In this document: in pieces, positions 1 through 64,000 of the stretch
Layout of the letters: every line of letters begins with the position of its first letter
Numbering within the stretch: position 1 is the stretch's first letter
Origin: a virus
Reading direction: 5' to 3' (one strand)
DNA length: 64,000 nt
Virus record (IMG/VR): IMGVR_UViG_3300010370_000034
Location: 1 to 64,000 of that record
Translations under genes and position numbers: made by a program
The notes under the pieces: model-generated
The model's database searches: none
Told to the model about the DNA's origin: nothing
Seen by the model: only the letters and a program-made list of their open reading frames with translations

Positions 1-333
1 AACTGGAAAATACATTTTACGTATTTCCTTACCGTCAGTCTTCAAACTAGTTGCAAATGCCTGTGTCGCTGCTAGTTTTCTAGTATTATCATAAGAAATG
101 CCAGTAAACTCAAATGACATTCTTGGCAGACTAATCTGAACAGGTTTGTTTAGATCTGGTTCCTGCTCAATTCTAGCTAAGAATTTTTGCGTTGGACCAT
201 ATGCTAACGGAACTTGAATAAGTTCTGATGGATCATTTCCAGATCCATCTCTTTTAATTGTTATACCATTAAATAACGTTCCAAATGCTATAACAGTTTT
301 TCTAAAAACTTGGTGATAAAAATGATCAAACAT
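1..333 (-). CDS. 15: Tail sheath stabiliser/completion protein gp15 (3' part beyond window)
   Basis: The frame is open from an ATG at 333 to the left edge, so the C-terminus is missing. The visible 111 residues start MFDHFYHQVFRKTVIAFGTL, which matches the start of T4 gp15 (aromatic start, then a small hydrophobic stretch and 'IKR'). gp15 caps the finished tail and joins it to the head via gp13/gp14. It begins six bases after the gp14 stop, and the gp13-gp14-gp15 order is the T4 order, which supports the call. Confidence 0.85.
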   Translation of the reverse strand, partial: MFDHFYHQVFRKTVIAFGTLFNGITIKRDGSGNDPSELIQVPLAYGPTQKFLARIEQEPDLNKPVQISLPRMSFEFTGISYDNTRKLAATQAFATSLKTDGKEIRKMYFPV

Positions 334-339
334 ATGCTA

Positions 340-1740
340 CTACGGAATTCCAAATGGGTTTGTTTCGCTGAAGTCTATAATATTGTCTGCTTCAATTTCA
401 ATCGCTTGGTTTTGAGCAAATTTATCTTCAGGAATATTATTCTTATTTAGAACTGTAATTGCATACGCTGCTCCACTTGCTTGTCCAATTATTGCTTCAC
501 CTTCAATAAAGTCACCCAAAATATTTCCAAGTTTCAATATTTTATTAACACCATCCCAAGATTTGACTTTTGCTCTAGAACTACTTGCAGCACCAATTAC
601 ATTTTCATTATACAAATAAGTTCCATATCCAACCGTTTGTTGTGGTCCTGCAATTACAATTGTTGGTGCTGCTTCATAATAACCACCAGCATCTTCAAGA
701 ATAATTGCAGTAACAGTACCTGCAGTAGATACAACTGCTCTACCAACAGCATTAATAGTCGTACTTCCAATACCAGATTTTACAAAACTTACTGTTGGGA
801 TACCAATGTACCCACTTCCACCGCTAGTAATCGTAATAATTCCAACTGCTCTACTTGATATTGATGCTGTTGCATATGCTCCATTGCCACCACCACCAAT
901 AAAGGTTACTCTTGGTGCTATTGTATAACCAAATCCAGGATTTGTAATATTTACAGCTTGAACTCTTGATGTATCTGGACTTGTGTCACAGAAGTCAACA
1001 ATACCCTTAATCATTGATGCAATTCCAACTGCAGTCAAACCACCAGAAGGTGCTGATGTGATGGCAACTCTAGGGACAGAAGTATAACCAGATCCACGTC
1101 TGGATACGGTAATTCTTCTTACTGAACCATCTCTCAAACTTGTAATTGCAGTTGCAGTTGAACCCAAACCAACCATATTGAAAGTTTGGATATACCCCTC
1201 ATCTTTAACGTTATCATCAATTTCAAGAATTCCAGTATCGATTTCCTCATCATTGTAGGCATACAATTCACACCGTAATTCATAAACATAGTTTTTTTGT
1301 AACTGGTAAAATGGTTTTTCATGTTCTACATATTTAATTTCAAATAAACGATCACCTAAAGGAAAATAGATTAAATCACCCTCTTTAGGTCTACTTGTTA
1401 ATTTTGATTTATCTCTTACTTCAATAAACGGTCTAACCGCAACTTCGTAACGTTCTTGTGATATTACTAAAGTTAAATCATCAACTTCTTGGACTCCAAA
1501 TTTAGAGAGTAATGTCCCAGCACCACTATATCCATCATAAGTGTCTACGTATGCCTCTATTGGAATAGCATCTCTAAATTCTGATCTAGAGACTTCCTCC
1601 ATAATAGTTTTTTCATTCACAAAAATTCTGGGAATATAATATATTTCAACCCCAAACATTTTTAAATGTTCATTTACTAAATCCTGGATTAAACTCTGTT
1701 CCCCAGAAGACCCATGTAAAAAAAACGGATTTAATGCCAT
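340..1740 (-). CDS. 14: Neck protein gp14, enlarged by beta-repeats
   Basis: This is a head-completion/neck protein that, with gp13, forms the collar to which the tail attaches. The first ~150 residues align by eye with T4 gp14: 'GVEIYYIPR', 'FGVQEVDDLTLVIS' and 'PKEGDLIYFPLGDRLFEI' have direct counterparts. T4 gp14 is about 256 aa; this one is 466 aa. The extra length is mostly a C-terminal run of Gly/Ser/Thr-rich repeats with 'GSGY..VPRV', 'GFGYTIAPRV' and 'GSGYIGIPTV' cores at roughly residues 210-310. The same module recurs in other structural proteins here. The gene lies five bases downstream of gp13, so the two are probably co-transcribed. Confidence 0.9.
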   Translation of the reverse strand: MALNPFFLHGSSGEQSLIQDLVNEHLKMFGVEIYYIPRIFVNEKTIMEEVSRSEFRDAIPIEAYVDTYDGYSGAGTLLSKFGVQEVDDLTLVISQERYEVAVRPFIEVRDKSKLTSRPKEGDLIYFPLGDRLFEIKYVEHEKPFYQLQKNYVYELRCELYAYNDEEIDTGILEIDDNVKDEGYIQTFNMVGLGSTATAITSLRDGSVRRITVSRRGSGYTSVPRVAITSAPSGGLTAVGIASMIKGIVDFCDTSPDTSRVQAVNITNPGFGYTIAPRVTFIGGGGNGAYATASISSRAVGIITITSGGSGYIGIPTVSFVKSGIGSTTINAVGRAVVSTAGTVTAIILEDAGGYYEAAPTIVIAGPQQTVGYGTYLYNENVIGAASSSRAKVKSWDGVNKILKLGNILGDFIEGEAIIGQASGAAYAITVLNKNNIPEDKFAQNQAIEIEADNIIDFSETNPFGIP

Positions 1741-1745
1741 ATGAC

Positions 1746-2585
1746 TTAACCTATCATATCTAATGGTGGTAGTTCATATGTAGATGACATCTTTGTCATA
1801 ATTTCACTTAGTTCTTTTTCTGCATCATCATAAATTTGTCGTCCATTTAATTCAACACCACCAGGAAGTTTAACTCCTTGAAATTTAATTAGATTTTGTC
1901 CCCATTGTTTTTTAATCAATGATGTTACATATGGTTTTAAAAATGAATCATTCCAAATTCTAGGAGACTCAGCAGGATCTAAGATCCTGTAACAATCAAT
2001 AACTAAAAATTGTCCTGGTGTAAGAGCAGACCAGTCAACATCAAGATATAATCGATCTTGTCTTTGGTTAAATCTAATTTGTTTTTGAGTTGTTAATAAA
2101 AAGTCAATATCTTCCAAATATCTTTTAACCATTGAATATGTCAATAATTCAACTGAACCCCAATAGTAAATATCATTTAAAAATAACTGATACTTAATAC
2201 TAAACATTCCACTTGAAAGTGAATTTGAACCTTCAAAACTAAGCACTTTGTTAACACCAATAACATGTGGTGGTATTTGAATATAGTTACTAGTTTCAAA
2301 ATAATTGAATGTTTTTGCAACTCCAACAATATTAGTTGTTGCTGAAGTCACCGCTATTCCAGGACCACCAAATTTAGCTCTTCCTCTATCAATATCCTCT
2401 TGAGTTACTTGATACTTTAAATAAGTCTGAGTTACTCCATCAAAGTGCCTTTCGTAAAAAAACTGTAGGGCATCATCAACCAAATCTTCAATCTGCTCAT
2501 CAGCAACGTTTATTTCAAGGACGGGATATCCAAGTTTTCTTTTGCAGTAATCTATGAGTTCTTGTCTGGATGTTGGTTGAGCCAT
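1746..2585 (-). CDS. 13: Neck protein gp13
   Basis: This is a 279-aa neck protein, close to the ~309 aa of T4 gp13, and it acts with gp14 at the portal-proximal neck. The N-terminus has the family pattern of a short helical 'LIDYCKRKLGYPVLEINV' segment followed by 'DDALQFFYERHFDGV'. Position between a small coiled-coil gene and gp14 supports the assignment. The start ATG follows an 18-base gap. No unusual features are seen apart from ordinary AT-rich codon use. Confidence 0.9.
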   Translation of the reverse strand: MAQPTSRQELIDYCKRKLGYPVLEINVADEQIEDLVDDALQFFYERHFDGVTQTYLKYQVTQEDIDRGRAKFGGPGIAVTSATTNIVGVAKTFNYFETSNYIQIPPHVIGVNKVLSFEGSNSLSSGMFSIKYQLFLNDIYYWGSVELLTYSMVKRYLEDIDFLLTTQKQIRFNQRQDRLYLDVDWSALTPGQFLVIDCYRILDPAESPRIWNDSFLKPYVTSLIKKQWGQNLIKFQGVKLPGGVELNGRQIYDDAEKELSEIMTKMSSTYELPPLDMIG

Positions 2586-2603
2586 GTTTAAATACCTGGT
2601 TAA

Positions 2604-2831
2604 TTATTTTAATAACGATTTCAATAAGTCTTTAATTTCATTAATATCGCTTTTCAAAGAGGATAGATCAGACTCAATTTGATCCATCCTCATTTTTTCT
2701 AAAGACTTTGATTTTTTTAAAGATTTGTAATTATCAAATGCCTTTTTATCGGTATTGATAATTGCATTACTACGAACATCTCTTACAAGATTATTGTAAT
2801 TTTCAACTTTTAAGTGATAATTATCATTCAT
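2604..2831 (-). CDS. Small coiled-coil protein between DUF4815 gene and gp13
   Basis: The 75-aa protein starts MNDNYHLKVENYNN, is charged, and has a heptad-like C-terminal helix (IESDLSSLKSDINEIKDLL) that predicts a short coiled coil. I chose the ATG at 2831, one base after the stop of the preceding gene, over an upstream start that would overlap it. Its position inside the neck/baseplate operon suggests a virion or assembly role, but no function is known to me. Confidence 0.75.
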   Translation of the reverse strand: MNDNYHLKVENYNNLVRDVRSNAIINTDKKAFDNYKSLKKSKSLEKMRMDQIESDLSSLKSDINEIKDLLKSLLK

Positions 2832-2832
2832 A

Positions 2833-5800
2833 TTATGCAAGTGCAATCACTCTTAGATCTTTAATTCTTGGAGGATATGCTTGGTTTGTTGAAGAACCAA
2901 CTATTTTGATACTGAAGTATCTAAATTCTGGTAAAGAATCAATACTAAATTCATAATCTCTGAAAACTAAGTTCGCAGATTCTGCAGATAGAATGTCTGT
3001 TTTTGGTACATTTTTATCTGATTTACCATTATTTTGATTTGGGTTAATAATATTACCATTAACATCAAGATTTTCATATCCTGGGAAAGGATAATAAATT
3101 GGTTCTGCTGCTGGATCATTACTAATTGAGTAGAATACTCTTACATCATTATATGTGTTTACATATGCAGCAAATATTACTTTTATAGAAGTGGCTGCGT
3201 TTTCCAGTTCAATTGGTTGGTTTGCGTATATAAAAGCAGATGGATCTTGATTTATAGTGGAAACTCTAGGATCGTCAATATAATTTGATATTGGATTATC
3301 AATCCTATTAGATACTAAAACCATACCAACTCGGTCTAGATCAATTACAGGAGAAATTTTTGTATTAGAAGTTGATAGGGTAAACGTTAATTCCATGGAT
3401 TTATTTCCAGGGAAATTTGTTGTTTGTTGCAACTCATTTACTCTAGATGCAATTATTCTAGGTTCTGGTAGATAAGTATCTTCGCTTAAGTTGATTGGAG
3501 TTGCCTCGGTTTCAACAAACGAAATCTCATTACCATCAATACTTGTTCCAGTAATTCCTTTTAGGGTTGCTTTGACGGAAGTTCCAGGTAAAACCATTGT
3601 TTGAACAATTGGATTTACGGTTTCATATTGAATATTTTGTGTTGCTAGAATAGTTTCCCCTCCACTTGATTTTGACGAATTGATATACAGTTTAGGAAAT
3701 CCAGAACCAGTAGATCTATCCACTCCGTTTTCACTTGTATCAATACGAATATAGTAACTATCAAGATCAATAGGTCTTCCGACAAGAGCATCTTGTAAAT
3801 AATGAAGTCTATTAATTCTTCTCAAAGAAATGCCATTGTTTTCATATTTTTGTATACTTGTTTTGCTTGGATAACTGAACGCACCAGTTCCTTCAATAGA
3901 TCTTGTAATACCTATTAATTGTCCATTTGCAATACCAGTGTAAGAGATAATTTCATTGTCTAAAAGAGCATATCCTGGATTTGTCGCTCCAACCGATACA
4001 TTTTCAAACACTTCAAATCCAGATGTGTTTGCAATACTAATAGGTCCAGAATCAGAACCATTGTAATCTGCGGTCAATATTGTGGGTTTTGTATCCCCTC
4101 TGGCACCAGAAATTCTTACAACGTTTGTATCAGAATGCATTGCATGGTTCTTATGATTTACTTTAACGTGCAAACCATCTTCAGATAAAGATGCCAACTC
4201 AAAGTCATTAATAATAGAACTTGTTCCAGTTGCATTTAATATTGTAGTAATTCCTGTTGACGCACTTACATATTGTAATGGTTTAGCAGCATTAATTTCA
4301 AATTCACCTTGAACATTATCAAGTATTAATTGATTAACTCCAACGATACTTGATAATGACAATTGAAGATTTCTTCCCAAAATATCATTACCAATTGCAG
4401 GAACAGTTAAAACATCTCCTACTTGATAACCAAATCCACCATCTCGTATAGTTGCTGCAAGAGCAACACCATTAACACCACTTGCTTGTCCAATAGTAAT
4501 ATCTGCTGTAGCATTCTTACCAGTTCCACTGAATGAAGTTAATGGTACATCATTAAATGTGAATGAAGTTCCATTTGATGGTGTATATCCAATACCTGCA
4601 TTAATAATAACTAACGATCCAGTTGCAGATCCACCAGCACCAACATAATCACCACGAGCGTTTGTGTTCTGCTGAACAATTGTGTTTCCAAGAACTAAAG
4701 ATGAAGTATTAACAATATCATTTGTACTAATGATCAATTTTTTGGCATCAAATTCTAAAGCATCTTTTACTAAAGTTGCAATTTGTCTATTGCCTTTATT
4801 TAATTCTGGATTATAGAATGATATCGTTCCAGAATCTGCAGTAAATCCTGCAGAATAAAGATTAAATTTTAGATCTTCGTACTGGCTTGGTGTCCAAGTT
4901 GATCCATTCTGAGACTTAAATAAAGATCCCAAATAAGGTTGTGCCGATACAATAACTTGTCTAGACTCTGGTTGTAATAATGTAGAAATATCAGTTTCAC
5001 CCATTCTTGAAATCCAAACAGTGTATTCATTTGAATTTGATAATAACACTACAGCATGTTCAGTATTTGAGTGTAAGTAAACTGGTGCTGGGAAAGTAAC
5101 TCTTGTAGGTTGAGTCGCATCAAAAGTTTCAAAAACATCAGAAGATTCTACAATTGCTTCGCCAAATGGATATATTTGATCTGAAGGAACACCATTAATC
5201 ATTGGACGCAACTGAACAGTTACGGGCAATAGAGGGTCTTTAGTTCTAAAATAAAGATCTATACTAGTAATAAATGCTCCACCATCATCGTTGATCGAGA
5301 ATGATTGTGCAAGAGGATCTTTACCACCTCTTCTTGGTGGTGGATCGGGTGGACGTGGTGGTGGATCGGGTGGACGTGGTGGTGGATCGGGTGGACGTGG
5401 TGGTGGTGGTGTTACTATTTGTGGTCCTGGTTGTGGAAAACTAGGAGAAGGTCTTGGGGGATCTGGTGGCGGTGGTGGTGGAGGAGGTGGTGGTGGTAAT
5501 GGTGTGATTGACTGTGTTGTTGAATTGCTTATCGTTGTAGTAGACTGAACATCTGTGGCGGGTCTACTTTCGCTCGCAGCAACAACGTCATATCTTGGTT
5601 TTCTAGTGGATCTTATTGTCTCTTGCATGTTATTGATAGATCCAGAAGCAAAATATGCCTCTTGTCCAGATGTAGAGGTTAATCCACCTAAAGTACTATT
5701 TGATGCTTGAGAAGTTAGTCTAAAGATTTTTGTCCCAACCTCAAATGATGGGTTTGATGGTAAATTTGGATCTGGTATAAAGAGTGAACCAAGTACAGTT

Positions 5801-8800
5801 CCGACATTATCACTGAATAATCTAACAGAAATAACTTCTGCTTCGGCAGAAGCACTTCTCAGTCTCATACCCGTTCTTATAAAACCACTATACAATGACT
5901 GATTATTTTCTGCTAAAGTTCTAGTATCGACATTTAATAATATACTAGAACTTGAATAATTAGCAGGTATTGTGTAAGTTTCATCATAAGGACTTGTTAA
6001 AAATACATCAGTTGGATTTGATATTGGTCCGTATTTATGGTTTGATGAGGCTACTCTAAATGATATAGATGGAGTTGATCCAGTGGTTACTGTTGTAGAT
6101 CCCGTAGTCATTGTTCCAGTAACTAGTTCACCAACAGCAAATGAACCACTAATCATTCTAATTTCGATCAATTTTGGAACAATAAAGTTATTTACATCTT
6201 CACCATCAAAAAATCCATAAAGTCTTGTATAAGGTCTAAACTTTCTTCCAGTAAATTCAATATTTCTGGATCTCATGAAAGGAACGACTGAAGTACTAAC
6301 GACTCTATCACCTTCGTTAGTAGTTTGAATTTGTTCGGAAACTCTTAACTGAGTTCCACTTCTATTATCAGTTCCTGTCCTTGTTGTAGTTGTTACTGTT
6401 GTTGTTTGTAGTTGATTTGTTGTTACTAATGCACTACCATTATTTGAAGTACTGGTTGACGTTACAACTGTGTTACTAGATGAAGTTGAACTAGATCCAG
6501 TCCAAGTAGTTTCCCACGCACCCCATCTAACAGGACCTAATCCAGTTTGTTGATCATATCCAGCATATTCCAGTTGTAATCTTGTTTGCGTGTAATCATC
6601 AACATCAATTCTAAGTGGTTGTAATCTAACTTGATCAACCCAAATATCTGAAGATGGGAACAGTTGAATATTACCAGTATATGTTACAACTAAGTACGGT
6701 GTAACGTTTTCAACTCTTGTAGCAAATGGTTGAGAGAACTGCAAGAATTCTGCATAATCCAAGGTAACAAGTTGACCAGTTCTTCTTATATTTGAGCCGA
6801 TAATATCAGTAACAAATGCTGGATCTGCTGTTGGACTTGCAGTGGTTCCAATTCCAAGAAGAGACTTGGATCCAACTAAAAGATCTATTGAAGTTGTAAA
6901 GTGAGATGGTCTTAATTCCAGATTTTTTGGATCAATACTATTAGTAATTTTACCAATTTTAAGTTGAGATTTTGTATTGCTAAAATTGTCAACATAAATT
7001 CCAGATTTAAATCTAGTTAATCCACTTTCATCAGGAATGAATAAAGATTCTGTTTTAGATTCTAAGATTGATAGTGCAGTATAATACTCTAAGTTTTTAA
7101 TTCTGTCTTCAAGTAAAGAGATATCTTGCATTCTATATCTCTTATGTGCATTTAAACTTATCTGTAAGTTTTCTGTGCTGCACACATATGGAGGCAAATT
7201 TATAGTAGCAACTTCAAGAGAATCTTCTAAAGAAATAGGAGGTAATGGTGTCTCTGAAGGTACTCCTTTTATCAGTTGGAATCCACCATCTATCTTTAAA
7301 AATAGTTTATCAATTCTAGGTAAGTAATGTGAATATGTCAATATAATTGATTCATCAGAAGCTAAAATGTTTTTAGCTGAGTTTGTTGCGTCTTCAAAAG
7401 ATCTAGATATAAATTCAAATGGGGAGGAACTCGTCGAATCTGAATTAAATTTACGTACTCTTGGTCTGATATCAATTATGTCAGTAATTCTCTCATTATT
7501 CTTAATTAATGGTAAATCACAATAATTAAATTGATTATAAGAAGATACCGTTGTAATATCACCTTCCGTAGAATCACTATAAGTTGCTGATTCGTATATA
7601 ATTCTTAATTTTCTTCTTGGATCTTTAGAATTTGGTTTTCTTACTAATCTGGAATAATCGCAAATAGTTTCTCTTTGACCAGAATCTAAACTAAATCTTC
7701 CAATAATATTCTCATCTCCTGGGTCAAAGTCATTTATAGTTCCAGTAATTCCACTAGTTTCGGATCTAACAGTTTCGCCAAGTTCAAATCTAAGATCATT
7801 TAAATATACTAATCCTATTGTAGATGTACCAACTTTTTCAATGTATAGTGCAACTGCACCACTAACGGAACCAATAATTTCTTCACCAACAATAAAATCA
7901 TCAACCTTTCCAGTTGGACCATCAAGATTAAATAAACTTATAGAAGGTAAAGTTGGATTATTATTGTCATTTGCTTCATAAACACTATAGACTTTGGTTA
8001 CATCTGGTTCAAGTAAACATATTTCTTCATCTTGAACTCGTAATCCATAACCATAGTTACCATATGTTAAACCATCATCGAGAGTTGTAGACCCAATACC
8101 AGAAGCAGACAGTTTTGATTTATTTACAATAATAGAACCAGTTCTATTCAGAGATTTTACTTTATTGGATACATTTATTTTGGTAAGAGTTGCAATTAAT
8201 CTTGCTGGGCCAGAAACATTTAATCCAAATATTCTTAATTCTTTTCCACCATTACTAAATCTAAATTTATCCTCACTTAACTCTTCAAACCCACCAGAAG
8301 AATTTATTAAAATATACCTTTCTTCATCAAATGGTAAAAATGTTTCATTATTTGCAGACTGTATAGTATTTGTAGCATTTGCAGTAATAATAACATTAAA
8401 TTCTTTTTTAATTGTTAATGTTGATTTAGTTAAATCTACATTAGAAATAAACTTCTTGGGAAGGGGTGTATATAGTGTATTATCAATTGAAGAACGTAAT
8501 TTTGCACCAATTAACTCAAAATCTGTAGTCGTAATATTGCTAACAGGTAAACCACCATCATTAATATTTGCAACAGTTGTTAATCCAACAATAATAATAC
8601 TATTTGCACTGGGTATTGAAGAAACTTTAGCGTATGTTTTTACACTTGAATTTGTAAGTAATGGATTACTAAATGCAACCAAATCACCTACCTTTGTGGA
8701 TAGTCTAAAATCCAAATTAGAACTAGTTACTGTTGATACACCTGGAGCAGATCCAGATTTTCCTGTAATATTAACAATACCAACAGATGTTAAAGTAGAT

Positions 8801-10485
8801 AATTTTGTATCTCCATTAAAAGTCTGTCCCGATCCAACCGAACTATACAGTGATTTTACATCTGATATTTTATATTCGATTGGGTTAGTAATAATTCTGT
8901 TACTATCAACTCCATTTAATATTAATTTTTCCCCTTGTATAAAAGATCCTTTTGTTCCATATACGGTAGCAATTCCAGTAGTTGTATTAAATCTTAGGTG
9001 TCCACTTGCACCACTAGATTTACCTTGTACAAATGTTGGTACATTTAAAGATATTGCTTGGTTTAAATTCAAATCAGTATATGACTGGATATCATATAAT
9101 GAAATATCCCATTCATTTAAATCACCAACAACAGTTGAGTATGATCCAGATTCTAGTGCATAATCATAAACCCTAGCGACTCCAATTTCCTTTCCAGAAG
9201 GAATTGCAGAACTGATTCCGATTCTGGAATCTCTTAAACTAACAATTGAAGATGTACTAAATCCAATTCTGGGAGCACCAATAACTCTATTTAACGATAA
9301 AGTTGGTCCAGTAAAATAATTAACCGCTTGATCTTCTAAAGTTTTGGTTGTTCTTGGTTTTTCAAAATCCAAATAATGAATAGTTCTTGAATCTACTTCA
9401 AATCCCCGAATAAAAGCTTTTCCTGGGGATATTTTATATGTTGCTAAATCGTCTGTTGGAATATTGTTATTGTATGTTAATTGTCCCTTTAAAAATATAC
9501 CGTTATTTCCTTTACGATTATTTAAAGACTCTCTAGCAGTAATTGCAAATGGTTTAACATAAAAATTGCCAGATTCATTATAAGTTCTTCTTGCTAATTC
9601 TTCTGCCAATTCATTATATTGACTTTTATCTTCAATATGTTGAATGTTACCTTGTCTTAATATTAAAAGCTCAACAAAATTTTCATTTTTTTGAGACTCT
9701 AGTGGTTTCTTTGTTAAAATGGCGGTTATTTTTAATCTATCTGCTCCAGGTGCAGCATAGTTATTAAATCCTTTTGCATTATCAGTTAAAGATGGATCAA
9801 ATCCAGAGGTTACAATTTCCTCAAAAATTTCTAATCCAACTCTATATGATGGAAATTGCCCATGGGCATCAAGGATCAGTGTTTGTGGTTGAACTTTTAC
9901 AAATGTTCCTCTAAGGTAATAAATACCTTCGGATAAAAACACTGCAGAACCTATAGATGTTGAATTGACCGCAGCAGTAATTCCAAATCCTTGACCAGAC
10001 TGAAAATTAACAACAGACGTTGAAAGATTTGATTCTAAAGTTAAAACTTCATTATCGTCAAAAACTTCCTTTCCGTTTGTACCTGTAGAAACATAACTAA
10101 CAAATAGTGTATAATACCCTCTGTTGGAGTATTCTGGTCCAACGCTAGAGACAATTTTTGCTTTTACGTTTGATGATTGACCCCTAACATATACATTTAC
10201 CAAATTTCTAGCATAACTTGAAATGGGTATTCCAAGATACTCTTTTTCAATCTCTACAGAAAAAAGAGTATTGTTATAATTAATTTGCCCAGGAATTACA
10301 ACCGAACCTTCTTTAAATAAGTGAGTACCTACTTGTTCAATTTGATTTTGAAGAATTGATTGTAACGATGTTAATTCTCTAGACTGGATTGGTAATCCTG
10401 GTTTGAACAATACCTTATGATATCCCTTATTTGGATCAAAGTCGTCAAAATATGGAGATACATTTAAATTCGTTTCTTGTGGCAT
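2833..10485 (-). CDS. Large DUF4815-type virion structural protein
   Basis: This 2550-aa protein begins with the DUF4815 signature 'NLNVSPYFDDFDPNKGYHKV' followed by 'FKPGLPIQSRELTSLQSILQ'. Such proteins are found in T4-like cyanophages beside baseplate genes and are presumed baseplate or tail-fibre-network components. Around residues 1660-1720 it carries a proline-rich hinge (11 consecutive Pro, then three PPDPPPR-like units). After the hinge comes a second beta-rich half starting near 'DPLAQSFSI'. Gly-Tyr repeats ('NAGIGYTPSNG', 'DGGFGYQVGD') occur at ~1965 and ~2020. It follows gp8 by nine bases. The exact virion position is not established from sequence. Confidence 0.85.
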   Translation of the reverse strand: MPQETNLNVSPYFDDFDPNKGYHKVLFKPGLPIQSRELTSLQSILQNQIEQVGTHLFKEGSVVIPGQINYNNTLFSVEIEKEYLGIPISSYARNLVNVYVRGQSSNVKAKIVSSVGPEYSNRGYYTLFVSYVSTGTNGKEVFDDNEVLTLESNLSTSVVNFQSGQGFGITAAVNSTSIGSAVFLSEGIYYLRGTFVKVQPQTLILDAHGQFPSYRVGLEIFEEIVTSGFDPSLTDNAKGFNNYAAPGADRLKITAILTKKPLESQKNENFVELLILRQGNIQHIEDKSQYNELAEELARRTYNESGNFYVKPFAITARESLNNRKGNNGIFLKGQLTYNNNIPTDDLATYKISPGKAFIRGFEVDSRTIHYLDFEKPRTTKTLEDQAVNYFTGPTLSLNRVIGAPRIGFSTSSIVSLRDSRIGISSAIPSGKEIGVARVYDYALESGSYSTVVGDLNEWDISLYDIQSYTDLNLNQAISLNVPTFVQGKSSGASGHLRFNTTTGIATVYGTKGSFIQGEKLILNGVDSNRIITNPIEYKISDVKSLYSSVGSGQTFNGDTKLSTLTSVGIVNITGKSGSAPGVSTVTSSNLDFRLSTKVGDLVAFSNPLLTNSSVKTYAKVSSIPSANSIIIVGLTTVANINDGGLPVSNITTTDFELIGAKLRSSIDNTLYTPLPKKFISNVDLTKSTLTIKKEFNVIITANATNTIQSANNETFLPFDEERYILINSSGGFEELSEDKFRFSNGGKELRIFGLNVSGPARLIATLTKINVSNKVKSLNRTGSIIVNKSKLSASGIGSTTLDDGLTYGNYGYGLRVQDEEICLLEPDVTKVYSVYEANDNNNPTLPSISLFNLDGPTGKVDDFIVGEEIIGSVSGAVALYIEKVGTSTIGLVYLNDLRFELGETVRSETSGITGTINDFDPGDENIIGRFSLDSGQRETICDYSRLVRKPNSKDPRRKLRIIYESATYSDSTEGDITTVSSYNQFNYCDLPLIKNNERITDIIDIRPRVRKFNSDSTSSSPFEFISRSFEDATNSAKNILASDESIILTYSHYLPRIDKLFLKIDGGFQLIKGVPSETPLPPISLEDSLEVATINLPPYVCSTENLQISLNAHKRYRMQDISLLEDRIKNLEYYTALSILESKTESLFIPDESGLTRFKSGIYVDNFSNTKSQLKIGKITNSIDPKNLELRPSHFTTSIDLLVGSKSLLGIGTTASPTADPAFVTDIIGSNIRRTGQLVTLDYAEFLQFSQPFATRVENVTPYLVVTYTGNIQLFPSSDIWVDQVRLQPLRIDVDDYTQTRLQLEYAGYDQQTGLGPVRWGAWETTWTGSSSTSSSNTVVTSTSTSNNGSALVTTNQLQTTTVTTTTRTGTDNRSGTQLRVSEQIQTTNEGDRVVSTSVVPFMRSRNIEFTGRKFRPYTRLYGFFDGEDVNNFIVPKLIEIRMISGSFAVGELVTGTMTTGSTTVTTGSTPSISFRVASSNHKYGPISNPTDVFLTSPYDETYTIPANYSSSSILLNVDTRTLAENNQSLYSGFIRTGMRLRSASAEAEVISVRLFSDNVGTVLGSLFIPDPNLPSNPSFEVGTKIFRLTSQASNSTLGGLTSTSGQEAYFASGSINNMQETIRSTRKPRYDVVAASESRPATDVQSTTTISNSTTQSITPLPPPPPPPPPPPDPPRPSPSFPQPGPQIVTPPPPRPPDPPPRPPDPPPRPPDPPPRRGGKDPLAQSFSINDDGGAFITSIDLYFRTKDPLLPVTVQLRPMINGVPSDQIYPFGEAIVESSDVFETFDATQPTRVTFPAPVYLHSNTEHAVVLLSNSNEYTVWISRMGETDISTLLQPESRQVIVSAQPYLGSLFKSQNGSTWTPSQYEDLKFNLYSAGFTADSGTISFYNPELNKGNRQIATLVKDALEFDAKKLIISTNDIVNTSSLVLGNTIVQQNTNARGDYVGAGGSATGSLVIINAGIGYTPSNGTSFTFNDVPLTSFSGTGKNATADITIGQASGVNGVALAATIRDGGFGYQVGDVLTVPAIGNDILGRNLQLSLSSIVGVNQLILDNVQGEFEINAAKPLQYVSASTGITTILNATGTSSIINDFELASLSEDGLHVKVNHKNHAMHSDTNVVRISGARGDTKPTILTADYNGSDSGPISIANTSGFEVFENVSVGATNPGYALLDNEIISYTGIANGQLIGITRSIEGTGAFSYPSKTSIQKYENNGISLRRINRLHYLQDALVGRPIDLDSYYIRIDTSENGVDRSTGSGFPKLYINSSKSSGGETILATQNIQYETVNPIVQTMVLPGTSVKATLKGITGTSIDGNEISFVETEATPINLSEDTYLPEPRIIASRVNELQQTTNFPGNKSMELTFTLSTSNTKISPVIDLDRVGMVLVSNRIDNPISNYIDDPRVSTINQDPSAFIYANQPIELENAATSIKVIFAAYVNTYNDVRVFYSISNDPAAEPIYYPFPGYENLDVNGNIINPNQNNGKSDKNVPKTDILSAESANLVFRDYEFSIDSLPEFRYFSIKIVGSSTNQAYPPRIKDLRVIALA
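5341..5403 (-). repeat. Three tandem 21-bp repeats encoding a PPDPPPR-type hinge
   Basis: Three identical 21-bp units run from 5341 to 5403 in frame with the DUF4815 gene and encode Pro-Pro-Asp/Arg heptads. A separate G-rich tract (GGT/GGC/GGA triplets on the plus strand) at about 5463-5500 encodes the 11-Pro run. In-frame tandem repeats like these tend to expand or contract and probably set the length of a stiff linker. Confidence 0.85.
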
Positions 10486-10494
10486 AGCTCTTTA

Positions 10495-12078
10495 CTAGAA
10501 TTGCAAAATAACTTTGATATCTTCTCTTTGGTTCACAGACCTTGTAATAGAGGGTCTATTATCAACATATAAAACCGTTCCAGAATATTTTTCTACTTCT
10601 GGTGAAGCTACTCCTTTAATAAAAGTTTGCCCCAGATAGTATGTTTTATTATTTATGACTGTACTAATACCTGGGCTGTTATCTGTACCAAACCCATCAT
10701 CAATATACAAGTCTTTAGATCCTCCAACTATTCTTAAAGATCCCCCAGTTGTAACTGTAGATGTAAACTTATTTAGTCTAAAACCATAAGTGGGGTTTGA
10801 TCTTTGTGTTCCATCTGTATTAAACCCAACAAGAGATCTATCTTGCCAATATTTTAAAACCCCCGTTTGTGCATCATAAGCAACAACTCTTCCAATAGCA
10901 GTAGCTCCAGTTCCCACTGTTTGGGTAATATAAGCATTTTGGGCAAAGGTTGTTGATCTGTAATCATCTACGTTTGGTGCTAAACCTTTTAGTTTAATTG
11001 CAAATAATGAACTAACGCGATCTTCACTGATAATTGTGCTTGATTCATACGCTTGAGGATTTTCAATAATTCCAATTCTTGCAACTGAAGTTCCAGTTAC
11101 AAAGTCTGGGTTTTGCTCATCATTTTCAATTCTAGAATATATAAGAACGTTTGTAGATCCAAGTTCTTTATAAACATCAGCACCATGTCCACCAGGAGGT
11201 GGAATTATTACATCAAATATTGGAGAAAGAGAACCAGTAGGAACATTACCACCAATTAAGTCAACGCTAGCATACGTATATCCAGATCCACCATTTGAAA
11301 CAGTGATAGATTCGACTTTTGCGTCATTATTAATTACAATTGTGCATTCTGCACCAAGTCCATCTCCTTTTATTGGTACTCTCGTATAAGTGGTGTTTGG
11401 AGGACCTACTAAATATCCCCTATTTCTTATGATAATTGTTTTTAATTGTCCACTTGTTTCGGCGTTGTTTTTAATTGGTAGATAATCGGCGTTTGTTTCC
11501 CAATCTACTGGAAGTGGAATAAAGTTGAGTGAATCAAATTTGATAACGTCACTTGGACTAATAGTGTAAAGATACTTCCAAATATAACCATCACCACTAG
11601 TTCCAGCTGCTCTTGGTTCTAAATCAGTAAATTTTGGTTCATCAAGAGATGGTTTACCATTTGGGTTTTCTGGATCAATACCATTATTTAAACAAATGTA
11701 AACTCTAAATTCACTGTTTACGACAAAATAGTTTGAGGAATATAAACTTGTTTTATTTGAGGGTTTTGATAAATTATTTCTGTTAATATCGTGGCGATAC
11801 ATGTCGTAAATTGTTGCTGACGCCCATTGTATTTTTCTAACAACTGGACGTATATCATCAGCACCAATTTTTTTCAAAGCAACCATTGTATCCCAATAAA
11901 AATTGGTATCATCAAAACAGTCTCTTGGAGATGGTGGACTAGTATTCCAGTTATCCTGAACTTCATCTGCATTTGGCAGTCCGATAAAAGTGTAATAGGA
12001 ATTACTAGGATCCCTAATTTTATCAATGAAAGCTCTTGCGTTCTTGACCCTCAATAAATCAGTTATAATTGCTGCCAT
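10495..12078 (-). CDS. 8: Baseplate wedge protein gp8
   Basis: gp8 forms part of each of the six baseplate wedges with gp7, gp10, gp6, gp25 and gp53. T4 gp8 has 334 aa; this one has 527. The diagnostic 'GDGYIWKYLYTISPSDVIKF' corresponds to T4 'GDGYVWEYLFEI'. The N-terminal arrangement (PPSPRDCFDDTNFYWDTM, then R-x-I/W) is also comparable. An insert at ~215-300 includes the repeat core 'NGGSGYTYASVDLI', also found in gp14 and the gp7-like protein. A GATAAATA late-promoter-like box lies 28 bases upstream, at the end of the preceding gene. Confidence 0.85.
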   Translation of the reverse strand: MAAIITDLLRVKNARAFIDKIRDPSNSYYTFIGLPNADEVQDNWNTSPPSPRDCFDDTNFYWDTMVALKKIGADDIRPVVRKIQWASATIYDMYRHDINRNNLSKPSNKTSLYSSNYFVVNSEFRVYICLNNGIDPENPNGKPSLDEPKFTDLEPRAAGTSGDGYIWKYLYTISPSDVIKFDSLNFIPLPVDWETNADYLPIKNNAETSGQLKTIIIRNRGYLVGPPNTTYTRVPIKGDGLGAECTIVINNDAKVESITVSNGGSGYTYASVDLIGGNVPTGSLSPIFDVIIPPPGGHGADVYKELGSTNVLIYSRIENDEQNPDFVTGTSVARIGIIENPQAYESSTIISEDRVSSLFAIKLKGLAPNVDDYRSTTFAQNAYITQTVGTGATAIGRVVAYDAQTGVLKYWQDRSLVGFNTDGTQRSNPTYGFRLNKFTSTVTTGGSLRIVGGSKDLYIDDGFGTDNSPGISTVINNKTYYLGQTFIKGVASPEVEKYSGTVLYVDNRPSITRSVNQREDIKVILQF

Positions 12079-12105
12079 TTTTTGAATTTAGACTTTTATA
12101 TCTTT

Positions 12106-12113
12106 TATTTATC
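12106..12113 (-). promoter_or_regulatory. T4-like late promoter core GATAAATA before gp8
   Basis: The minus strand reads GATAAATA, one mismatch from the T4 gp55-type late consensus TATAAATA, about 28 bases before the gp8 start. It overlaps the end of the gp7-like gene, so gp8 and its followers could be transcribed independently. Confidence 0.45.
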
Positions 12114-15100
12114 AGCTAATGTAACCCAAATATTTTAGTGGATTTTTCCTTCTTACAATTGGATTTGATGATATACCAGATTGTCTTGTTCCTTGCTGAG
12201 CAGTGAAACTTCTTGGTCCAATTCTCACGGGCATATTAATTTTACCCCAAGTATATGTTCCGTAGAATGCTGTTGTAGCAAGTCCCACAATGCCACTTAA
12301 GGGGTTGTTAAGAACTTTTACCACTATAGTTGTCACCGTAGTTGCAATTCCAACAGTCGATGCTAATCCACTAATTCCAGGTGGCACAACAGTATTTTTT
12401 GTATACCAGTGTGTACATTCAAAAGTCATGTCTACAAATTGTGTAGATACTCCTAAAACAGATCCGCCACTTGTTAGTGATGTTTGTGGTGCTGATCCAA
12501 AAACAGATCCAACAACATTAAATAGATATCCTGTTGTAATTCCAGTTTTAGATATATTTAAACTTTGTCTTATTCTTGAATTTAAAGGTATGAATAAATC
12601 GAGTTCAAGTCCCAAACAAGTAGTAACACCAGAACAAGATGTGGTTCCAACACCAACTATAATGCCATAATCTCCCTCATAATCTACTCTAATAACATCT
12701 TCAATTTTTCTTTCTGGTGGAGCAATTAAAACTTGTGGGGGTAAAATGGAAGCAACAGTGAACTTCATGGGAGATTTTAATGCCCACTTTCTGGATGTTG
12801 TTGCTAATCCAACATTATCAAATGTATCAACATAAACAATATCACCAACAGCATAATTGGCACCAGAATCAATAACATTCACTGATGCTATGTTAAAGTT
12901 TAGTGTGCTAATTTGTATATCTGCTGTTGCTCCTCTACCAATTCCAGTTTCAGTTTTTAACCTAGCCCTGTAGAAAGTATTGTTTACGGGACTAAGTGGT
13001 GGAAATCCACTTCCTTGTTGTGTTATTGTAATTGAATCCATTGGTCCATAATAATAATTTGTTCCACCAGTTCCAACAGTTATTGAGGTGACTGTTCCAC
13101 CTGCTCCAATCGTAGCAGTTGCTGTTGCTTTAGTACCAAATCCATATGGTTTTTGTATTGTTACCTGTGGTGCGATAGTATATCCATATCCAGGATTAGT
13201 TATTGATATACTAGTAACGGATCCACCAGCACCAATAGTTGCCCTTGCAGATGCGGAATCTAAAATATCTTGACTCATAATTTGAACAATTGATCTTTCA
13301 TCAAGTGGTATTCCCTCGTAAGAATCATCAAATAATGGTCTTATACTATAAACAAAAACATATGTTGATCCAACACCCACAGAACTAATGATATTTGTAT
13401 TTGGACTAATCGCTGGTTCATAATAAACTCGATCCTTACCAACAAATTCATTATCTATAATTTTATCTACAGTTTGTTTATACCAACTAATTGGTCGGGA
13501 GAATAATTCGTTAAGGGTAACACCTTGACCACCATAGTTATTTGTGATAATTTTATCTGCAGATACAACATCCATCACAAGTCTTCTTTCTTCAGTAAAA
13601 GTATCATCGACATCACTATACAACTGAACATCATCACCAACTTTAACACTTGGTAGTACATCGACAGTTTTAACGTCAATATTTTGTGTTCCAGTGTACA
13701 TTAAAAGTTTAGCAGTATCTCCAGTGGTACTAAATCCAGAAACTAATCCTTTTGGTGCTTCTGTAAATCTTAATGTACTTCCACCATTAAATTGATAACC
13801 TTCTCCTGGAGTTTGTAGGGTATCATTGACAAATACAAGTAGATTGGATTGTAAATTAATACCCGAGTTTGCTCTAGCAAAGAAAGATATACTCTCACCA
13901 TTTACTGTTAGTGGGAATAATCTTCTTCTACCATTAAAATACTCAGAAATATCATCAAGAACAATAAATTCACCTACATTCCACCCAGAGAATTTGCTTT
14001 GATAAGTTCTATCAATTGTCAATTCAAAGTGTTTGAAGGTTGTGATTCCAGTGGTTGGAATTCCAGTAGTCCCTCCAATAGCAACAGTTAAGGTTTCACC
14101 AGATCCATAACCATAACCAAAATTATTCATTTCAAAATTCAAAATAGTGCTATCTTGACTTGGAACTAAGTCCACAGTAGCTCCTGTTCCAAATCCGACA
14201 ACACCTTGTTTGTAAATTAGTGGAATATTATAATAGTTTAATGGATTATCAAATACAACATCAAGTGGTTTTGTAACTTTACCACATCTCTTATAAAAAT
14301 GAGTGTACGGTGAGGGTCCAGAATTAATGATAAATGTATAATCATCAACAATTTTAACCACACCCGTTCCATTTGCTGCTGGATCTTGACCAGTTGGGGA
14401 ATTGTTAATTTGTCTTGGAGCAATAATAATTTCTTCAACAGTCCCACCAGAAACATATGACAGAGGAGTTGACCCAACCCCAACATTAAGTTCAAATTGA
14501 CTTATACCATTAATTCTAGTTACCTGAGTCCCACAATAATCATTGGTATTTGTATTTGGATGTGTAACTATTCCAAGTCCACCCGTAAATCCTAAACCAG
14601 TTAATATAACATCAGTACCAACTTTTAATTTATGTCCAAATGTTAAAGTGCCTCCACTTACATATGTGTGTGGAATTGTTGATATACCAGAATTAAAAGT
14701 AAGGGTATTGGCATTTACAACAGAAATAATTTTAAATGTATTTCCTAATGGAGACACTATAGAATTACCAGGGAATATGTCAGTATTGATTCCAACTTGA
14801 ATTACACCACCATTTACATAAGTATGTGCAATAGTTGATGGTCCAACATTCACTGTAAATGATGTTGTTGTTCCAACAGTATTAACTGTAAAGAAGTATC
14901 CTTGGGATCCATCTGGGAATTTAGTTGTTGTTAAACCTGCGGTAACTTGCCCAGCATTATTTTCAACGTAAGTATGGGGAATTGTTGAAACTCCAACATT
15001 AGTTTCAAATATTGTTGACGATAAAATATTAGAAACTTTGAATGTATATCCCTGAGTACCATCTGGGAAGATTGTAGTGGTAATTCCAGATCCACCTGGA

Positions 15101-18100
15101 CATGAGAATTCTAAGTTATTCAATCTAATATCACTACCAATACCAATAACACCACTAAATGAAGAAGATGTGGTGACAGTTGCTAATCCTGTTGTATTAT
15201 CATACTTAAACTGAGTAATAGTGAAGGTTTGACCATATCCAGTAGCACCACCAATTGGGCATTCAAATATCAAATCTCTCATTTTGAAGTTGTCGCCTGC
15301 AAGTAATCCGTGATTACCAACAGTTAACACAGTAGACAATCCAGTTACTTGATCATAAGTAAAATTGTAAACTGCAAAAGTTTGACCATATCCAATACAT
15401 GTTAGTGCTAAACCAGCAAGACTAAAACTTCTGCCAATTGCAGTTTGAGTTACTAGTTTGTGTGGTTGTGATGTAACAACTGTTGATAATCCAGTTGTAT
15501 TATCATAGGTAAAGTTTATTACATTTAAAGTTGTCAACCCGACAGTTGTGACTGTCATTATTCCACTTACATTGTCATATAATGCAGTACTTACACCTAA
15601 TGGTGGATAGTAGTCACAAGTAAATGCTGCTCCAACTATTGCAACTTCTTCCCCTAACTGTAATCCATGAGGAGTTGATGTTGTTACTGTAGTAACTCCT
15701 GTAATGGAACTATAACCAATATTAGTAACTCCTCTCGGAGCGTAGAATACTTTAGGATTAGTTATTGCAACACCAACAACATGCCCATTAACAACAGTTG
15801 CTATACCAATATAAGTTATATCAGCAGAACCATAACTTGCCGTTTGAATTCCCACTTTTACAGTCTGCAATCCAGATCTATATCCAGATCCAGAGTTACC
15901 TATGGAAATTTGAGTTATTGTTCCTGCTGCAGAAATGACTGCTGTTCCACCAGCAGCAACTAATGGTTGATATCCAAATCCTTCAGTAGATCCAACGCTA
16001 ACAATAATACCACCTCTAGGAGTACTGTTGGCGTTAATATCGTTTGTCAATGAAGGATTGGCAACTGGACCACTAAATCCTACCTGCAATTGTCCACCAG
16101 CGGCAATAAGTTTATAATCTCCAGGAATATTTGTAAGAACATTACCAAGTCTTTGTGGACCTTGGAATATATCATTTATTAGAATAATACTATTATTTGA
16201 AGTTATGTTGTCAATATCATTACCCTGATACTTTAATGTAAATGTAGTTGTAATTCCATTGAATTGGTTTGAAATATCATCAAAAACATAATTATTATCA
16301 TAGGCTTTTATAAAACTAGTTGTAATAGACTGATTTAGTGCCGATCTTAAAAATACTCGTCCACTAAACCTAGAACTAGTTGTTAATCCAGTATAATCAA
16401 CTTCATTAGCAGATGTCGCTGTAGTTCCAAATCCTACAGGAATACTACCCCACATAGGCTCTGAAAAATGAAGTTGATTATTTAAAACATTATAATTACC
16501 GACAAATTTAGTAACTACAGTATTTGCTGCATGAGTACTTGCATTTGTCCCCATCCATGCTCGTTTAACATTCAATATATTTGCACTACCATTTACCGAA
16601 GAAACTAACATAATTTCATTGTCAATTTGAATCAAATCACCACTAAAAATAGAAGTAATTCCAACTACATCAATGTTAGTTGATCCAATACCAACACTAC
16701 TTGTAGTTGCTATTGTGTAAGCAGTTCCAACAAGAGGAGATTGAATTGTTCCATTAATTGTAATAAGGAGTCTATTATTTGGTGAGATTGATCTAAATGT
16801 ATGGATACTTCCAATTCCTACTCCAGTAATTCCAACTCCAATTGGATTAAATAATAAAGCATTTGTTGCAGAAGTTGCAACTCTCACTTTTTGGTTATCT
16901 TGCTTAATGATAATAAATTTAGCAGGTAATATATTTGTTACTCCAATTCCAGGACCAAAATCCGAAGGAGAAATTTTAATTGCATTTGCAAAATTATTAT
17001 TTGGTGGAATATATTCAATTTCTTCTCCACTAACAAAAAAGTGATTTCCAAGATCAATCGTACCATCAGCAAGATCCAATTTAGTAGCATCTGAACCATT
17101 AAATGCAACTTCAAATATTGGGAATCCACCAGATTTTAAACTGAATCCCCTGTTAACCCCATTAAATTGATCGCTAAAATCATCAATCGTTAAAACTCGG
17201 TTTCCTATAAATTCTTGATATTGCGCTAAAAATGGTAAATTAAATAAAATCTCATTTGATACTAACGTATTGTTTACCTGAATACTTTTTTCTCTAGCAA
17301 TATCAAAATCCTTTACTGAATTCAAGTCAACTATTTCGGTAAGATCTGAAATAGCTACTAAAGCATTTAAATCTTGTGCAGTAGATAATCCAACTATACT
17401 AGGATCATAAGAATCAATTGTTAACTCACTAAATTTCTTAAATCCAGATGTGTGTGTTAAATTACTTACTAGTGGATTCCATACTTTATATTCAATTGGA
17501 GATCTAATAGCATAAGAAAAATACTGATAGTAATCATTATCATGAATTCTTTGGAAGGATTGGTTTAGTTTTCCAGTCTCTTTTAACCAACCTTTCTTAG
17601 TAATACTATTTGATTCAATTAAATATTTTGCGGTAACACCATCTACAGAAGATATTAAACCTTTATTTTGAGAAGATGCGCCAATTACAAGATCATCAAC
17701 TTTAAATATTTTTTTAGATCTTATCTTTAGAAATTCATTTCTTCTGTCATATGACTGAACAACTCCAATATTACCATCTTGAGCTACGATTAATTCGCCG
17801 TTTCTGAAACTATCTTTTTCTAAGTCAACATCAAAAATTGGGAAATAACTTTCTGGAGTTGCTGTTCCAAAGGATTCAAAACTATCAAAAATACCTGGTT
17901 CTTCACCTGGATTTAAAAATCCAGTTAGATTGAAAGTTAATGTCGGATTATCTCCACCAATGTCTGGATTTGCTGCAGTAATTCTAAAAAGTTTATATTC
18001 ATAAGCAGCAGAATTATATCCTCTACCACCAAAATTAGCATCAACGTTAGTATTTTCTATAATTATTTTTTCACCAACAATAAATGGATAATCTTGAGAA

Positions 18101-21100
18101 GATGCAAATGTTACGGCAAAGGAAACAGTAACATTTGCAGTTCCTGGATCAAATACAATGTTATCAATTCTTATACCATTTGGATTATTAATTGGAAGTA
18201 TTTTTGGTGTTACATTATATAAACCAGTAGTGTTTCTGATAATTCTTACTTCAGTATCTCCAATATCATATTCAAGAGCAACCTCAGTGTTTACTCTTCC
18301 AGTAAATCCATCAACAACAGCAAGTTGTGGTGCAACAAAGTAATTTATTCCTGGATTGACTATTTGTATCCTTTTAAATTTTGATAGTGGTTCAATTTTA
18401 TACGTATATGGGAAGTTTGCAAGGGGTCTTAAAGTTTTGTCCGATGGATAGTCAAATCCAATATCTGTCAGAACTACACTGTTGACTTTTCCGATAGTTT
18501 TACTTCTAGGGAGGAATAATGCTCCAGTTCCAAGTCCACTAACAATTTGAGTTACATTAGGAAGTCTAACATAATTTCTACCACCAGAATCAATACTAAT
18601 TTTTGCAACAGGACCTATTGCTGTTCTAGATGCTGTAGTATATTTTATTGTTGCTTGAGAATCATTGTAATTTTGTCTTTCTGGAGTAATTTCTAGAGAA
18701 TATTTAAATGAGTTAGTAGTAATACCAGAAACTGGAGCAATTCTATTAAATTTACTATTAACTATTGATAATTTGTTTGGATTTTTTACATTAAAAGAAT
18801 CACTAATAATTTCTAGTTTAGATGCACTAGCGCCAGGATATTTGATTGGTGTTAAATTATAGTATAATGATGAGGGTACAAAATCATCTATAATAAACTC
18901 TACTTTTGCTCCTGGTTCACCAATTATTCCAGTTTTTTTTATATTAAATGATTCTTTATTTTCTGGTGTTGTATAGAATTCTTTTTGAAAAAGAGAATCA
19001 AAATAAATATTGAAATCAAATGAAGGTAAGGATCCAGAAGCTAAAGTAGTATCAGAAAGATCAAAAATAATTGTTGAATTTTTTGTTGCAAATATTTCTG
19101 GATTAACTGGAGTTATTGATCCCGAAGCTTGAGTCCCAATATTTACAACTTCAATAGCAGTGTTTGATGAAATTTTATCGTAGTAAAAATGTGATAGAAG
19201 AACAGTGTTATCATCTGAAATGATAACATAATATATCTTAGAATTTATTAATCCACTAGAAGGAGTTGCAGAATTATAAATTACTTTTTGTCCAGTTATA
19301 AGACCATGATTTGGTATAGTTATTGTATTTTTTGATAAATTAATATCAAGATCCGCGAATTCTCTTGGATTTATCAACATGCGTCTATTAATATCATCAT
19401 AAGAAATATAAAATGTTGTGGTGATTCCAGAAATAACATCAATATTTACTTCATCACCACTAGTAAGATTATGTGATACTTCTGTTACAACCGTAGCTGT
19501 TTTTTTATAAACATCTCCCCTAATTGTTAGGGGTAAATTTGTTTTAATACTATGAACCTCTCCTGTTCCATAATCTGCAATTCTGAATATTTCTAACACA
19601 TCAGATCCGATACCAACAAATCCCCCAGTACTTCCAATTCCTATTCTTTGAGTAGAAACTCCAATAAAATCATTATTATATGCAGCAACATATAACTCTT
19701 GAGAATTTAAAATCGGTATAGTCGTTGCTCCATATGAAACACTAACACCAGTATATCCATGCCCAACATTATACTTTACTTTATCTCCAGTTTTAAATCC
19801 ATGTTCTGGAAGATAAAAAGTATTAACAATTGTTTGTATTCCTTTTTTCTGAGTTACTCCAGGGTTGCTGAAAAATAACAATCCAGATTTTTTAGATGCT
19901 CTTGTTAGAGCAGTTCCTGAAGTTTGATAATAAGTACTAGTTAATCTACCCAATTCAACCTGAGCACCCCAAACATAGACCGTAGGTGCTGAATTTAAAG
20001 TAAGTCCTTGTGGACCAAAAGTACCAATTCTTATCCTGTGAGATCCTGCACCAGTTTGTGCGGTAAGACTATATCGTCTCCAATCTGAGGTTAAGGTTAC
20101 TAATTGAGAATAATAAAGAGATCCATCATCTAAAATAAAATAAATTTCTTCTCCACCGTTATGACCACGTAAAAATACAGAGAATGTATTATAATCTGAT
20201 GATAAAGAAACTGGTTCAAATTTTAATCCAAAAGCATCAGATGCTCCAGTTGTTGAAGCAAAAGAAACTTTTGCAGCATTAATAGAACCATCTGGAGATA
20301 CAACACTAAAATACTCTACAAAACCAGTACCTATACCAGATGTGTAATAATCCCATGCTGAAGGTACAAGAGAAGGAGGAACAGGGTTTGAATGCAATAT
20401 TAAATTTTCTGATGGAATAATCGCAGTTTCTCTAGGATCAAAATAATATTCACTATTTAAACGATATTCTGTTGTTGTGTTAAATCCACTATTAAAAGTA
20501 AATTTTCTACTTAATTCGGTTAATTCTATTCCAGAGGTGTGCCCTGAAGATACTGATCCATCAAACTGCCTGTATACTTTAATTCTAGAGTCTTGTGGGT
20601 ATACATTTATGACCTTAATTTTTTCAAACTCTATTTTATAAACATCATTTACCGATAAAATTGGAAAATTTAAATTACCTGAAACATTTAAGTAAGTAAC
20701 TATTCCAGTTTGACCTGCGTTACCAATGCTTGAAGATAGAGTAAGAGTATTTGTTGAAATACCAACCGTATAAGTTGAAGCAAAATCCGTTGATAAAATG
20801 TTTAAATTTTGAACAGATACAATATCACCATTTATCAAAGAGTGTGAAGTACTTGCAAGACCTACGTATCTTCCACTAGATCCAAATGGAGTGAATTCTA
20901 CATCAACTAATTTGCTAAAACTGTAAGATATTGAACTTACATCTCTTCCTTGAATTTCCGAAATTCTGGCATATGCTCCAGATCCACCAGTTCCTTGACT
21001 ATTAAAGAAAATATTATCTTGTATTGAATAGTTATCACCAGGAGAAATTATTTGAAGTTGTGTTAGTTCTCCTGGACTAATACTATTAACTTCAGTAAAT

Positions 21101-24100
21101 CCTCTGGTAAATGTATCTGGTTGAATAAATCCCTGATATTTTGTTTTTTCCAGTAATAATCCTAAAGGACTTGTATATCTAATCCATCCAGTTTTATTCA
21201 AATCTACAAATGATAAATTTGAATATTGATCAAAGTTATATTCTATTGGTTTAGATTTAAAAGTATCACCAACAATATATGGAAATATTGGTTTTAAATA
21301 ACCATTAAAGGGCCCAGATGCTTCTTTTAGCGTATTTACTGATGCAAAATATGCATAAGTTCCATTTGGAAATTCTGGAGTTTTGCAATATCTCCCATTA
21401 TGAATATCTAAATCACCATTATTTGTAAATTCATAATCTTGAATGAAATAACCAGGTGGGAAAGACGCTGTAGATGGTCGGTATCCTTTTAATTTTAATT
21501 CATATCCACTACGAAGTCTTACAACAGCACCACCTTCTTTGTCTGCATATCCATATGGACCATAAATTGGGTTTCCATCATATGCCCATCCAATAATTGG
21601 TGAGTGATATTTTGTTACGTTGCTTTCATTTTCAATATCAGCACGATAAACTTTATTACCTAAAATATCCAATGATGTTGATAAAAGTTTTCTTCTTAAT
21701 TCTCTAGCGGCGTATGCATGGACAAATTGTAGACCTCTTTCTGATGCAAGTGGATTGGTTACTATTCCATCATCGGGATTTACTTGATCTGATTGAAACA
21801 ATCTTTCAACAATATTAATATTCCAAGATTTAATTTTAGCTTCAAATCTAGCATTGCTTCCTGTAGGTACTACTTTAATAATTGTATCTACTTGATTATA
21901 ACCAAAACCACTTTCTATAATTTTTACATCAACAATAGAACCATTTTCAAGGACAGGAACTAAAATTGCACCCGATCCAGATCCAATAACTTCAAGTAAT
22001 GGTGGAGAATTGTAATTTGATCCAGGGTTATTTACAATAGCTCCAATTATTTTTCCTTGAGAAGATACAATTACGCTAATTTGACCATTTTCACCATTTA
22101 GCAATGTTATATCTGGTTGGCGATTATAGTTTACAACATTTGGATCTCCATAGTTATCACCAATATTCTTCATGGAGACAGATGTTATTTCTCCAGTAAA
22201 AATAGGTCTAATTTTAGCATTAAAATCTTGACCAACAAAAGTAGTAACTCCAATGGGGGATTCAATTTTTATATTAATTGGTTGATATTTTATAAAGTGT
22301 TGCCCAGTTCCAACGTTTGAAAAATCAATAAATCTCTTATTTACATAATTGTAATCTGCAGGTAATGTGCTTCCAACTCCGACTGGTTCAACAACAGCGA
22401 CTCTAAATCTATTTTTATCAACAACATTAACAAAATACTCAAAACTTGTTGTAATGCCTGTTGGCAAACTTCCTAAAGAACCAAATAATATTGTTTCTTT
22501 ATCAGAATAACCATGATTTAATATTGTAATGGTATTATCAAATAAATTAATTGAACCACCATCAAAAAATAAAGTTTTATTTGTATACCCATTACCAGGA
22601 TTGATTACTTCAATAGAAGATATAACCCGTTTTCTATCTGTAGATGTTAATTTTTGAAGACCTTCTCCATAAGATCCCAGAATAACAGTATTAATTCCCG
22701 AAATAGCATCATCTATTGTATTGTGCAATTTAATACGTACTGGGTCAAGAATCCTAACAAAATAGATAGCATCATCGACTAAGTTACCAATTTTAGTTTG
22801 ATTTTGAGAATTATAAATTATCTTTTCAAAATTTCTAAATTTATGGTATGTTGTAAATCCAATAGAATTATTTGCTAAATTAACTTGATCATATAAACTA
22901 CCAGCATTAAAAGATACTGAATGGATAATTTTAGACAAATTTGCCTTTGCTTCTGCTCCTGTGCCGTTTCCACCAGAGATTGTAATTTTTGGTTCATCAG
23001 TATAATCAAAACCTTTGTCCAAAATATTAATTCTGGACAAAGACCCAGTTACATTACAAATTCCTTCTGCACCAGAGCCAAAAATAGTATTTCCAACACC
23101 AACATTGTCAGATATAACCATTATTGGTGGATTGATTACATCGTAATTTGCATCACCAACTGAAGAAACAACGATTTCTTCAATAGGACCAGAATAAATT
23201 GTATCTGATGATTTATAGTTTAATATTTCAACGCCATTTAAAAATAATCCTACAGTCCCTGGCTTTGTAATTCTGTTTTCAACAATATCATCATCAACAC
23301 TTGGGGAAAATTTTCTAATTAAATCCTGTGCTTGTAATCTTCTATCACTGTATTTTAGTAAAGAAAGTTTGTTATTAAATACTGTTCCAAAAACATATAC
23401 AAATTGACCACTTCTAATATTTGATCTACTTGTAGCTAACCTTACTGTACTTGAATTAACTCTGTATATAAAATAAGGTCCTTCTGCGATATTTAATCCA
23501 ATATTATTATTTCTTGAATAATAAACTGCTTCACCACTTATGAAAGAGTTTGAACCAATGTTTATATCAAATCCATCATATTGACCAGTAAATACAACTG
23601 ATAAGTCTTCAACAATAATTGGAGTATTATAATAATTTGGTAAAGATGAAGAAACAACATATGTGTCTGCATCGTCAGTATAAACGTTTTGAATATCTGC
23701 TGATATAAAGTTGATTTCTGGTTGGTTATTACTAGTTGTTTTTGATATTCCCTTTCTTATAGAGTATTTTACATTAGTTGTATTGATTCTTGTGGTTAAA
23801 TTGACATCAAACTCATACTTATTAGATACTGCTATAACAAATATATCATATTGATTTCCATCATTTCCTTTTATTGTACCAATGTCACCAAGAGTAAAAA
23901 TGTTTGGATCAAAAGTTTTTATTCTATATTGAGCAGCTCCATTTAATTTTAATGCAACTTGAGTAATTTGCTCAATTTCATATTCTGGAGTAACATTATT
24001 GATCCAACTGCTTCTTATTTGTTCTTCGCTGTCCGCACCTAAGGAAACAATTTCAACTTGGTCATCGAGTTCATAATAGTATGAAGCATCTCGATCAAAC

Positions 24101-25284
24101 TCTAAATCACCAAGAACTCCAGTAATTTTAACTGTAATCTGTTCGCCAGTATCTGTAATTGCATATGCATAATCTGGTGTAGTTACATCTGCATTTAATT
24201 CAATTGCAATAGGTGAAGACAGTCCAAAAAATTGAGTACAACTTTTACCGTTATATGTGAACTGATACTCGACATTATTATCAAACACCACAAGAGTTCC
24301 AGAGTCAGTAAAACTTAATGTTGAATCAACATCAAGATATGTTTGACCAAGACCAACAGGATTAGTAATTCTTGTTTTGGGATGTACACTAAAATTAAAG
24401 GTTTCTAATTCTGGATTATAATCTAAACTTAATCTGAAATATTCTTCACCATCTTTAAATAATTGTTCAACATTAGTGATCGAACCAGCTGCTTTTTGAA
24501 TAGTTCCTGTTTCATCCTGATATAATGTTTTATTAATTAAATCTTGTGGATTTCCAACTAATCTTTTAATTACTAAGTCTCTTGTAATTCTGTAATCTGC
24601 ATCTGATGGTTGAATTAGAAAATCTCTAGGATTAATAATTTTTACTGGAGATCCCCAAATAGATTTAAATAGAATATCAAATGATGTGTTAGCACCTTTT
24701 GCAGAATAAAAGTCTCTTAAATTTGATACTAAAACTTTTTCATTTAATTCTTTGTAAAATTCAATATCTTCAAATCCTGGAGCATATTGATATTTAAATT
24801 TTTTATAAATTTCTGCTAAAAATAAAGAGTGTAGATTATATACTATTGTGTCAGGAACATGTGGAGATTTAAGAGTTGTTTCAAACTGTAAAGATGTTGA
24901 ACTTGAAGTGCTGTATGTAGTGATTCCACTAAAACCCCTTTTACAGTTTAAAAAAGCATCAAGAGTTTTTGACTCATAAAGAATAATCTCATCATCTATT
25001 TGTATTAACCCATTGTTTTGTGGGAATCCTTCTGTACTTTCTACTTGTATAGTCGAAGTTCCATAATCAACATCTGATATTAAATTAGTGTAATATGTTA
25101 ATTCTGAAATATTATCTAACTGTGTATACTGATCAATATTGTTTAGAATATCTACTGGACCACCAGGGAACTCTAATGATTGATAGTATTTTTTTAAAAA
25201 ATCAACAAACTCTGGAAACCCATCCCTAACAAATGTAGGTAGTTGATCTGAAACTAAATTTTTAATATTAATTCTGTTCTTCAT
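12112..25284 (-). CDS. 7: Giant gp7-like baseplate wedge protein (4390 aa)
   Basis: The N-terminal ~300 residues resemble the C-terminal region of T4 gp7: an early 'FLKKYYQSLE' helix, then 'LRDFYSAKGANTSFDILFKS', comparable with T4 'YDFYSTKGIEASYKFLFK'. T4 gp7 has ~1032 aa, so this protein is about four times longer. The rest is Ser/Thr/Gly-rich beta structure with many 'G-x-G/D-Y..P.I' repeats. Around residue 1230 there is a YHYH-type segment (GWAYDGNPIYGPYG). At ~1635-1800 there is a beta-sandwich, carbohydrate-binding-like module ending 'YVWGAQVELG'. Near 3250-3600 'STIPHTYV' and 'FPDGTQGYTF' units repeat. It sits between gp6 and gp8, as gp7 does in T4. The N-terminal homology is good; the module names are inference. 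Confidence 0.75.
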   Translation of the reverse strand: MKNRINIKNLVSDQLPTFVRDGFPEFVDFLKKYYQSLEFPGGPVDILNNIDQYTQLDNISELTYYTNLISDVDYGTSTIQVESTEGFPQNNGLIQIDDEIILYESKTLDAFLNCKRGFSGITTYSTSSSTSLQFETTLKSPHVPDTIVYNLHSLFLAEIYKKFKYQYAPGFEDIEFYKELNEKVLVSNLRDFYSAKGANTSFDILFKSIWGSPVKIINPRDFLIQPSDADYRITRDLVIKRLVGNPQDLINKTLYQDETGTIQKAAGSITNVEQLFKDGEEYFRLSLDYNPELETFNFSVHPKTRITNPVGLGQTYLDVDSTLSFTDSGTLVVFDNNVEYQFTYNGKSCTQFFGLSSPIAIELNADVTTPDYAYAITDTGEQITVKITGVLGDLEFDRDASYYYELDDQVEIVSLGADSEEQIRSSWINNVTPEYEIEQITQVALKLNGAAQYRIKTFDPNIFTLGDIGTIKGNDGNQYDIFVIAVSNKYEFDVNLTTRINTTNVKYSIRKGISKTTSNNQPEINFISADIQNVYTDDADTYVVSSSLPNYYNTPIIVEDLSVVFTGQYDGFDINIGSNSFISGEAVYYSRNNNIGLNIAEGPYFIYRVNSSTVRLATSRSNIRSGQFVYVFGTVFNNKLSLLKYSDRRLQAQDLIRKFSPSVDDDIVENRITKPGTVGLFLNGVEILNYKSSDTIYSGPIEEIVVSSVGDANYDVINPPIMVISDNVGVGNTIFGSGAEGICNVTGSLSRINILDKGFDYTDEPKITISGGNGTGAEAKANLSKIIHSVSFNAGSLYDQVNLANNSIGFTTYHKFRNFEKIIYNSQNQTKIGNLVDDAIYFVRILDPVRIKLHNTIDDAISGINTVILGSYGEGLQKLTSTDRKRVISSIEVINPGNGYTNKTLFFDGGSINLFDNTITILNHGYSDKETILFGSLGSLPTGITTSFEYFVNVVDKNRFRVAVVEPVGVGSTLPADYNYVNKRFIDFSNVGTGQHFIKYQPINIKIESPIGVTTFVGQDFNAKIRPIFTGEITSVSMKNIGDNYGDPNVVNYNRQPDITLLNGENGQISVIVSSQGKIIGAIVNNPGSNYNSPPLLEVIGSGSGAILVPVLENGSIVDVKIIESGFGYNQVDTIIKVVPTGSNARFEAKIKSWNINIVERLFQSDQVNPDDGIVTNPLASERGLQFVHAYAARELRRKLLSTSLDILGNKVYRADIENESNVTKYHSPIIGWAYDGNPIYGPYGYADKEGGAVVRLRSGYELKLKGYRPSTASFPPGYFIQDYEFTNNGDLDIHNGRYCKTPEFPNGTYAYFASVNTLKEASGPFNGYLKPIFPYIVGDTFKSKPIEYNFDQYSNLSFVDLNKTGWIRYTSPLGLLLEKTKYQGFIQPDTFTRGFTEVNSISPGELTQLQIISPGDNYSIQDNIFFNSQGTGGSGAYARISEIQGRDVSSISYSFSKLVDVEFTPFGSSGRYVGLASTSHSLINGDIVSVQNLNILSTDFASTYTVGISTNTLTLSSSIGNAGQTGIVTYLNVSGNLNFPILSVNDVYKIEFEKIKVINVYPQDSRIKVYRQFDGSVSSGHTSGIELTELSRKFTFNSGFNTTTEYRLNSEYYFDPRETAIIPSENLILHSNPVPPSLVPSAWDYYTSGIGTGFVEYFSVVSPDGSINAAKVSFASTTGASDAFGLKFEPVSLSSDYNTFSVFLRGHNGGEEIYFILDDGSLYYSQLVTLTSDWRRYSLTAQTGAGSHRIRIGTFGPQGLTLNSAPTVYVWGAQVELGRLTSTYYQTSGTALTRASKKSGLLFFSNPGVTQKKGIQTIVNTFYLPEHGFKTGDKVKYNVGHGYTGVSVSYGATTIPILNSQELYVAAYNNDFIGVSTQRIGIGSTGGFVGIGSDVLEIFRIADYGTGEVHSIKTNLPLTIRGDVYKKTATVVTEVSHNLTSGDEVNIDVISGITTTFYISYDDINRRMLINPREFADLDINLSKNTITIPNHGLITGQKVIYNSATPSSGLINSKIYYVIISDDNTVLLSHFYYDKISSNTAIEVVNIGTQASGSITPVNPEIFATKNSTIIFDLSDTTLASGSLPSFDFNIYFDSLFQKEFYTTPENKESFNIKKTGIIGEPGAKVEFIIDDFVPSSLYYNLTPIKYPGASASKLEIISDSFNVKNPNKLSIVNSKFNRIAPVSGITTNSFKYSLEITPERQNYNDSQATIKYTTASRTAIGPVAKISIDSGGRNYVRLPNVTQIVSGLGTGALFLPRSKTIGKVNSVVLTDIGFDYPSDKTLRPLANFPYTYKIEPLSKFKRIQIVNPGINYFVAPQLAVVDGFTGRVNTEVALEYDIGDTEVRIIRNTTGLYNVTPKILPINNPNGIRIDNIVFDPGTANVTVSFAVTFASSQDYPFIVGEKIIIENTNVDANFGGRGYNSAAYEYKLFRITAANPDIGGDNPTLTFNLTGFLNPGEEPGIFDSFESFGTATPESYFPIFDVDLEKDSFRNGELIVAQDGNIGVVQSYDRRNEFLKIRSKKIFKVDDLVIGASSQNKGLISSVDGVTAKYLIESNSITKKGWLKETGKLNQSFQRIHDNDYYQYFSYAIRSPIEYKVWNPLVSNLTHTSGFKKFSELTIDSYDPSIVGLSTAQDLNALVAISDLTEIVDLNSVKDFDIAREKSIQVNNTLVSNEILFNLPFLAQYQEFIGNRVLTIDDFSDQFNGVNRGFSLKSGGFPIFEVAFNGSDATKLDLADGTIDLGNHFFVSGEEIEYIPPNNNFANAIKISPSDFGPGIGVTNILPAKFIIIKQDNQKVRVATSATNALLFNPIGVGITGVGIGSIHTFRSISPNNRLLITINGTIQSPLVGTAYTIATTSSVGIGSTNIDVVGITSIFSGDLIQIDNEIMLVSSVNGSANILNVKRAWMGTNASTHAANTVVTKFVGNYNVLNNQLHFSEPMWGSIPVGFGTTATSANEVDYTGLTTSSRFSGRVFLRSALNQSITTSFIKAYDNNYVFDDISNQFNGITTTFTLKYQGNDIDNITSNNSIILINDIFQGPQRLGNVLTNIPGDYKLIAAGGQLQVGFSGPVANPSLTNDINANSTPRGGIIVSVGSTEGFGYQPLVAAGGTAVISAAGTITQISIGNSGSGYRSGLQTVKVGIQTASYGSADITYIGIATVVNGHVVGVAITNPKVFYAPRGVTNIGYSSITGVTTVTTSTPHGLQLGEEVAIVGAAFTCDYYPPLGVSTALYDNVSGIMTVTTVGLTTLNVINFTYDNTTGLSTVVTSQPHKLVTQTAIGRSFSLAGLALTCIGYGQTFAVYNFTYDQVTGLSTVLTVGNHGLLAGDNFKMRDLIFECPIGGATGYGQTFTITQFKYDNTTGLATVTTSSSFSGVIGIGSDIRLNNLEFSCPGGSGITTTIFPDGTQGYTFKVSNILSSTIFETNVGVSTIPHTYVENNAGQVTAGLTTTKFPDGSQGYFFTVNTVGTTTSFTVNVGPSTIAHTYVNGGVIQVGINTDIFPGNSIVSPLGNTFKIISVVNANTLTFNSGISTIPHTYVSGGTLTFGHKLKVGTDVILTGLGFTGGLGIVTHPNTNTNDYCGTQVTRINGISQFELNVGVGSTPLSYVSGGTVEEIIIAPRQINNSPTGQDPAANGTGVVKIVDDYTFIINSGPSPYTHFYKRCGKVTKPLDVVFDNPLNYYNIPLIYKQGVVGFGTGATVDLVPSQDSTILNFEMNNFGYGYGSGETLTVAIGGTTGIPTTGITTFKHFELTIDRTYQSKFSGWNVGEFIVLDDISEYFNGRRRLFPLTVNGESISFFARANSGINLQSNLLVFVNDTLQTPGEGYQFNGGSTLRFTEAPKGLVSGFSTTGDTAKLLMYTGTQNIDVKTVDVLPSVKVGDDVQLYSDVDDTFTEERRLVMDVVSADKIITNNYGGQGVTLNELFSRPISWYKQTVDKIIDNEFVGKDRVYYEPAISPNTNIISSVGVGSTYVFVYSIRPLFDDSYEGIPLDERSIVQIMSQDILDSASARATIGAGGSVTSISITNPGYGYTIAPQVTIQKPYGFGTKATATATIGAGGTVTSITVGTGGTNYYYGPMDSITITQQGSGFPPLSPVNNTFYRARLKTETGIGRGATADIQISTLNFNIASVNVIDSGANYAVGDIVYVDTFDNVGLATTSRKWALKSPMKFTVASILPPQVLIAPPERKIEDVIRVDYEGDYGIIVGVGTTSCSGVTTCLGLELDLFIPLNSRIRQSLNISKTGITTGYLFNVVGSVFGSAPQTSLTSGGSVLGVSTQFVDMTFECTHWYTKNTVVPPGISGLASTVGIATTVTTIVVKVLNNPLSGIVGLATTAFYGTYTWGKINMPVRIGPRSFTAQQGTRQSGISSNPIVRRKNPLKYLGYIS

Positions 25285-25288
25285 ATGT

Positions 25289-27193
25289 TTAGAGTCTGAT
25301 GAATTCGCCGTTTAAGTAACTAGATGATACTATGTATTGTGATCCTGAGATATCAATTCCAGAGGATATTACATCATTAATCATATTAACATTTGATTTT
25401 GAATTATCTAATTGCAAGTAAAGGTCTTGTTTACCAATAACATCATTAGATTTTGGTATTGCCGAAAATTCAATAATGTCATCCCCGAATGCTTTTTTAG
25501 ATGTGTTTAATATATTCAAAGCATTTAATCTTATCTCACCCTTTATATAATCAATTGTTCCAACGTTCTTTCTAACAACTACTGGTTGATTGCTTGCATC
25601 TAATTTAAAGAGAAACACGGATCCAAATCCTTCCGCATGGGGTAAATCTGAAAGATATACGGTTCCAGTAATTCCATCAACCGAGAATCCAGAGGTTTTA
25701 AAATTATAACCAGAAGAGTTTTTTATATGAAATTCATTACCAAAGCAAATTTCATATTCTGTAAATTGTTGTAATCTGGTTTTAAGATCTCGCCTTATCT
25801 GAATAGTAGTAATATTAGATGTGATCGCTATTGAAGAATCATCAATCAAAGTTAAAAATTTACTATACTTAAATCTAGATCCATATCTATTTAACTCATC
25901 TGATTTGGCAAATTGTTCTAAAGTTTTTTGAACTTGATTTTTTAAATAATCTGCCGTTCCTTGATTACTATTGTAATATACTTTTGAGTTATATTCGATA
26001 TATAAGTATTTTAAATCAATAAACTCAGGAACAATTCCCGCAACGGCATAAGATCTTAAAGTAATTTTTAAATTGTCTTTAATTGCGTTTGGTAAATATG
26101 ATCCATTTTTTGGTTTAACAGTTATAAAAACTTTTCCAAATTTTGGAGGATCTAACTCTTCTCCACCAAATACAGATACTGATTCAGTTTCTGGATATAT
26201 TAAAGGTATCAAAGATTCATAATCTGATGCAGTAACTGCTCTATTTTGAGATGCGTATACTCTTGGTGCTAATTTTTTAATTGATGCAATTGATTCAATA
26301 TCAGCACCATATCCAGCTGCTTCAATTGTTGTTAAGAATGGTTCATCTACGGTAATTGGACTACCATTATTATCAGCAAGTCTACCTGCAAATGTAAAAT
26401 CCCTAATTCCATTTGCAATTGATCCATTGGTAGTTACATAACTAACCATAATATAGTTGTCATTTTTTAATTTGCTCCCAAAAGTTCCATCCCCAAAAAT
26501 TAGTTCATATCTCTGGTCTTCAACTTCATTTAGGAAAAACACATCGTCTGTTGGTTTAACTGCTGTTAAATTGTCTACAAATTTATATGTTCTAGAAATG
26601 TTGCTATTTTTATTTTCTCTAACAACAACTCTTATTAAAGCAGTATCTATATTAGAATTATTTAAAATAAATCTTTGATTTTTATTTAAACTATTTACGG
26701 TAAAATAGTCTTCAATAAAAGATCCCTCATAAAGGTCAACATTAAAAAAGGTCGCTACTCCATTCGATACTGGAACAGTAATGTCATCTGGTATTGAGTA
26801 AATATAGTTTTCATTTGAAAAGGATGCATTTGATGTAGCAACAATTCCTTTTCTTAAAGTAACTGTAATTGGGTTTGTTGCATAACCAGTTAAATTAACA
26901 AAAAATGATACTTTTGCCTTAGATGCTTTAACCGATCTTGGAAGGTAACCTAAATTTCTAGCAAGAGATACTACATTCTCTCTTAGTGTCGCCCCATCTA
27001 AAAATACCTCATTAGTCAACATATTTGCATTATATGAGGTAATGTACGTGTTGTATGCTAGAGTGTCTAGCAGCACACTAAAATTAGATCCCTCAAAGTC
27101 ATAATCAGTGTATCTACCATCCGCTCTTAAGAAGCTTTTGATAGATTCTCTTATATCATTAAAGTCTAGTGCTGATACGTTAACTATTGACAT
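25289..27193 (-). CDS. 6: Baseplate wedge protein gp6
   Basis: gp6 forms the continuous inner ring of the T4-type baseplate that opens on sheath contraction. The 634-aa length is close to T4 gp6 (660 aa). The N-terminus has the conserved pattern 'FDFEGSNFSVLLDTLAYNT'-like (here YDFEGSNFSVLLDTLAYNTY) followed by 'NMLTNEVFLDGATLRENVV', typical of gp6/J-type wedge proteins. The gene abuts gp25 (stop and start adjacent) and precedes the gp7-like gene by four bases, so translation is probably coupled. Confidence 0.92.
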   Translation of the reverse strand: MSIVNVSALDFNDIRESIKSFLRADGRYTDYDFEGSNFSVLLDTLAYNTYITSYNANMLTNEVFLDGATLRENVVSLARNLGYLPRSVKASKAKVSFFVNLTGYATNPITVTLRKGIVATSNASFSNENYIYSIPDDITVPVSNGVATFFNVDLYEGSFIEDYFTVNSLNKNQRFILNNSNIDTALIRVVVRENKNSNISRTYKFVDNLTAVKPTDDVFFLNEVEDQRYELIFGDGTFGSKLKNDNYIMVSYVTTNGSIANGIRDFTFAGRLADNNGSPITVDEPFLTTIEAAGYGADIESIASIKKLAPRVYASQNRAVTASDYESLIPLIYPETESVSVFGGEELDPPKFGKVFITVKPKNGSYLPNAIKDNLKITLRSYAVAGIVPEFIDLKYLYIEYNSKVYYNSNQGTADYLKNQVQKTLEQFAKSDELNRYGSRFKYSKFLTLIDDSSIAITSNITTIQIRRDLKTRLQQFTEYEICFGNEFHIKNSSGYNFKTSGFSVDGITGTVYLSDLPHAEGFGSVFLFKLDASNQPVVVRKNVGTIDYIKGEIRLNALNILNTSKKAFGDDIIEFSAIPKSNDVIGKQDLYLQLDNSKSNVNMINDVISSGIDISGSQYIVSSSYLNGEFIRL

Positions 27194-27595
27194 TTATCTA
27201 GTTGGTAATAATACAAATTCTAATTGTTGTGGTAGGGCATCAATTCCAACTATTAGATATGTAATCTTAACATCCATCGCCCCTTCATCATAATCTGGAG
27301 TAACAACCGCTTCAATTAACTCTACTCTTGGTTCAAACTGATTAATTACTTCTATTATTTGAGTTTCTATTTCTCTAGCAGTAAATATATCAATATTTTC
27401 AAATAATAATTTATTTACAGAAGTTCCTATAGAAGGTTCAAAAAACTTTTCTCCCCTAATTGTTAATACTAGGTTTTGAATTGATCGAGCGATAGCTTGT
27501 TCATTCTTTAAAATAGATAAATCTCTCGTTAAAGGATTTTTCTTTAACGAGAGACTAATATCCCTAAATCCAACACTAATACGCTCTAACGGCAT
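27194..27595 (-). CDS. 25: Baseplate wedge protein gp25 (lysozyme-like fold)
   Basis: The protein has 133 aa, against 132 in T4, and matches the gp25/W-type family. It has 'FRDISLSLKKNPLTRDLSIL', 'QAIARSIQNLVLT' and then the conserved 'RGEKFFEPSIGTSVNKLLFE' region. gp25 nucleates sheath assembly and sits in the inner baseplate ring with gp6 and gp53. A perfect TATAAATA late-promoter core lies ~23 bases upstream, so this gene likely heads the wedge operon. Confidence 0.95.
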   Translation of the reverse strand: MPLERISVGFRDISLSLKKNPLTRDLSILKNEQAIARSIQNLVLTIRGEKFFEPSIGTSVNKLLFENIDIFTAREIETQIIEVINQFEPRVELIEAVVTPDYDEGAMDVKITYLIVGIDALPQQLEFVLLPTR

Positions 27596-27617
27596 TATTT
27601 TGAATATTATTATGATT

Positions 27618-27625
27618 TATTTATA
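27618..27625 (-). promoter_or_regulatory. T4-type late promoter TATAAATA before gp25
   Basis: An exact match to the T4 late promoter core on the minus strand lies 23 bases before the gp25 start codon in an otherwise short intergenic gap. It would drive gp25-gp6-gp7 transcription by the phage late sigma factor. Confidence 0.75.
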
Positions 27626-27632
27626 GTGGTTT

Positions 27633-27884
27633 TCACCACTTGTGTCCCCAACTAGGTTCAGTTCCATAAGACCAATCATCATAATCTTCGTCATTACGAA
27701 TTTTTTCATGAAGTTCATTTTGAACCTCAAAATCATGTTTTTTAGGAGTCTTATCATCGTTTGCGATCTCTCGCAACATCTTTTTTTCTTTAGTTTTTTC
27801 TTCTAATTTATAATCTGATGCCAAACTAGTTGTTCCCCACATGCTATACATGTAGTTTACATCACGATCTGCTGGTTTACCCAT
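27633..27884 (-). CDS. Conserved small acidic/charged protein upstream of gp25
   Basis: The 83-aa protein starts MGKPADRDVNYMYSMWGTT, has a highly charged middle and ends with a Trp-rich tail (YDDWSYGTEPSWGHKW). No transmembrane or enzyme motif is visible. A good ribosome-binding site (AGGAGAG) precedes the ATG. It appears to belong to a family found beside gp25 in cyanophages; function is unknown to me. Confidence 0.75.
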   Translation of the reverse strand: MGKPADRDVNYMYSMWGTTSLASDYKLEEKTKEKKMLREIANDDKTPKKHDFEVQNELHEKIRNDEDYDDWSYGTEPSWGHKW

Positions 27885-27935
27885 TTTGCTCTCCTGATTT
27901 GTTAAATCAGAACTTTTTACGGGGTTGCTATCCCG

Positions 27936-28535
27936 TTAATCAATATAAAAACCAGTTCTTAAGTAACTTTCATCCTTAATATAGTTATAAGATTCCATGT
28001 TTTTCATCTCATCACCCTTCCAAACAGGTATAGCAACATTATTTCCATACCTAAAGTTTGGATTTATCCTAAAATGAACTTCAATTAAGTGATTTCCAAT
28101 AAATTCACAATTAATGTATTCATAATTACCAACTAAATCATTTAAAATTTCAGGAAAAGCGATATCTTGATCAATTTTTTCCCATTTTTGCCATTTATAA
28201 AGAGGATCGTATGGATCCTTTGTTCCTAAAACAACTAATTCTGACTTTTTATCTTTAAAATCAACACTTATATGATGCCCGTGAAAGATTTCACACCAAA
28301 ATTCAGATGGATGATACTGTTCAGTGTGTTTATAAATGAATTCTTTACGAGCATATCGACTCATTCCGAGCATATTCATCATCGGACGGACAATATAAAA
28401 GTCGGGTTTAGGAACATAAGACCCAGTTGGTCCACATGTGTATCCTAAAACCCGACTTAAATTTAATTTATTATAGATCCACAAATCAGAAGTATGAATA
28501 GACTCCCATTCTTCATGTGTATCTGGAAAGTACAT
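27936..28535 (-). CDS. Conserved hypothetical protein (199 aa)
   Basis: The soluble 199-aa protein is rich in Tyr, Trp and His (for instance EQYHPSEFWCEIFHGHHISV). It has no signal peptide or membrane segment and no catalytic motif that I can name. Its position between the late structural block and small virion-like genes suggests expression in the late or middle phase. The N-terminal ATG at 28535 is the first good start. Confidence 0.7.
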   Translation of the reverse strand: MYFPDTHEEWESIHTSDLWIYNKLNLSRVLGYTCGPTGSYVPKPDFYIVRPMMNMLGMSRYARKEFIYKHTEQYHPSEFWCEIFHGHHISVDFKDKKSELVVLGTKDPYDPLYKWQKWEKIDQDIAFPEILNDLVGNYEYINCEFIGNHLIEVHFRINPNFRYGNNVAIPVWKGDEMKNMESYNYIKDESYLRTGFYID

Positions 28536-28559
28536 GATTACATTACGTACCTATACTAT

Positions 28560-28700
28560 TTAACCTTGTCCTCTGTACCTCTTCCGTGCCCCATTACGAG
28601 ACGTTGCGGCGTACTTAGTATGCTTACCAGTTCCTTGCCGAGATTTTTTGGGTTTTGATTCAATAATAACTTTACTAGTTGGAGATGGTTTCTTTGCCAT
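28560..28700 (-). CDS. Very basic 46-aa protein
   Basis: The peptide reads MAKKPSPTSKVIIESKP... and ends ARKRYRGQG. About a third of it is Lys/Arg and the C-terminal half is Arg/Gly/Ser-rich. Such composition suggests nucleic-acid or capsid-interior binding. The ATG at 28700 lies two bases after the stop of the upstream gene, and the frame ends with TAA at 28560. It looks like a short conserved cyanophage gene, but the role is only inferred from charge. Confidence 0.65.
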   Translation of the reverse strand: MAKKPSPTSKVIIESKPKKSRQGTGKHTKYAATSRNGARKRYRGQG

Positions 28701-28702
28701 AG

Positions 28703-28873
28703 TTAAGATTCAAATAGTGGTTCAAGTGAAATTAAATTGGGGTCGATATCTTCCCCCGAGAAAAAGCGTTCAGAGAATTCTTGAAGGATCTCAGTGCAGT
28801 CTTCAAGAGTCATATTCTGATATAACGCTTTACCATTATAACATAAGTTATAAAGTTTCTCAGAGGTACTCAT
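28703..28873 (-). CDS. Small acidic helical protein (56 aa)
   Basis: The peptide starts MSTSEKLYNLCYNGKALYQN and contains an acidic helix (TLEDCTEILQEFSERFFSG). The ATG at 28873 is one base from the stop of the glycosyltransferase-like gene, so the two are probably translated together. No known motif is seen. Confidence 0.65.
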   Translation of the reverse strand: MSTSEKLYNLCYNGKALYQNMTLEDCTEILQEFSERFFSGEDIDPNLISLEPLFES

Positions 28874-28874
28874 A

Positions 28875-29660
28875 TCAGATTACACGGATCTTTTCGTGTC
28901 CAACACGAATCCGAGGGTCGCACCAGGTCTCAATGCCACCTTCTTTTGCATCCAGACAGAACGATACGTCCTCTCCACACATATCCTGAACTGCACCAGA
29001 TTCAAAGACTTGCATCTTAGGAGCAAACCAAGGATATTCAAGACGCTCAAAGACACCGTGACGAATCATAACCCAACCAAAACCTGTGTAATCCACGGTG
29101 AATGGTTTGCGTCTCTTTGCCATAGACTCAACGGTTTCATGATTCATAACTCCACCGTTCTTACGGAAGTCATCCTCATCCAACCAGTGAGCAACTGAGG
29201 TTGTTACCCCATCTTCAGTAGCATACCAACCACAGGCAATTTCTCTCTCTGGTTGCTCGTTGCCTTCTTTATCTGGTCCAGGCACTGCTAGATCGCACAA
29301 TTGCCAGAATTTTTCTGTGTTAAACACAATGTCATTATCGATCCAAAGTTGGTAATCATATTGCAGTTTACCATCCCAAGGAATTTGCTTAGGTCCACGA
29401 AGAACGTTTGCACCGAGACACTTGCATCGTGCAAAGTTAACCATGGAAGAATAGTCTTGAGAGATCTGAATACTCATTCCATTTTGTACAAGATCAAAAC
29501 AGAGTTGTACAAATGACTTCAGAAATTGATAGGAGCAACCACGTCCTGGGAGACAAAATACAATGCTCTTGCCTCGCATTCTCTCTCTAATTGCATCATA
29601 GTCCCAATCCTCCTTAGGTTGCGTAGGAGCAGTGGCTTTTACAGTGAATCCTTTTGCCAT
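28875..29660 (-). CDS. Glycosyltransferase-like protein (GT-A type)
   Basis: The 261-aa protein has a Rossmann-like start (GKSIVFCLPGRGCSYQFLKS), 'NFARCKCLGANVLRG' and then 'LWIDNDIVF', which contains the D-x-D-type metal/nucleotide-sugar motif of GT-A enzymes. A later 'GEDVSFCLDAKEGG' resembles the acidic acceptor/catalytic loop in family-2-type transferases. A gene of this kind is common in T4-like cyanophages. The donor and acceptor (phage protein, DNA or host glycan) are not predictable. It begins with a clear ATG and ends one base before the 56-aa gene. Confidence 0.7.
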   Translation of the reverse strand: MAKGFTVKATAPTQPKEDWDYDAIRERMRGKSIVFCLPGRGCSYQFLKSFVQLCFDLVQNGMSIQISQDYSSMVNFARCKCLGANVLRGPKQIPWDGKLQYDYQLWIDNDIVFNTEKFWQLCDLAVPGPDKEGNEQPEREIACGWYATEDGVTTSVAHWLDEDDFRKNGGVMNHETVESMAKRRKPFTVDYTGFGWVMIRHGVFERLEYPWFAPKMQVFESGAVQDMCGEDVSFCLDAKEGGIETWCDPRIRVGHEKIRVI

Positions 29661-29708
29661 ATCTTAAAAGTTTTATCAGGTCAATTCTAACGTTTAGTTT
29701 TTAGTTTG

Positions 29709-29870
29709 TCAATAGGAAGATTCTACCATGAGTTGTCGATTGACTTCGACTTCCTCATAATCGAATCCGTTTCCTTTGAGTTCTTTCCATTTCTCTATGA
29801 ATTCATCTTCAGAGAGAACAGCATCAATACAGTGGTTATCTTTGTCGTAGATGTGATAAACTTTGTCCAT
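29709..29870 (-). CDS. Small conserved protein (53 aa)
   Basis: The peptide MDKVYHIYDKDNHCIDAVLS has an amphipathic helix after it (EDEFIEKWKELKG). I chose the ATG at 29870 over a TTG 21 bases upstream. A CATAAATA late-promoter-like box lies 23-30 bases before it. Function is unknown. Confidence 0.65.
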   Translation of the reverse strand: MDKVYHIYDKDNHCIDAVLSEDEFIEKWKELKGNGFDYEEVEVNRQLMVESSY

Positions 29871-29892
29871 AATCAATATCTTGACTCCCAAG

Positions 29893-29900
29893 TATTTATG
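29893..29900 (-). promoter_or_regulatory. Late promoter-like CATAAATA
   Basis: One mismatch from TATAAATA, located in the divergent gap between the 53-aa minus gene and the only plus-strand gene. It faces the minus gene at a distance similar to the gp25 promoter. Confidence 0.5.
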
Positions 29901-29931
29901 GCATAACTAGTAATACCTTTATCATTATAGC

Positions 29932-30621
29932 ATGAAGAATAAGGTTATCAATCATAAGTACTATCAGTGTTATGATGTATTTGATTCCAAGACAGTTGAG
30001 GAATTAAGCGATAGTTGTGACATTCATTTTGAATTGAACTCTCATCCAAATGCTAAAGCAACAAATCTATATCAAATAACTAAATGTATCATGGATTGCC
30101 ATGGACTACATTTAACAGACAGTCTCATTTATCCGTATTGTCAACCATATTGGAATACATTCTGTAAAACAGTATGTGAAAAAATAAAGGAATATCTATT
30201 ATTACTTCATCCAGAATTATTACTTCCTAAGTGGAATTATGAAAATGAACTCTCTACTGGGTATCAGGTATTTCCACATTCTTGTTGGGCGATTAAAATT
30301 TTGGCAGATAAAAGAAGAAGACCTATATGTAACTTAGAAAAAAGTAAAGATCTTCTTTGGCCAGAAGATACATTTATCACCGCAATTTATTATCTAAAAA
30401 ATACAAGTATTGGTAACGGAACCGTTGTAGAATATAATAAATCTCAGTATTACAAAAGTGATGGCGCAGAAAATTCTTTGTTTATTTTTAGAAATTCTAA
30501 GTTTGGTGAGTACATTCCATATAAAGACGATGAAGAAAAAATCGTAATTCGTTTTGAATTTTGTGTTCTTGGTAAACCTCATAACGTCCCTTGGACATCT
30601 CCGAGAGTTGTTGGACCCTAG
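29932..30621 (+). CDS. Lone plus-strand protein, possible degenerate 2OG-oxygenase fold
   Basis: This 229-aa protein is the only convincing plus-strand gene in the window. The C-terminal half reads 'TFITAIYYLKNTSIGNGTVV' and later 'NSLFIFRNSKFGEYIPY', then 'KIVIRFEFCVLGK'. This layout recalls the jelly-roll of 2OG-Fe(II) oxygenases (predicted strands, GGT-like turn, final R-I-x-x-x-F strand). The usual His-x-Asp and distal His ligands are not evident, so if the fold is right the enzyme may be inactive. A TATCAT/TATAGC-like box sits just before the ATG. The family call is weak. Confidence 0.55.
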   Translation: MKNKVINHKYYQCYDVFDSKTVEELSDSCDIHFELNSHPNAKATNLYQITKCIMDCHGLHLTDSLIYPYCQPYWNTFCKTVCEKIKEYLLLLHPELLLPKWNYENELSTGYQVFPHSCWAIKILADKRRRPICNLEKSKDLLWPEDTFITAIYYLKNTSIGNGTVVEYNKSQYYKSDGAENSLFIFRNSKFGEYIPYKDDEEKIVIRFEFCVLGKPHNVPWTSPRVVGP

Positions 30622-30812
30622 GGGCGAAATTTTTTTCCCAAAAATTTTTCAGATGAAAGTGAAATCACTCACTCGATTTGTCACCTCTGTAGGTTAGGGT
30701 AGTTATCGATTTTATATACGGGCGCAGGGGGCCGCATTAGTATAACTTATGGATCGATTTAACTGCCATAACGAGATCTGATCAATCGATGTGTCCGCAC
30801 GAAAGTATAAAA
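30622..30812. other. Gene-free gap before the bidirectional terminator
   Basis: About 190 bases without a credible gene. It starts with an AT-rich inverted repeat (gaaattttttt / aaaaatttttc) directly after the plus-strand stop, which could help terminate that gene. Further on is ATAACGAGATCT, a 12-mer also present at about 36.62 kb. No tRNA fold is visible. Confidence 0.5.
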
Positions 30813-30836
30813 AACCCCCTCACGAATGAGGGGGTT
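30813..30836. terminator. Strong intrinsic terminator, bidirectional
   Basis: A perfect 10-bp stem (AACCCCCTCA / TGAGGGGGTT) with a CGAA loop. Read on the minus strand it is followed by a TTTTTT run, so it ends the 31-34 kb small-gene transcripts. On the plus strand it would also stop read-through from the lone gene. Confidence 0.9.
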
Positions 30837-30845
30837 AAGTGTTAC

Positions 30846-31016
30846 TTAAGGCAGGCAACCTTTGTCGTCAAGTATACCAATGCTCAATACATTGTTATAC
30901 AAACCAACGTAGAATCTGCCGATTGATAACCCAAACTGCTCATCATCTTTCCCCGCTTGAGTATCAACGCCGAGGTAGAAGAATTCAGCGATTGAGAGAG
31001 AAGTTGCGAATTTCAT
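30846..31016 (-). CDS. Small protein MKFATSLS... (56 aa)
   Basis: The peptide has Gly/Leu-rich beta-like segments (FGLSIGRFYVGLYNNVLSIG) and ends right before the terminator, so it is the last gene of the accessory block. I selected the ATG at 31016 because the longer upstream reading would run through an intergenic hairpin. It is not recognised. Confidence 0.6.
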   Translation of the reverse strand: MKFATSLSIAEFFYLGVDTQAGKDDEQFGLSIGRFYVGLYNNVLSIGILDDKGCLP

Positions 31017-31042
31017 TGTGGTGATGATAGTGTGAACGTAGA

Positions 31043-31061
31043 GGGGGGGATTGCTCCCCCC
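31043..31061 (-). promoter_or_regulatory. Intergenic hairpin GGGGGG-AGCAAT-CCCCCC
   Basis: A 6-bp G/C stem with loop AGCAAT (minus strand) between two small genes. The same stem and identical loop recur at 32073-32090 in the same position relative to genes. There is no T-run, so it may stabilise RNA or mark processing rather than terminate. Confidence 0.55.
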
Positions 31062-31068
31062 GATTGTT

Positions 31069-31206
31069 TCATTCCTCAGGACCGAAAGCACACTCTAGAG
31101 AGTACATTTCCAGTTCCTGATCATCATCATAGAATGTCATCCAATCATCCTCAGTGGGGATGTATTCTTCAATCTGAGAGTCACAAACGAAAGGATCAAA
31201 AGTCAT
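31069..31206 (-). CDS. Very acidic 45-aa protein
   Basis: The peptide MTFDPFVCDSQIEEYIPTED continues acidic to FGPEE. Strongly acidic small proteins of this kind may act as DNA mimics or inhibitors, but that is speculation. The ATG at 31206 sits downstream of a promoter with a 5' leader hairpin. The longer upstream in-frame extension crosses that hairpin and is rejected. Confidence 0.6.
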   Translation of the reverse strand: MTFDPFVCDSQIEEYIPTEDDWMTFYDDDQELEMYSLECAFGPEE

Positions 31207-31223
31207 TTCAGGTGTGGGGTTGT

Positions 31224-31290
31224 GCGGGTGTGTCCCGCTTGAATGTATCTTAGGGGGTGGGGGCACCCTAGAGCGCCCCCTGTAACATTA
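31224..31290 (-). promoter_or_regulatory. Promoter with 5' leader hairpin (copy 1) and upstream GC hairpin
   Basis: On the minus strand: a GGGGGC...GCCCCC hairpin after the winged-helix gene, ACCCCCT, a -10-like TAAGAT (31247-31252), five bases, then CAAGCGGG...CCCGC (stem 31224-31228/31234-31238) and the start of the acidic gene 18 bases on. The same order recurs at 32290-32365, and the -10 plus hairpin part at 31571 and 33855. Confidence 0.6.
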
Positions 31291-31292
31291 AT

Positions 31293-31553
31293 TCACACTC
31301 CCGCCATGGCGGCGATGATGCGATCCCGCTTGCGGATCTGCTCAAAGTTCACAAACCACAGATCCCGCTTGCCATTATCGGAACGGGTGGCGCTCAGAAC
31401 GCCATCCTTTTCAAGGTCAACCATAAGGGCGTGAATGGTGCCCTTGTGGCGGCGGGGATCCATTCCCATAGAGCGCACGAGGTCGCTGCAGGTCTGGGGT
31501 CCGTCGTTGATCAGGCGGGTGCGGATGGCGGTGCGGATGATGGATTTGATCAT
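31293..31553 (-). CDS. Winged-helix DNA-binding protein
   Basis: The 86-aa protein MIKSIIRTAIRTRLINDGPQ has the order helix, 'TCSDLVRSMGMDPRRHKGTI', recognition-like helix, then 'DLEKDGVLSATRSDNGKRDL' as a beta wing, a typical winged-helix layout. It is small, basic and probably a transcription regulator. Codon use is more GC-rich than in the structural genes. It has its own TATAAT promoter and leader hairpin. It is a candidate to bind the repeated operators of the 31-37 kb region, but no target is shown by sequence. Confidence 0.65.
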   Translation of the reverse strand: MIKSIIRTAIRTRLINDGPQTCSDLVRSMGMDPRRHKGTIHALMVDLEKDGVLSATRSDNGKRDLWFVNFEQIRKRDRIIAAMAGV

Positions 31554-31570
31554 CTGTCTGATGGGGTTGT

Positions 31571-31604
31571 GCGGGGAACCTTGCCCCCGCTTGAGATCAT
31601 TATA
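31571..31604 (-). promoter_or_regulatory. Promoter TATAAT with 5' leader hairpin (copy 2)
   Basis: The minus strand reads TATAAT (31599-31604), five bases, then CAAGCGGGGG, a short loop and CCCCGC, 18 bases before the winged-helix gene start. Transcription would begin essentially at the base of the hairpin. No convincing -35 element is present. Confidence 0.65.
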
Positions 31605-31609
31605 GGGGG

Positions 31610-31786
31610 TCAGTCCGCCCAGGTGACTTGCCAGGTGGCGGGTTTGTCACAATCTGAAATAATGTTAACTTGCTCAAAAAATTGCATCCACTCATTGTCA
31701 CTTAGGACGGTGCAATTCTTTTCAACAAGATCTGCGATTCTTTCGGCGGGAAGTTTAAACCGAAGGCGGGAGGGATAGTGTGTCAC
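31610..31786 (-). CDS. Small protein with GTG start (58 aa)
   Basis: The peptide MTHYPSRLRFKLPAERIADL is followed by a helical segment and ends TWQVTWAD. No in-frame ATG occurs upstream before a stop. The GTG overlaps the TGA of the preceding 36-aa gene as GTGA, which suggests translational coupling. Function is unknown. Confidence 0.6.
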   Translation of the reverse strand: MTHYPSRLRFKLPAERIADLVEKNCTVLSDNEWMQFFEQVNIISDCDKPATWQVTWAD

Positions 31787-31893
31787 TGTGTTGAAATCAG
31801 GTTTGCTGTAGTGTGCAGAATGTTGGCGGTGCTGTTTCTAACTGTAGGAGACATTAGAAACATCACCACAAAAATGATGGTGAAAGTTCTCAT
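31783..31893 (-). CDS. 36-aa membrane peptide
   Basis: MRTFTIIFVVMFLMSPTVRN gives one clear hydrophobic helix at residues 4-17, then a polar tail. The start overlaps the previous stop as ATGA and its own stop overlaps the next start as GTGA. This continuous coupling argues that it is real despite its size. Confidence 0.5.
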   Translation of the reverse strand: MRTFTIIFVVMFLMSPTVRNSTANILHTTANLISTQ

Positions 31894-32051
31894 TTCTGTG
31901 GCATCTTAACAGTAACAATCTCAGCAGGAGATCCGCAGGAACGATAGAACTTTGCCATACGATCTGCCTCCTCAAATGTAGCAAACGTTTGCTCTCTCCA
32001 CTCACAAGAATTGTAGGGAGTTTGGTAGCGAATAGTTACACCGAGTGCCAT
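31890..32051 (-). CDS. Small protein MALGVTIRYQ... (53 aa)
   Basis: The protein has a beta-start (VTIRYQTPYNSCEWREQTF), a helix (EEADRMAKFYRSC) and a C-terminal strand (AEIVTVKM), a compact alpha/beta layout. It is the first gene of a three-gene overlapping run. A G/C hairpin with the AGCAAT loop precedes it. Function is unknown. Confidence 0.6.
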   Translation of the reverse strand: MALGVTIRYQTPYNSCEWREQTFATFEEADRMAKFYRSCGSPAEIVTVKMPQK

Positions 32052-32072
32052 GATGTTAGAGTAAAGAATTGG

Positions 32073-32090
32073 AGGGGGATTGCTCCCCCT
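32073..32090 (-). promoter_or_regulatory. Second copy of the GGGGG-AGCAAT-CCCCC hairpin
   Basis: Stem AGGGGG/CCCCCT on 32073-32078 and 32085-32090 with the same six-base loop as the hairpin at 31043-31061. It lies between the stop of one small gene and the start of the next, as the first copy does. Confidence 0.55.
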
Positions 32091-32102
32091 AAGTGTTTCA
32101 AA

Positions 32103-32273
32103 TCAGGCGATGATTTCCATCCATTCCTGTTCGTTACAGTAGATCACAATGGGTTTCCCACCGAGTTCAATGCTCCAATCGAAAGCAACATCTACGGCGT
32201 GTTCTTCACTGGTGAAGAACTCCAGATGATCCATACCAGTGCCCTTAGGAGCAGCAGACCAGGAAGTGAACAT
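32103..32273 (-). CDS. Small acidic protein MFTSWSAAPK... (56 aa)
   Basis: The protein ends 'PIVIYCNEQEWMEIIA', a motif type (x-x-Y-E/N-x-x-E-W-M-E) often seen in small cyanophage proteins. A helix 'SEEHAVDVAFDW' precedes it. It follows the third promoter-hairpin leader. Function is unknown. Confidence 0.6.
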   Translation of the reverse strand: MFTSWSAAPKGTGMDHLEFFTSEEHAVDVAFDWSIELGGKPIVIYCNEQEWMEIIA

Positions 32274-32289
32274 TTCGGGTTTCCGATTG

Positions 32290-32365
32290 TGCGGGATCCG
32301 TTTGCCCCGCTTGAGAGTATCCTACAGCATGGGGTGGGGGCACCGTGGCACCCCCGTAACAATCC
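32290..32365 (-). promoter_or_regulatory. Promoter with 5' leader hairpin (copy 3)
   Basis: On the minus strand: GGGGGTGCCACGGTGCCCC hairpin, ACCCC, ATGC, -10-like TAGGAT (32319-32324), five bases, then CAAGCGGGG...CCCGC (32291-32295/32306-32310) and a short gap to the start. The order matches copy 1 closely, suggesting a duplicated intergenic cassette. Confidence 0.6.
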
Positions 32366-32366
32366 G

Positions 32367-32984
32367 TCACACTAGGTTTTTGTGTATCCTGCGATACGCT
32401 ACCCAAGTGATCGCCTGAACTTGCGCCGCTGAATGATAAGATCCTGCAACCTCAGAGATTAACTTAGCGGCGTCACGGTAAGCATCTTGAATCATGCTGA
32501 AAGTTTTGTCTGACATAGCAGGAACTTCTTTCAGGTTAGTTACACTGCCATTCCAAACATTGTAGGCGTGACCATCAATGCAGGGAGTGTCAGAATTGCC
32601 ATCCTTTGCAATGCAATGATAGAAGGCAATTGTCTTATTTCCACGAAGAACTTTCGTGATAAGATCATCAGAACTCAGCATCAGTTCGATGATAGAAATC
32701 GCCTTATCTTTGTTTGCACTGTAGGAGCAAACTTTTACAGAATCCCAAGGGAGATCATAACAATAGGCGCGAAGCATTGCCTCAGCATCCTCTACATTTC
32801 TTTCCCACTTATTGTTAGGAGAAAGTGCAGCGATAACACCTGCCACAGTGTTAGGATGGAAACCATACTTTTCGCCCAAAGTAACACAAACCATGTAGGC
32901 GTTGTGATACCATTGGGCACCCATCTGCCGATCCAGAGTGTTGCTCTGGAAATACATTGCGATGATCGAATCGGTGTGTGCCAT
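32367..32984 (-). CDS. Conserved hypothetical, possible HhH-GPD-like helical protein
   Basis: The 205-aa protein starts MAHTDSIIAMYFQSNTLDRQ. It includes 'TVAGVIAALSPNNKWERNVE', 'KVLRGNKTIAFYHCI' and 'PCIDGHAYNVWNG'. The mixture of helices with K-T-x-A-F and D-G-H resembles the architecture of base-excision glycosylase-like proteins, but the catalytic Lys/Asp assignment is not certain. I chose the ATG at 32984 because an upstream in-frame extension overlaps the -10-like TAGGAT. It is the largest gene in the small-gene block. Confidence 0.6.
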   Translation of the reverse strand: MAHTDSIIAMYFQSNTLDRQMGAQWYHNAYMVCVTLGEKYGFHPNTVAGVIAALSPNNKWERNVEDAEAMLRAYCYDLPWDSVKVCSYSANKDKAISIIELMLSSDDLITKVLRGNKTIAFYHCIAKDGNSDTPCIDGHAYNVWNGSVTNLKEVPAMSDKTFSMIQDAYRDAAKLISEVAGSYHSAAQVQAITWVAYRRIHKNLV

Positions 32985-33007
32985 GGGGTTGGTTTGGCGT
33001 TGATCGA

Positions 33008-33087
33008 ATCCTACAGCATCGCGGCACCCTGGCAACGGGTTTTGGCATCAGGAAATCTTATGGGCGGCATCAGAAATCCTTATGAGC
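33008..33087 (-). promoter_or_regulatory. TAGGAT promoter and two 22-bp tandem repeats
   Basis: The minus strand has GATGCTGTAGGAT (TAGGAT at 33008-33013), sharing ATGCTGTAGGAT with the copy 3 promoter. Upstream, 33044-33065 and 33066-33087 form an imperfect tandem repeat (GGCATCAG-AAATC-TTATG core on the plus strand). Such repeats next to a promoter may be operator sites. Confidence 0.5.
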
Positions 33088-33159
33088 CAGGGGTTGACTT
33101 CTAGGGGGCAGCGCCCCTACGCTAGAGGGCGGGAGGGGTGGGAAGCATACAGGTATAAA

Positions 33160-33184
33160 AAAACCCCGCCATCGGCGGGGTTTT
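33160..33184. terminator. Intrinsic terminator, bidirectional
   Basis: An 11-bp stem (AAAACCCCGCC / GGCGGGGTTTT) with a three-base loop. On the minus strand a T7 run follows, so it ends the 33.2 kb gene's transcript. A shorter T run follows on the plus strand. Confidence 0.9.
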
Positions 33185-33192
33185 GTGTTAGA

Positions 33193-33381
33193 TTAGAACT
33201 CGACTTGCCAATCTTTATCATTGTTAAGATTGACCCAGAAGAAGTATTTTCTGTTCATTGATGCCAGAAATACTTTATCTCCTTTGTGTTGTTCTACAAT
33301 ACATTCATCGTTGTTCTCCATCATATTAGCAAATCGGTTTTTTGCTTTGCTAGATTTAGGAATGACGAATGCGGTGTCCAT
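33193..33381 (-). CDS. Small basic protein (62 aa)
   Basis: MDTAFVIPKSSKAKNRFANM and a C-terminal beta part (KVFLASMNRKYFFWVNL) suggest an alpha/beta fold. It ends just before the terminator. No domain is recognised. Confidence 0.6.
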   Translation of the reverse strand: MDTAFVIPKSSKAKNRFANMMENNDECIVEQHKGDKVFLASMNRKYFFWVNLNNDKDWQVEF

Positions 33382-33385
33382 GGTA

Positions 33386-33517
33386 TTAGAATTCGATGGG
33401 ATCCAAAGTCGGTTTCATTGTATCATCAGAAGCGGTGATGGTGTCAAGAATCTGAAGGATTTCTTCACCATTACTACCTTGACGAAGCATTGAAATAAGA
33501 ATCGAAGTGTTTTCCAT
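33386..33517 (-). CDS. 43-aa helical protein
   Basis: MENTSILISMLRQGSNGEEI followed by LQILDTI resembles short helical proteins common in cyanophages and cyanobacteria (LLRQG..GEEIL pattern). The ATG is preceded by three copies of an ATCTCG-type palindrome that may control it. Role unknown. Confidence 0.6.
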   Translation of the reverse strand: MENTSILISMLRQGSNGEEILQILDTITASDDTMKPTLDPIEF

Positions 33518-33529
33518 GTTAGGTGTAAA

Positions 33530-33591
33530 CTAGTCGAGATTTGTTAGTGTGATAAACTCGTCGAGATTAAATGTGATAACCTCGACGAGAT
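33530..33591 (-). repeat. Three ATCTCGWCKAG-type palindrome copies (operator-like)
   Basis: On the minus strand, at 33581-33591, 33557-33567 and 33530-33540, are ATCTCGTCGAG, ATCTCGACGAG and ATCTCGACTAG, each followed by GTTATCAC, TTTATCAC or TTTACACC. They form direct repeats 24-27 bp apart in the leader of the 43-aa gene. The same palindrome recurs at 35006 and 36664-36788. Confidence 0.7.
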
Positions 33592-33600
33592 CTGTTGCTA

Positions 33601-33813
33601 TCAGGCAGCAACCAGTTGCTCACTGCGAATAGCAGTGTTCACAAAGCGACCCACGCTACCTTGTGCGTTAATGGTGCTGGTCAGTTCGCTAACGAATTGA
33701 TCCACATTGGGCACAGCGTAGGTATACTCACGACCACCAGTGAAGGTGACGGTCACCTTACCATCTTGCACGTCGCTGATGGACTCGATGGCAGAAGAAG
33801 TGAAGTTAAACAT
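33601..33813 (-). CDS. KTSC-like small protein (70 aa)
   Basis: The protein has the order 'SSAIESISDVQDGKVTVTF', 'GGREYTYAVPNVDQFVSEL' and a C-terminal 'GSVGRFVNTAIR'. This matches the layout of KTSC-type domains (strand, Y-x-Y, helix, S-x-G-x-[YF]-[FV]-N-x-x-I-R), although the terminal Lys-Thr-Ser-Cys motif is not evident. It has its own TTGACA-N17-TATTCT promoter. KTSC domains are of unknown or RNA-linked function. Confidence 0.6.
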   Translation of the reverse strand: MFNFTSSAIESISDVQDGKVTVTFTGGREYTYAVPNVDQFVSELTSTINAQGSVGRFVNTAIRSEQLVAA

Positions 33814-33854
33814 AATAAATTCAAAAAAAGTAAGGGTTTGAGTGAAGTGTTTTG

Positions 33855-33914
33855 AGCGGGATGCTTCACCCCCGCTTGTGAACCTAGAATAGCATCAGTG
33901 GGATGCCGTGTCAA
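33855..33914 (-). promoter_or_regulatory. Sigma70 promoter TTGACA-N17-TATTCT with leader hairpin (copy 4)
   Basis: On the minus strand TTGACA (33909-33914), 17 bases, TATTCT (33886-33891), seven bases, then CAAGCGGGGG...CCCGCT. The -35 overlaps the 3' end of the upstream gene. The leader from hairpin to ATG is about 40 bases. This is the best-defined member of the leader-hairpin family. Confidence 0.8.
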
Positions 33915-34038
33915 CCTGTTGGATCGGTTCGATAACTGTCACAACCTGGTTATCTTCGTTAAGATAATTGGTGGTGATTTCATTCGGTCCAGTGATAACC
34001 TGACCGATGACATAAGCAACCAAAAGTGATTCAATCAT
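33895..34038 (-). CDS. Small protein with hydrophobic start (47 aa)
   Basis: MIESLLVAYVIGQVITGPNE is hydrophobic and resembles a short membrane helix or signal. A polar acidic tail follows. The 3' end carries the -35 of the next gene's promoter. It starts two bases after the preceding stop. Confidence 0.55.
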   Translation of the reverse strand: MIESLLVAYVIGQVITGPNEITTNYLNEDNQVVTVIEPIQQVDTASH

Positions 34039-34040
34039 GA

Positions 34041-34181
34041 TCAATAATGATGGCGGGACATTACACAGTTGGGATCATTGTACCAATCAGAATCCTCATA
34101 ATCTTTGTATTCAGATTCTTGGTAATCTTCCTCTGCCATGTTGGGCATCGGAATGTCATCAATCCAGAGAAGTTCGGGCAT
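34041..34181 (-). CDS. Very acidic 46-aa protein
   Basis: The sequence MPELLWIDDIPMPNMAEEDY continues with many Asp/Glu/Tyr and ends SRHHY. The composition is strongly acidic in the middle, as in several neighbours. A -10-like TATGAT lies about 25 bases upstream. Function is unknown. Confidence 0.6.
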   Translation of the reverse strand: MPELLWIDDIPMPNMAEEDYQESEYKDYEDSDWYNDPNCVMSRHHY

Positions 34182-34198
34182 GGTTCAGTGGTGAACGA

Positions 34199-34330
34199 TC
34201 AAATCATACCACGGCGACCCAGTTCTGCCCACACATGGGACGGTGCTGCAGCTGGCACACCAGTGGCGGTGCTGTTCTTAATCCAGACCAGTTGGCGGGT
34301 CTTGAGATCAGAGGCGGAGACGAGGGTCAT
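34199..34330 (-). CDS. Small GC-rich protein (43 aa)
   Basis: MTLVSASDLKTRQLVWIKNS is followed by an Ala/Pro-rich linker and 'VWAELGRRGMI'. Codon use is richer in C and G than in the structural genes. Between this gene and the one upstream lies a C-rich gap (GTTGCAAATCCCCCGCTGGG on the minus strand), without a clear hairpin. Confidence 0.55.
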   Translation of the reverse strand: MTLVSASDLKTRQLVWIKNSTATGVPAAAPSHVWAELGRRGMI

Positions 34331-34405
34331 GGGGTGTTCCCGTGAACTGATGTCATCATGGCACCCCAGCGGGGGATTTGCAACCCCCTGACCGATTAAA
34401 GTTTC

Positions 34406-34579
34406 TTATCCTTCCAGAATCTCAGGATAAGTTTCACTGATCTCTGTAATCAGTTCTTCTTCGGTGTATTCATTGAAGCATTGAACCAGCATGTCATAAG
34501 CATACTGTTCAAGAGTTTTCATGTCCATACTATCAAGAACCATTTGAGAGTAGGCATCAATCAGTTCTGCTTTGTTCAT
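34406..34579 (-). CDS. Small acidic helical protein (57 aa)
   Basis: MNKAELIDAYSQMVLDSMDM and an acidic C-terminal 'EEELITEISETYPEILEG' predict an all-helical fold. It overlaps the upstream gene's stop as ATGA, implying coupling. It resembles small acidic proteins in other cyanophages but no function is assigned. Confidence 0.65.
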   Translation of the reverse strand: MNKAELIDAYSQMVLDSMDMKTLEQYAYDMLVQCFNEYTEEELITEISETYPEILEG

Positions 34580-34752
34580 GATTCATCTCCAAAGTTGTTC
34601 ATGAGGAAGTCTTCAAGTTCATCGAGTTTGCTATCACTCAATGATACAATGTACTCATCAATGATCGTAGCAAGAAGATCAGGATCTTCTCTACATTTTG
34701 CATACAAGAACTCAAAGAGTTCTGTACCTGTAGAATAGCGAAGATCAGTCAT
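34576..34752 (-). CDS. Small acidic helical protein (58 aa)
   Basis: MTDLRYSTGTELFEFLYAKC is followed by 'LATIIDEYIVSLSDSKLDEL'. It is joined on both sides by ATGA overlaps, making a three-gene coupled run (34964 to 34406). It shows similar helix-plus-acidic layout to its downstream neighbour, so the two may be diverged paralogues. Confidence 0.65.
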   Translation of the reverse strand: MTDLRYSTGTELFEFLYAKCREDPDLLATIIDEYIVSLSDSKLDELEDFLMNNFGDES

Positions 34753-34964
34753 TTGAGAACGTGGCGATAATCAATGGATTTGATGCACCAACCAGACGCG
34801 GTGCTGATCTCATCTATGAGATCTTCCTCATCATCAGCATCCCAGATCTGACCAACATAAACCTCATTGAGACGTTCTTCGGTCATGATCTGATCTGATT
34901 CTGACCAATCATCCTCACAATCAAGTGAGCAATCAAATTGAATTGAAGTGATTTGATACTTCAT
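34749..34964 (-). CDS. Acidic small protein (71 aa)
   Basis: MKYQITSIQFDCSLDCEDDW and 'VYVGQIWDADDEEDLIDEIS' are strongly acidic, then 'TASGWCIKSIDYRHVLK' ends like a small alpha/beta domain. The leader contains the TCTCGTCGAGA palindrome. Similar small proteins are widespread in cyanophages. Confidence 0.65.
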   Translation of the reverse strand: MKYQITSIQFDCSLDCEDDWSESDQIMTEERLNEVYVGQIWDADDEEDLIDEISTASGWCIKSIDYRHVLK

Positions 34965-35005
34965 GATTCAGAAGTGAACAAATGAATGATAAACGCGGGT
35001 GCGCG

Positions 35006-35043
35006 TCTCGTCGAGATTTTATGGACAGTCTGTGAACTGTCCA
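35006..35043 (-). repeat. TCTCGTCGAGA palindrome and TGGACAGT inverted repeat
   Basis: 35006-35016 is the 11-bp palindrome TCTCGTCGAGA. Immediately beside it 35022-35029 and 35036-35043 form the inverted repeat TGGACAGT/ACTGTCCA with a six-base loop. AGTGGACAGT also occurs near 35592 and 36123. The pair lies in the leader of the 71-aa gene. Confidence 0.65.
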
Positions 35044-35169
35044 CTAGAGGAAGAATTCCTCCAGATAATAATCTACAGTGACTTCCAGCTTTGCTGCTTC
35101 CTCTTCAATTGCAGCAGTGAATGCCTCATCAATTGACATCACTTCTTTGAGATTAAGTTCGGGTTTCAT
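35044..35169 (-). CDS. Small acidic protein (41 aa)
   Basis: MKPELNLKEVMSIDEAFTAA continues to an acidic end EEFFL. It predicts one long amphipathic helix. It lies four bases after the stop of the 70-aa gene. No known function. Confidence 0.55.
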   Translation of the reverse strand: MKPELNLKEVMSIDEAFTAAIEEEAAKLEVTVDYYLEEFFL

Positions 35170-35172
35170 AGT

Positions 35173-35385
35173 TTAATCGAAAGAACGCAGACCAATTCGA
35201 TCTGCAGTGCAGATGATCAGTTCACCAAGAACTTCATCATCAATTTGTCCAAGTTTGTCAACAATGATTCCACCGATGTTGGTATGAAGGAATTCCATCC
35301 ATTCATCACTTTCAAACAGTTCTTCAACAACTTCTTGAACAATTGCCTTTGCAATGTTATTCATTGATTTGTTAGAGAGTGCCAT
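35173..35385 (-). CDS. Small helical protein (70 aa)
   Basis: MALSNKSMNNIAKAIVQEVV is followed by 'DEWMEFLHTNIGGIIVDKLG'. The pattern suggests three helices. The ATG overlaps the preceding TGA as TGATG. No motif recognised. Confidence 0.65.
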   Translation of the reverse strand: MALSNKSMNNIAKAIVQEVVEELFESDEWMEFLHTNIGGIIVDKLGQIDDEVLGELIICTADRIGLRSFD

Positions 35386-35534
35386 CAGGATTCACCAGCG
35401 TGTGACATTGCATCCATGATCTTATCATAGAGTGCAGCAACATCGCAACCGACTTGCTCACTGCACTCATCCCAATCATCATGGAATTCGATCAGATCTG
35501 CCAGAGCAGAGAGTTCAGAGATGGTGAAGTTCAT
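35385..35534 (-). CDS. Small acidic protein (49 aa)
   Basis: MNFTISELSALADLIEFHDD followed by 'GCDVAALYDKIMDAMSHAGE' gives two amphipathic helices. A TATACT box lies about 23 bases before the ATG in the context TTATACTGATCTCAGTTCA, nearly the same as the promoter before the gene at 46276. Confidence 0.6.
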   Translation of the reverse strand: MNFTISELSALADLIEFHDDWDECSEQVGCDVAALYDKIMDAMSHAGES

Positions 35535-35556
35535 TGGAGTGGTGTGAACTGAGATC

Positions 35557-35562
35557 AGTATA
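35557..35562 (-). promoter_or_regulatory. -10 element TATACT with shared downstream sequence
   Basis: TTATACTGATCTCAGTTCA on the minus strand closely matches TTATACTGACTTCAGTTCA before the gene at 46276. The shared stretch extends past the -10 into the transcript start, so both promoters may be controlled together. Confidence 0.6.
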
Positions 35563-35600
35563 AGGGGTGGAAGGGGGGTGGTGTGCCCCCCAGTGGACAG

Positions 35601-36065
35601 TTACGCTGCTGTCACATAGTTGGGGATATCCACCCGCTCAACGGGACCCCACCCGATCTTATATGCTTTCCAGTTGCCATTCAAATCGTACAAATAGGCA
35701 AACTCTTCGCCGCCCATTTTACCAGAGACAAATTGATCAAAATCAGTATGATCAACCTCTAGACTTTCACCACGCTCTGTATGATACAACGGTTGTGCAT
35801 CACGAGTGTGAGAATAAGACCAACTGCCAGCATCATCTTCGATGATTTTACCATTCTCATCCCGAAGAGCAGCACTTTCCCACGTATGAGTTGTGCGAAG
35901 AGATGACATTGAACCACCGTCAATAAGATCTTGAACATCTTCGCGGTTCTGATAATGCTCTACCAGAATCTTACCGTTGTGCTCTACATAACCATCCCAG
36001 TGGCAGTAAACACTCACCACAGAATGATCAGGGAGTTCATAACCGATGCGAGAACGAGTGCCCAT
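35601..36065 (-). CDS. Conserved hypothetical cyanophage protein (154 aa)
   Basis: MGTRSRIGYELPDHSVVSVY, 'CHWDGYVEHNGKILVEHYQN' and 'DLIDGGSMSSL' match a protein type often found in cyanophages. The ATG at 36065 fits this start; an in-frame TTG further upstream adds a Cys-rich leader and is rejected. It is soluble with no evident enzymatic motif. Confidence 0.75.
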   Translation of the reverse strand: MGTRSRIGYELPDHSVVSVYCHWDGYVEHNGKILVEHYQNREDVQDLIDGGSMSSLRTTHTWESAALRDENGKIIEDDAGSWSYSHTRDAQPLYHTERGESLEVDHTDFDQFVSGKMGGEEFAYLYDLNGNWKAYKIGWGPVERVDIPNYVTAA

Positions 36066-36355
36066 TGGAGTTGTGTGTCGGACCCCATTAATATTGCACA
36101 GATCCCACCCCCTGGCAACCCCCAGTGGACAGTCCAATAAACTGGCACATCATCGGTTTTTTTCCGATCTTCTGTGCTATTTTATAAGGACAACCAGCGC
36201 CCTTAGGGGAACGGCAGAGGGGTATCTGCCTGATCAACACATCGACACCGAACCTGCAAACTTTTTTATAAAAAGTATACAAAAACATAAAAAGACCTTA
36301 TGTGCCCCCACCTTGACACATAAGGCCCTTCTATGTTACATTGAGGAGTTACGCC
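36066..36355 (-). other. Gap with a terminator, no clear gene
   Basis: About 290 bases between two genes. It holds the terminator at 36296-36325 and, on the minus strand, a TATAAAA-like AT tract and CCCCAGTGGACAGTCC. An open frame of ~66 codons here has poor codon use and no ribosome site. Confidence 0.5.
36296..36325 (-). terminator. Intrinsic terminator downstream of the 56-aa gene
   Basis: A 9-bp stem CCTTATGTG/CACATAAGG with a 12-base loop, followed on the minus strand by TCTTTTTATG. It ends transcription of the gene at 36356-36526. Confidence 0.75.
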
Positions 36356-36526
36356 TCACCAGATATCAGAATCCAGATCCTCAATATAAGCATCGCACCT
36401 CTCACCAGATTCAAGTTTAAACATCTTCTCCCAATTAATATTGTGAGGATCAAAATCACCCAGAACGTCGAGTTCCAGTGTGACGCGATAACGATGCTTA
36501 CGGGCTTGATCGTAGATAGTTGTCAT
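36356..36526 (-). CDS. Small alpha/beta protein (56 aa)
   Basis: MTTIYDQARKHRYRVTLELD is followed by 'DPHNINWEKMFKLE' and an acidic end 'CDAYIEDLDSDIW'. It stands alone between its own consensus-like promoter and an intrinsic terminator, so it is a monocistronic unit. Not recognised. Confidence 0.65.
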   Translation of the reverse strand: MTTIYDQARKHRYRVTLELDVLGDFDPHNINWEKMFKLESGERCDAYIEDLDSDIW

Positions 36527-36550
36527 GAGAACTTTGTGCGAACTGTAGTA

Positions 36551-36579
36551 ATCTTACCCCACACTCACCGTTGTGTCAA
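36551..36579 (-). promoter_or_regulatory. Sigma70 promoter TTGACA-N17-TAAGAT
   Basis: On the minus strand TTGACA (36574-36579), exactly 17 bases, TAAGAT (36551-36556), 24 bases before the 56-aa gene. It uses the host-type spacing seen in three other promoters of this window. Confidence 0.8.
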
Positions 36580-36663
36580 TACCTTATAAGAATGTATTGA
36601 TAACGATGACTTATATATGACATAACGAGATCTTATATGATACTATATGTGGAATCGCGCACA

Positions 36664-36788
36664 TCTCGTCGAGATTTCTGATTCTCAATAAGGATTTGTT
36701 ATTGAGAATAAACGCGCACGTCTCGTCGAGATCTTATGAGTCTTGATGCACGTCTCGTCGAGATTGTCAAGCGCCCGTCTAGTCGAGA
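36664..36788. repeat. Four TCTCGTCGAGA palindromes
   Basis: Copies at 36664-36674, 36721-36731, 36753-36763 (all TCTCGTCGAGA) and 36778-36788 (TCTAGTCGAGA). Three are preceded by a CGY dinucleotide context such as GCACGTCTCG. The same element lies upstream of genes at 33.5 and 35.0 kb. Confidence 0.75.
36681..36709. repeat. Perfect 11-bp inverted repeat ATTCTCAATAA / TTATTGAGAAT
   Basis: Arms at 36681-36691 and 36699-36709 with a seven-base spacer. The core ATTCTCAAT is repeated at 36893-36924, in direct and inverted orientation. Confidence 0.7.
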
Positions 36789-36822
36789 TTTGTGGGAATC
36801 CTTATAATTTTTTTCGCGGGTC

Positions 36823-36851
36823 TTGACATTTTTTTGCGGTTGTGCTATAAT
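36823..36851 (+). promoter_or_regulatory. Perfect sigma70 promoter TTGACA-N17-TATAAT on the plus strand
   Basis: TTGACA at 36823-36828 and TATAAT at 36846-36851 with a 17-base spacer are exact consensus matches. No gene of useful size follows on the plus strand; a transcript would run through the ATTCTCAA repeats and then antisense into the 90-aa gene. It may make a short non-coding RNA. Confidence 0.75.
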
Positions 36852-36892
36852 GGGCGGTCTAAGATCACAAGGATCTGACACGATTATAAGGG

Positions 36893-36944
36893 ATTCTCAA
36901 CTCATTCTCAACACTATTCTCAATAAGTATTTGCAATTGAGAAT
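36893..36944 (+). repeat. Iteron-like ATTCTCAA repeats and inverted repeat
   Basis: ATTCTCAA starts at 36893, 36904 and 36916, about one DNA turn apart. The third copy also forms an inverted repeat with ATTGAGAAT at 36936-36944. An AT-rich stretch follows to ~37000. This is a typical geometry for an initiator-protein or repressor binding site. Confidence 0.6.
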
Positions 36945-37004
36945 CAAGAACAAAAACACACTTTTATATTTAAAAATACATTTATAAATGATTTTTAATT
37001 GATT

Positions 37005-37277
37005 TTATGTAATAATCACTGGAATTTGATGATTTTCAGGCAATTTATAAATCTTTTGACCTTCTATCTTATAACTCCCTGGTGGTAGTCCTAATTGACC
37101 AGGAAGTGCCTTTGTATCATTTACAGTAATATCAATCACCTGATCATTTAATGGCGTAACTTTACGATATGCTCGATTTGCAGGATTCAATGCTACCATC
37201 ATTTGTGCATCCTCTAGCAATGCACATTGACACACACTCTCTCCTGTATTCAGATTCACAACAACATAATAACTCAC
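37005..37277 (-). CDS. Hypothetical protein downstream of the ketosynthase (90 aa)
   Basis: MSYYVVVNLNTGESVCQCAL is followed by a Pro/Gly-rich C-terminal part 'LGLPPGSYKIEGQKIYKLPE'. The predicted fold is beta-rich. The start overlaps the ketosynthase stop as ATGA, so the genes are coupled, but no fatty-acid-related motif (such as the DSL of an acyl carrier protein) is present. Confidence 0.65.
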   Translation of the reverse strand: MSYYVVVNLNTGESVCQCALLEDAQMMVALNPANRAYRKVTPLNDQVIDITVNDTKALPGQLGLPPGSYKIEGQKIYKLPENHQIPVIIT

Positions 37278-38452
37278 AATTTAACCTCAACAACTTGTGA
37301 TGCACACTTACCACCAAAACCAAATGAGTTATTCATTGTCCTTAGAACTTTTGATGCCTTGAAGCTACGCGGAGTCCTTATCAGTTGCTTTGATACATCA
37401 TACTCTGCTTTTTGAAGATTATAACAATACGGCATCAGTTGATTCTTCATGGAGAGGATAGAGTAAATACATTCCAATACAGATGCAGCAGCAAGCGTAT
37501 GACCAATCTTTGACTTTGGTGCATAAATTGGCGTATCACTCAAATACTCTTGCAATACATTATATTCTACTTCATCACCAATCGGAGTGGATGTAGCATG
37601 TGCAGAAATCACATCAATCGTATCAGGTTCAATGCCATCCAGTGCTTTATCCAGGGCAAGTTTTGCACCAATTCCATTCGTTGCAGGACTGGTCAAATCA
37701 AATGCATCACTGGCACAACCAACTGGATATAACTTAGCATGTACAGTTGACTTATATTGTTGTACTTTGTCTTTTGATTGTAAAATTAAAATACCCGCGC
37801 CTTCTCCCATCACAAACCCTTCACGGTTCTCATCAAAAGGACAATTATGATTACCCAGTGCATTAATACCAGCGAAATACTTCAGTGCCATCTCAAATAC
37901 ACCAGCATCCGCTCCACCCACTACAACATAATCATACTCATCCAAAATCCTCATCGCATAATCAATCGAATACATCCCAGTCGCACAACTTGCATACAGT
38001 GCCACTGATGCCCCGTGAAACTTATAGTGACTCGTAATCTGTCCTACAATCATATCAGGAATACGATTCACAATCTTGAATGGATTCACTCTCTTATTCT
38101 CTTTGAACTTCTGGAAGTTACCATCAAGGAACTCCACATCATTCGATACTGATGATACAATCACTGCAACATTGGATGAATGAGGTAGATTTGCCATCTT
38201 CAGTGCCTGCTCAGTTGCATGAAGTGCCATCTGTTGTGCCCGCGTCATGTTAGCGGTTATTTTCGGCGTAAACGCCTCGGGAAGTAGAATATCATGCAAA
38301 CATGGAATACCATACTGAATCTTATGCTCTCCCATAAAATCTAACTTCTGAACAGAATTGTATTCATTAATCAGATTCAAGAAGCAATCACCAGGATTAT
38401 TTCCCAGTGCATCAATCATCCCATAACCTACAACATACGCAGGATTGACCAT
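37274..38452 (-). CDS. Beta-ketoacyl-ACP synthase (KAS I/II type)
   Basis: The 392-aa protein is a decarboxylating condensing enzyme of the FabF/FabB type. The catalytic triad is visible: Cys156 in 'YASCATGMYSIDYAM', His285 in 'SAHATSTPIGDEVEY' and His318 in 'KSKIGHTLAAASVLE'. The KSxxGH and GEGAG (216-220) motifs are also present. FabF is usually about 410 aa, so length is near normal. It condenses acyl-ACP or acyl-enzyme with malonyl-ACP, normally in fatty-acid elongation. No acyl carrier protein, reductase or dehydratase is present nearby, so it would have to work with host enzymes or make a polyketide-like product. This is an unusual gene in a tailed phage. Confidence 0.9.
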   Translation of the reverse strand: MVNPAYVVGYGMIDALGNNPGDCFLNLINEYNSVQKLDFMGEHKIQYGIPCLHDILLPEAFTPKITANMTRAQQMALHATEQALKMANLPHSSNVAVIVSSVSNDVEFLDGNFQKFKENKRVNPFKIVNRIPDMIVGQITSHYKFHGASVALYASCATGMYSIDYAMRILDEYDYVVVGGADAGVFEMALKYFAGINALGNHNCPFDENREGFVMGEGAGILILQSKDKVQQYKSTVHAKLYPVGCASDAFDLTSPATNGIGAKLALDKALDGIEPDTIDVISAHATSTPIGDEVEYNVLQEYLSDTPIYAPKSKIGHTLAAASVLECIYSILSMKNQLMPYCYNLQKAEYDVSKQLIRTPRSFKASKVLRTMNNSFGFGGKCASQVVEVKL

Positions 38453-38460
38453 AATCTGTA

Positions 38461-38664
38461 CTAACCTCCAAATCCCTTGACTGGTTTCTTCTTCTCTATT
38501 CTATCAAGAACTTCTACATGTGACAACCCATCAGATTGCATCCATACCTGATACACTTCCATATAATCCTCTACAATAATACGCTCACCCTGATTGGATA
38601 CAATCGCATAACGATGTTTGTCATACGGTGCATCTGATGTACCAGTGAAGTTCCTCAATTTCAT
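38461..38664 (-). CDS. Small protein (67 aa)
   Basis: MKLRNFTGTSDAPYDKHRYA is followed by 'QGERIIVEDYMEVYQVWMQS', a beta-hairpin and helix. It overlaps its neighbour by four bases and lies eight bases upstream of the ketosynthase, so they are probably one operon. Confidence 0.65.
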   Translation of the reverse strand: MKLRNFTGTSDAPYDKHRYAIVSNQGERIIVEDYMEVYQVWMQSDGLSHVEVLDRIEKKKPVKGFGG

Positions 38665-38858
38665 TTACCTGTGTAATGGGTTAGTTTGTACTTTGGATTG
38701 TATCTTACAATATACTTCTCTGCATGTTCTTGACATTCAAACCAACATGTTCTCTTCTCATCCAAATTATCAATTCTCCATAAAAAAGAGTGCCACGGGA
38801 ATAATTCCTTATCCCGTGACTTTGTAATCTTAATCGGTGTCTCTTTAATCTTCTTCAT
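38661..38858 (-). CDS. Small basic protein (65 aa)
   Basis: MKKIKETPIKITKSRDKELF is followed by 'WHSFLWRIDNLDEKRTCWFE' and a basic end. Its ATG at 38858 lies inside the end of the 32-aa gene, 14 bases upstream of that gene's stop. The alternative first codon is a TTG. Confidence 0.65.
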   Translation of the reverse strand: MKKIKETPIKITKSRDKELFPWHSFLWRIDNLDEKRTCWFECQEHAEKYIVRYNPKYKLTHYTGK

Positions 38859-38943
38859 CAATCAATCGTTGTGGTCCTTGAATAACATAGTTTGCAATCA
38901 TCGACAAAACAATCATAACACCGTAATAGGTTAAGAATGTCAT
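38845..38943 (-). CDS. 32-aa membrane peptide
   Basis: MTFLTYYGVMIVLSMIANYV gives one transmembrane helix and a short polar tail ending LIDEED. Its start overlaps the upstream stop as ATGA and it overlaps the next start by 14 bases. The same 14-base overlap pattern recurs at 45641 and 45726, supporting translation. Confidence 0.5.
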   Translation of the reverse strand: MTFLTYYGVMIVLSMIANYVIQGPQRLIDEED

Positions 38944-39125
38944 TCTTCAATAAAACGTTGTGCCCAGAGTTTGTAGGATTTGTCACGCACACGCTTCAAC
39001 AACAGTGTACGCTCGTTGTCATCAATGCTCAATTCCATTGCAGCATCCAGGAAGTGATTCAATGCAACATTAATCATTTCCTGTTCCTCTGCATTAACAC
39101 AGAGATTCATTTCAGATTCAATCAT
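38940..39125 (-). CDS. Small helical protein (61 aa)
   Basis: MIESEMNLCVNAEEQEMINV and 'LNHFLDAAMELSIDDNERTL' predict two helices with a charged C-terminus. The start codon overlaps the preceding stop as ATGA. Not recognised. Confidence 0.65.
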   Translation of the reverse strand: MIESEMNLCVNAEEQEMINVALNHFLDAAMELSIDDNERTLLLKRVRDKSYKLWAQRFIEE

Positions 39126-39304
39126 TCGACTTTACAATCAGGGTGGAAGGTTTTAAGTTCAGCACAAGTGCGTTCCTTTGCATTCATTCTATCATACCCC
39201 TCAAACATCTTTTTGTCACGTTGAATGATCAGTACATTCCACCCAACAATAACAAACAGACCAAGAACAATGTAACTGATGTTTTTAGATGTCATGTTGG
39301 TCAT
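39122..39304 (-). CDS. Single-pass membrane protein (60 aa)
   Basis: MTNMTSKNISYIVLGLFVIV continues GWNVLII as a membrane helix at residues 10-27. A charged C-terminal region (KTFHPDCKVE) follows. It is between two other small genes and overlaps the membrane protein upstream by 20 bases. Confidence 0.65.
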   Translation of the reverse strand: MTNMTSKNISYIVLGLFVIVGWNVLIIQRDKKMFEGYDRMNAKERTCAELKTFHPDCKVE

Positions 39305-39518
39305 CAGAATGGTGAATCATGTACTCAAGATCACTATGTCCCCACGGTGGCATACAATCATCAACCCAATCATCATTCATGGGACGATATTGAGTGTTGT
39401 AAGGACTGTTGAAGAAGCGACGGAAAGCAACAACAACAATAAGCAACGTCGAAGCAACACCAACCAAACCAATGTAGGTAATAGCATTGCCAGAGAAGGA
39501 ATAAGTGTCAGGACTCAT
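39285..39518 (-). CDS. Membrane protein with acidic tail (77 aa)
   Basis: MSPDTYSFSGNAITYIGLVG continues VASTLLIVVVAF, one membrane helix at 13-32. The tail is rich in Asp, Trp and His (DDWVDDCMPPWGHSDLEYMI). The stop/start overlap ATGA links it to the 52-aa gene upstream. Role unknown. Confidence 0.65.
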   Translation of the reverse strand: MSPDTYSFSGNAITYIGLVGVASTLLIVVVAFRRFFNSPYNTQYRPMNDDWVDDCMPPWGHSDLEYMIHHSDDQHDI

Positions 39519-39673
39519 TGTTCAGTAAATTGCATGTGAGGTTTGTTGTCAATCATATGATCAAGAATCATACCAATCTTTTGTCGGTAAGTCTCATCAT
39601 AATTCTTACTACAATGCTCATAGGCATCGTAGAGTTTGACGTAGAGATCATCCCAATACTGTTTGTTAATCAT
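39515..39673 (-). CDS. Small helical protein (52 aa)
   Basis: MINKQYWDDLYVKLYDAYEH plus 'KIGMILDHMIDNK' is mostly helical. Overlaps as ATGA on both sides. Not recognised. Confidence 0.65.
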   Translation of the reverse strand: MINKQYWDDLYVKLYDAYEHCSKNYDETYRQKIGMILDHMIDNKPHMQFTEQ

Positions 39674-39861
39674 TTGATGTCACCTTCAGCAATCAGACCC
39701 ATAATCTCACGGGCAGTGGCAGCAAAGTTGATGTGATCCTCAAGACCTTCAACAGAATAAATGTTGAAGAGGTCAGACTCTTTGTAAGTATCCAGAATCA
39801 GAGCACATGCATCGTACAAAGAAGCAACGTGATGTGCTCTGGATGGGAAGGAGAGTGTCAT
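39670..39861 (-). CDS. Small helical protein (63 aa), own promoter
   Basis: MTLSFPSRAHHVASLYDACA is followed by 'LFNIYSVEGLEDHINFAATA'. A TATAAT box at 39887-39892 lies about 25 bases before the ATG, so this may start the 39.9-37.0 kb operon, which includes the ketosynthase. Function is unknown. Confidence 0.65.
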   Translation of the reverse strand: MTLSFPSRAHHVASLYDACALILDTYKESDLFNIYSVEGLEDHINFAATAREIMGLIAEGDIK

Positions 39862-39899
39862 GGGGTGATCCCTTGATTACCTTGTAATTATAGAGTGCC

Positions 39900-40025
39900 T
39901 CAGAACTCCCGCAGAAGTTCTTGTGGCAGTTCCTCAACTGGCCACTGCTCCTCCAGGAGTGCATCCAGTTCCATGTCAGTCTCCAGATAGGAAGACAGTT
40001 GATATTCGTTGTAATCGTAATCCAT
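39900..40025 (-). CDS. Acidic 41-aa protein
   Basis: MDYDYNEYQLSSYLETDMEL continues acidic to 'EEQWPVEELPQELLREF'. The longer in-frame extension lacks a good start, so the ATG at 40025 is preferred. Composition is like other small acidic proteins in this block. Confidence 0.55.
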   Translation of the reverse strand: MDYDYNEYQLSSYLETDMELDALLEEQWPVEELPQELLREF

Positions 40026-40032
40026 GGTAAGT

Positions 40033-40482
40033 TCAGTCCTCAATGTTGAATCGGGTGTAACCAATAGAGTCATTGTAACTCTTGAGCAACTCTTTAAGAG
40101 TTTTACCAGTGCGGTCAAACGATTTTACAATCGTATTGTTCTTCGTGTCAAGGAAGACAATTTGACCATGCAATCCCATCGCAGATGCAATCGGATTCTT
40201 ACGGAACTGTTGCATACCTTTGGCAGCAACACGACGATCAAATACCTTGATTTGACCATCTTCACCATAGGATGCCAGATACTCCTGCAGAACAGGAAGA
40301 ATCTCTTCTTCAATGAACGGAATACGCTCATTCTGCTTCTGTTCTGCCTCAATGGCATCTTCAATCAGTTTTTTACCCTGACGAAACAGAATACGATCCT
40401 CACGGTCAAGATTGGACAAACCAAATGCTTTGACATAGGTGAGATTGTCCTCGTAGAAGGCAATCGCAGCGGAGTTGGACAT
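40033..40482 (-). CDS. Conserved hypothetical (149 aa)
   Basis: MSNSAAIAFYEDNLTYVKAF is followed by 'FRQGKKLIEDAIEAEQKQNE' and 'KNPIASAMGLHGQIVFLDTK'. A TATAAT at 40507-40512 is placed to start transcription after the upstream in-frame ATG, so I use the ATG at 40482. The layout (helix-rich N, beta C) is consistent with a two-domain protein; no enzyme motif is seen. Confidence 0.7.
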   Translation of the reverse strand: MSNSAAIAFYEDNLTYVKAFGLSNLDREDRILFRQGKKLIEDAIEAEQKQNERIPFIEEEILPVLQEYLASYGEDGQIKVFDRRVAAKGMQQFRKNPIASAMGLHGQIVFLDTKNNTIVKSFDRTGKTLKELLKSYNDSIGYTRFNIED

Positions 40483-40562
40483 GCAGTATTTGTTGACTAC
40501 CCCCATATTATAAAGGGCACCCTAGCGAACCAGAGTGCCCAGTGTGCCAGATGTTGAGGTGT

Positions 40563-40781
40563 CTACTTCTTCTCTGGTTTTGCCGCTGCTGGTGCAACAT
40601 AAGGAACCTTACCAGTCTCGTTGTAATTAATAATATCGTATTTGAACTTACATTCCAATGGTTTTTGATTACATAACTTCAGTGCATCATTATATGATGA
40701 CTGACTGTAAAAACCACCACCAGTAATAAATCCAAGCACAGCAGTCAGAATAAAACTTGGATACAAAACAATGTCTTTCAT
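40563..40781 (-). CDS. Membrane-anchored or exported small protein (72 aa)
   Basis: MKDIVLYPSFILTAVLGFIT is a hydrophobic N-terminus, then Cys-containing 'NDALKLCNQKPLECKFKYDI' and a Pro/Ala tail. It may be anchored with the tail in the periplasm or exported. An alternative ATG 12 bases upstream overlaps the preceding stop. It follows a signal-peptide protein by two bases. Confidence 0.6.
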   Translation of the reverse strand: MKDIVLYPSFILTAVLGFITGGGFYSQSSYNDALKLCNQKPLECKFKYDIINYNETGKVPYVAPAAAKPEKK

Positions 40782-40783
40782 AA

Positions 40784-41170
40784 TCAATCCCATGATACGT
40801 TTTGAAGTAAGAACCCAGGCATCACATATGTCCATGCACCTGCTTCTTGATTACCACCAACCTTATACTCCCATTTGTACTCATATTTGTTATGACTATC
40901 CCAAGTCATATACCCCTTCTCTTTATCAAATCGACCTTTAATAGTCAGACCGTATTTGTTAGAGAAGATGTTACGAGTGCGAAGAGCACCACCAGTCTCA
41001 CGGGTTTCTACAACTTTGCAAGTGTCATAATATGTTTGAAGTCCTGACTCCAATGCACAAGGAGTTTCATATACAAAAGGACGATACGTTTTTGGTTTTG
41101 GTGGTGCCGTCTGTGCAAATGCAGGCGCAGCAATCAGAATGGCAGAGATCGCAAGAAGTTGTTTAATCAT
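40784..41170 (-). CDS. Exported protein with Sec signal peptide (128 aa)
   Basis: Residues 1-20 (MIKQLLAISAILIAAPAFAQ) form a typical signal peptide with an AFA-Q cleavage site. The mature part has two Cys (ALESGLQTYYDTCKVVE) and beta-like Tyr/Trp strands. It overlaps its neighbour as ATGA. With two other envelope-type genes it may act at the host periplasm, for instance in lysis or superinfection exclusion; that is inference. Confidence 0.75.
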   Translation of the reverse strand: MIKQLLAISAILIAAPAFAQTAPPKPKTYRPFVYETPCALESGLQTYYDTCKVVETRETGGALRTRNIFSNKYGLTIKGRFDKEKGYMTWDSHNKYEYKWEYKVGGNQEAGAWTYVMPGFLLQNVSWD

Positions 41171-41367
41171 GAATCTTTTTTGAGTAAATTGTGATAGTGC
41201 AATACTTCTGGGTTTTCTAAGTCCTTACACCGTGGATAGAATACACCGTCTCGATAACAAGACTTCTCTGGTTCATAATAAACCTGAGCTGGTTTAGAAT
41301 AATCTCTCTCACAAATGTAAGTTCCATTCATGCACAACTGTAGTAAAGTGAATAGTGCAGAATACAT
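41167..41367 (-). CDS. Small Cys-containing exported-type protein (66 aa)
   Basis: MYSALFTLLQLCMNGTYICE has a short hydrophobic start, then Cys/Tyr-rich polar sequence with several Cys. The ATG at 41367 overlaps the RlpA-like gene's TAA as TAATG. The upstream extension begins with TTG and is rejected. Confidence 0.6.
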   Translation of the reverse strand: MYSALFTLLQLCMNGTYICERDYSKPAQVYYEPEKSCYRDGVFYPRCKDLENPEVLHYHNLLKKDS

Positions 41368-41699
41368 TATACCACAACCCTCCAACAAACAACAGCATTA
41401 CCTTTGGATGTTGAAGCAATGTGAGCAAATGCAGCGTAAGATAGATCTAGGTCCGCATGAGAATAAGGACCACGATCATTTACTCGCACAATCACTTGTT
41501 TTCCGTTATCCTGATTGGTAACACGGATCTTAGTACCCATTGGCAAATACGGATGGGCAGCAGTCCATCTATAAGCATTGAATACTTCACCGTTAGCAGT
41601 GAGATTACCATGAAATCCATCACCAATTCCATAGAAAGTTGCAATTCCACAAGCAAGACCAGCAATGATTGACATGTTTGGTGAATAAGGCATAGTCAT
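41367..41699 (-). CDS. RlpA-like double-psi beta-barrel protein
   Basis: The 110-aa protein has a hydrophobic N-terminus (MSIIAGLACGIATF region), then the RlpA/DPBB pattern: 'FHGNLTANGEVFN', 'AAHPYLPMGTKIRVTN', 'GKQVIVRVNDRGPYSHADLD'. The conserved Asp in VNDRGP is present. RlpA-type barrels act as lytic transglycosylases or peptidoglycan binders; this one is short and lacks the SPOR domain. Two ATGs lie close together (41699 and 41693) and TATAAT overlaps the first, so the start is uncertain. It probably works on or near the host cell wall. Confidence 0.8.
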   Translation of the reverse strand: MTMPYSPNMSIIAGLACGIATFYGIGDGFHGNLTANGEVFNAYRWTAAHPYLPMGTKIRVTNQDNGKQVIVRVNDRGPYSHADLDLSYAAFAHIASTSKGNAVVCWRVVV

Positions 41700-41755
41700 T
41701 ATAACTTCACCAGAGGTGCCTCTGTGCCCCTGTGTGCCACTTATTTTAGTGTCTA

Positions 41756-41959
41756 CTATAGATTCTCCAGTTCTTCTGCTATTTTGAACATCTCTTGAGC
41801 AGTCTTAAGATTCATTTGCGGACATTCATCAATTAGTGTCCTGACAAATCCTGCCAATGCCTTTGTACCAATTTTATCTCTTTTATCATGAGTGGTTCTG
41901 AGCAGAATATTCATGGTTCTTAAATACTCTTGCTCTAATCTCTTTGCTCTTGTTGACAT
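41756..41959 (-). CDS. Small helical protein (67 aa)
   Basis: MSTRAKRLEQEYLRTMNILL is basic and amphipathic, followed by 'DECPQMNLKTAQEMFKIAEE'. The ATG at 41959 lies one base after the glycosyltransferase stop; an upstream reading begins with TTG. Confidence 0.6.
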   Translation of the reverse strand: MSTRAKRLEQEYLRTMNILLRTTHDKRDKIGTKALAGFVRTLIDECPQMNLKTAQEMFKIAEELENL

Positions 41960-41960
41960 C

Positions 41961-43091
41961 TTAACTAACAATCGTAAATGAACGTTGATCTGGATTCTCT
42001 AAACCTATGTAGTGTGGTTTATCAAACAGAAGAGCAGCAATATCTCTTGTTTGATCATATCCATCAAGATCGATCTTAATGGCACCTAATCCAATCTCTG
42101 CAAATGCATTTCTAGTATCTTCATCATGACCTTGCATCCAATACTTAGGATAAATTGCCTTTTTAGTATTTGATAACTCAGTCCCCCACATGCCAAATGA
42201 ACTATTTGCCATAATATGATAATCACACATAGACATCAAACAAAGTTCAAATGAGTAATTATAAAGATTCTTTGAAATCTTTTGCTTATATAATGGATGC
42301 AACTCTTTAGCAAGTTTCACCATCTCCTGATTCAGTTCTTCTTGTGTTGGTGTCAATGGAATAAGATTCTCATAAGCATGTTTTGCTAATGCTGCTTTAT
42401 AATCAAATCTACATTCTCCAGAAGCATCAACCAACCGATCTAATTCTTGCCCAACATCACAATTAATTAATTCATTATTATTGAATACATCAAGAACAAA
42501 CGTAAATCTCTCAGGATTACTAGCAGTAAGTTCATGATTATTTAAAATATAATCTTTGACATTGCAAAAGATAAGAACAGGGATGTCCTTAGGCATTAAC
42601 TCCAATGCTTGCTTGTAGTAGTCATTATCAATCAAGAACATTCCCGATTTAATATCTTCAAAATCACCTCTACGAAGGTGCATTGAAATTACTTCCTGAC
42701 CATCAAATTGAGACATAAACTCCTGACACTTCTCAACAATTTCTGGTCTAAAGTGAAGTTCCTCTTTAATAGACTCAAAATTATTTGGATCAACAAAATT
42801 TTTAACTGTGGGGTAACCATGCAGTTCAGTGTTATCTTGAACCATTAAAACAAGTTCTTCAAAGGAGACATCATCCAAAAATTCTACTGGAGTTAAATCA
42901 GAATCTATCTCATCTTTAATGCTATTGAATTGTAAATTTGTAAAAGTATTTCTAAGTGCCTTTAATTCATCTGTATTGATTGTATAAGTATATCCTGTCC
43001 TATTTGCAATAGAACGCATCAATACATATGAAGATATTTGATATCCTAAACCAGATCCAGTAAGAGAATATTCTTGATGATATTTAATCAT
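41961..43091 (-). CDS. GT11 fucosyltransferase-like enzyme
   Basis: The 376-aa protein fits the alpha-1,2-fucosyltransferase (GT11) pattern: an N-terminal 'GLGYQISSYVLMRSIANRTG', the donor-binding 'ISMHLRRGDFEDI' (H-x-R-R-G-D), and a C-terminal 'MANSSFGMWGTELS' that resembles the N-S-S-F-x-x-W-G block. It would transfer fucose from GDP-fucose to a sugar acceptor. I chose the ATG at 43091 over an upstream TTG. A TAAATA-containing box lies ~20 bases before it. It may add fucose to a host or virion glycan. Confidence 0.75.
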   Translation of the reverse strand: MIKYHQEYSLTGSGLGYQISSYVLMRSIANRTGYTYTINTDELKALRNTFTNLQFNSIKDEIDSDLTPVEFLDDVSFEELVLMVQDNTELHGYPTVKNFVDPNNFESIKEELHFRPEIVEKCQEFMSQFDGQEVISMHLRRGDFEDIKSGMFLIDNDYYKQALELMPKDIPVLIFCNVKDYILNNHELTASNPERFTFVLDVFNNNELINCDVGQELDRLVDASGECRFDYKAALAKHAYENLIPLTPTQEELNQEMVKLAKELHPLYKQKISKNLYNYSFELCLMSMCDYHIMANSSFGMWGTELSNTKKAIYPKYWMQGHDEDTRNAFAEIGLGAIKIDLDGYDQTRDIAALLFDKPHYIGLENPDQRSFTIVS

Positions 43092-43118
43092 ATCGCACAA
43101 AATGTCCAGTGTTATTAT

Positions 43119-43907
43119 TTAGAAATATATCTCCCAAACCCCGTTACATTTGACACCATGACCCTGTAGTGTGATTCTACGATCATTTAACGACAAATTA
43201 TACGCAGGAGCAATCTGATGCTGAAGTGGTCCGATAAAATAAAACATTTTACCAGGGATGTAAGGAATCACTGTTGGTGTGCCATATGCACCGTATTCAA
43301 GAGATTTTATTGCTTTTGTGTATTCGTCATTAACTTCATAACACTTTAAAGATTCCTCATTCCAAGTGTTAAGACCAGCACCAGTCTTTGGAACATCTAT
43401 ACACAGAGTAAAAGACAAACAATTATCAAGATCTACCTCACTGTATTGACTCCACACTGATTGATGCTTCTCTTGTTGAAGATCTATATGAATAGTCGCA
43501 CTTGGACGCTCCATGTATTCTTTTGTTGCTGCTTTAGGTTCTTGCCCTGGTTTACATCCGAAGATATGAAATCCAGGATATGCAAGAGATTCATTCAATC
43601 GACAAGGACCAATCTCATAATAAATGTGGTAAATTACATGATCATACAACCAACCAAAGAACTCTTTTAAAACGGGATTTGTTTGCATTGACATCATGGT
43701 ATACATTTGAGTGTTTACCATGCAATCAATATATGTTGCAGGACCCAATGTATAAAAATCCACTGGATTCTCTTGATCTGGAGAGAATCCAGTGTTAGAA
43801 CAATAAATTCCTCGCGGAATCCACCACTCTTTCAACATATCAATTCTTTTTAATGTAGAGTCAATACACTCTTGATCCAATACATCTAAGTATCCTGCGG
43901 TTATCAT
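43119..43907 (-). CDS. 2OG-Fe(II)-oxygenase-like protein
   Basis: The 262-aa protein has candidate iron ligands His140 and Asp142 ('TIHIDLQ') and His230 in 'FIGPLQHQIAP', then Arg243/244 in 'NDRRITLQGHG', which is the double-stranded beta-helix order of 2-oxoglutarate dioxygenases. A strand 'LSFTLCIDVPKTGAGLNTWN' fits the middle of the barrel. It lies next to a GT11 enzyme, so the two may modify the same glycan or protein. It overlaps the next gene as ATGA. Confidence 0.7.
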   Translation of the reverse strand: MITAGYLDVLDQECIDSTLKRIDMLKEWWIPRGIYCSNTGFSPDQENPVDFYTLGPATYIDCMVNTQMYTMMSMQTNPVLKEFFGWLYDHVIYHIYYEIGPCRLNESLAYPGFHIFGCKPGQEPKAATKEYMERPSATIHIDLQQEKHQSVWSQYSEVDLDNCLSFTLCIDVPKTGAGLNTWNEESLKCYEVNDEYTKAIKSLEYGAYGTPTVIPYIPGKMFYFIGPLQHQIAPAYNLSLNDRRITLQGHGVKCNGVWEIYF

Positions 43908-44152
43908 TCAAATTCTCCTGGTCTTTGATTCTTGATTAAAAGATTTGGTATAATGGGTTCTTCCATCCTTATTTCAACATAAACATTAGTCTCATCGTTC
44001 CAGTGTCTTATGACTCCCGCGACAATGCAAATATTAGTAATGAGATAAGTGAGGAATATAACAGTGCGTATATTAGCAATGTAGTCTGATTCTTTGTCAT
44101 CATTGGATGCTTTCTCCCCTAATGCCTTCGCCCACAGTCTCCAAATCTTCAT
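43904..44152 (-). CDS. Single-pass membrane protein (82 aa)
   Basis: MKIWRLWAKALGEKASNDDK is cytoplasmic and charged; residues ~27-46 (NIRTVIFLTYLITNICIVAG) form a membrane helix. The start lies within the preceding gene by 53 bases, an unusually large overlap. Function is unknown. Confidence 0.6.
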   Translation of the reverse strand: MKIWRLWAKALGEKASNDDKESDYIANIRTVIFLTYLITNICIVAGVIRHWNDETNVYVEIRMEEPIIPNLLIKNQRPGEFE

Positions 44153-44375
44153 AAACAGAGTCTCTTGATGTGATGTACTTTAATTCCTTCCACTGATCTG
44201 CATAACACAAAACAAGTAATCTATCATTGGCATGAATAGAACATGCTTTATAGTTAGCACTATTCTTGGGGCGGACAGATGCCTCAATTGTGATATACTC
44301 TCTGTCCTTAAAGTAAACCCAACCTTCTACACCCTTTGTCCATTCGACATAATCGTTTACTTCTGGTTCATACAT
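44100..44375 (-). CDS. Conserved cyanophage protein (91 aa)
   Basis: MYEPEVNDYVEWTKGVEGWV is followed by 'EYITIEASVRPKNSANYKAC' and 'SIHANDRLLVLCYADQWKEL', a beta-rich family seen in many cyanophages. It overlaps the membrane gene downstream. Function is unknown. Confidence 0.75.
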   Translation of the reverse strand: MYEPEVNDYVEWTKGVEGWVYFKDREYITIEASVRPKNSANYKACSIHANDRLLVLCYADQWKELKYITSRDSVYEDLETVGEGIRGESIQ

Positions 44376-44556
44376 CGGTCAAATCATTGATAAACAACCA
44401 ATCATCTGGTTCTTCACCGTCAACAACAAACTCACAATGAAGAGCATCTGCATCATCAATGTTATAATCATCAACCAATTGACTCATGCGATCCATGAAG
44501 AATTCCTCACAGTGAGTGATGCACCGTTCATGCATCAGATCTGACTTGATACTCAT
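44368..44556 (-). CDS. Small acidic protein (62 aa)
   Basis: MSIKSDLMHERCITHCEEFF is followed by 'DYNIDDADALHCEFVVDGEE'. The Cys/His pair CITHC could bind a metal. It overlaps its neighbours by 29 and 8 bases. Confidence 0.6.
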   Translation of the reverse strand: MSIKSDLMHERCITHCEEFFMDRMSQLVDDYNIDDADALHCEFVVDGEEPDDWLFINDLTDV

Positions 44557-44671
44557 TTAAAAACTCCTGAATTTGGGTCATTTCCTTCAGGATGCATTCT
44601 AGTTTGGATTCCAGATATGTCAACCTGTGCTGCTGAGCAGCGATGAAGTCTGGGTCTTTGATCATGATCAT
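44528..44671 (-). CDS. 47-aa coiled-coil peptide
   Basis: MIMIKDPDFIAAQQHRLTYL continues with an amphipathic helix 'ESKLECILKEMTQIQEFL'. It overlaps the previous stop as ATGA and the next gene by 29 bases. A role in oligomer formation is likely only by analogy. Confidence 0.55.
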   Translation of the reverse strand: MIMIKDPDFIAAQQHRLTYLESKLECILKEMTQIQEFLNEYQVRSDA

Positions 44672-44910
44672 GTGGTAAACTGCTCCACTACACAGGAATC
44701 AACATCTTCAGCGATGGCATAAACACGAGCATTCATAACATTCTCTCGCAGGTCACTATAATACTGCTCATAGAAATTACTGTCATCTTCAGCAGCGATG
44801 AGATCAAAACATTCATCATCATCCTCTGCAATTACATTCCACAATCCACCATACTCAGATGAAGGGAAGGGGATGTAGTGATCAACGATGTAAAAATACT
44901 TTTGTGCCAT
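44668..44910 (-). CDS. Acidic small protein (80 aa)
   Basis: MAQKYFYIVDHYIPFPSSEY is followed by an acidic helix and 'VYAIAEDVDSCVVEQFT'. A TACAAT box lies about 30 bases upstream. The fold looks alpha/beta; not recognised. Confidence 0.65.
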   Translation of the reverse strand: MAQKYFYIVDHYIPFPSSEYGGLWNVIAEDDDECFDLIAAEDDSNFYEQYYSDLRENVMNARVYAIAEDVDSCVVEQFTT

Positions 44911-44958
44911 TGTTGTAAGTAAAGAACTCCTTAATTGTAGAAGAAAAGAATCAGTGTG

Positions 44959-45144
44959 TCAAGCAGCAAATGCTGCATTACACTGTTCGCACCACTCATT
45001 GTAAGCATCCAGGCAGTCGTGCTCCATGGCATCGACTTGCTCCCACGTTAGAGGAGACTCTTCCAGGGTGAGCAGCATATCGGTCCTGGGACATACCCAC
45101 AGACCAGAAGCGTAGAGTTTGAGGTGGTCTTGAATGGAAGTCAT
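44959..45144 (-). CDS. Small protein with Cys motif (61 aa)
   Basis: MTSIQDHLKLYASGLWVCPR is followed by helices 'WEQVDAMEHDCLDAYNEWCE' with several Cys. A TATAAT at 45172-45177 lies about 28 bases before the start, so it has its own promoter. Unknown role. Confidence 0.65.
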   Translation of the reverse strand: MTSIQDHLKLYASGLWVCPRTDMLLTLEESPLTWEQVDAMEHDCLDAYNEWCEQCNAAFAA

Positions 45145-45216
45145 GGTTGAATACCTGTTTGGTACATACTCATTATAGGGGTGGTATCACCCCTATGCGG
45201 GGTGGTAGTGTGCCAG

Positions 45217-45654
45217 CTAGAGACCTGTCCACACTCTACCACTGTCGCACATGAATGTGAGTAGATACTTCTCCTCATTCTCATGCGCTTCTACCTCATG
45301 TGGTTGATCAGAATAATCCATCTCCTCCACATTGATACCTCTATAAATTCTATTTCCCCTATTCAATCGCATTGTACCATCAATCCATTGCTTCACATGA
45401 ATCAATTCATGCAGCAGAGTTAATGCATACAGTCTTTTATCCATATTGGACTGCAACTCAAGTAAAAAGGTGCGTGGATAGCGTTCTCCACCCATAATAT
45501 CACAATATCCATATGCACCTTCTCTCTTCATACCACGATGACTCACGGTAATGTCAATCTTATGGCGAGGATAGAACTTGGTGATAAACCAGATTAAAAT
45601 GTCCTCACATAGCTTTTTATGGGCACCGTACCCATTGATTTCATAGTAAAACAT
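45217..45654 (-). CDS. SprT-like zinc metallopeptidase
   Basis: The 145-aa protein contains the zinc-peptidase motif 'LLHELIHVKQW' (HELIH at residues 82-86) followed by a conserved basic region, as in SprT/WSS1-like peptidases. The N-terminus 'MFYYEINGYG' has no signal peptide, so it works in the cytoplasm. The ATG at 45654 is preferred over an upstream TTG. Related phage proteins may process DNA-protein crosslinks, but the substrate here is unknown. Confidence 0.75.
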   Translation of the reverse strand: MFYYEINGYGAHKKLCEDILIWFITKFYPRHKIDITVSHRGMKREGAYGYCDIMGGERYPRTFLLELQSNMDKRLYALTLLHELIHVKQWIDGTMRLNRGNRIYRGINVEEMDYSDQPHEVEAHENEEKYLLTFMCDSGRVWTGL

Positions 45655-45739
45655 CAAAAATCACCTGTGCGAGACGTGTTCCCCAGTGCAAGAACCAAAT
45701 AAATGATCCAACAAAGATAAGTTTATCAGTCTTTGTCAT
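45641..45739 (-). CDS. 32-aa membrane peptide
   Basis: MTKTDKLIFVGSFIWFLHWG forms one membrane helix and then a basic tail. It overlaps the start of the metallopeptidase by 14 bases and is itself overlapped by the upstream peptide by 14 bases, a repeated pattern of coupling. Confidence 0.5.
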   Translation of the reverse strand: MTKTDKLIFVGSFIWFLHWGTRLAQVIFDVLL

Positions 45740-45830
45740 GTTTTTGTTCATCAAGGTAATTAAAGAAGGGGGAGAACAACACAAACCCTCCCCATGCAAA
45801 TCCTGCTAAGATGATCAGTGCATAGATCAT
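45726..45830 (-). CDS. 34-aa membrane peptide
   Basis: MIYALIILAGFAWGGFVLFS is one membrane helix, then a polar end DEQKHDKD. It overlaps the stop of the 149-aa gene as ATGA and the next start by 14 bases. Micro-membrane proteins of this kind occur several times in this window. Confidence 0.5.
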   Translation of the reverse strand: MIYALIILAGFAWGGFVLFSPFFNYLDEQKHDKD

Positions 45831-46276
45831 CGAGCGTACAGGTAACCACCTGCCCAATCACAGTTGGCAAGAACCTGATTGCGCTGCTCAATGATACGCA
45901 GATCATAGCGCACACCCTTGGCAGGAGACTTCCAGGATGCAGACTTGTAGAGTTCACCAGTCTTGCGATCCACAAACGCATGAACAGAGCGACCACCGCC
46001 ACCATCAATCATAATGATCTTGTGGTACTTCTTACCACTCTCAATCACATAATCAATGTCAGTCTTACCAGACTTGAGTTCATCAATTTTACGTTGATGA
46101 TACTCATGCGTGTCGGCATCAGTGCCAACAAACTTTTGATGACCACGGATAGCATAATCGCGGTAGTTGTCCTTGAGAGCATCAATCAACATGTAGCACC
46201 ACTTGGTCACGTTCAGTTGGATAGTGTTGCGGGCATCCTGCTGAGCAACGTACTGTTCAAAGGTGGAAGCAGTCAT
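45827..46276 (-). CDS. Conserved cyanophage protein (149 aa), paralogue of 53206-53694
   Basis: MTASTFEQYVAQQDARNTIQ is helical. The C-terminal part has a motif block 'KKYHKIIMIDGGGGRSVHAF', 'VDRKTGELYKSASW' and 'NCDWAGGYLY'. The same K-Y-H/Y-x-I, H-x-F-V-D-x-K-T-G-x-x-Y-K and W-x-G-Y-L spacing occurs in the gene at 53206-53694, so the two are diverged paralogues. This is a common cyanophage protein; function unknown. Confidence 0.75.
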   Translation of the reverse strand: MTASTFEQYVAQQDARNTIQLNVTKWCYMLIDALKDNYRDYAIRGHQKFVGTDADTHEYHQRKIDELKSGKTDIDYVIESGKKYHKIIMIDGGGGRSVHAFVDRKTGELYKSASWKSPAKGVRYDLRIIEQRNQVLANCDWAGGYLYAR

Positions 46277-46302
46277 GAGAGGTGTTTGTTTGAACTGAAG
46301 TC

Positions 46303-46337
46303 AGTATAAAGCAAAAAACCACCCCAGAGGGGGTGGT
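46303..46337 (-). promoter_or_regulatory. Terminator joined to a TATACT promoter
   Basis: On the minus strand an 8-bp stem ACCACCCC/GGGGTGGT with an AGAG loop (46318-46337) is followed by TTTTTT, then GCTT and the -10 TATACT (46303-46308). Thus one unit ends and the next begins within about 35 bases. The promoter is like that at 35557. Confidence 0.75.
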
Positions 46338-46356
46338 GTGGACAGTCTTCAAAGTG

Positions 46357-46764
46357 TCACTTGTTCATCTGAAGTGTCGGTACAGGCATACCACCTTCAG
46401 TAGGGACATAGATGGTCACGTTACCATTTTTAGCGCCATCTTCAATACCAGTGATATACAGATACTGAAGATACTCACGATTATCTTTCAGACTATCACC
46501 AATGATTTGGTTTGCTTGGGCAACACCACGGGCACGAATCACCTCTGCTTCGGCAAGTTGTTGAGCACTATCTTTCTTCGCCTGTGCTTCAAGCACTGCT
46601 ACCTGACGAGTGTATTCTGCTTCTTGAAGTTGTGCTTTACCACTGAGAGTTTTAGTCCATACACCATATTGTGGAAGACCAAAAGCAAGACCAGCAATCA
46701 CAATTACACCAGCAAGACCAACAGCAGCAACCGCAGGGTCAATAAATCCGTTTTGTTGTTTCAT
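46357..46764 (-). CDS. Stomatin/prohibitin-like membrane protein (135 aa)
   Basis: Residues ~12-30 (VAAVGLAGVIVIAGLAFG) form a membrane helix. After it a long charged coiled-coil region runs (for instance 'LEAQAKKDSAQQLAEAEVIR', 'ARGVAQANQIIGDSLK'), like the C-terminal part of SPFH/prohibitin proteins, though the SPFH domain itself is absent. Similar proteins occur in cyanophages as membrane-associated factors. It is upstream of the terminator at 46318. Confidence 0.65.
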   Translation of the reverse strand: MKQQNGFIDPAVAAVGLAGVIVIAGLAFGLPQYGVWTKTLSGKAQLQEAEYTRQVAVLEAQAKKDSAQQLAEAEVIRARGVAQANQIIGDSLKDNREYLQYLYITGIEDGAKNGNVTIYVPTEGGMPVPTLQMNK

Positions 46765-46952
46765 TTTGCAGATACTCCAGTGTTTTTAAAGATAAGGTTA
46801 GCAAGAAATACAATAGCAAGATTTTGCCAAATGGTTAAATGCACATTAAACCAAGACAAAATCAGTCCAAGCAGTGCTGCTTCAAAGAATAGTCCAGCGA
46901 CAGCAAGGACAATTACACCAAAAGCAACACCAAGAGCAGTAGAAGTTTTCAT
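46761..46952 (-). CDS. Two-pass membrane protein (63 aa)
   Basis: MKTSTALGVAFGVIVLAVAG and 'IWQNLAIVFLANLIFK' are two membrane helices. It overlaps the prohibitin-like gene as ATGA, so the two may act together in the host membrane. Confidence 0.65.
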   Translation of the reverse strand: MKTSTALGVAFGVIVLAVAGLFFEAALLGLILSWFNVHLTIWQNLAIVFLANLIFKNTGVSAK

Positions 46953-47017
46953 TTTTTAAAGAGAGAATAAACTATCATTCCAATAATAACATAAAACATG
47001 AATTTGAAAATCTTCAT
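46949..47017 (-). CDS. 22-aa membrane peptide
   Basis: MKIFKFMFYVIIGMIVYSLF is one short membrane helix. It is overlapped as ATGA on both sides, which is the only support beyond composition; the gene could also be a coupling spacer. Confidence 0.4.
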   Translation of the reverse strand: MKIFKFMFYVIIGMIVYSLFKK

Positions 47018-47190
47018 GCATCATATCCCTGAACCTTCAGGATAGCACGACGAGCATCATATGCTTGAGTCTCAGATGCAAACTCTGCTATCTTCTGATA
47101 GGTATCACGATGATACAGTCCCCAACGACTGCTGCCAATGATGCCACGAATCACATAAGGATTGTCAAGACCCAGAGGATAGGGTTTCAT
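47014..47190 (-). CDS. Small basic protein (58 aa)
   Basis: MKPYPLGLDNPYVIRGIIGS is followed by 'LYHRDTYQKIAEFASETQAY'. It looks like a small alpha/beta fold. Overlaps the upstream gene by 26 bases. Confidence 0.6.
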   Translation of the reverse strand: MKPYPLGLDNPYVIRGIIGSSRWGLYHRDTYQKIAEFASETQAYDARRAILKVQGYDA

Positions 47191-47413
47191 GGTTGTCTTC
47201 TGAAGGACTCTGTAAGTCTACAGCAGAATCAGGAACATCAACCGTACCAGGTGGACACTCTCCAGACTGTCCCAACTGCTCTTTACAGTAGGTCATAATA
47301 GCATCAATAAAATCCTGCTCAGTCCATGTGTTAAACATAGACTCTTCTGGATCATTCTCATCCCATGAGATAGTGAATGATCCATCTTGTTCTTCTTTAA
47401 CATCAATTGCCAT
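47165..47413 (-). CDS. Acidic conserved protein (82 aa)
   Basis: MAIDVKEEQDGSFTISWDEN is followed by 'TWTEQDFIDAIMTYCKEQLG'. The family pattern 'DGSFTISWDENDP' occurs in other cyanophages. I use the ATG at 47413; another ATG 9 bases upstream overlaps the preceding gene more. Confidence 0.65.
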   Translation of the reverse strand: MAIDVKEEQDGSFTISWDENDPEESMFNTWTEQDFIDAIMTYCKEQLGQSGECPPGTVDVPDSAVDLQSPSEDNHETLSSGS

Positions 47414-47630
47414 AATCGTCATCCCATGGTGCTTTACGTTCTAATACTCTACGAACCTTTGCAGTTCTTTCTGGATCTGGTGGTGCATTGATCGCTGCAA
47501 CCAGAGCATCATATTGTTCTTTAGTCACATACATCTTGGTAGGTTTCATTCCAAGATGTCTAATACACTTACGTTCCCATCTCCATTCTTTATACTTATA
47601 CCATAATTTTAAAATAACTCTTTTAATCAC
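47403..47630 (-). CDS. Basic protein (75 aa)
   Basis: MIKRVILKLWYKYKEWRWER is strongly basic with Trp/Tyr, then 'KEQYDALVAAINAPPDPERT'. It may bind membrane or nucleic acid through its N-terminus. Not recognised. Confidence 0.65.
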   Translation of the reverse strand: MIKRVILKLWYKYKEWRWERKCIRHLGMKPTKMYVTKEQYDALVAAINAPPDPERTAKVRRVLERKAPWDDDYGN

Positions 47631-47884
47631 AGTAAAAATATCTCAATTAGTTTTACTAATTCAATAACAGCAAAGAAGCTGCGTATTGTCATCATGTCCC
47701 ACATTTTAACCTTATAAAAATAGGGAAAAGATAGCAAATTACCAAATAATCTAAAGTAGATTCCAAATTGAACACTGTTAAACAAAATAACAGCATATCC
47801 AAAGATAAAAAACGTATTTCCAACAATACGCAACCAACTTAATCGTGGATATTGTGGATGTATGAATTTATCAGTATTACTCAT
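47627..47884 (-). CDS. Membrane protein (85 aa)
   Basis: MSNTDKFIHPQYPRLSWLRI has a polar start, then hydrophobic stretches (FFIFGYAVILFNSVQFGIYF) giving one or two membrane helices and a third near the C-terminus. The ATG at 47884 fits the ATGA overlap with the upstream gene. Unknown role. Confidence 0.6.
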   Translation of the reverse strand: MSNTDKFIHPQYPRLSWLRIVGNTFFIFGYAVILFNSVQFGIYFRLFGNLLSFPYFYKVKMWDMMTIRSFFAVIELVKLIEIFLL

Positions 47885-48054
47885 TGTTCCTTGACCACAC
47901 AAGAAGAAGTGCATTTAAGATCACCAGAAGATCCAGAGACAGTAGAAGTGTGTTGAGGTGTCTTCTCTGGTGTTAGATTATAGGACACCATTGCAGAAAT
48001 GAAAAACGCAAGTGCTGGAATTGCAACATACTGTAAATAGGTTTTACTGCTCAT
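47881..48054 (-). CDS. Membrane-anchored protein with Ser/Thr tail (57 aa)
   Basis: MSSKTYLQYVAIPALAFFIS gives one membrane helix; the tail is Ser/Thr-rich with two Cys. It overlaps the 61-aa gene's stop as ATGA. Not recognised. Confidence 0.6.
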   Translation of the reverse strand: MSSKTYLQYVAIPALAFFISAMVSYNLTPEKTPQHTSTVSGSSGDLKCTSSCVVKEQ

Positions 48055-48236
48055 GGCGTCTCATCACTCCAATAGTATTTCAGTTTATCACCATCCGCAG
48101 AAATGTTCAAGTGATAGATTTTACCATCATCACCATACACACCAATCCAAAGTGTACGTTCGTTCATACTTTCAAGATGAAACATGTTAATATACTTCAA
48201 CACAATTTCATCTGGGTTTTCTGTAAATCTACTCAT
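48051..48236 (-). CDS. Small beta-rich protein (61 aa)
   Basis: MSRFTENPDEIVLKYINMFH is followed by 'RTLWIGVYGDDGKIYHLNIS'. Two or three strands and one helix are predicted. Overlaps ATGA on both sides. Confidence 0.65.
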   Translation of the reverse strand: MSRFTENPDEIVLKYINMFHLESMNERTLWIGVYGDDGKIYHLNISADGDKLKYYWSDETP

Positions 48237-48544
48237 TTCAGAATCTCATCAACATCAGGGCGATAAAAATCCATTGGTTTGTTCTTACCAAGCAGTTGTA
48301 GCACATATCCCTCAAAATCAGTAGAGTCTGATTCGTAGATGCAATGCCCGTGATTGTTGTCACTCTCAGTATAGTTGCCAAGGTAATCAGCAAACGTAAG
48401 GAATACTGCCATAGCACGAGCTTTGTCATGCTCTGTGAGTGTTTTATGTGGATGTGCAATAATACACATAATTACGTTGAATAGCTCAGCGGGAGTATAG
48501 GAGAATGCTGGTGCTTCTTCATTTAGTTTCAGTGGATTGCTCAT
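48233..48544 (-). CDS. Conserved small protein (103 aa)
   Basis: MSNPLKLNEEAPAFSYTPAE is followed by 'IIAHPHKTLTEHDKARAMAV' and an acidic end. GGAGAAG sits about six bases before this ATG, which decides the start against an upstream ATG. Function is unknown. Confidence 0.7.
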   Translation of the reverse strand: MSNPLKLNEEAPAFSYTPAELFNVIMCIIAHPHKTLTEHDKARAMAVFLTFADYLGNYTESDNNHGHCIYESDSTDFEGYVLQLLGKNKPMDFYRPDVDEILK

Positions 48545-48545
48545 T

Positions 48546-48782
48546 TCAAACTTCTCCATATGCCTCTAAAATAGCACGGGCAACTGCAATTGCCAAGTCT
48601 TTTTGACTGATACTCATATCCTCACGAGCACCACCTTCACAAGAAGTAATGAAGATGCCAGCATTATCTACTGTGAGTTCTACACGATGAGTTTTGTTTT
48701 CTGCTTCATCGTGAATTTCAAAGACATCAATCTTACTACGAAGCACATCTGTACCAGGAAGTTTAGTGTAGAAGCTAGACAT
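48546..48782 (-). CDS. Small beta-rich protein (78 aa)
   Basis: MSSFYTKLPGTDVLRSKIDV is followed by 'NKTHRVELTVDNAGIFITSC' and a C-terminal helix. A TATAAT at 48806-48811 lies about 24 bases before the start, so this is a promoter-headed unit. Not recognised. Confidence 0.65.
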   Translation of the reverse strand: MSSFYTKLPGTDVLRSKIDVFEIHDEAENKTHRVELTVDNAGIFITSCEGGAREDMSISQKDLAIAVARAILEAYGEV

Positions 48783-48806
48783 TAGAGTTCTGTGTGTACA
48801 AGTGTA

Positions 48807-49373
48807 TTATAGAGAATCCAGATCGGTTCTGGTGTGTCCTTGTGACGGTTGTTTAAGTGTCCCCAAACTCCTCAATACCTTACGAAGAAACTGTATAGAA
48901 CCATAAAACTCTTCACCATCTTGACCACCAATCACAATCCAATCAATTTCTTCCAGAGCAAGTTGAATCTTTTGATCTCTGGTGAGGTCTTCAAAATCTT
49001 TTTCAGCAAATTCCTTTCTTTCAATCGCAGCAAGGTGTTGGAATGCCTCTTTGTTTTCTTCCATAATGTTCTTAGCAATATCTAGAACTTTCTTTTCTTT
49101 TTGATCTTTAAAATACTCATCAATTGCTTCTTTCTTTACCGAATATGGGTCAATCGTTGACATAGTTCCTTGTAATGAATTTAAGAATTGTTCGTTTTCT
49201 TTCTCACGACGTTCTGCTTCTTCAAACATTGCATCGGGATAGGGTTCTTGGTTCATCATGAGTTGTTTGATCTTTTGTTTGCCGTATTCCGTGAGTTGTT
49301 GTTTATTGGTGCGGAGTTGTTGGATTTCTTCTGGTGTGAGATCCACCCAGGGCATATCATCAGTCGATGTCAT
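48807..49373 (-). CDS. Coiled-coil protein (188 aa)
   Basis: MTSTDDMPWVDLTPEEIQQL is followed by a long charged helical region (KQKIKQLMMNQEPYPDAMFE and EKKVLDIAKNIMEENKEAFQ). Its end overlaps the next promoter. It has no known domain; the helices suggest a structural or scaffold role. Confidence 0.65.
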   Translation of the reverse strand: MTSTDDMPWVDLTPEEIQQLRTNKQQLTEYGKQKIKQLMMNQEPYPDAMFEEAERREKENEQFLNSLQGTMSTIDPYSVKKEAIDEYFKDQKEKKVLDIAKNIMEENKEAFQHLAAIERKEFAEKDFEDLTRDQKIQLALEEIDWIVIGGQDGEEFYGSIQFLRKVLRSLGTLKQPSQGHTRTDLDSL

Positions 49374-49644
49374 CGTAACGTCCTCCCGTGCGATACCATT
49401 CTAAGTTGCGTGGTTTAAATTGTAAGAAACTAAAAAGAATCTCAAAATGTCTGATACGAATGGAGAATCCAAACAAATCACTAGGTCCAATACCAAATAG
49501 AATAGTTGGAAACCATTCAGTTGCAGGATAGTCATCCCACTGAATAGTGCAATCAATCAATGCAAACTTAGGATAGTTTGAGAGCACTTGGAAATACCAT
49601 TCATGCCCAAAATCATTGTAATAGACGTAATCAAGTAATTTCAT
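49360..49644 (-). CDS. Small protein, paralogue of 52150-52437 (94 aa)
   Basis: MKLLDYVYYNDFGHEWYFQV with 'LFGFSIRIRHFEILFSFLQF' later. The D-F-G-H-[DE]-W-Y-[FV]-Q-[VI]-L motif, the W-[DN]-D region and the L-F-G-F-x-F/I... region are shared with the gene at 52150. I chose the ATGA start at 49644 over the ATG nine bases upstream. Unknown function. Confidence 0.7.
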   Translation of the reverse strand: MKLLDYVYYNDFGHEWYFQVLSNYPKFALIDCTIQWDDYPATEWFPTILFGIGPSDLFGFSIRIRHFEILFSFLQFKPRNLEWYRTGGRYDDID

Positions 49645-49823
49645 GGCTGCCATGCATAAGATTTAAGGAGTTCATTGTCCTTTTCCAGTTGCTCTATTCT
49701 ATCACACAATTCTGTGATAATACCAATCAGACAATCATAATCAATTGTTTCGCTGTCGTATCCATTCTCCATGTCATAGTAACAGGAGTGTACAATCTCT
49801 TGTTTGAAGTTTCTTTCAGTCAT
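49641..49823 (-). CDS. Small helical protein (60 aa)
   Basis: MTERNFKQEIVHSCYYDMEN is followed by a C-terminal coiled-coil-like helix 'ELCDRIEQLEKDNELLKSYA'. Overlaps as ATGA with neighbours. Not recognised. Confidence 0.65.
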   Translation of the reverse strand: MTERNFKQEIVHSCYYDMENGYDSETIDYDCLIGIITELCDRIEQLEKDNELLKSYAWQP

Positions 49824-50008
49824 CGTAAGTTCCCCTTGATCGTTCTAATACACTCATTCCACTTATAACTGTTAGTATCGTGTTCTTTCGGCAACCATGC
49901 TTCAATCTGATCAACAAGGTCAGTAATAATAGGATCTTTGTCTTGTGTTTCTGCGTCTCCCCACCAACGAACAATAATGTCTGTGAGAGTTTGTTTATCT
50001 TCAGTCAT
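49820..50008 (-). CDS. Small helical protein (62 aa)
   Basis: MTEDKQTLTDIIVRWWGDAE and 'PIITDLVDQIEAWLPKEHDT' are helical. Part of a run of ATGA-coupled genes. No motif. Confidence 0.65.
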   Translation of the reverse strand: MTEDKQTLTDIIVRWWGDAETQDKDPIITDLVDQIEAWLPKEHDTNSYKWNECIRTIKGNLR

Positions 50009-50220
50009 TTACCATCACTCCAAGGATACTCATAATCTACTTCAATACATTCTAAAAGTGTGCGAGCAAAGGTAATCTCACCATAATCAGAACCATCTTC
50101 AAAAATATCCCAACTATGGTGTGGATATTCATAATCTGGATTTAGATTATAACAAGTTGGTTGTTCTGCGTAATTTTTGAGAACTTTGATAAGATGTGCG
50201 AATTTTTCGGTGTCAGTCAT
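50005..50220 (-). CDS. Small acidic protein (71 aa)
   Basis: MTDTEKFAHLIKVLKNYAEQ is followed by a Tyr/Asp-rich region. Overlaps ATGA. Not recognised. Confidence 0.65.
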   Translation of the reverse strand: MTDTEKFAHLIKVLKNYAEQPTCYNLNPDYEYPHHSWDIFEDGSDYGEITFARTLLECIEVDYEYPWSDGK

Positions 50221-50381
50221 TGTCCTCCTGTTGCTTCAAAACATCCTTGGTCGTAACCTTCCTCATACATTAGTTGGGCAAACTTTAAGAGTTCTTCGTC
50301 AAGACAAAACCAACTTCCATCATCTTCATCAAGACTAAACCCAACCTTTATAGCAAGTTTTAGGATTTCTTTATCAGTCAT
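50217..50381 (-). CDS. Small acidic protein (54 aa)
   Basis: MTDKEILKLAIKVGFSLDED and 'WFCLDEELLKFAQLMYEEGY' form helices with acidic patches. It overlaps both neighbours (ATGA and eight bases). Confidence 0.6.
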   Translation of the reverse strand: MTDKEILKLAIKVGFSLDEDDGSWFCLDEELLKFAQLMYEEGYDQGCFEATGGQ

Positions 50382-50658
50382 TCTTCACCCAAGTACAAGC
50401 AAAACAAATCCTCGACATAAATCTCACAAACCTATTAGGTACTTTTCCTTCTACTGGAGTATAAGCAATACCATTACCAGGAGAACCACCAAACAGATAA
50501 CAAGTCCAGTTAGATAGCTTTGGTATGGTGAGTTGATAGTCAGGGAATTTAGTTTCGTACCAATCAAACACACCATCCTCTTTTGCTTGTTTCATAGCAT
50601 CTTTCAATCCCTGTTCCACTTGTTCTGGTGTTTGTGGTTCTGGTTTCCATTCAGTCAT
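50374..50658 (-). CDS. Conserved small protein (94 aa)
   Basis: MTEWKPEPQTPEQVEQGLKD is followed by 'YQLTIPKLSNWTCYLFGGSP' and a C-terminal part with Cys. Family members exist in other cyanophages. Unknown function. Confidence 0.65.
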   Translation of the reverse strand: MTEWKPEPQTPEQVEQGLKDAMKQAKEDGVFDWYETKFPDYQLTIPKLSNWTCYLFGGSPGNGIAYTPVEGKVPNRFVRFMSRICFACTWVKND

Positions 50659-50840
50659 AAGTCATAAGGTTGTTGAGGGTCTTTAGTCCATAATTTAGAA
50701 TACACTAACCATTTCTCTTGTTTATTATCCAATTCAGCAGTCCAGTGATACCCATTCTCATCAATAGCATCCAAATAATGAATACCTTTGCGGTCATCAA
50801 TCACACGGGTGATAGTTACAAACTTTACTTTTTCGACCAT
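50655..50840 (-). CDS. Small beta-rich protein (61 aa)
   Basis: MVEKVKFVTITRVIDDRKGI continues 'HYLDAIDENGYHWTAELDNK', typical of a small beta barrel. I use the ATG at 50840, since the upstream in-frame codon is TTG. Confidence 0.65.
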   Translation of the reverse strand: MVEKVKFVTITRVIDDRKGIHYLDAIDENGYHWTAELDNKQEKWLVYSKLWTKDPQQPYDL

Positions 50841-50842
50841 AA

Positions 50843-50965
50843 TCAATTACCGTTAATGATGTTCCAAAACTGTTTAGAGTTAGCACCAGGAAGATGTGGT
50901 AGTTTCTTCTCCCAGTATCCTGTGATGTGATAATACCATGATTTTAGCACATATGGGAGTTTCAT
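50843..50965 (-). CDS. Small basic protein (40 aa)
   Basis: MKLPYVLKSWYYHITGYWEK has a hydrophobic/basic composition and Trp-rich end. The start overlaps the preceding stop. Uncertain but coupled. Confidence 0.5.
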   Translation of the reverse strand: MKLPYVLKSWYYHITGYWEKKLPHLPGANSKQFWNIINGN

Positions 50966-51240
50966 TGATACTTGTTCTCTACTTCTTTCACACACAATAG
51001 GAAGCTATCATCTCCATGATCACCAGAATACAGATAATCAATATGCCTCATAATCTCAGCCATCTTACGCAGTTTAGGTATCTGATCCTCAAGGTAATCA
51101 ATCACATCAGGGTCAAAGTTATACTTGTCACCATATTCATCTACTTTATTATTATTAACAATTGCTAATTCCAACTCATCAGCAAACTGTGCTACCTTGT
51201 AGTAATCGTAACCACAATCACCAAAATGTCCGCCGCTCAT
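50962..51240 (-). CDS. Conserved helical protein (92 aa)
   Basis: MSGGHFGDCGYDYYKVAQFA is followed by 'YLEDQIPKLRKMAEIMRHID' and an Asp-rich end. The 'MSGGHF' start with Tyr-rich region is seen in other phages. Unknown function. Confidence 0.7.
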   Translation of the reverse strand: MSGGHFGDCGYDYYKVAQFADELELAIVNNNKVDEYGDKYNFDPDVIDYLEDQIPKLRKMAEIMRHIDYLYSGDHGDDSFLLCVKEVENKYQ

Positions 51241-51446
51241 TGTTGTGCCTCAATAATGGATTTGATTTGTAAGAGATCTTCTAAACGTTCTTTGTGTTCA
51301 TCATACTCCTCACAAAAGTCATCAAAACGCTCCTGGTGTCCTTCATCAATAAAGTTTGTTTCTTCACGGATTTCCCATTCAACATCAGACAACCGTGCTC
51401 GGGTATCATCAATGAAGTATTCTAGCGTATCAATCAGCGACATCAT
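51237..51446 (-). CDS. Small coiled-coil protein (69 aa)
   Basis: MMSLIDTLEYFIDDTRARLS is followed by a long charged helix 'CEEYDEHKERLEDLLQIKSI'. Coiled coil predicted by heptad pattern. Overlaps ATGA. Confidence 0.65.
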   Translation of the reverse strand: MMSLIDTLEYFIDDTRARLSDVEWEIREETNFIDEGHQERFDDFCEEYDEHKERLEDLLQIKSIIEAQQ

Positions 51447-51615
51447 TCACATCCTCAAACCATGTATCAAGAGAGTTAAAGATCTCAGTCACAATACTAT
51501 CAGTGATAGAATCAATGTGTGGTTCTGGATTGTGCTTAAATGCACGATTGTAACCGAACCGAACACCTTCCTCAATTGCCATTTCAAGTACAGCTCTAAA
51601 TTTTGGTCTCATCAT
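51430..51615 (-). CDS. Small helical protein (61 aa)
   Basis: MMRPKFRAVLEMAIEEGVRF is followed by 'IDSITDSIVTEIFNSLDTWF'. The segment 'DSITD' plus helix resembles the neighbour at 51845. Overlaps the coiled-coil gene by 17 bases. Confidence 0.6.
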   Translation of the reverse strand: MMRPKFRAVLEMAIEEGVRFGYNRAFKHNPEPHIDSITDSIVTEIFNSLDTWFEDVNDVAD

Positions 51616-51848
51616 TTTGCAGACTTCTCCTGTTCAATCTCTTTTTTAAGTTTACGGATGCCAGTAATGAAGTAAGCAAAATCTCTTGTCTCTGTGATAG
51701 GTTTGGTCTCACCACACACATCACAGGTTGATTCATAAACAGAAGAGCAACCTACAGAATAAACACCATAGGTTCGTCCACAATCCATACAGGTTTTGTA
51801 GGCAGTTTCAAGTTTCTTGAGAAGTGCTCTCTTTTCTTTAAGAGTCAT
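51612..51848 (-). CDS. Zinc-ribbon-like protein (78 aa)
   Basis: Four Cys in two CxxC knuckles (TCMDCGRT and TCDVCGET) with a separating beta stretch look like a zinc ribbon. The ends are helical and charged. It may bind nucleic acid. Part of the ATGA-coupled run. Confidence 0.65.
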   Translation of the reverse strand: MTLKEKRALLKKLETAYKTCMDCGRTYGVYSVGCSSVYESTCDVCGETKPITETRDFAYFITGIRKLKKEIEQEKSAK

Positions 51849-52015
51849 TTTAAGGAATTGCGAGTGGATTGGAACTCTTCTACATGCTGTAGAATACGAT
51901 GTGCTGTCTCCTGGACAATCTCTCGGGTATTCTCATGGTCCCAGTCAGAGACTTCTGTCCAGACATAATAAATCTCATCAGTGATGGAATCAATCAGTTT
52001 GTCGTAATGGGTCAT
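51845..52015 (-). CDS. Small helical protein (56 aa)
   Basis: MTHYDKLIDSITDEIYYVWT is followed by 'IVQETAHRILQHVEEFQSTR'. Overlaps the zinc-ribbon gene as ATGA. Shares 'LIDSITDEI' with the gene at 51430. Confidence 0.6.
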   Translation of the reverse strand: MTHYDKLIDSITDEIYYVWTEVSDWDHENTREIVQETAHRILQHVEEFQSTRNSLK

Positions 52016-52166
52016 GTCCAAGTCCCACGGGGGGAGTTCGATCTACAAGGTAATCATACAGCAGATCTGCAAACCCATAGTGAGGACGTGTGCCAGTTTC
52101 CAAACTGGACGACGTGGCAACCGTCCACATAATATCAAGTTCTTTTTTATCAGGCAGTTTTTTCAT
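51990..52166 (-). CDS. Small protein (58 aa)
   Basis: MKKLPDKKELDIMWTVATSS is followed by 'PHYGFADLLYDYLVDRTPPV'. It overlaps the next gene by 26 bases and the preceding one by 17. Not recognised. Confidence 0.55.
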   Translation of the reverse strand: MKKLPDKKELDIMWTVATSSSLETGTRPHYGFADLLYDYLVDRTPPVGLGHDPLRQTD

Positions 52167-52437
52167 CTAACTTCTCCAAATGTTCAAAATTCCAAGTGCG
52201 TGTGAGAATATCAATATCAATTCCAAATTTGTAAACCCAAAACATAAAACCAAAAAGTCCATTAGCACCAGAAGTAATCTGAAAATAAGGCCATCCAGGA
52301 GTATCATTCCAACTAACTGATACTTGAATTAAAGAATAATTCTTTATGAATTTAGGAAAATGTCTTCCAGTATTTAAGATTTGTACATACCAATCATGTC
52401 CAAAATCTACTCTATGATTGAATTTAATTAAGGTCAT
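52150..52437 (-). CDS. Paralogue of the gene at 49360 (95 aa)
   Basis: MTLIKFNHRVDFGHDWYVQI and later 'WNDTPGWPYFQITSGANGLF' share the DFGHDWY, IQ-x-x-x-W and LFGF motifs with the 94-aa gene at 49360. GGAG lies about seven bases before this ATG and decides the start. Unknown function. Confidence 0.7.
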   Translation of the reverse strand: MTLIKFNHRVDFGHDWYVQILNTGRHFPKFIKNYSLIQVSVSWNDTPGWPYFQITSGANGLFGFMFWVYKFGIDIDILTRTWNFEHLEKLDEKTA

Positions 52438-52801
52438 CGTGTAACTCCACTCCATCTGTAAGATCTTTCATTCGATCAAAAAAATCTTCTGATATAGGAA
52501 TAGTTTCTACTTTACCAGTTTCTATATCGTCTACCATTTGAAGCAATTCCTCTAGGAATTCCTTAGGATAAACATCATCTTCATTCAGTGATGCCCAGAA
52601 CCATTCAATACATTCTGTTTCTGGATCATCCTCTTTAAGAAGAGCATATCCTTTGTAGTTGTTTGACATGAGATCACGCCAAATCCAGAATGTCATCTTA
52701 ATTGATTGCCAACCAGTCATCCAACAATGACCCACCCAATATTCCCACCAATTTAAAGTGGTCTTACGCTTATCAGTCCCCAGTATACTATTGGTAAGCA
52801 T
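52424..52801 (-). CDS. Conserved protein (125 aa)
   Basis: MLTNSILGTDKRKTTLNWWE is followed by 'YWVGHCWMTGWQSIKMTFWI', a Trp-rich hydrophobic helix, then an acidic helical end. It starts adjacent to the upstream stop. Possible membrane-associated protein; not recognised. Confidence 0.6.
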   Translation of the reverse strand: MLTNSILGTDKRKTTLNWWEYWVGHCWMTGWQSIKMTFWIWRDLMSNNYKGYALLKEDDPETECIEWFWASLNEDDVYPKEFLEELLQMVDDIETGKVETIPISEDFFDRMKDLTDGVELHDDLN

Positions 52802-53203
52802 TTAATATCCCCTTGCTCGCTTAAAACGTTCCGTTTCTGGAATCACCTCATCAATAATACCATGCCTGAAGAATATTTGACAACTTGGCCAAGGCGAATA
52901 TTTGCAATCCCACACAGCAGGATAAACCTCAACCACGCCATAATGATAGACTGGGCGCACTTTACCATGATTACCATTTGGAACCCATTTGTAATTTAAA
53001 AATAATCTTACAGGGTCATATCCATCATCACCCTCTTCAATGATTACAAAATCAGCAGTTCCACCTTCATCAATTTCAAATAACCTTCCCTTTGGATCAA
53101 TCCAATAATGACTCATTACACAATCCAAATCCTTGGTTTGTAATTCCTTTTGATACCCTGGACCTAGATCGTAAGAACTTTTAATAGTGTCAAACATTCC
53201 CAT
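52802..53203 (-). CDS. Conserved phage protein with MGMFD start (133 aa)
   Basis: MGMFDTIKSSYDLGPGYQKE is followed by 'QTKDLDCVMSHYWIDPKGRL'. This protein type recurs in many phages and often has metal-binding or beta-barrel features, but no function is known to me. Terminal region 'CQIFFRHGII' is beta-like. Confidence 0.7.
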   Translation of the reverse strand: MGMFDTIKSSYDLGPGYQKELQTKDLDCVMSHYWIDPKGRLFEIDEGGTADFVIIEEGDDGYDPVRLFLNYKWVPNGNHGKVRPVYHYGVVEVYPAVWDCKYSPWPSCQIFFRHGIIDEVIPETERFKRARGY

Positions 53204-53205
53204 GA

Positions 53206-53694
53206 TTACTCTCCTATTTTTGGATCCTCATTCAAGTAATAACCTCTCCAGTCTGCTACTCTAATACACTCATCAATATCCCATGCTAGTTTTTTATTTG
53301 CAGTTGTAGAGTTGCGTGGTTTATAAACAATGCCAGTTTTCATGTCAACAAAACAATGAGTCTTAGGAACATCAGTATCTGTTAATTGTAATATACGATA
53401 GTACTTTCTATTATCATCATCTATAACAAAAGATCCAATGTCTATGTTATTATCAAGTTCTCTTCTCTTATATTTGATTTCTAGCGTCTCTCCACCCTCT
53501 GCTTCCATTTTACTTAAAATGTAGCGAGTCTCTCTGAAGTAATCTTCAGTCAATCTAAGGCAAAGCAGACCAGTTTTAAGAAGAATCATACGTTCTACAC
53601 GTTCCTTCTCTTCCAGTCTGCTTTTATAATCTACCTCAATATCTTCTTTTGTCTTTATACCTTTTTTGTATAATTCAAGTAAATCAGAATCCAT
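53206..53694 (-). CDS. Conserved protein, paralogue of 45827-46276 (162 aa)
   Basis: MDSDLLELYKKGIKTKEDIE is a charged helical N-terminus. The C-terminus has 'RKYYRILQLTDTDVPKTHCF', 'VDMKTGIVYKPRNST' and 'VADWRGYYL', matching the 45827 gene block by block. The shared C-terminal domain appears on two different N-termini. Confidence 0.7.
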   Translation of the reverse strand: MDSDLLELYKKGIKTKEDIEVDYKSRLEEKERVERMILLKTGLLCLRLTEDYFRETRYILSKMEAEGGETLEIKYKRRELDNNIDIGSFVIDDDNRKYYRILQLTDTDVPKTHCFVDMKTGIVYKPRNSTTANKKLAWDIDECIRVADWRGYYLNEDPKIGE

Positions 53695-53726
53695 TTTGCC
53701 TGCAATAAGATATATTATCTATATCT

Positions 53727-53891
53727 TTATGCACCCATCTCACGCATACTGCGAACAAGATATTCAGTAAATTGCTCCATTTTTTCTGGATGAACAGTCG
53801 CTGGATTGGTGTTAATTGCATTTCTAAGAGCATTCATCTCTTGCCATTCGGCATCAGTGAGTTTAGTATCCTTCTTAGAAGAAAATGTCAT
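53727..53891 (-). CDS. Small conserved protein (54 aa)
   Basis: MTFSSKKDTKLTDAEWQEMN is followed by 'PEKMEQFTEYLVRSMREMGA', helices of a family common in cyanophages. A TAGAAT-like -10 sits about 35 bases upstream. The longer in-frame reading is not supported. Confidence 0.65.
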   Translation of the reverse strand: MTFSSKKDTKLTDAEWQEMNALRNAINTNPATVHPEKMEQFTEYLVRSMREMGA

Positions 53892-53987
53892 GCTGGGTTG
53901 CTCCCGTAACGTGTCAGCATATTCTAACAATATTTAACCATAAAGTGCGATTCCTTAATCTTGTCTTCAGGGTGTTGTAACAAAACT

Positions 53988-54209
53988 TTACGATCCGAAC
54001 GGACCCCAAGTTCCTTTATCTCCCTCCATCCTCTGCTCCAGTTTGTCCAAAAGACCATCAAAGCTCATGATATGATCAATATCCACAATCAACTTTGAGA
54101 TTGCGTTACAAACCACGGGACGTTCCTGACGAGCAGCATAGGACAAAGCGTTACGGAGAGAAGACTCCGCTTCCTTCAAACTTGTTTCAACAGATTGAGA
54201 CAGTGCCAT
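53988..54209 (-). CDS. Conserved helical protein (73 aa)
   Basis: MALSQSVETSLKEAESSLRN is followed by 'CNAISKLIVDIDHIMSFDGL', typical of a small conserved cyanophage family. It has a consensus-spaced promoter at 54233-54261. Function unknown. Confidence 0.7.
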   Translation of the reverse strand: MALSQSVETSLKEAESSLRNALSYAARQERPVVCNAISKLIVDIDHIMSFDGLLDKLEQRMEGDKGTWGPFGS

Positions 54210-54232
54210 TGAATAAAATAACAACTATTGAT

Positions 54233-54261
54233 AATATACCAGCAAGTCAGTTCTATGTCAA
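54233..54261 (-). promoter_or_regulatory. Sigma70 promoter TTGACA-N17-TATATT
   Basis: On the minus strand TTGACA (54256-54261), 17 bases, TATATT (54233-54238), about 24 bases before the 73-aa gene. The -35 overlaps the end of the 2OG-oxygenase gene. Confidence 0.8.
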
Positions 54262-55412
54262 GTAAACCAAGTAACGATTGAGTATCGTGTTCCATTGATA
54301 ACAGGCATAACCTCATGAGGATACATGAAGTTAGATGGAAATACAATGACAGATCCTGGTCTTGTTCTTATTTGCATCTCTCTGTCAAAGAATGCAAATT
54401 CACCTCCAATATAATCGTCGTTTAAATTAAACGACATAGAGACTGTTCTTGGTTGTGTTTTAAAACTATCAGTATGTTGAATGTAATATCCACCTTCTTG
54501 ATATCTCAAAAGATCATATCCACTATCAGATTGCAAAAAACACTCTGGAAAATCTGCAATATATTTTTTTGCAGCAACAGCAGATTTGTTAAAGAGAATA
54601 TCATCTATCCTCCTCCGCACATCTTGATTCACATCAATCACATGTCCTAGAGATATGTTAATAATGTCACAATTCCTAACAGATGTATTTTGATTACCAT
54701 TAACACCTATCTCAGATGTTCTCCATTCTGATGCATTCTCATATTCAGATATGATAAGATCACATTCTTCTTTTGTAAGAACATCATCATAGATTTTGAT
54801 GTAATTTGCAACAGAGTTTAAACTTTTTGCCACAGTAACTTTATTCTCACTTGGTTTAATTAAGTCATCAGTTATTCTATGATCTTTATCAAAGTAACTA
54901 TTAAAATAAGGTCCGCGACTTCTTACATAATGTAAGAACACCTGATTGCAATATGTTCCTTTGAATGGTTCTCTCCAGTGGAGACCTTCCATACCCAAAT
55001 AAAGCATAGCATCACCTGGATTTAAAACTACCTCTTTTTTTATCTTTTTAGGAGTTTCAATCCATATCGACCATGGTTCATCACAATCTAAATTGAGAGT
55101 CAAAGATATCTCACACTGACATTTATCAACATGGGGTTTTAAATCATTACCATGTTGATATATTCTGGCGTAAGAATACGTTGGTATTACAGTCTCTCCA
55201 ATTAGTTGGGAAACTATATTTGTTTTTTCACATAACAACTCTACAAAAGAGACGTAATCATATTTACTTTTACATCCAGATACTTGAGGATCGTCTTTTA
55301 GATCATAAGTATCTGCGTATTGTTTAAAATCTTCTGCTAATTGTTTTGCTTCTTCTGATAATATAAAGTTGGGAACAACCAAATAGTTGTCTTCAAATAA
55401 TTTAGAGATCAT
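54258..55412 (-). CDS. Two-domain 2OG-Fe(II) oxygenase (prolyl-hydroxylase type)
   Basis: The 384-aa protein contains two oxygenase-like halves. The C-terminal half has ligands His313, Asp315 ('IQHTDSF'), His366 ('MYPHEVMPV') and Arg376 ('NGTRYSIVTW'), and the typical 'GGEFAFFD' turn and 'PGSVIVFPS' strand. The N-terminal half has H94-x-D96 ('LKPHVDKC') and His145 in 'GDAMLYLGMEGLHWRE'. Prolyl 4-hydroxylase-type enzymes modify proteins or small molecules using 2-oxoglutarate and iron. Adjacent to tail-collar genes, it may hydroxylate a virion protein. Two copies in one chain is unusual. Confidence 0.85.
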   Translation of the reverse strand: MISKLFEDNYLVVPNFILSEEAKQLAEDFKQYADTYDLKDDPQVSGCKSKYDYVSFVELLCEKTNIVSQLIGETVIPTYSYARIYQHGNDLKPHVDKCQCEISLTLNLDCDEPWSIWIETPKKIKKEVVLNPGDAMLYLGMEGLHWREPFKGTYCNQVFLHYVRSRGPYFNSYFDKDHRITDDLIKPSENKVTVAKSLNSVANYIKIYDDVLTKEECDLIISEYENASEWRTSEIGVNGNQNTSVRNCDIINISLGHVIDVNQDVRRRIDDILFNKSAVAAKKYIADFPECFLQSDSGYDLLRYQEGGYYIQHTDSFKTQPRTVSMSFNLNDDYIGGEFAFFDREMQIRTRPGSVIVFPSNFMYPHEVMPVINGTRYSIVTWFT

Positions 55413-56209
55413 TTAGTAGGGAAATCCTCCTCACTTTCAACTTCTTCAATCAATTCTTCAATTTCATTTACAACTTGTTCAGTTGGATCTTCCTCAAACA
55501 ATAGTTCAAGATTGAACTCACTATCCAATACACTTAAATCAATATTATTAAAATCTTTAATAACATTTTGATTACCCAAATCTGGATCACTTAACATTGC
55601 CTGTTCAGATATTGTGCTATCATCAAAGAATGATTCATCAATAGAATCATCAAACAGTGATGGATCAACATTACCATCAAAGATGGTCAGGTTATCATAT
55701 CCTGCTTCAACTTGGAATGCATTCTTACTCTCCTCAATGTTGTCCTGCATTACACCAGCAGAATAGAAAAGGTTCTCATGAGACTCTGCAACCCGTTGAT
55801 GTACTTTTTGCATCTGAACATCATGGTCTTCCTTGATAGCTTCAATCGTCTTCTCGTGACGTTGTTGCATCTTCTCCATTTGTTCTTCTAGTTCTCTCAT
55901 GGCATCTTGCCATGAAATTGCCTTCTTGGCATCTTCCTCTTCCTTCTGCCTCTTAATATTCATTTGACGCTCATATTCAGCATCAAAATGATTTACATAC
56001 TTTTCAACATCAGCACGGGTACATGGAGTGTTTGGAACAGGAGAATCGTACTCAATCCAACCATCACCATCATCAGTTCCATTATCTTTCCATTGAATAG
56101 CCCAAAGGTGTTCTATATCCGCAAAAGGCCAGTTATCTTCTTCAAAGAAGATACCCGTACCATCAATACCAATATATCTGTCTTGTTCAATCAATGTAAA
56201 CTTTTTCAT
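55409..56209 (-). CDS. Conserved protein upstream of oxygenase (266 aa)
   Basis: The N-terminal region 'IGIDGTGIFFEEDNWPFADI' with 'LWAIQWKDNGTDDGDGWIEY' is a conserved cyanophage block; residues ~75-145 form a long charged coiled coil; the C-terminal ~100 residues are strongly acidic. This is probably a virion or scaffolding-type protein next to tail-fibre genes. It overlaps both neighbours by four bases. Confidence 0.7.
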   Translation of the reverse strand: MKKFTLIEQDRYIGIDGTGIFFEEDNWPFADIEHLWAIQWKDNGTDDGDGWIEYDSPVPNTPCTRADVEKYVNHFDAEYERQMNIKRQKEEEDAKKAISWQDAMRELEEQMEKMQQRHEKTIEAIKEDHDVQMQKVHQRVAESHENLFYSAGVMQDNIEESKNAFQVEAGYDNLTIFDGNVDPSLFDDSIDESFFDDSTISEQAMLSDPDLGNQNVIKDFNNIDLSVLDSEFNLELLFEEDPTEQVVNEIEELIEEVESEEDFPTK

Positions 56210-56541
56210 TCTTCTGTTACCTCTTTAACATTAGCAGTTAAAACTTTATTCTCTCTTACATGTTGTAACATTTGAGCAGCAGCAGATAATACATTGATAT
56301 TGCTTTCATTCGCTTTTGCCATTTCGTTTCTAAACGATTCAACCGCTGCACCAGTTGAACGTTGTTGCTGAGAATTCTCAATCATCAACATTGGTAACCA
56401 ATTAATTGCACATGACCATTCATCCACAGGTTCGCCAGTATTTGGATTGGTTCCTCTTATTTGAGTGTACCAAGAACATTCAAGTCCTTTACAATCAGAT
56501 TGAATTAAGGGACAAAAGTTTCCAGGTTTAATTTGAGCCAT
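56206..56541 (-). CDS. Conserved Cys-containing protein (111 aa)
   Basis: MAQIKPGNFCPLIQSDCKGL continues 'ECSWYTQIRGTNPNTGEPVD' with several Cys (C-P-x6-C-x4-C and W-S-C), which could bind iron-sulfur or zinc, then a helical C-terminus. It is found with the 266-aa protein in other cyanophages. A TATAAT box (56566-56571) lies ~25 bases upstream. Confidence 0.65.
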   Translation of the reverse strand: MAQIKPGNFCPLIQSDCKGLECSWYTQIRGTNPNTGEPVDEWSCAINWLPMLMIENSQQQRSTGAAVESFRNEMAKANESNINVLSAAAQMLQHVRENKVLTANVKEVTEE

Positions 56542-56576
56542 GATTAAGTCAAAGTAGTAATTGTATTATAACATAT

Positions 56577-57152
56577 TTAGTTTAATGAGCAAATTATGCA
56601 ATCAATATATTGAACAGATAAATCTAACCCAAAAGTTCTTGTTTCATTCATAGTTGCGGATCCACTAAAGGGGTGCGTATGAGATCCACCTCCAGTATTT
56701 TCTATCATCCCGCCTGTAGGAGTACTACCGAACGTGAGTATACTTCCACCAAAACTAAAAGGTGTTGCACCAGATCCTCCTGGGGTTCCAGTAAGTCCAG
56801 TATGTACGTGATCTGGCAATTGAGATAGTGCTAATGTTGTATTTCCAACATTTTGTCCAGTTCCAGGAACAACTTGAATTGGAAACGTGTCGTTTACGGT
56901 AACTGATAAATTACCACTTCCAGTTGATAATACTGTGGTAAAATTAGTAGTTCCTCCAGAACCACCACCAGTTCCAGATACAACACGCAATGCTTTATTG
57001 TTTTGAGTAGCAACTCTGGTCCATCCTGTTGGTGCTGATGCCTGATAAAAAACTTTAACAGTTCCAGCAGGATATAACCAATAAAAACTATTAATAGAAT
57101 TTGCAGTATCTGCAATATCAAATAAAACGCCAGTAGAAGTTAATCTTGCCAT
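56577..57152 (-). CDS. Tail-collar/fibre-tip-like protein (191 aa)
   Basis: MARLTSTGVLFDIADTANSI then 'FYQASAPTGWTRVATQNNKA', the typical phage tail-collar segment, and 'LRVVSGTGGG'. Two His-x-His motifs ('PDHVHTGLTG' and 'GSHTHPFSG') resemble those that hold metal in the T4 fibre tip. It is a paralogue of the next gene and begins one base after that gene's stop. It may be a short tail fibre or receptor-binding component. Confidence 0.75.
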   Translation of the reverse strand: MARLTSTGVLFDIADTANSINSFYWLYPAGTVKVFYQASAPTGWTRVATQNNKALRVVSGTGGGSGGTTNFTTVLSTGSGNLSVTVNDTFPIQVVPGTGQNVGNTTLALSQLPDHVHTGLTGTPGGSGATPFSFGGSILTFGSTPTGGMIENTGGGSHTHPFSGSATMNETRTFGLDLSVQYIDCIICSLN

Positions 57153-57153
57153 A

Positions 57154-57717
57154 TCAATCAAAAGAGCAGAGAATAACGTCGATATACTGAATTCTTAAAT
57201 CAACTGATCCACTACCAGTGGCAGTAAAATTTATATTACCACTAAATGGATGATTATGTGCTCCTCCAGTTCCACCAGGAGATACAACACCACCAGTATT
57301 ATTTGTTCCACTAACTAAGAAGTTTGATCCACCACTAGAAGCAGAAGCAGTTCCTCCAGTTAAAGAATTATGTGTGTGATTTGGTATTTGGGATGTAGTT
57401 AATGTTGTGTCACCAACCGTTCCGCTTACGGGAACTGTGGCACTAAAACTTACACTAACAGGGGAGGTACTACTAGGAAAAACTGTAGTAAAAGGCAATC
57501 CTCCAGCACCAGATACTCCACCAAAACCAAAATCACCACCAGTTCCAGATACAACTCTCAATGCTTTATCATTATGTGTGGTGACTTTTGTCCATCCAGT
57601 AGGTGCTGATGATTGGAAAAATACCGATACTGTTCCTTGTGCCAAAACTCCATACTTTGAATTTAATGAAGTTCCGTCGTCAAAGGTTACACCAGTAGCG
57701 GTTAATGTTGCTGCCAT
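57154..57717 (-). CDS. Tail-collar/fibre-tip-like protein (187 aa), tandem paralogue
   Basis: MAATLTATGVTFDDGTSLNS, 'FFQSSAPTGWTKVTTHNDKA' and 'IPNHTHNSLTGG', 'AHNHPFSGNI' match the neighbour almost block for block. Compared with the downstream copy, the N-terminus lacks the 'WLYPAG' segment. A GATAAATA late box at 57745-57752 fits late expression. Two receptor-tip copies could broaden or tune adsorption. Confidence 0.75.
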   Translation of the reverse strand: MAATLTATGVTFDDGTSLNSKYGVLAQGTVSVFFQSSAPTGWTKVTTHNDKALRVVSGTGGDFGFGGVSGAGGLPFTTVFPSSTSPVSVSFSATVPVSGTVGDTTLTTSQIPNHTHNSLTGGTASASSGGSNFLVSGTNNTGGVVSPGGTGGAHNHPFSGNINFTATGSGSVDLRIQYIDVILCSFD

Positions 57718-57743
57718 CTTACAATAATATTTCTTTTATTTAC

Positions 57744-58046
57744 TTATTTATCCTTTATCCAAAATCCATCTGCGGTCATTGTCCAACCTTCCGCAACCAT
57801 CTCATCATAAGTCATAGGAGGAAGTTTTTTCATAATAAAAGACCCATCACCATTATCAACCCATTCAACATTATCTCCTTCTTTTAGATTAGCAGCATCA
57901 AGTAAATCATCAGGAAGACTAATAAAATATTCTTCATGAACCTTTTCAACTTCCAAGGTCCAGGTCTTTTTAGGTTCAAGTGCTTGATTAAACTCTCTTT
58001 CTCTAATCGTCTCCCCTTTGTCAGGAGATTCATAAATTTTTGTCAT
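57744..58046 (-). CDS. AbrB/SpoVT-like protein (100 aa)
   Basis: Residues ~30-75 have 'EKVHEEYFISLPDDLLDAAN' followed by 'LKEGDNVEWVDNGDGSFIMK', the strand-strand-helix-strand order of swapped-hairpin AbrB/MazE-type DNA-binding domains. The C-terminal part 'MTYDEMVAEGWTMTADGFWI' is separate. The gene overlaps the late box of the collar gene. It may be a regulator or antitoxin-like protein. Confidence 0.6.
   Translation of the reverse strand: MTKIYESPDKGETIREREFNQALEPKKTWTLEVEKVHEEYFISLPDDLLDAANLKEGDNVEWVDNGDGSFIMKKLPPMTYDEMVAEGWTMTADGFWIKDK
57745..57752 (-). promoter_or_regulatory. Late promoter-like GATAAATA before the collar genes
   Basis: One mismatch from TATAAATA on the minus strand, 28 bases before the 187-aa collar gene, at nearly the same distance as the box before gp8. 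Confidence 0.5.
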
Positions 58047-58048
58047 GA

Positions 58049-58162
58049 TTACTTGTAAATAAAAGGATCTTCTTTACTTAATTGTTTAGCCAATTTTTTG
58101 CTTTTTTGATTCTCAAGATATTCAAAAAATAAATTGAATAACTTGTTAATATATTTAATCAT
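58049..58162 (-). CDS. 37-aa basic amphipathic peptide
   Basis: MIKYINKLFNLFFEYLENQK is amphipathic and membrane-interacting in appearance. It overlaps the SGNH gene's stop as ATGA and lies two bases before the AbrB-like gene. It ends DPFIYK, like the 34-aa peptide at 59531 (DPYIYK). Confidence 0.5.
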   Translation of the reverse strand: MIKYINKLFNLFFEYLENQKSKKLAKQLSKEDPFIYK

Positions 58163-58947
58163 AACCTAAAGGTATTGTAAATCTTTTGTGCGATCAATTT
58201 GTTGGATTTAAAACCTGGGTGACTTAGATCTCTCGCATGATCGTCTGGTATAGGTTTATGCAAATCACACCCTGTTAATTTTGACGTAGTTGGAAAACAA
58301 GAGAATTCGTAATATTTGCATTTATCTATCCACAAATTCCTAATTAACTCAACATTAATCATATTGTATGGTATCAAATGATCAACCGCTTTATTATTGG
58401 GAGAATCTTCATAACCAAGTTTTAATTGAACATAGTTTCTTTGATATAAGAGATATCTTGTCATTCCAGTCATTGCATAGATAACCGCCTTCGGTGGTCC
58501 ATATTTTTTATACAGCATCAAAGAATTATGTAATGCAAATTGTATAGATGATCCACCCATTCCCATGTTAATTACAGGAACATTGTATAATGATTCTAAA
58601 AAAAATGGTATGGTGTGAGAGTCATCTACTCCTGTTCCAAATATGTATGAGCACCCAAAAATAACAATAGAATTTGACCAATCAATATCTTTAAATTCTT
58701 TAGTCCTATATCCGTGAGAGTTTAATGTATACTTAACTTTATGGTTTCTATAATACCAATCAGAGGATTGTGTTTTTAAATTTGATTGATAAGTCTCACA
58801 ATCATCGGATCCAAAAAAATCCCAAGATCCAAATATATCAAATAAATCTATCTTTAATGGTTCCCCTGCATTTTGAACGGTGATATTTGGAAGAGGAATA
58901 AAATCATTATTATTAATTGAGTTTAATATATTTGGATTAACCTTCAC
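58159..58947 (-). CDS. SGNH-hydrolase-like protein A (262 aa)
   Basis: The protein has 'NSIVIFGCSYIFGTGVDDSH' in place of the GDS block (Ser kept, Asp to Cys), 'VPVINMGMGGSS' with the block II Gly, and a C-terminal 'HARDLSHPGFKSNKLIAQKI' with the D-x-x-H triad. SGNH hydrolases often act as O-acetyl esterases on sugars. The GTG start overlaps the preceding TGA. It is a paralogue of the gene at 60032 and shares 'LNSHGYRTKEF' with it. Confidence 0.75.
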   Translation of the reverse strand: MKVNPNILNSINNNDFIPLPNITVQNAGEPLKIDLFDIFGSWDFFGSDDCETYQSNLKTQSSDWYYRNHKVKYTLNSHGYRTKEFKDIDWSNSIVIFGCSYIFGTGVDDSHTIPFFLESLYNVPVINMGMGGSSIQFALHNSLMLYKKYGPPKAVIYAMTGMTRYLLYQRNYVQLKLGYEDSPNNKAVDHLIPYNMINVELIRNLWIDKCKYYEFSCFPTTSKLTGCDLHKPIPDDHARDLSHPGFKSNKLIAQKIYNTFRL

Positions 58948-59117
58948 TGATCCTTAGCGTACTGTTTTTTTACCTTTTTAAGTTCTTTAAGTTCTGCTTT
59001 AATTTCTTTGTATGCAGAGACTGCATCAATCTTCCCGCCCATCTCAAGGGCACAAAGAATATCAACTCTTGTGCCAAAATGAGCTAATGCTTTTTCAAAA
59101 TCATCCAATTCGTACAT
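58944..59117 (-). CDS. Small helical protein (57 aa)
   Basis: MYELDDFEKALAHFGTRVDI is followed by a Lys-rich helix 'AELKELKKVKKQYA'. It overlaps the neighbours by one and four bases, so it is coupled to SGNH A. Confidence 0.6.
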   Translation of the reverse strand: MYELDDFEKALAHFGTRVDILCALEMGGKIDAVSAYKEIKAELKELKKVKKQYAKDQ

Positions 59118-59383
59118 TACTTGTCTCCCAATGAATACTGATTCATATTATATATTGGTGGACAATGTGTGTCGATTTGTGCCTGAAGTCTGTTTTCAAC
59201 TTCATAAAGAGCATTTGTTGTCTCCACATTTTCCCTCTCAAGTCTTTCCACTCTTGCTTCTAAAGACTGAATCAAGTCAAGCAAACTAAATCTACTCCCA
59301 ACATATGAGTCTGCACAGTCCACAATAACTTTCTTCTCTTTGTTTGATGCGAAAAACCAATCAACAAATCTTTTAATCATCAT
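59117..59383 (-). CDS. Coiled-coil protein (88 aa)
   Basis: MMIKRFVDWFFASNKEKKVI has a hydrophobic basic start, then a coiled-coil region 'LDLIQSLEARVERLEREN'. It could be a membrane-associated coiled coil. Overlaps neighbours. Confidence 0.6.
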   Translation of the reverse strand: MMIKRFVDWFFASNKEKKVIVDCADSYVGSRFSLLDLIQSLEARVERLERENVETTNALYEVENRLQAQIDTHCPPIYNMNQYSLGDK

Positions 59384-59553
59384 AATACACCTACAGATTT
59401 TAAATAACGACGATATGCGGCAAATCTACCTAAAGATGGTTGCCCCACAACATTTAATTGATGACATATCTCACAGTACATCAACCACTCATACCAAGGA
59501 GTAGTTGGATCTAAAACATGATATGGATAATCACTTGTAGATGTATGGGTCAT
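59380..59553 (-). CDS. Small protein (57 aa)
   Basis: MTHTSTSDYPYHVLDPTTPW is followed by 'YEWLMYCEICHQLNVVGQPS' with a CxxC-H cluster. It may hold a small metal site. Not recognised. Confidence 0.6.
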   Translation of the reverse strand: MTHTSTSDYPYHVLDPTTPWYEWLMYCEICHQLNVVGQPSLGRFAAYRRYLKSVGVL

Positions 59554-59635
59554 GATTTTTATCTCTAATCTTTTGCATGTAATTCCTAATCCAAAGAGTA
59601 TATCTAAAGAACAAATCCCTAACCTTCTTTCTCAT
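59531..59635 (-). CDS. 34-aa basic peptide
   Basis: MRKKVRDLFFRYTLWIRNYM is basic and amphipathic, ending DPYIYK. Overlaps neighbours by 22 and four bases. Might be a membrane-targeting peptide. Confidence 0.45.
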   Translation of the reverse strand: MRKKVRDLFFRYTLWIRNYMQKIRDKNHDPYIYK

Positions 59636-59841
59636 AGTTTCCCCCCTACATTGCCATCATACGTTTTGGTTTCAGGCCAACCTTCCTGCCGTCCTTTAAG
59701 ATAAAAACGGGTTCCTGATATACATTGGTCTTCAGTGAGAGCCGTGATAAGTCCGTTACCATCTTTGTCTGTGGAGTACCAGAGTCCATACTTTTTTTGG
59801 TCTACATAAAAACAATCGTCAATTAATTTTGGTTCTTGCAT
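59632..59841 (-). CDS. Small beta-rich protein (69 aa)
   Basis: MQEPKLIDDCFYVDQKKYGL and 'CISGTRFYLKGRQEGW' look like a small beta fold. Unknown function. Confidence 0.6.
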   Translation of the reverse strand: MQEPKLIDDCFYVDQKKYGLWYSTDKDGNGLITALTEDQCISGTRFYLKGRQEGWPETKTYDGNVGGKL

Positions 59842-59845
59842 TTGA

Positions 59846-59995
59846 TCACTTCTTCACTGGTTTCGGTTTGAGAACTTGATTCTCATTAACTTCTTTAACT
59901 GTGTTGTGAAGTAGTTTTAATGCCTCAATGGTCTCTGGAGTTTCTTCCCAAGTCCACTCATTAGCATTTTTATCAGAAAAAGTTCGGATTGCCAT
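59846..59995 (-). CDS. Small protein (49 aa)
   Basis: MAIRTFSDKNANEWTWEETP is followed by a helix and a Pro/Lys tail. AAGGAC lies just before the ATG as a ribosome site. Not recognised. Confidence 0.6.
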   Translation of the reverse strand: MAIRTFSDKNANEWTWEETPETIEALKLLHNTVKEVNENQVLKPKPVKK

Positions 59996-60031
59996 GTCCT
60001 TTATAGCATCTGTTGTTATGATACCACAGAA

Positions 60032-60814
60032 TTACCCAATCCGCAACCCAGAAATTACTTTTTCTGCGGCAAGTTGATTTGTCTTCTCTCCTGGATGTGC
60101 GGCATAATATCCAGACTTTTGCTTCCTCATGTCTCTGGCAAAATCAATTTGATTTACAAAAGTGCATTGTAAAATCTGAGCAGTGTTTTGGTATAAACTT
60201 AACTCAAAATAATTAGTTCTATTTTTCCACATTTCTCTAAATGATATAACATTTAACTTCAATTGCATCATTGCATTATCTTTATTTTCATTCCAGTAAT
60301 ATCCTATTTTAAATTTATCATAATTCCAATTACCACAGTTCATAACTCTATCATCCGTGTAATATGGTAACCTATATGGGGAAGTCCATAAACTTACAAC
60401 CGCTTTTGGTGTCGGATATGATTCACTCAATAATGCAGAATTATGAAGAGTATATAATGAGGATGATCCTGGAGCTCCCAAATTAATTACAGGAATGTTA
60501 AGTGCTTCTTGTATTTTATGCGATATCGTATCTTCCTCAGGTAACCCAACACCAAAAACGGAGGAATCTCCAAAAACTACAATTGATTTTGCCCAGTTAA
60601 TTTTATCAAATTCTTTTGTTCGATATCCAGCACTATTAATATTATATTCAAATGTTTTTGTTCTATATCTCCAATCTTCTGGAAGTTCTTTTAAATTTTT
60701 TTGATATAACTCTTCACTATCTTGATCAAACCACTTGTGAACTCCGACGAGTAATTCTTTATTTGGAAGCAGTAGTTTATTATCAATTCTTTCAGTTAAT
60801 TTTAATATTGTCAT
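60032..60814 (-). CDS. SGNH-hydrolase-like protein B (260 aa)
   Basis: It has a clear GDS block 'SIVVFGDSSVFGVGLPEEDT', 'IPVINLGAPGSS', and a C-terminal 'YYAAHPGEKTNQLAAEKVIS' with His but with Tyr/Ala where the Asp of D-x-x-H would be. Compared with protein A, the missing residue lies in the other block. 'INSAGYRTKEF' is shared. It overlaps the carbamoyltransferase by four bases, so it is in the same operon and may act on the same sugar. Confidence 0.75.
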   Translation of the reverse strand: MTILKLTERIDNKLLLPNKELLVGVHKWFDQDSEELYQKNLKELPEDWRYRTKTFEYNINSAGYRTKEFDKINWAKSIVVFGDSSVFGVGLPEEDTISHKIQEALNIPVINLGAPGSSSLYTLHNSALLSESYPTPKAVVSLWTSPYRLPYYTDDRVMNCGNWNYDKFKIGYYWNENKDNAMMQLKLNVISFREMWKNRTNYFELSLYQNTAQILQCTFVNQIDFARDMRKQKSGYYAAHPGEKTNQLAAEKVISGLRIG

Positions 60815-62235
60815 GAAAATATTGGAATATTATGAAGTCTAGACCATTTATCACAATCAATCTCGTCATTTAAAATAGGTTGTCCTTTAATATTTAAACT
60901 AGTATTTAAAAGCATTGGATGACCAGTTTTTGCCTTCCATTGATATAAAAGATTATAAAGTCGAGGAGCATCACTCTTTTTAACGGTTTGCAATCGACTC
61001 GTTCCATCAACATGCACAATTCCAGGAAACTTCTCTGGATACTTACACCTAACAGCATGTTGCATAAAGGGACTCTCTACCAAGTCATGATGCATATCAA
61101 AATAAGTGTTAGCAAATTCTATAGGAACAACTGGAGAAAATGGTCGATATGATTCTCTATTTTTTATTTTGTTGACTTTATCTTTTATATCTGGATCAGT
61201 TGGGTCTGCGATGAGACTTCTTGCACCTAATGCTCTTGGTCCAAACTCTGCTCTACCTCTTGCAAGACCACAAACTTTATGTTCTTGAAGATAATTTACT
61301 ATTTGTGCATTTGTATGTTTATGTGGCAAATAATATCCAAGATATGGGGTAAATTTTATATGCTTCTTTTTATGTGCCAATACAGCACCAATCGCAGACC
61401 CACTATCTCCTGGTGCAGGCATGATCCAAACATTCTTAAAATAATTGTAAGTATGCTTATTTGCAACACAGTTTAGAGCACATCCACCCATTAAGACAAG
61501 ATTATTTGTCTGCACTAATTTTTTAGCAAGTCTCAGCGCATTATTGAACAATATCTCATACACTTCTTGTGTAGCTGCTGCAATATCTTCATTTGATTCC
61601 TCAGGTCTCCAATCTTTGCATCCTCGATGTAGATTAACCTTACATTTAAAATCTTCAGTTATAAAGTCATCAAAAATAGCGTCTTTTAATTTATGTTTAT
61701 CCCCTAAAGCGGACAATGCCATTAAAATATATTCTTCCTCATTCGGTTTTAATCCACATCGCTGAGTCATTGCAGAATACAACAATCCCACACTATTTGG
61801 ATACTTCAATTGATATTTTAACTTTAAATCTTTACCAGATGCTTCCCAGATTGTAAGTGTCTGGAACTCTCCTATTGCATCTATTACTAAAATGGCAGCA
61901 TGTTTGAATTTACTAGTAAAGTACCCTCCGCAAGCATGGGTGTAATGATGACCAAAAAATTTGTGCTTACATTCATAATATCTTTCAAAGTTATTAATAA
62001 ATGGTCCTTGCCCAGCATAAATTTGCCGCATCCTTTTCTTCAAAGGATTCTCATACCAACAAATTAATTCTGGTTTTCCATATCTTAGTGCATATTTCAG
62101 CATTGATTCTGAGATATATGCATCATTCTTGATTTTACTAAAACGTTCACTCTCACTGGCGAATACCAATTCGTCTTTTACAAACACCGACATAGCGGCG
62201 TTATGACTGTTAGATGATATTCCCCAGGTGATCAT
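60811..62235 (-). CDS. Carbamoyltransferase (NodU/TobZ family)
   Basis: The 474-aa protein carries family motifs: 'GISSNSHNAAMSVFV' (His11), 'FFGHHYTHACGGYF' (H96/H97/H100), 'LMGGCALNCVANKHTY', and 'ARGRAEFGPRALGARSLIAD'. Family members use carbamoyl phosphate and ATP to put a carbamoyl group on a sugar or antibiotic hydroxyl. It is a little shorter than the usual ~570 aa. It overlaps the radical SAM and SGNH genes, forming one operon. The acceptor is unknown; a virion or host glycan is plausible. Confidence 0.88.
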   Translation of the reverse strand: MITWGISSNSHNAAMSVFVKDELVFASESERFSKIKNDAYISESMLKYALRYGKPELICWYENPLKKRMRQIYAGQGPFINNFERYYECKHKFFGHHYTHACGGYFTSKFKHAAILVIDAIGEFQTLTIWEASGKDLKLKYQLKYPNSVGLLYSAMTQRCGLKPNEEEYILMALSALGDKHKLKDAIFDDFITEDFKCKVNLHRGCKDWRPEESNEDIAAATQEVYEILFNNALRLAKKLVQTNNLVLMGGCALNCVANKHTYNYFKNVWIMPAPGDSGSAIGAVLAHKKKHIKFTPYLGYYLPHKHTNAQIVNYLQEHKVCGLARGRAEFGPRALGARSLIADPTDPDIKDKVNKIKNRESYRPFSPVVPIEFANTYFDMHHDLVESPFMQHAVRCKYPEKFPGIVHVDGTSRLQTVKKSDAPRLYNLLYQWKAKTGHPMLLNTSLNIKGQPILNDEIDCDKWSRLHNIPIFS

Positions 62236-63061
62236 ATTTTTTCTCCCAATAACTTACTGGTAGTGTTGGATCTTCTTTAACAAAATTCTTAACCTTATTT
62301 GCGGGACACATTGAACAATATGATTCGTCCTCTCTACCCAAAAACTCTTCTAATTCATCATCCGTGCAATTTACATCTAAAGGAGTATATTTGAGATATG
62401 GTTCCCACCTATCACTAAGGTTGTATTTTTCAGATTGCATCGGTAAATATGCCAATGCAGGACACTTCCAAAGTTTATTCTCATGCAATTGGATAGCATG
62501 TTTAGAGATGCAATTTTCCCAACTCTTACGAGGATTGTTATCTTCGTAAGGAGTTATATTTGAACCAAACCCTTTATATTGAGGAGTCCAATGCTCATTA
62601 GTATAATCCCAAAATTCAACATGAACTCCAAGGTCATGCTTCCACTGTTTAGCAAGATTATATCCAGTTTTAAACTTTTTTACGTAATCTTTATGAGTTG
62701 TACTGTGAATTGATATTGCAAGGTTAGTTTGAGTCGCAATTAGTGCTTTTGGTAACTTTGGATGTAAGTGTAAAAAACTAGCATTTGAAACCAAATCAAT
62801 TTGAGTATATGGATCAGGATATATCATCCTCACCAAATATACAATATCAACCAATTCTTTGTTAAGAGTTGGTTCACCGCCAAGTATAACAAATGTTTTG
62901 GGTCTGACTCTCTGACCCCAAATATATAGCCATTCTTTTGCGGTTTCTAGATTTAGTGTTCCAGAATGCCCATGGTTAGAATAATGTGAGCACCCTTCAC
63001 ATGAAAAATTACAGGCATGGGTAACATGCAATTCTATTTGTTTGGTATCAAACTGCTTCAT
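62210..63061 (-). CDS. Radical SAM protein
   Basis: The 283-aa protein has the radical SAM motif Cys17-x3-Cys21-x2-Cys24 ('HACNFSCEGCSHYSNHG') and 'VILGGEPTLNKELVD' (GGEP at 61-64). Further Cys in the C-terminal half (around 'CISKHAIQLHENKLWKCPAL' and 'YCSMCPANK') suggest an auxiliary Fe-S site of the SPASM or twitch type. Overlaps the 2OG gene as ATGA and the carbamoyltransferase by 26 bases. Its substrate is unknown. Confidence 0.88.
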   Translation of the reverse strand: MKQFDTKQIELHVTHACNFSCEGCSHYSNHGHSGTLNLETAKEWLYIWGQRVRPKTFVILGGEPTLNKELVDIVYLVRMIYPDPYTQIDLVSNASFLHLHPKLPKALIATQTNLAISIHSTTHKDYVKKFKTGYNLAKQWKHDLGVHVEFWDYTNEHWTPQYKGFGSNITPYEDNNPRKSWENCISKHAIQLHENKLWKCPALAYLPMQSEKYNLSDRWEPYLKYTPLDVNCTDDELEEFLGREDESYCSMCPANKVKNFVKEDPTLPVSYWEKKYDHLGNII

Positions 63062-63609
63062 TCATCAATATAACCAGTCTGAGTTAACATTTCCACTGCT
63101 TCATCAAAAGATTTATAAAGAATCTGTAGGCAAATTGCTTTACGATCAGGAAGTCCAGATTCCATAGGATAAACCGAATGTGGTTTAGATACATCAAGAA
63201 GATAAGCATCTCCAGGATGTGCCATAAATCTTACAGATTTTTTTAGGTGTCCTTCATGGAAAATTGCACCATCTGTTTGATTTGCAATCTTAGTTGTAGA
63301 TACATCTTCTTTTGGATAATAAAACTGAGTTACACACCTATCAGTTTTGATATAAAAATTGATAATTGCTTCAATATTACTATCAGTATGCGGGGGAATC
63401 TTATAATTTAATTCCATTAAAGATAGTGTACAGTTATCTCTATAAGATTCTGGAATCACCTCAAGAAGATTGCTTTCATCCTTAGTATTGATATATGAAT
63501 ATTTAATTCCAGCAAATCCATATGGAGTATCCATTCCATACTCAATCTTTCTACCAGTTTTAAGATAAGAACCTACAAAAAATTGTCTATTTAATTTACG
63601 AAAAAACAT
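63058..63609 (-). CDS. 2OG-Fe(II) oxygenase-like protein (183 aa)
   Basis: The ligand pattern H74-x-D76 ('IPPHTDSNIEAIINF'), H144 ('DVSKPHSVYPM') and R156 ('PDRKAICLQIL') fits 2OG dioxygenases. The PGD turn ('HPGDAYLLD') is also present. A strong ribosome site (AGGAG) precedes it. It lies in the same operon as the radical SAM and carbamoyltransferase genes. Confidence 0.8.
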   Translation of the reverse strand: MFFRKLNRQFFVGSYLKTGRKIEYGMDTPYGFAGIKYSYINTKDESNLLEVIPESYRDNCTLSLMELNYKIPPHTDSNIEAIINFYIKTDRCVTQFYYPKEDVSTTKIANQTDGAIFHEGHLKKSVRFMAHPGDAYLLDVSKPHSVYPMESGLPDRKAICLQILYKSFDEAVEMLTQTGYIDE

Positions 63610-63619
63610 TTAAAATCTC

Positions 63620-64000
63620 CTAATCAGCGTAAGAATATTCTCTCCATTCAGGTACGTTACAGTTTGCCAAATCAAATGCAACTTTATTCCAAGGTGCTCG
63701 TGGTTGACGAATTAATCTCATATTAGTATGTTCCAATAACCTATTTCCCTTCTTAGTATTGCAGGTAGAACATGCAACAACTAAATTTTCCCAAGTATCT
63801 TCGCCACCTTTACTACGTGGAAGAACATGATCTATAGTCAACCGAGTAGTTGATCCACAATATTGGCAGGTATTACGATCCCTTTTGTAAATCATTGATC
63901 TTGATGGACGACACCTAGCAGCATAATTAACTGGAACTTTAATGTAACTGAGCAATCTAATTACTCTCTCGGATATGACCTGAACTTTCTCCTTTAAAAC
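63620..64000 (-). CDS. HNH endonuclease, 5' end cut by window edge
   Basis: The visible frame is open to the right edge (at least 126 aa plus stop). Its core is 'RDRNTCQYCGSTTRLTIDHV', then 'PRSKGGEDTWENLVVACSTC' and 'NTKKGNRL', the CxxC/HNH/CxxC pattern of cyanobacterial-type HNH nucleases. 'VIRLLSYIKVPV' upstream is also typical of that group and shows that the true start is beyond the edge. It could be a homing or defence-related nuclease. Confidence 0.85.
   Translation of the reverse strand, partial: VLKEKVQVISERVIRLLSYIKVPVNYAARCRPSRSMIYKRDRNTCQYCGSTTRLTIDHVLPRSKGGEDTWENLVVACSTCNTKKGNRLLEHTNMRLIRQPRAPWNKVAFDLANCNVPEWREYSYAD

Follow-up and report, generated by a model that had tools for sequence, protein, structure and literature searches.

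The locus considered here raises the question of what a beta-ketoacyl-acyl carrier protein (ACP) synthase (KS), an enzyme that condenses acyl chains, would do in the genome of a T4-like phage whose record carries no recognised partner for it. The stretch of DNA analysed (hereafter the window) comprises 64,000 nucleotides, positions 1 to 64,000 of the 69.8-kb IMG/VR virus record IMGVR_UViG_3300010370_000034. The first-pass annotation of its sequence had described a stand-alone, active ketosynthase in a T4-like cyanophage, and suggested that the enzyme might redirect host acyl chains, for example to change membrane lipids, or make a polyketide-like product. The gene and its immediate layout are as follows:

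37274..38452, minus strand: FabF-type beta-ketoacyl-ACP synthase (KS), 392 amino acids, ATG start
37985..37987, minus strand: codon of the nucleophile Cys156 in the ASCATG motif, aligned with the FabF active site
37598..37600, minus strand: codon of His285 in the HATSTP motif, invariant in 47 of 47 viral KS
37499..37501, minus strand: codon of His318 in the KSKIGH motif (with Lys313), invariant in 47 of 47 viral KS
38465..38469, minus strand: Shine-Dalgarno GGAGG as read from the sequence, 12 nt 5' of the KS start and within the terminal part of the gene upstream
38461..38664, minus strand: small phage gene (phrog_897) upstream of the KS, its end 8 nt from the KS start
37005..37277, minus strand: 90-aa open reading frame downstream of the KS, overlapping the KS stop by 4 nt
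35601..36137, minus strand: phage gene (phrog_1987), the next conserved one downstream of the KS

The plus strand of 37274-38452 is full of stops, with the KS frame open on the minus strand, and full-length homology together with dN/dS values of 0.09-0.31 among close viral relatives shows that the gene is not a chance open reading frame. As first described, it is embedded among small phage genes. In L002-L005, too (L-numbers denote loci of viral KS relatives), the KS is preceded by a small gene of the ORF cluster to which the phrog_897 gene belongs, and the 90-aa frame behind the KS is conserved at the same place in L001 and L002. A near-palindromic 11-mer, TCTCGACGAGA, is clustered between genes of the window at 36664-36674, 36721-36731, 36753-36763, 36778-36788, 35006-35016, and 33556-33590, with 11 matches (both strands, one mismatch counted) against 0.31 expected by chance; the same word is also present in L001, L002, and Synechococcus phage S-SRM01, and these phages may have in it a common protein-binding site or an element resembling a terminator.

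The family assignment of the protein is consistent across methods. Pfam ketoacyl-synt N-terminal (E = 1.6e-25) and C-terminal (E = 3e-22) domains span its full length, and its best NCBIfam model is fabF, at 247 bits over the full length of the protein; because this score falls below the equivalog cut-off of 494 (493.75) bits, we refer to the protein as FabF-type and not as a FabF orthologue. The best polyketide KS model reaches 132 bits, and across the viral clade the fabF model is matched by all 44 of the 44 members scanned, with polyketide KS models matching more weakly. FabF from Gram-positive bacteria lead the PDB sequence matches. A profile search of the PDB returned FabF with the top scores (257 bits), and an AlphaFold2 model of the protein (mean pLDDT 93.7) has best PDB matches that are all FabF, with TM scores of 0.91-0.94 at a sequence identity of 25-29%. 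In a library of viral structures, just two proteins resemble the model well, at 18-22% identity. A chalcone-synthase-like (type III polyketide synthase) or thiolase identity, which the first-pass annotation had named as an outcome of a tree that would refute its reading, is ruled out by score and fold; tree and fold both place the KS next to FabF.

The active site is likewise intact. Cys156, His285, His318, Lys313, Asp293, Phe377, and Phe379 are invariant in all 47 non-redundant viral KS, the phenylalanines of the GFGG loop among them. The assignment of C156, H285, H318, GEGAG (216-220), and KSxxGH (313-318) made from the sequence was correct: these elements align with the FabF active site and are invariant in close relatives, so that the Cys-His-His triad survives in a full alignment. 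With triad, fold, and dN/dS in agreement, the window gene is an intact, selected gene with the fold and active site of FabF, and its product is predicted to be catalytically competent, a condensing enzyme of the KAS II (FabF) kind that elongates acyl chains.

The phage itself conforms to its original description as a T4-like cyanophage. Neck and baseplate genes of T4-like type are present on its record, Synechococcus and Prochlorococcus phages have baseplate wedge proteins 54-55% identical to its own, and DNA and protein matches are to Synechococcus phages. The phrog_1987 gene, which lies 1.1 kb downstream of the KS, has counterparts with 70.5% identity in S-SRM01, from Serangoon Reservoir, and with 65% identity in DSL-LC03, from Dishui Lake. 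From these matches and this synteny, and from the contig of L003, which carries psbA, psbD, and a KS 71% identical to that of the window, we infer a cyanobacterial host. Because the lake and reservoir Synechococcus phages S-SRM01 and DSL-LC03 keep the KS-flanking genes and have no KS at this place, the KS is an accessory gene, placed among small genes in a part of the genome that varies. The ACP, desaturase, SDR reductase (FabG/FabI type), and AcpS families have no member on the whole 69.8-kb record, which stands for a genome expected to run to 170-240 kb, in line with the earlier remark that no ACP or reductase lies nearby. Elsewhere in the window, the first half of the protein encoded at 54258-55412 matches PHROG ferrochelatase families and its second half 2OG-Fe(II) oxygenase/endonuclease-like families, and a Nol-like carbamoyltransferase gene (60811-62235) overlaps a radical-SAM-like gene (62210-63061).

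The KS is not peculiar to one phage, as a phage fabF has been named in freshwater pelagimyophages (PMC7029224) and the IMG/VR contigs found to encode relatives rose from 7 to 11 and then, with broader queries, to at least 80. The IMG/VR search, in which the contigs are uncultured, confirmed 243 of 303 candidates as relatives; the best 80 of these 243, which were kept, are 43-93% identical to the window KS. No KS orthologue was found in isolate phages among 50,697 phage records. The 28 "phage" records with KS matches are less than 35% identical and were not counted in the viral clade; the ones looked at more closely proved to be wastewater contigs of unverified status, a bacterial shotgun contig, records with bacterial-looking neighbours, or a P2-like prophage with FabB. 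The wastewater contigs OR844991, OR846591, OR848703, and similar ones, and the bacterial shotgun contig AGRM01000005, look like bacterial contamination.

In a tree of 95 KS (a quick search with cellular rows picked by a FabF-like pattern, in which the L011 row is very long and the program warned of long branches meeting), a single branch, with support 100, sets off all 46 viral sequences, and the stem leading to them measures 2.37 changes per site. Relative to these pattern-selected cellular FabF, the viral KS form a separate clade on a long stem, and photosynthetic-type cyanobacterial FabF, at 27-35% identity, group elsewhere. A virus-only clade is thus well supported by the phylogeny among the sequences compared. 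Scanning GTDB with patterns from close viral relatives gave no match, and a broader scan gave ordinary FabF only, at 27-36% identity, among the matches listed. Across 292 genomes of the cyanobacteria-containing phylum, the best profile matches were small-genome members that group with Melainabacteria, and not photosynthetic-type FabF. The search for a host donor proposed at the outset therefore yielded none, and the separate clade and the 27-35% identity to cyanobacterial FabF rule out a recent capture from a cyanobacterium.

Such long divergence is accompanied by specific departures from cellular FabF. Among positions 64, 67, 68, 120, 121, and 197, which we take to face the ACP as in FabF-ACP structures, the basic residues K64, K120 (K or R in 43 of 46), and R121 (46 of 46) are mostly kept in viral KS, whereas at positions 67, 68, and 197 viral KS mostly lack the basic residue that almost every cellular FabF in the comparison has. 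The viral enzymes also share a deletion of about six residues in the loop before PFD (residues 203-205 of the window KS), and Ser103 of the window KS aligns with the acyl-pocket Ile of FabF, as far as the alignment indicates. With the basic patch partly lost, docking to host ACP may differ; taken together, the mostly non-basic positions 67/68/197, the shorter PFD loop, and Ser103 mean that docking or substrate range may be altered. These same changes, along with a stem of some 2.4 changes per site, could be read to mean that the KS has become a condensing enzyme for a particular viral or unusual ACP-linked substrate, for example a chain that is branched, hydroxylated, or very long, or that it is a malonyl-ACP decarboxylase that starts synthesis. 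However, a decarboxylase of the KSQ type (Cys to Gln) is excluded by the invariance of Cys156 and both histidines, and the fold is that of FabF throughout, so that we regard this reading as unlikely.

What such an enzyme might be for is suggested by the neighbours of the gene in relatives. The term "stand-alone" holds for the window and fails further afield: no fatty-acid partner gene was seen in the window or its closest relatives, and the neighbourhood argument is for that reason borrowed from relatives 35-57% identical, in which the KS overlaps or neighbours desaturases, ACP, FabI, or an AcpS-like gene. In L011 and L012, the KS is followed by a membrane fatty-acid desaturase with a 4-bp overlap. 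In L113, the KS and an acyl-ACP desaturase gene (PF03405) overlap and a PhyH oxygenase gene comes next, with an acyl carrier protein gene 4 kb upstream and, 7 kb downstream, a short protein that reads by eye as a ferredoxin and matched no NCBIfam model. Two genes lie at most 5 kb from the KS in the contigs of L150, L151, L154, and L157, one encoding an AcpS-like protein and the other FabI, whose best model scores 262 bits, short of the equivalog cut-off; a DesA-like desaturase is also recognised in the contigs of L150 and L154. In all four contigs these genes stand close together upstream of the KS, in L150 at 3073-5718. We consider L150:3073-5718, together with the contigs of L151, L154, and L157, to be a candidate viral fatty-acid gene cluster. 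L117 has a DesA-like desaturase 3 kb upstream of the KS, and a SAM-decarboxylase gene as well; the L117 and L150 contigs carry phrog_107, a T4-type exonuclease family, and that of L150 also PhoH. Using Pfam alone, 5 of 9 contigs have a desaturase at most 5 kb from the KS, where 2.2 would be expected (P = 0.035). Because this co-location statistic is weak, the case rests on the overlapping KS-desaturase pairs and the FabI/AcpS-like linkage, to which we would give more weight.

Other genes also recur around the viral KS. Asp/Asn beta-hydroxylase-like genes stand directly behind it in L006 (6914-7555), L009 (11169-12466), L116, L138, and L142, with runs of two or three in some cases. Four consecutive open reading frames of 190-206 aa, apparently tandem copies, lie immediately upstream of the KS in L112 (5711-8000); the KS is preceded by members of this ORF cluster in 11 loci, and those scanned are without a Pfam match.

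The occurrence of 2OG oxygenase and Asp/Asn hydroxylase-like genes beside the KS in several relatives bears on the second of the roles originally proposed, in which the enzyme would condense acyl units into a polyketide-like or specialised small molecule (a signal, pigment, or toxin) and not into membrane fatty acid. Polyketide KS models do match the viral proteins, and the KSKIGHTLAAA region is closer to the wording of polyketide KS than to the KSMTGHLLGA usual in bacterial FabF. Nevertheless, the fabF score stands far above that of any polyketide KS model, the neighbours scanned included no recognisable acyltransferase, chain-length factor, or cyclase, and the acyl enzymes near viral KS are of fatty-acid type (FabI, desaturase, ACP, AcpS-like). 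Since some KS relatives sit among fatty-acid genes, type-II fatty-acid elongation is favoured over polyketide formation; a change to acyl chains survives as the preferred role, and a polyketide-like product appears distinctly unlikely.

It is likely, in our assessment, that the KS is an accessory KAS II-like elongation enzyme that would use host acyl-ACP and malonyl-ACP and shift fatty-acid chain length or flux in infection. During infection, host acyl-ACP would pass its acyl chain to Cys156, His285 and His318 would support malonyl-ACP decarboxylation and condensation, and the 3-oxoacyl-ACP product would be finished by host FabG, FabZ, and FabI; the result would be more elongation, or an altered chain-length or unsaturation pattern, in the fatty acids destined for membrane lipids. 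Because the 69.8-kb record holds no partner, the window KS would need host ACP, FabG, FabZ, and FabI, whereas related phages would bring partners of their own (desaturases, ACP, an AcpS-like phosphopantetheinyl transferase, or FabI). Given an intact elongation enzyme and fatty-acid genes beside some relatives, infection by KS-bearing viruses probably changes the fatty acids of the cell; we infer the catalysis, its product, the use of host ACP, the effect on lipids, and the benefit to the phage. An inert decoy that binds and sequesters acyl-ACP without condensing would suit a window without partner genes, and T4-like phages have many host-takeover proteins, but the catalytic residues are all invariant across very diverged members and a binding-only role needs none of them, making this very improbable. 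Although several "phage" records hold host-derived KS genes, we give virtually no credence to host contamination or a chimaeric contig here, as phage genes flank the KS on both sides with synteny to S-SRM01 and DSL-LC03 around it, at least 80 viral contigs encode relatives, and the viral clade is absent from the GTDB genomes searched.

A bolder extension of the elongation reading, which we advance tentatively and think considerably less probable than its opposite, is that T4-like aquatic phages own a separate, ancient condensing-enzyme lineage with altered ACP docking and pocket, kept as one element of a viral fatty-acid pathway built from modules, in which the KS is combined variously with FabI, an AcpS-like enzyme, ACP, and desaturases and which would make lipids the host would not.

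To our knowledge, most of the known phage genes that act on fatty acids encode desaturases. If the KS works as inferred, phage action on fatty acids would extend to chain elongation, with a long-diverged enzyme of the phages' own; T4-like phages of cyanobacteria and probably of SAR11 would be involved, some adding FabI, an AcpS-like enzyme, or ACP, and phage rebuilding of membrane lipids in the most abundant aquatic bacteria would become directly testable. Phage fabF genes have been listed before (PMC7029224, PMC8224337, PMC5704599, PMC10653327, PMC12783922). A literature search that covered few subscription papers gave no description of a cyanophage ketosynthase, and the literature searched held none of the viral KS clade or of its link to FabI, AcpS-like, and desaturase genes.

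Among known systems, the window KS is most like FabF/KAS II (TIGR03150; PDB 4ls5, 1kas, 3o04), with full-length homology, the Cys-His-His triad, the Lys before GH, the GFGG gating loop, and the close structural match given above. It differs in its identity of 25-31%, half the equivalog score, a length of 392 aa against about 413 aa with a shorter loop before PFD, the loss of most basic residues at positions 67/68 and 197, and its place in a virus-only clade. Viral type III polyketide synthases (BFVD A0A5K0UBM6, D0UWK5) have the thiolase-superfamily fold in common with it but are distant fold matches only (TM 0.43-0.48). Rhodobacteraceae prophages carry fabG-acpP-fabF gene sets (PMC8224337) that are alike, by description, in placing FabF on a predicted phage; that set has the same order as the E. 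coli fab genes and may be host-derived. In freshwater pelagimyophages of group PMP-D, fabF was annotated together with a stearoyl-CoA desaturase and speH, in one sentence and with no clade, active-site, or neighbourhood analysis (PMC7029224). The L117 group, with a KS 54% identical to ours and desaturase-like and SAM-decarboxylase genes, probably corresponds by this description to those phages, which have a different host group from the window's cyanophage. Cyanophages also encode lipid desaturases (Roitman et al. 2018, ISME J 12:343-355, as cited in PMC11480375): as far as that citation conveys, these too are auxiliary genes acting on fatty acids, but they desaturate finished chains, whereas the KS would act in chain elongation.
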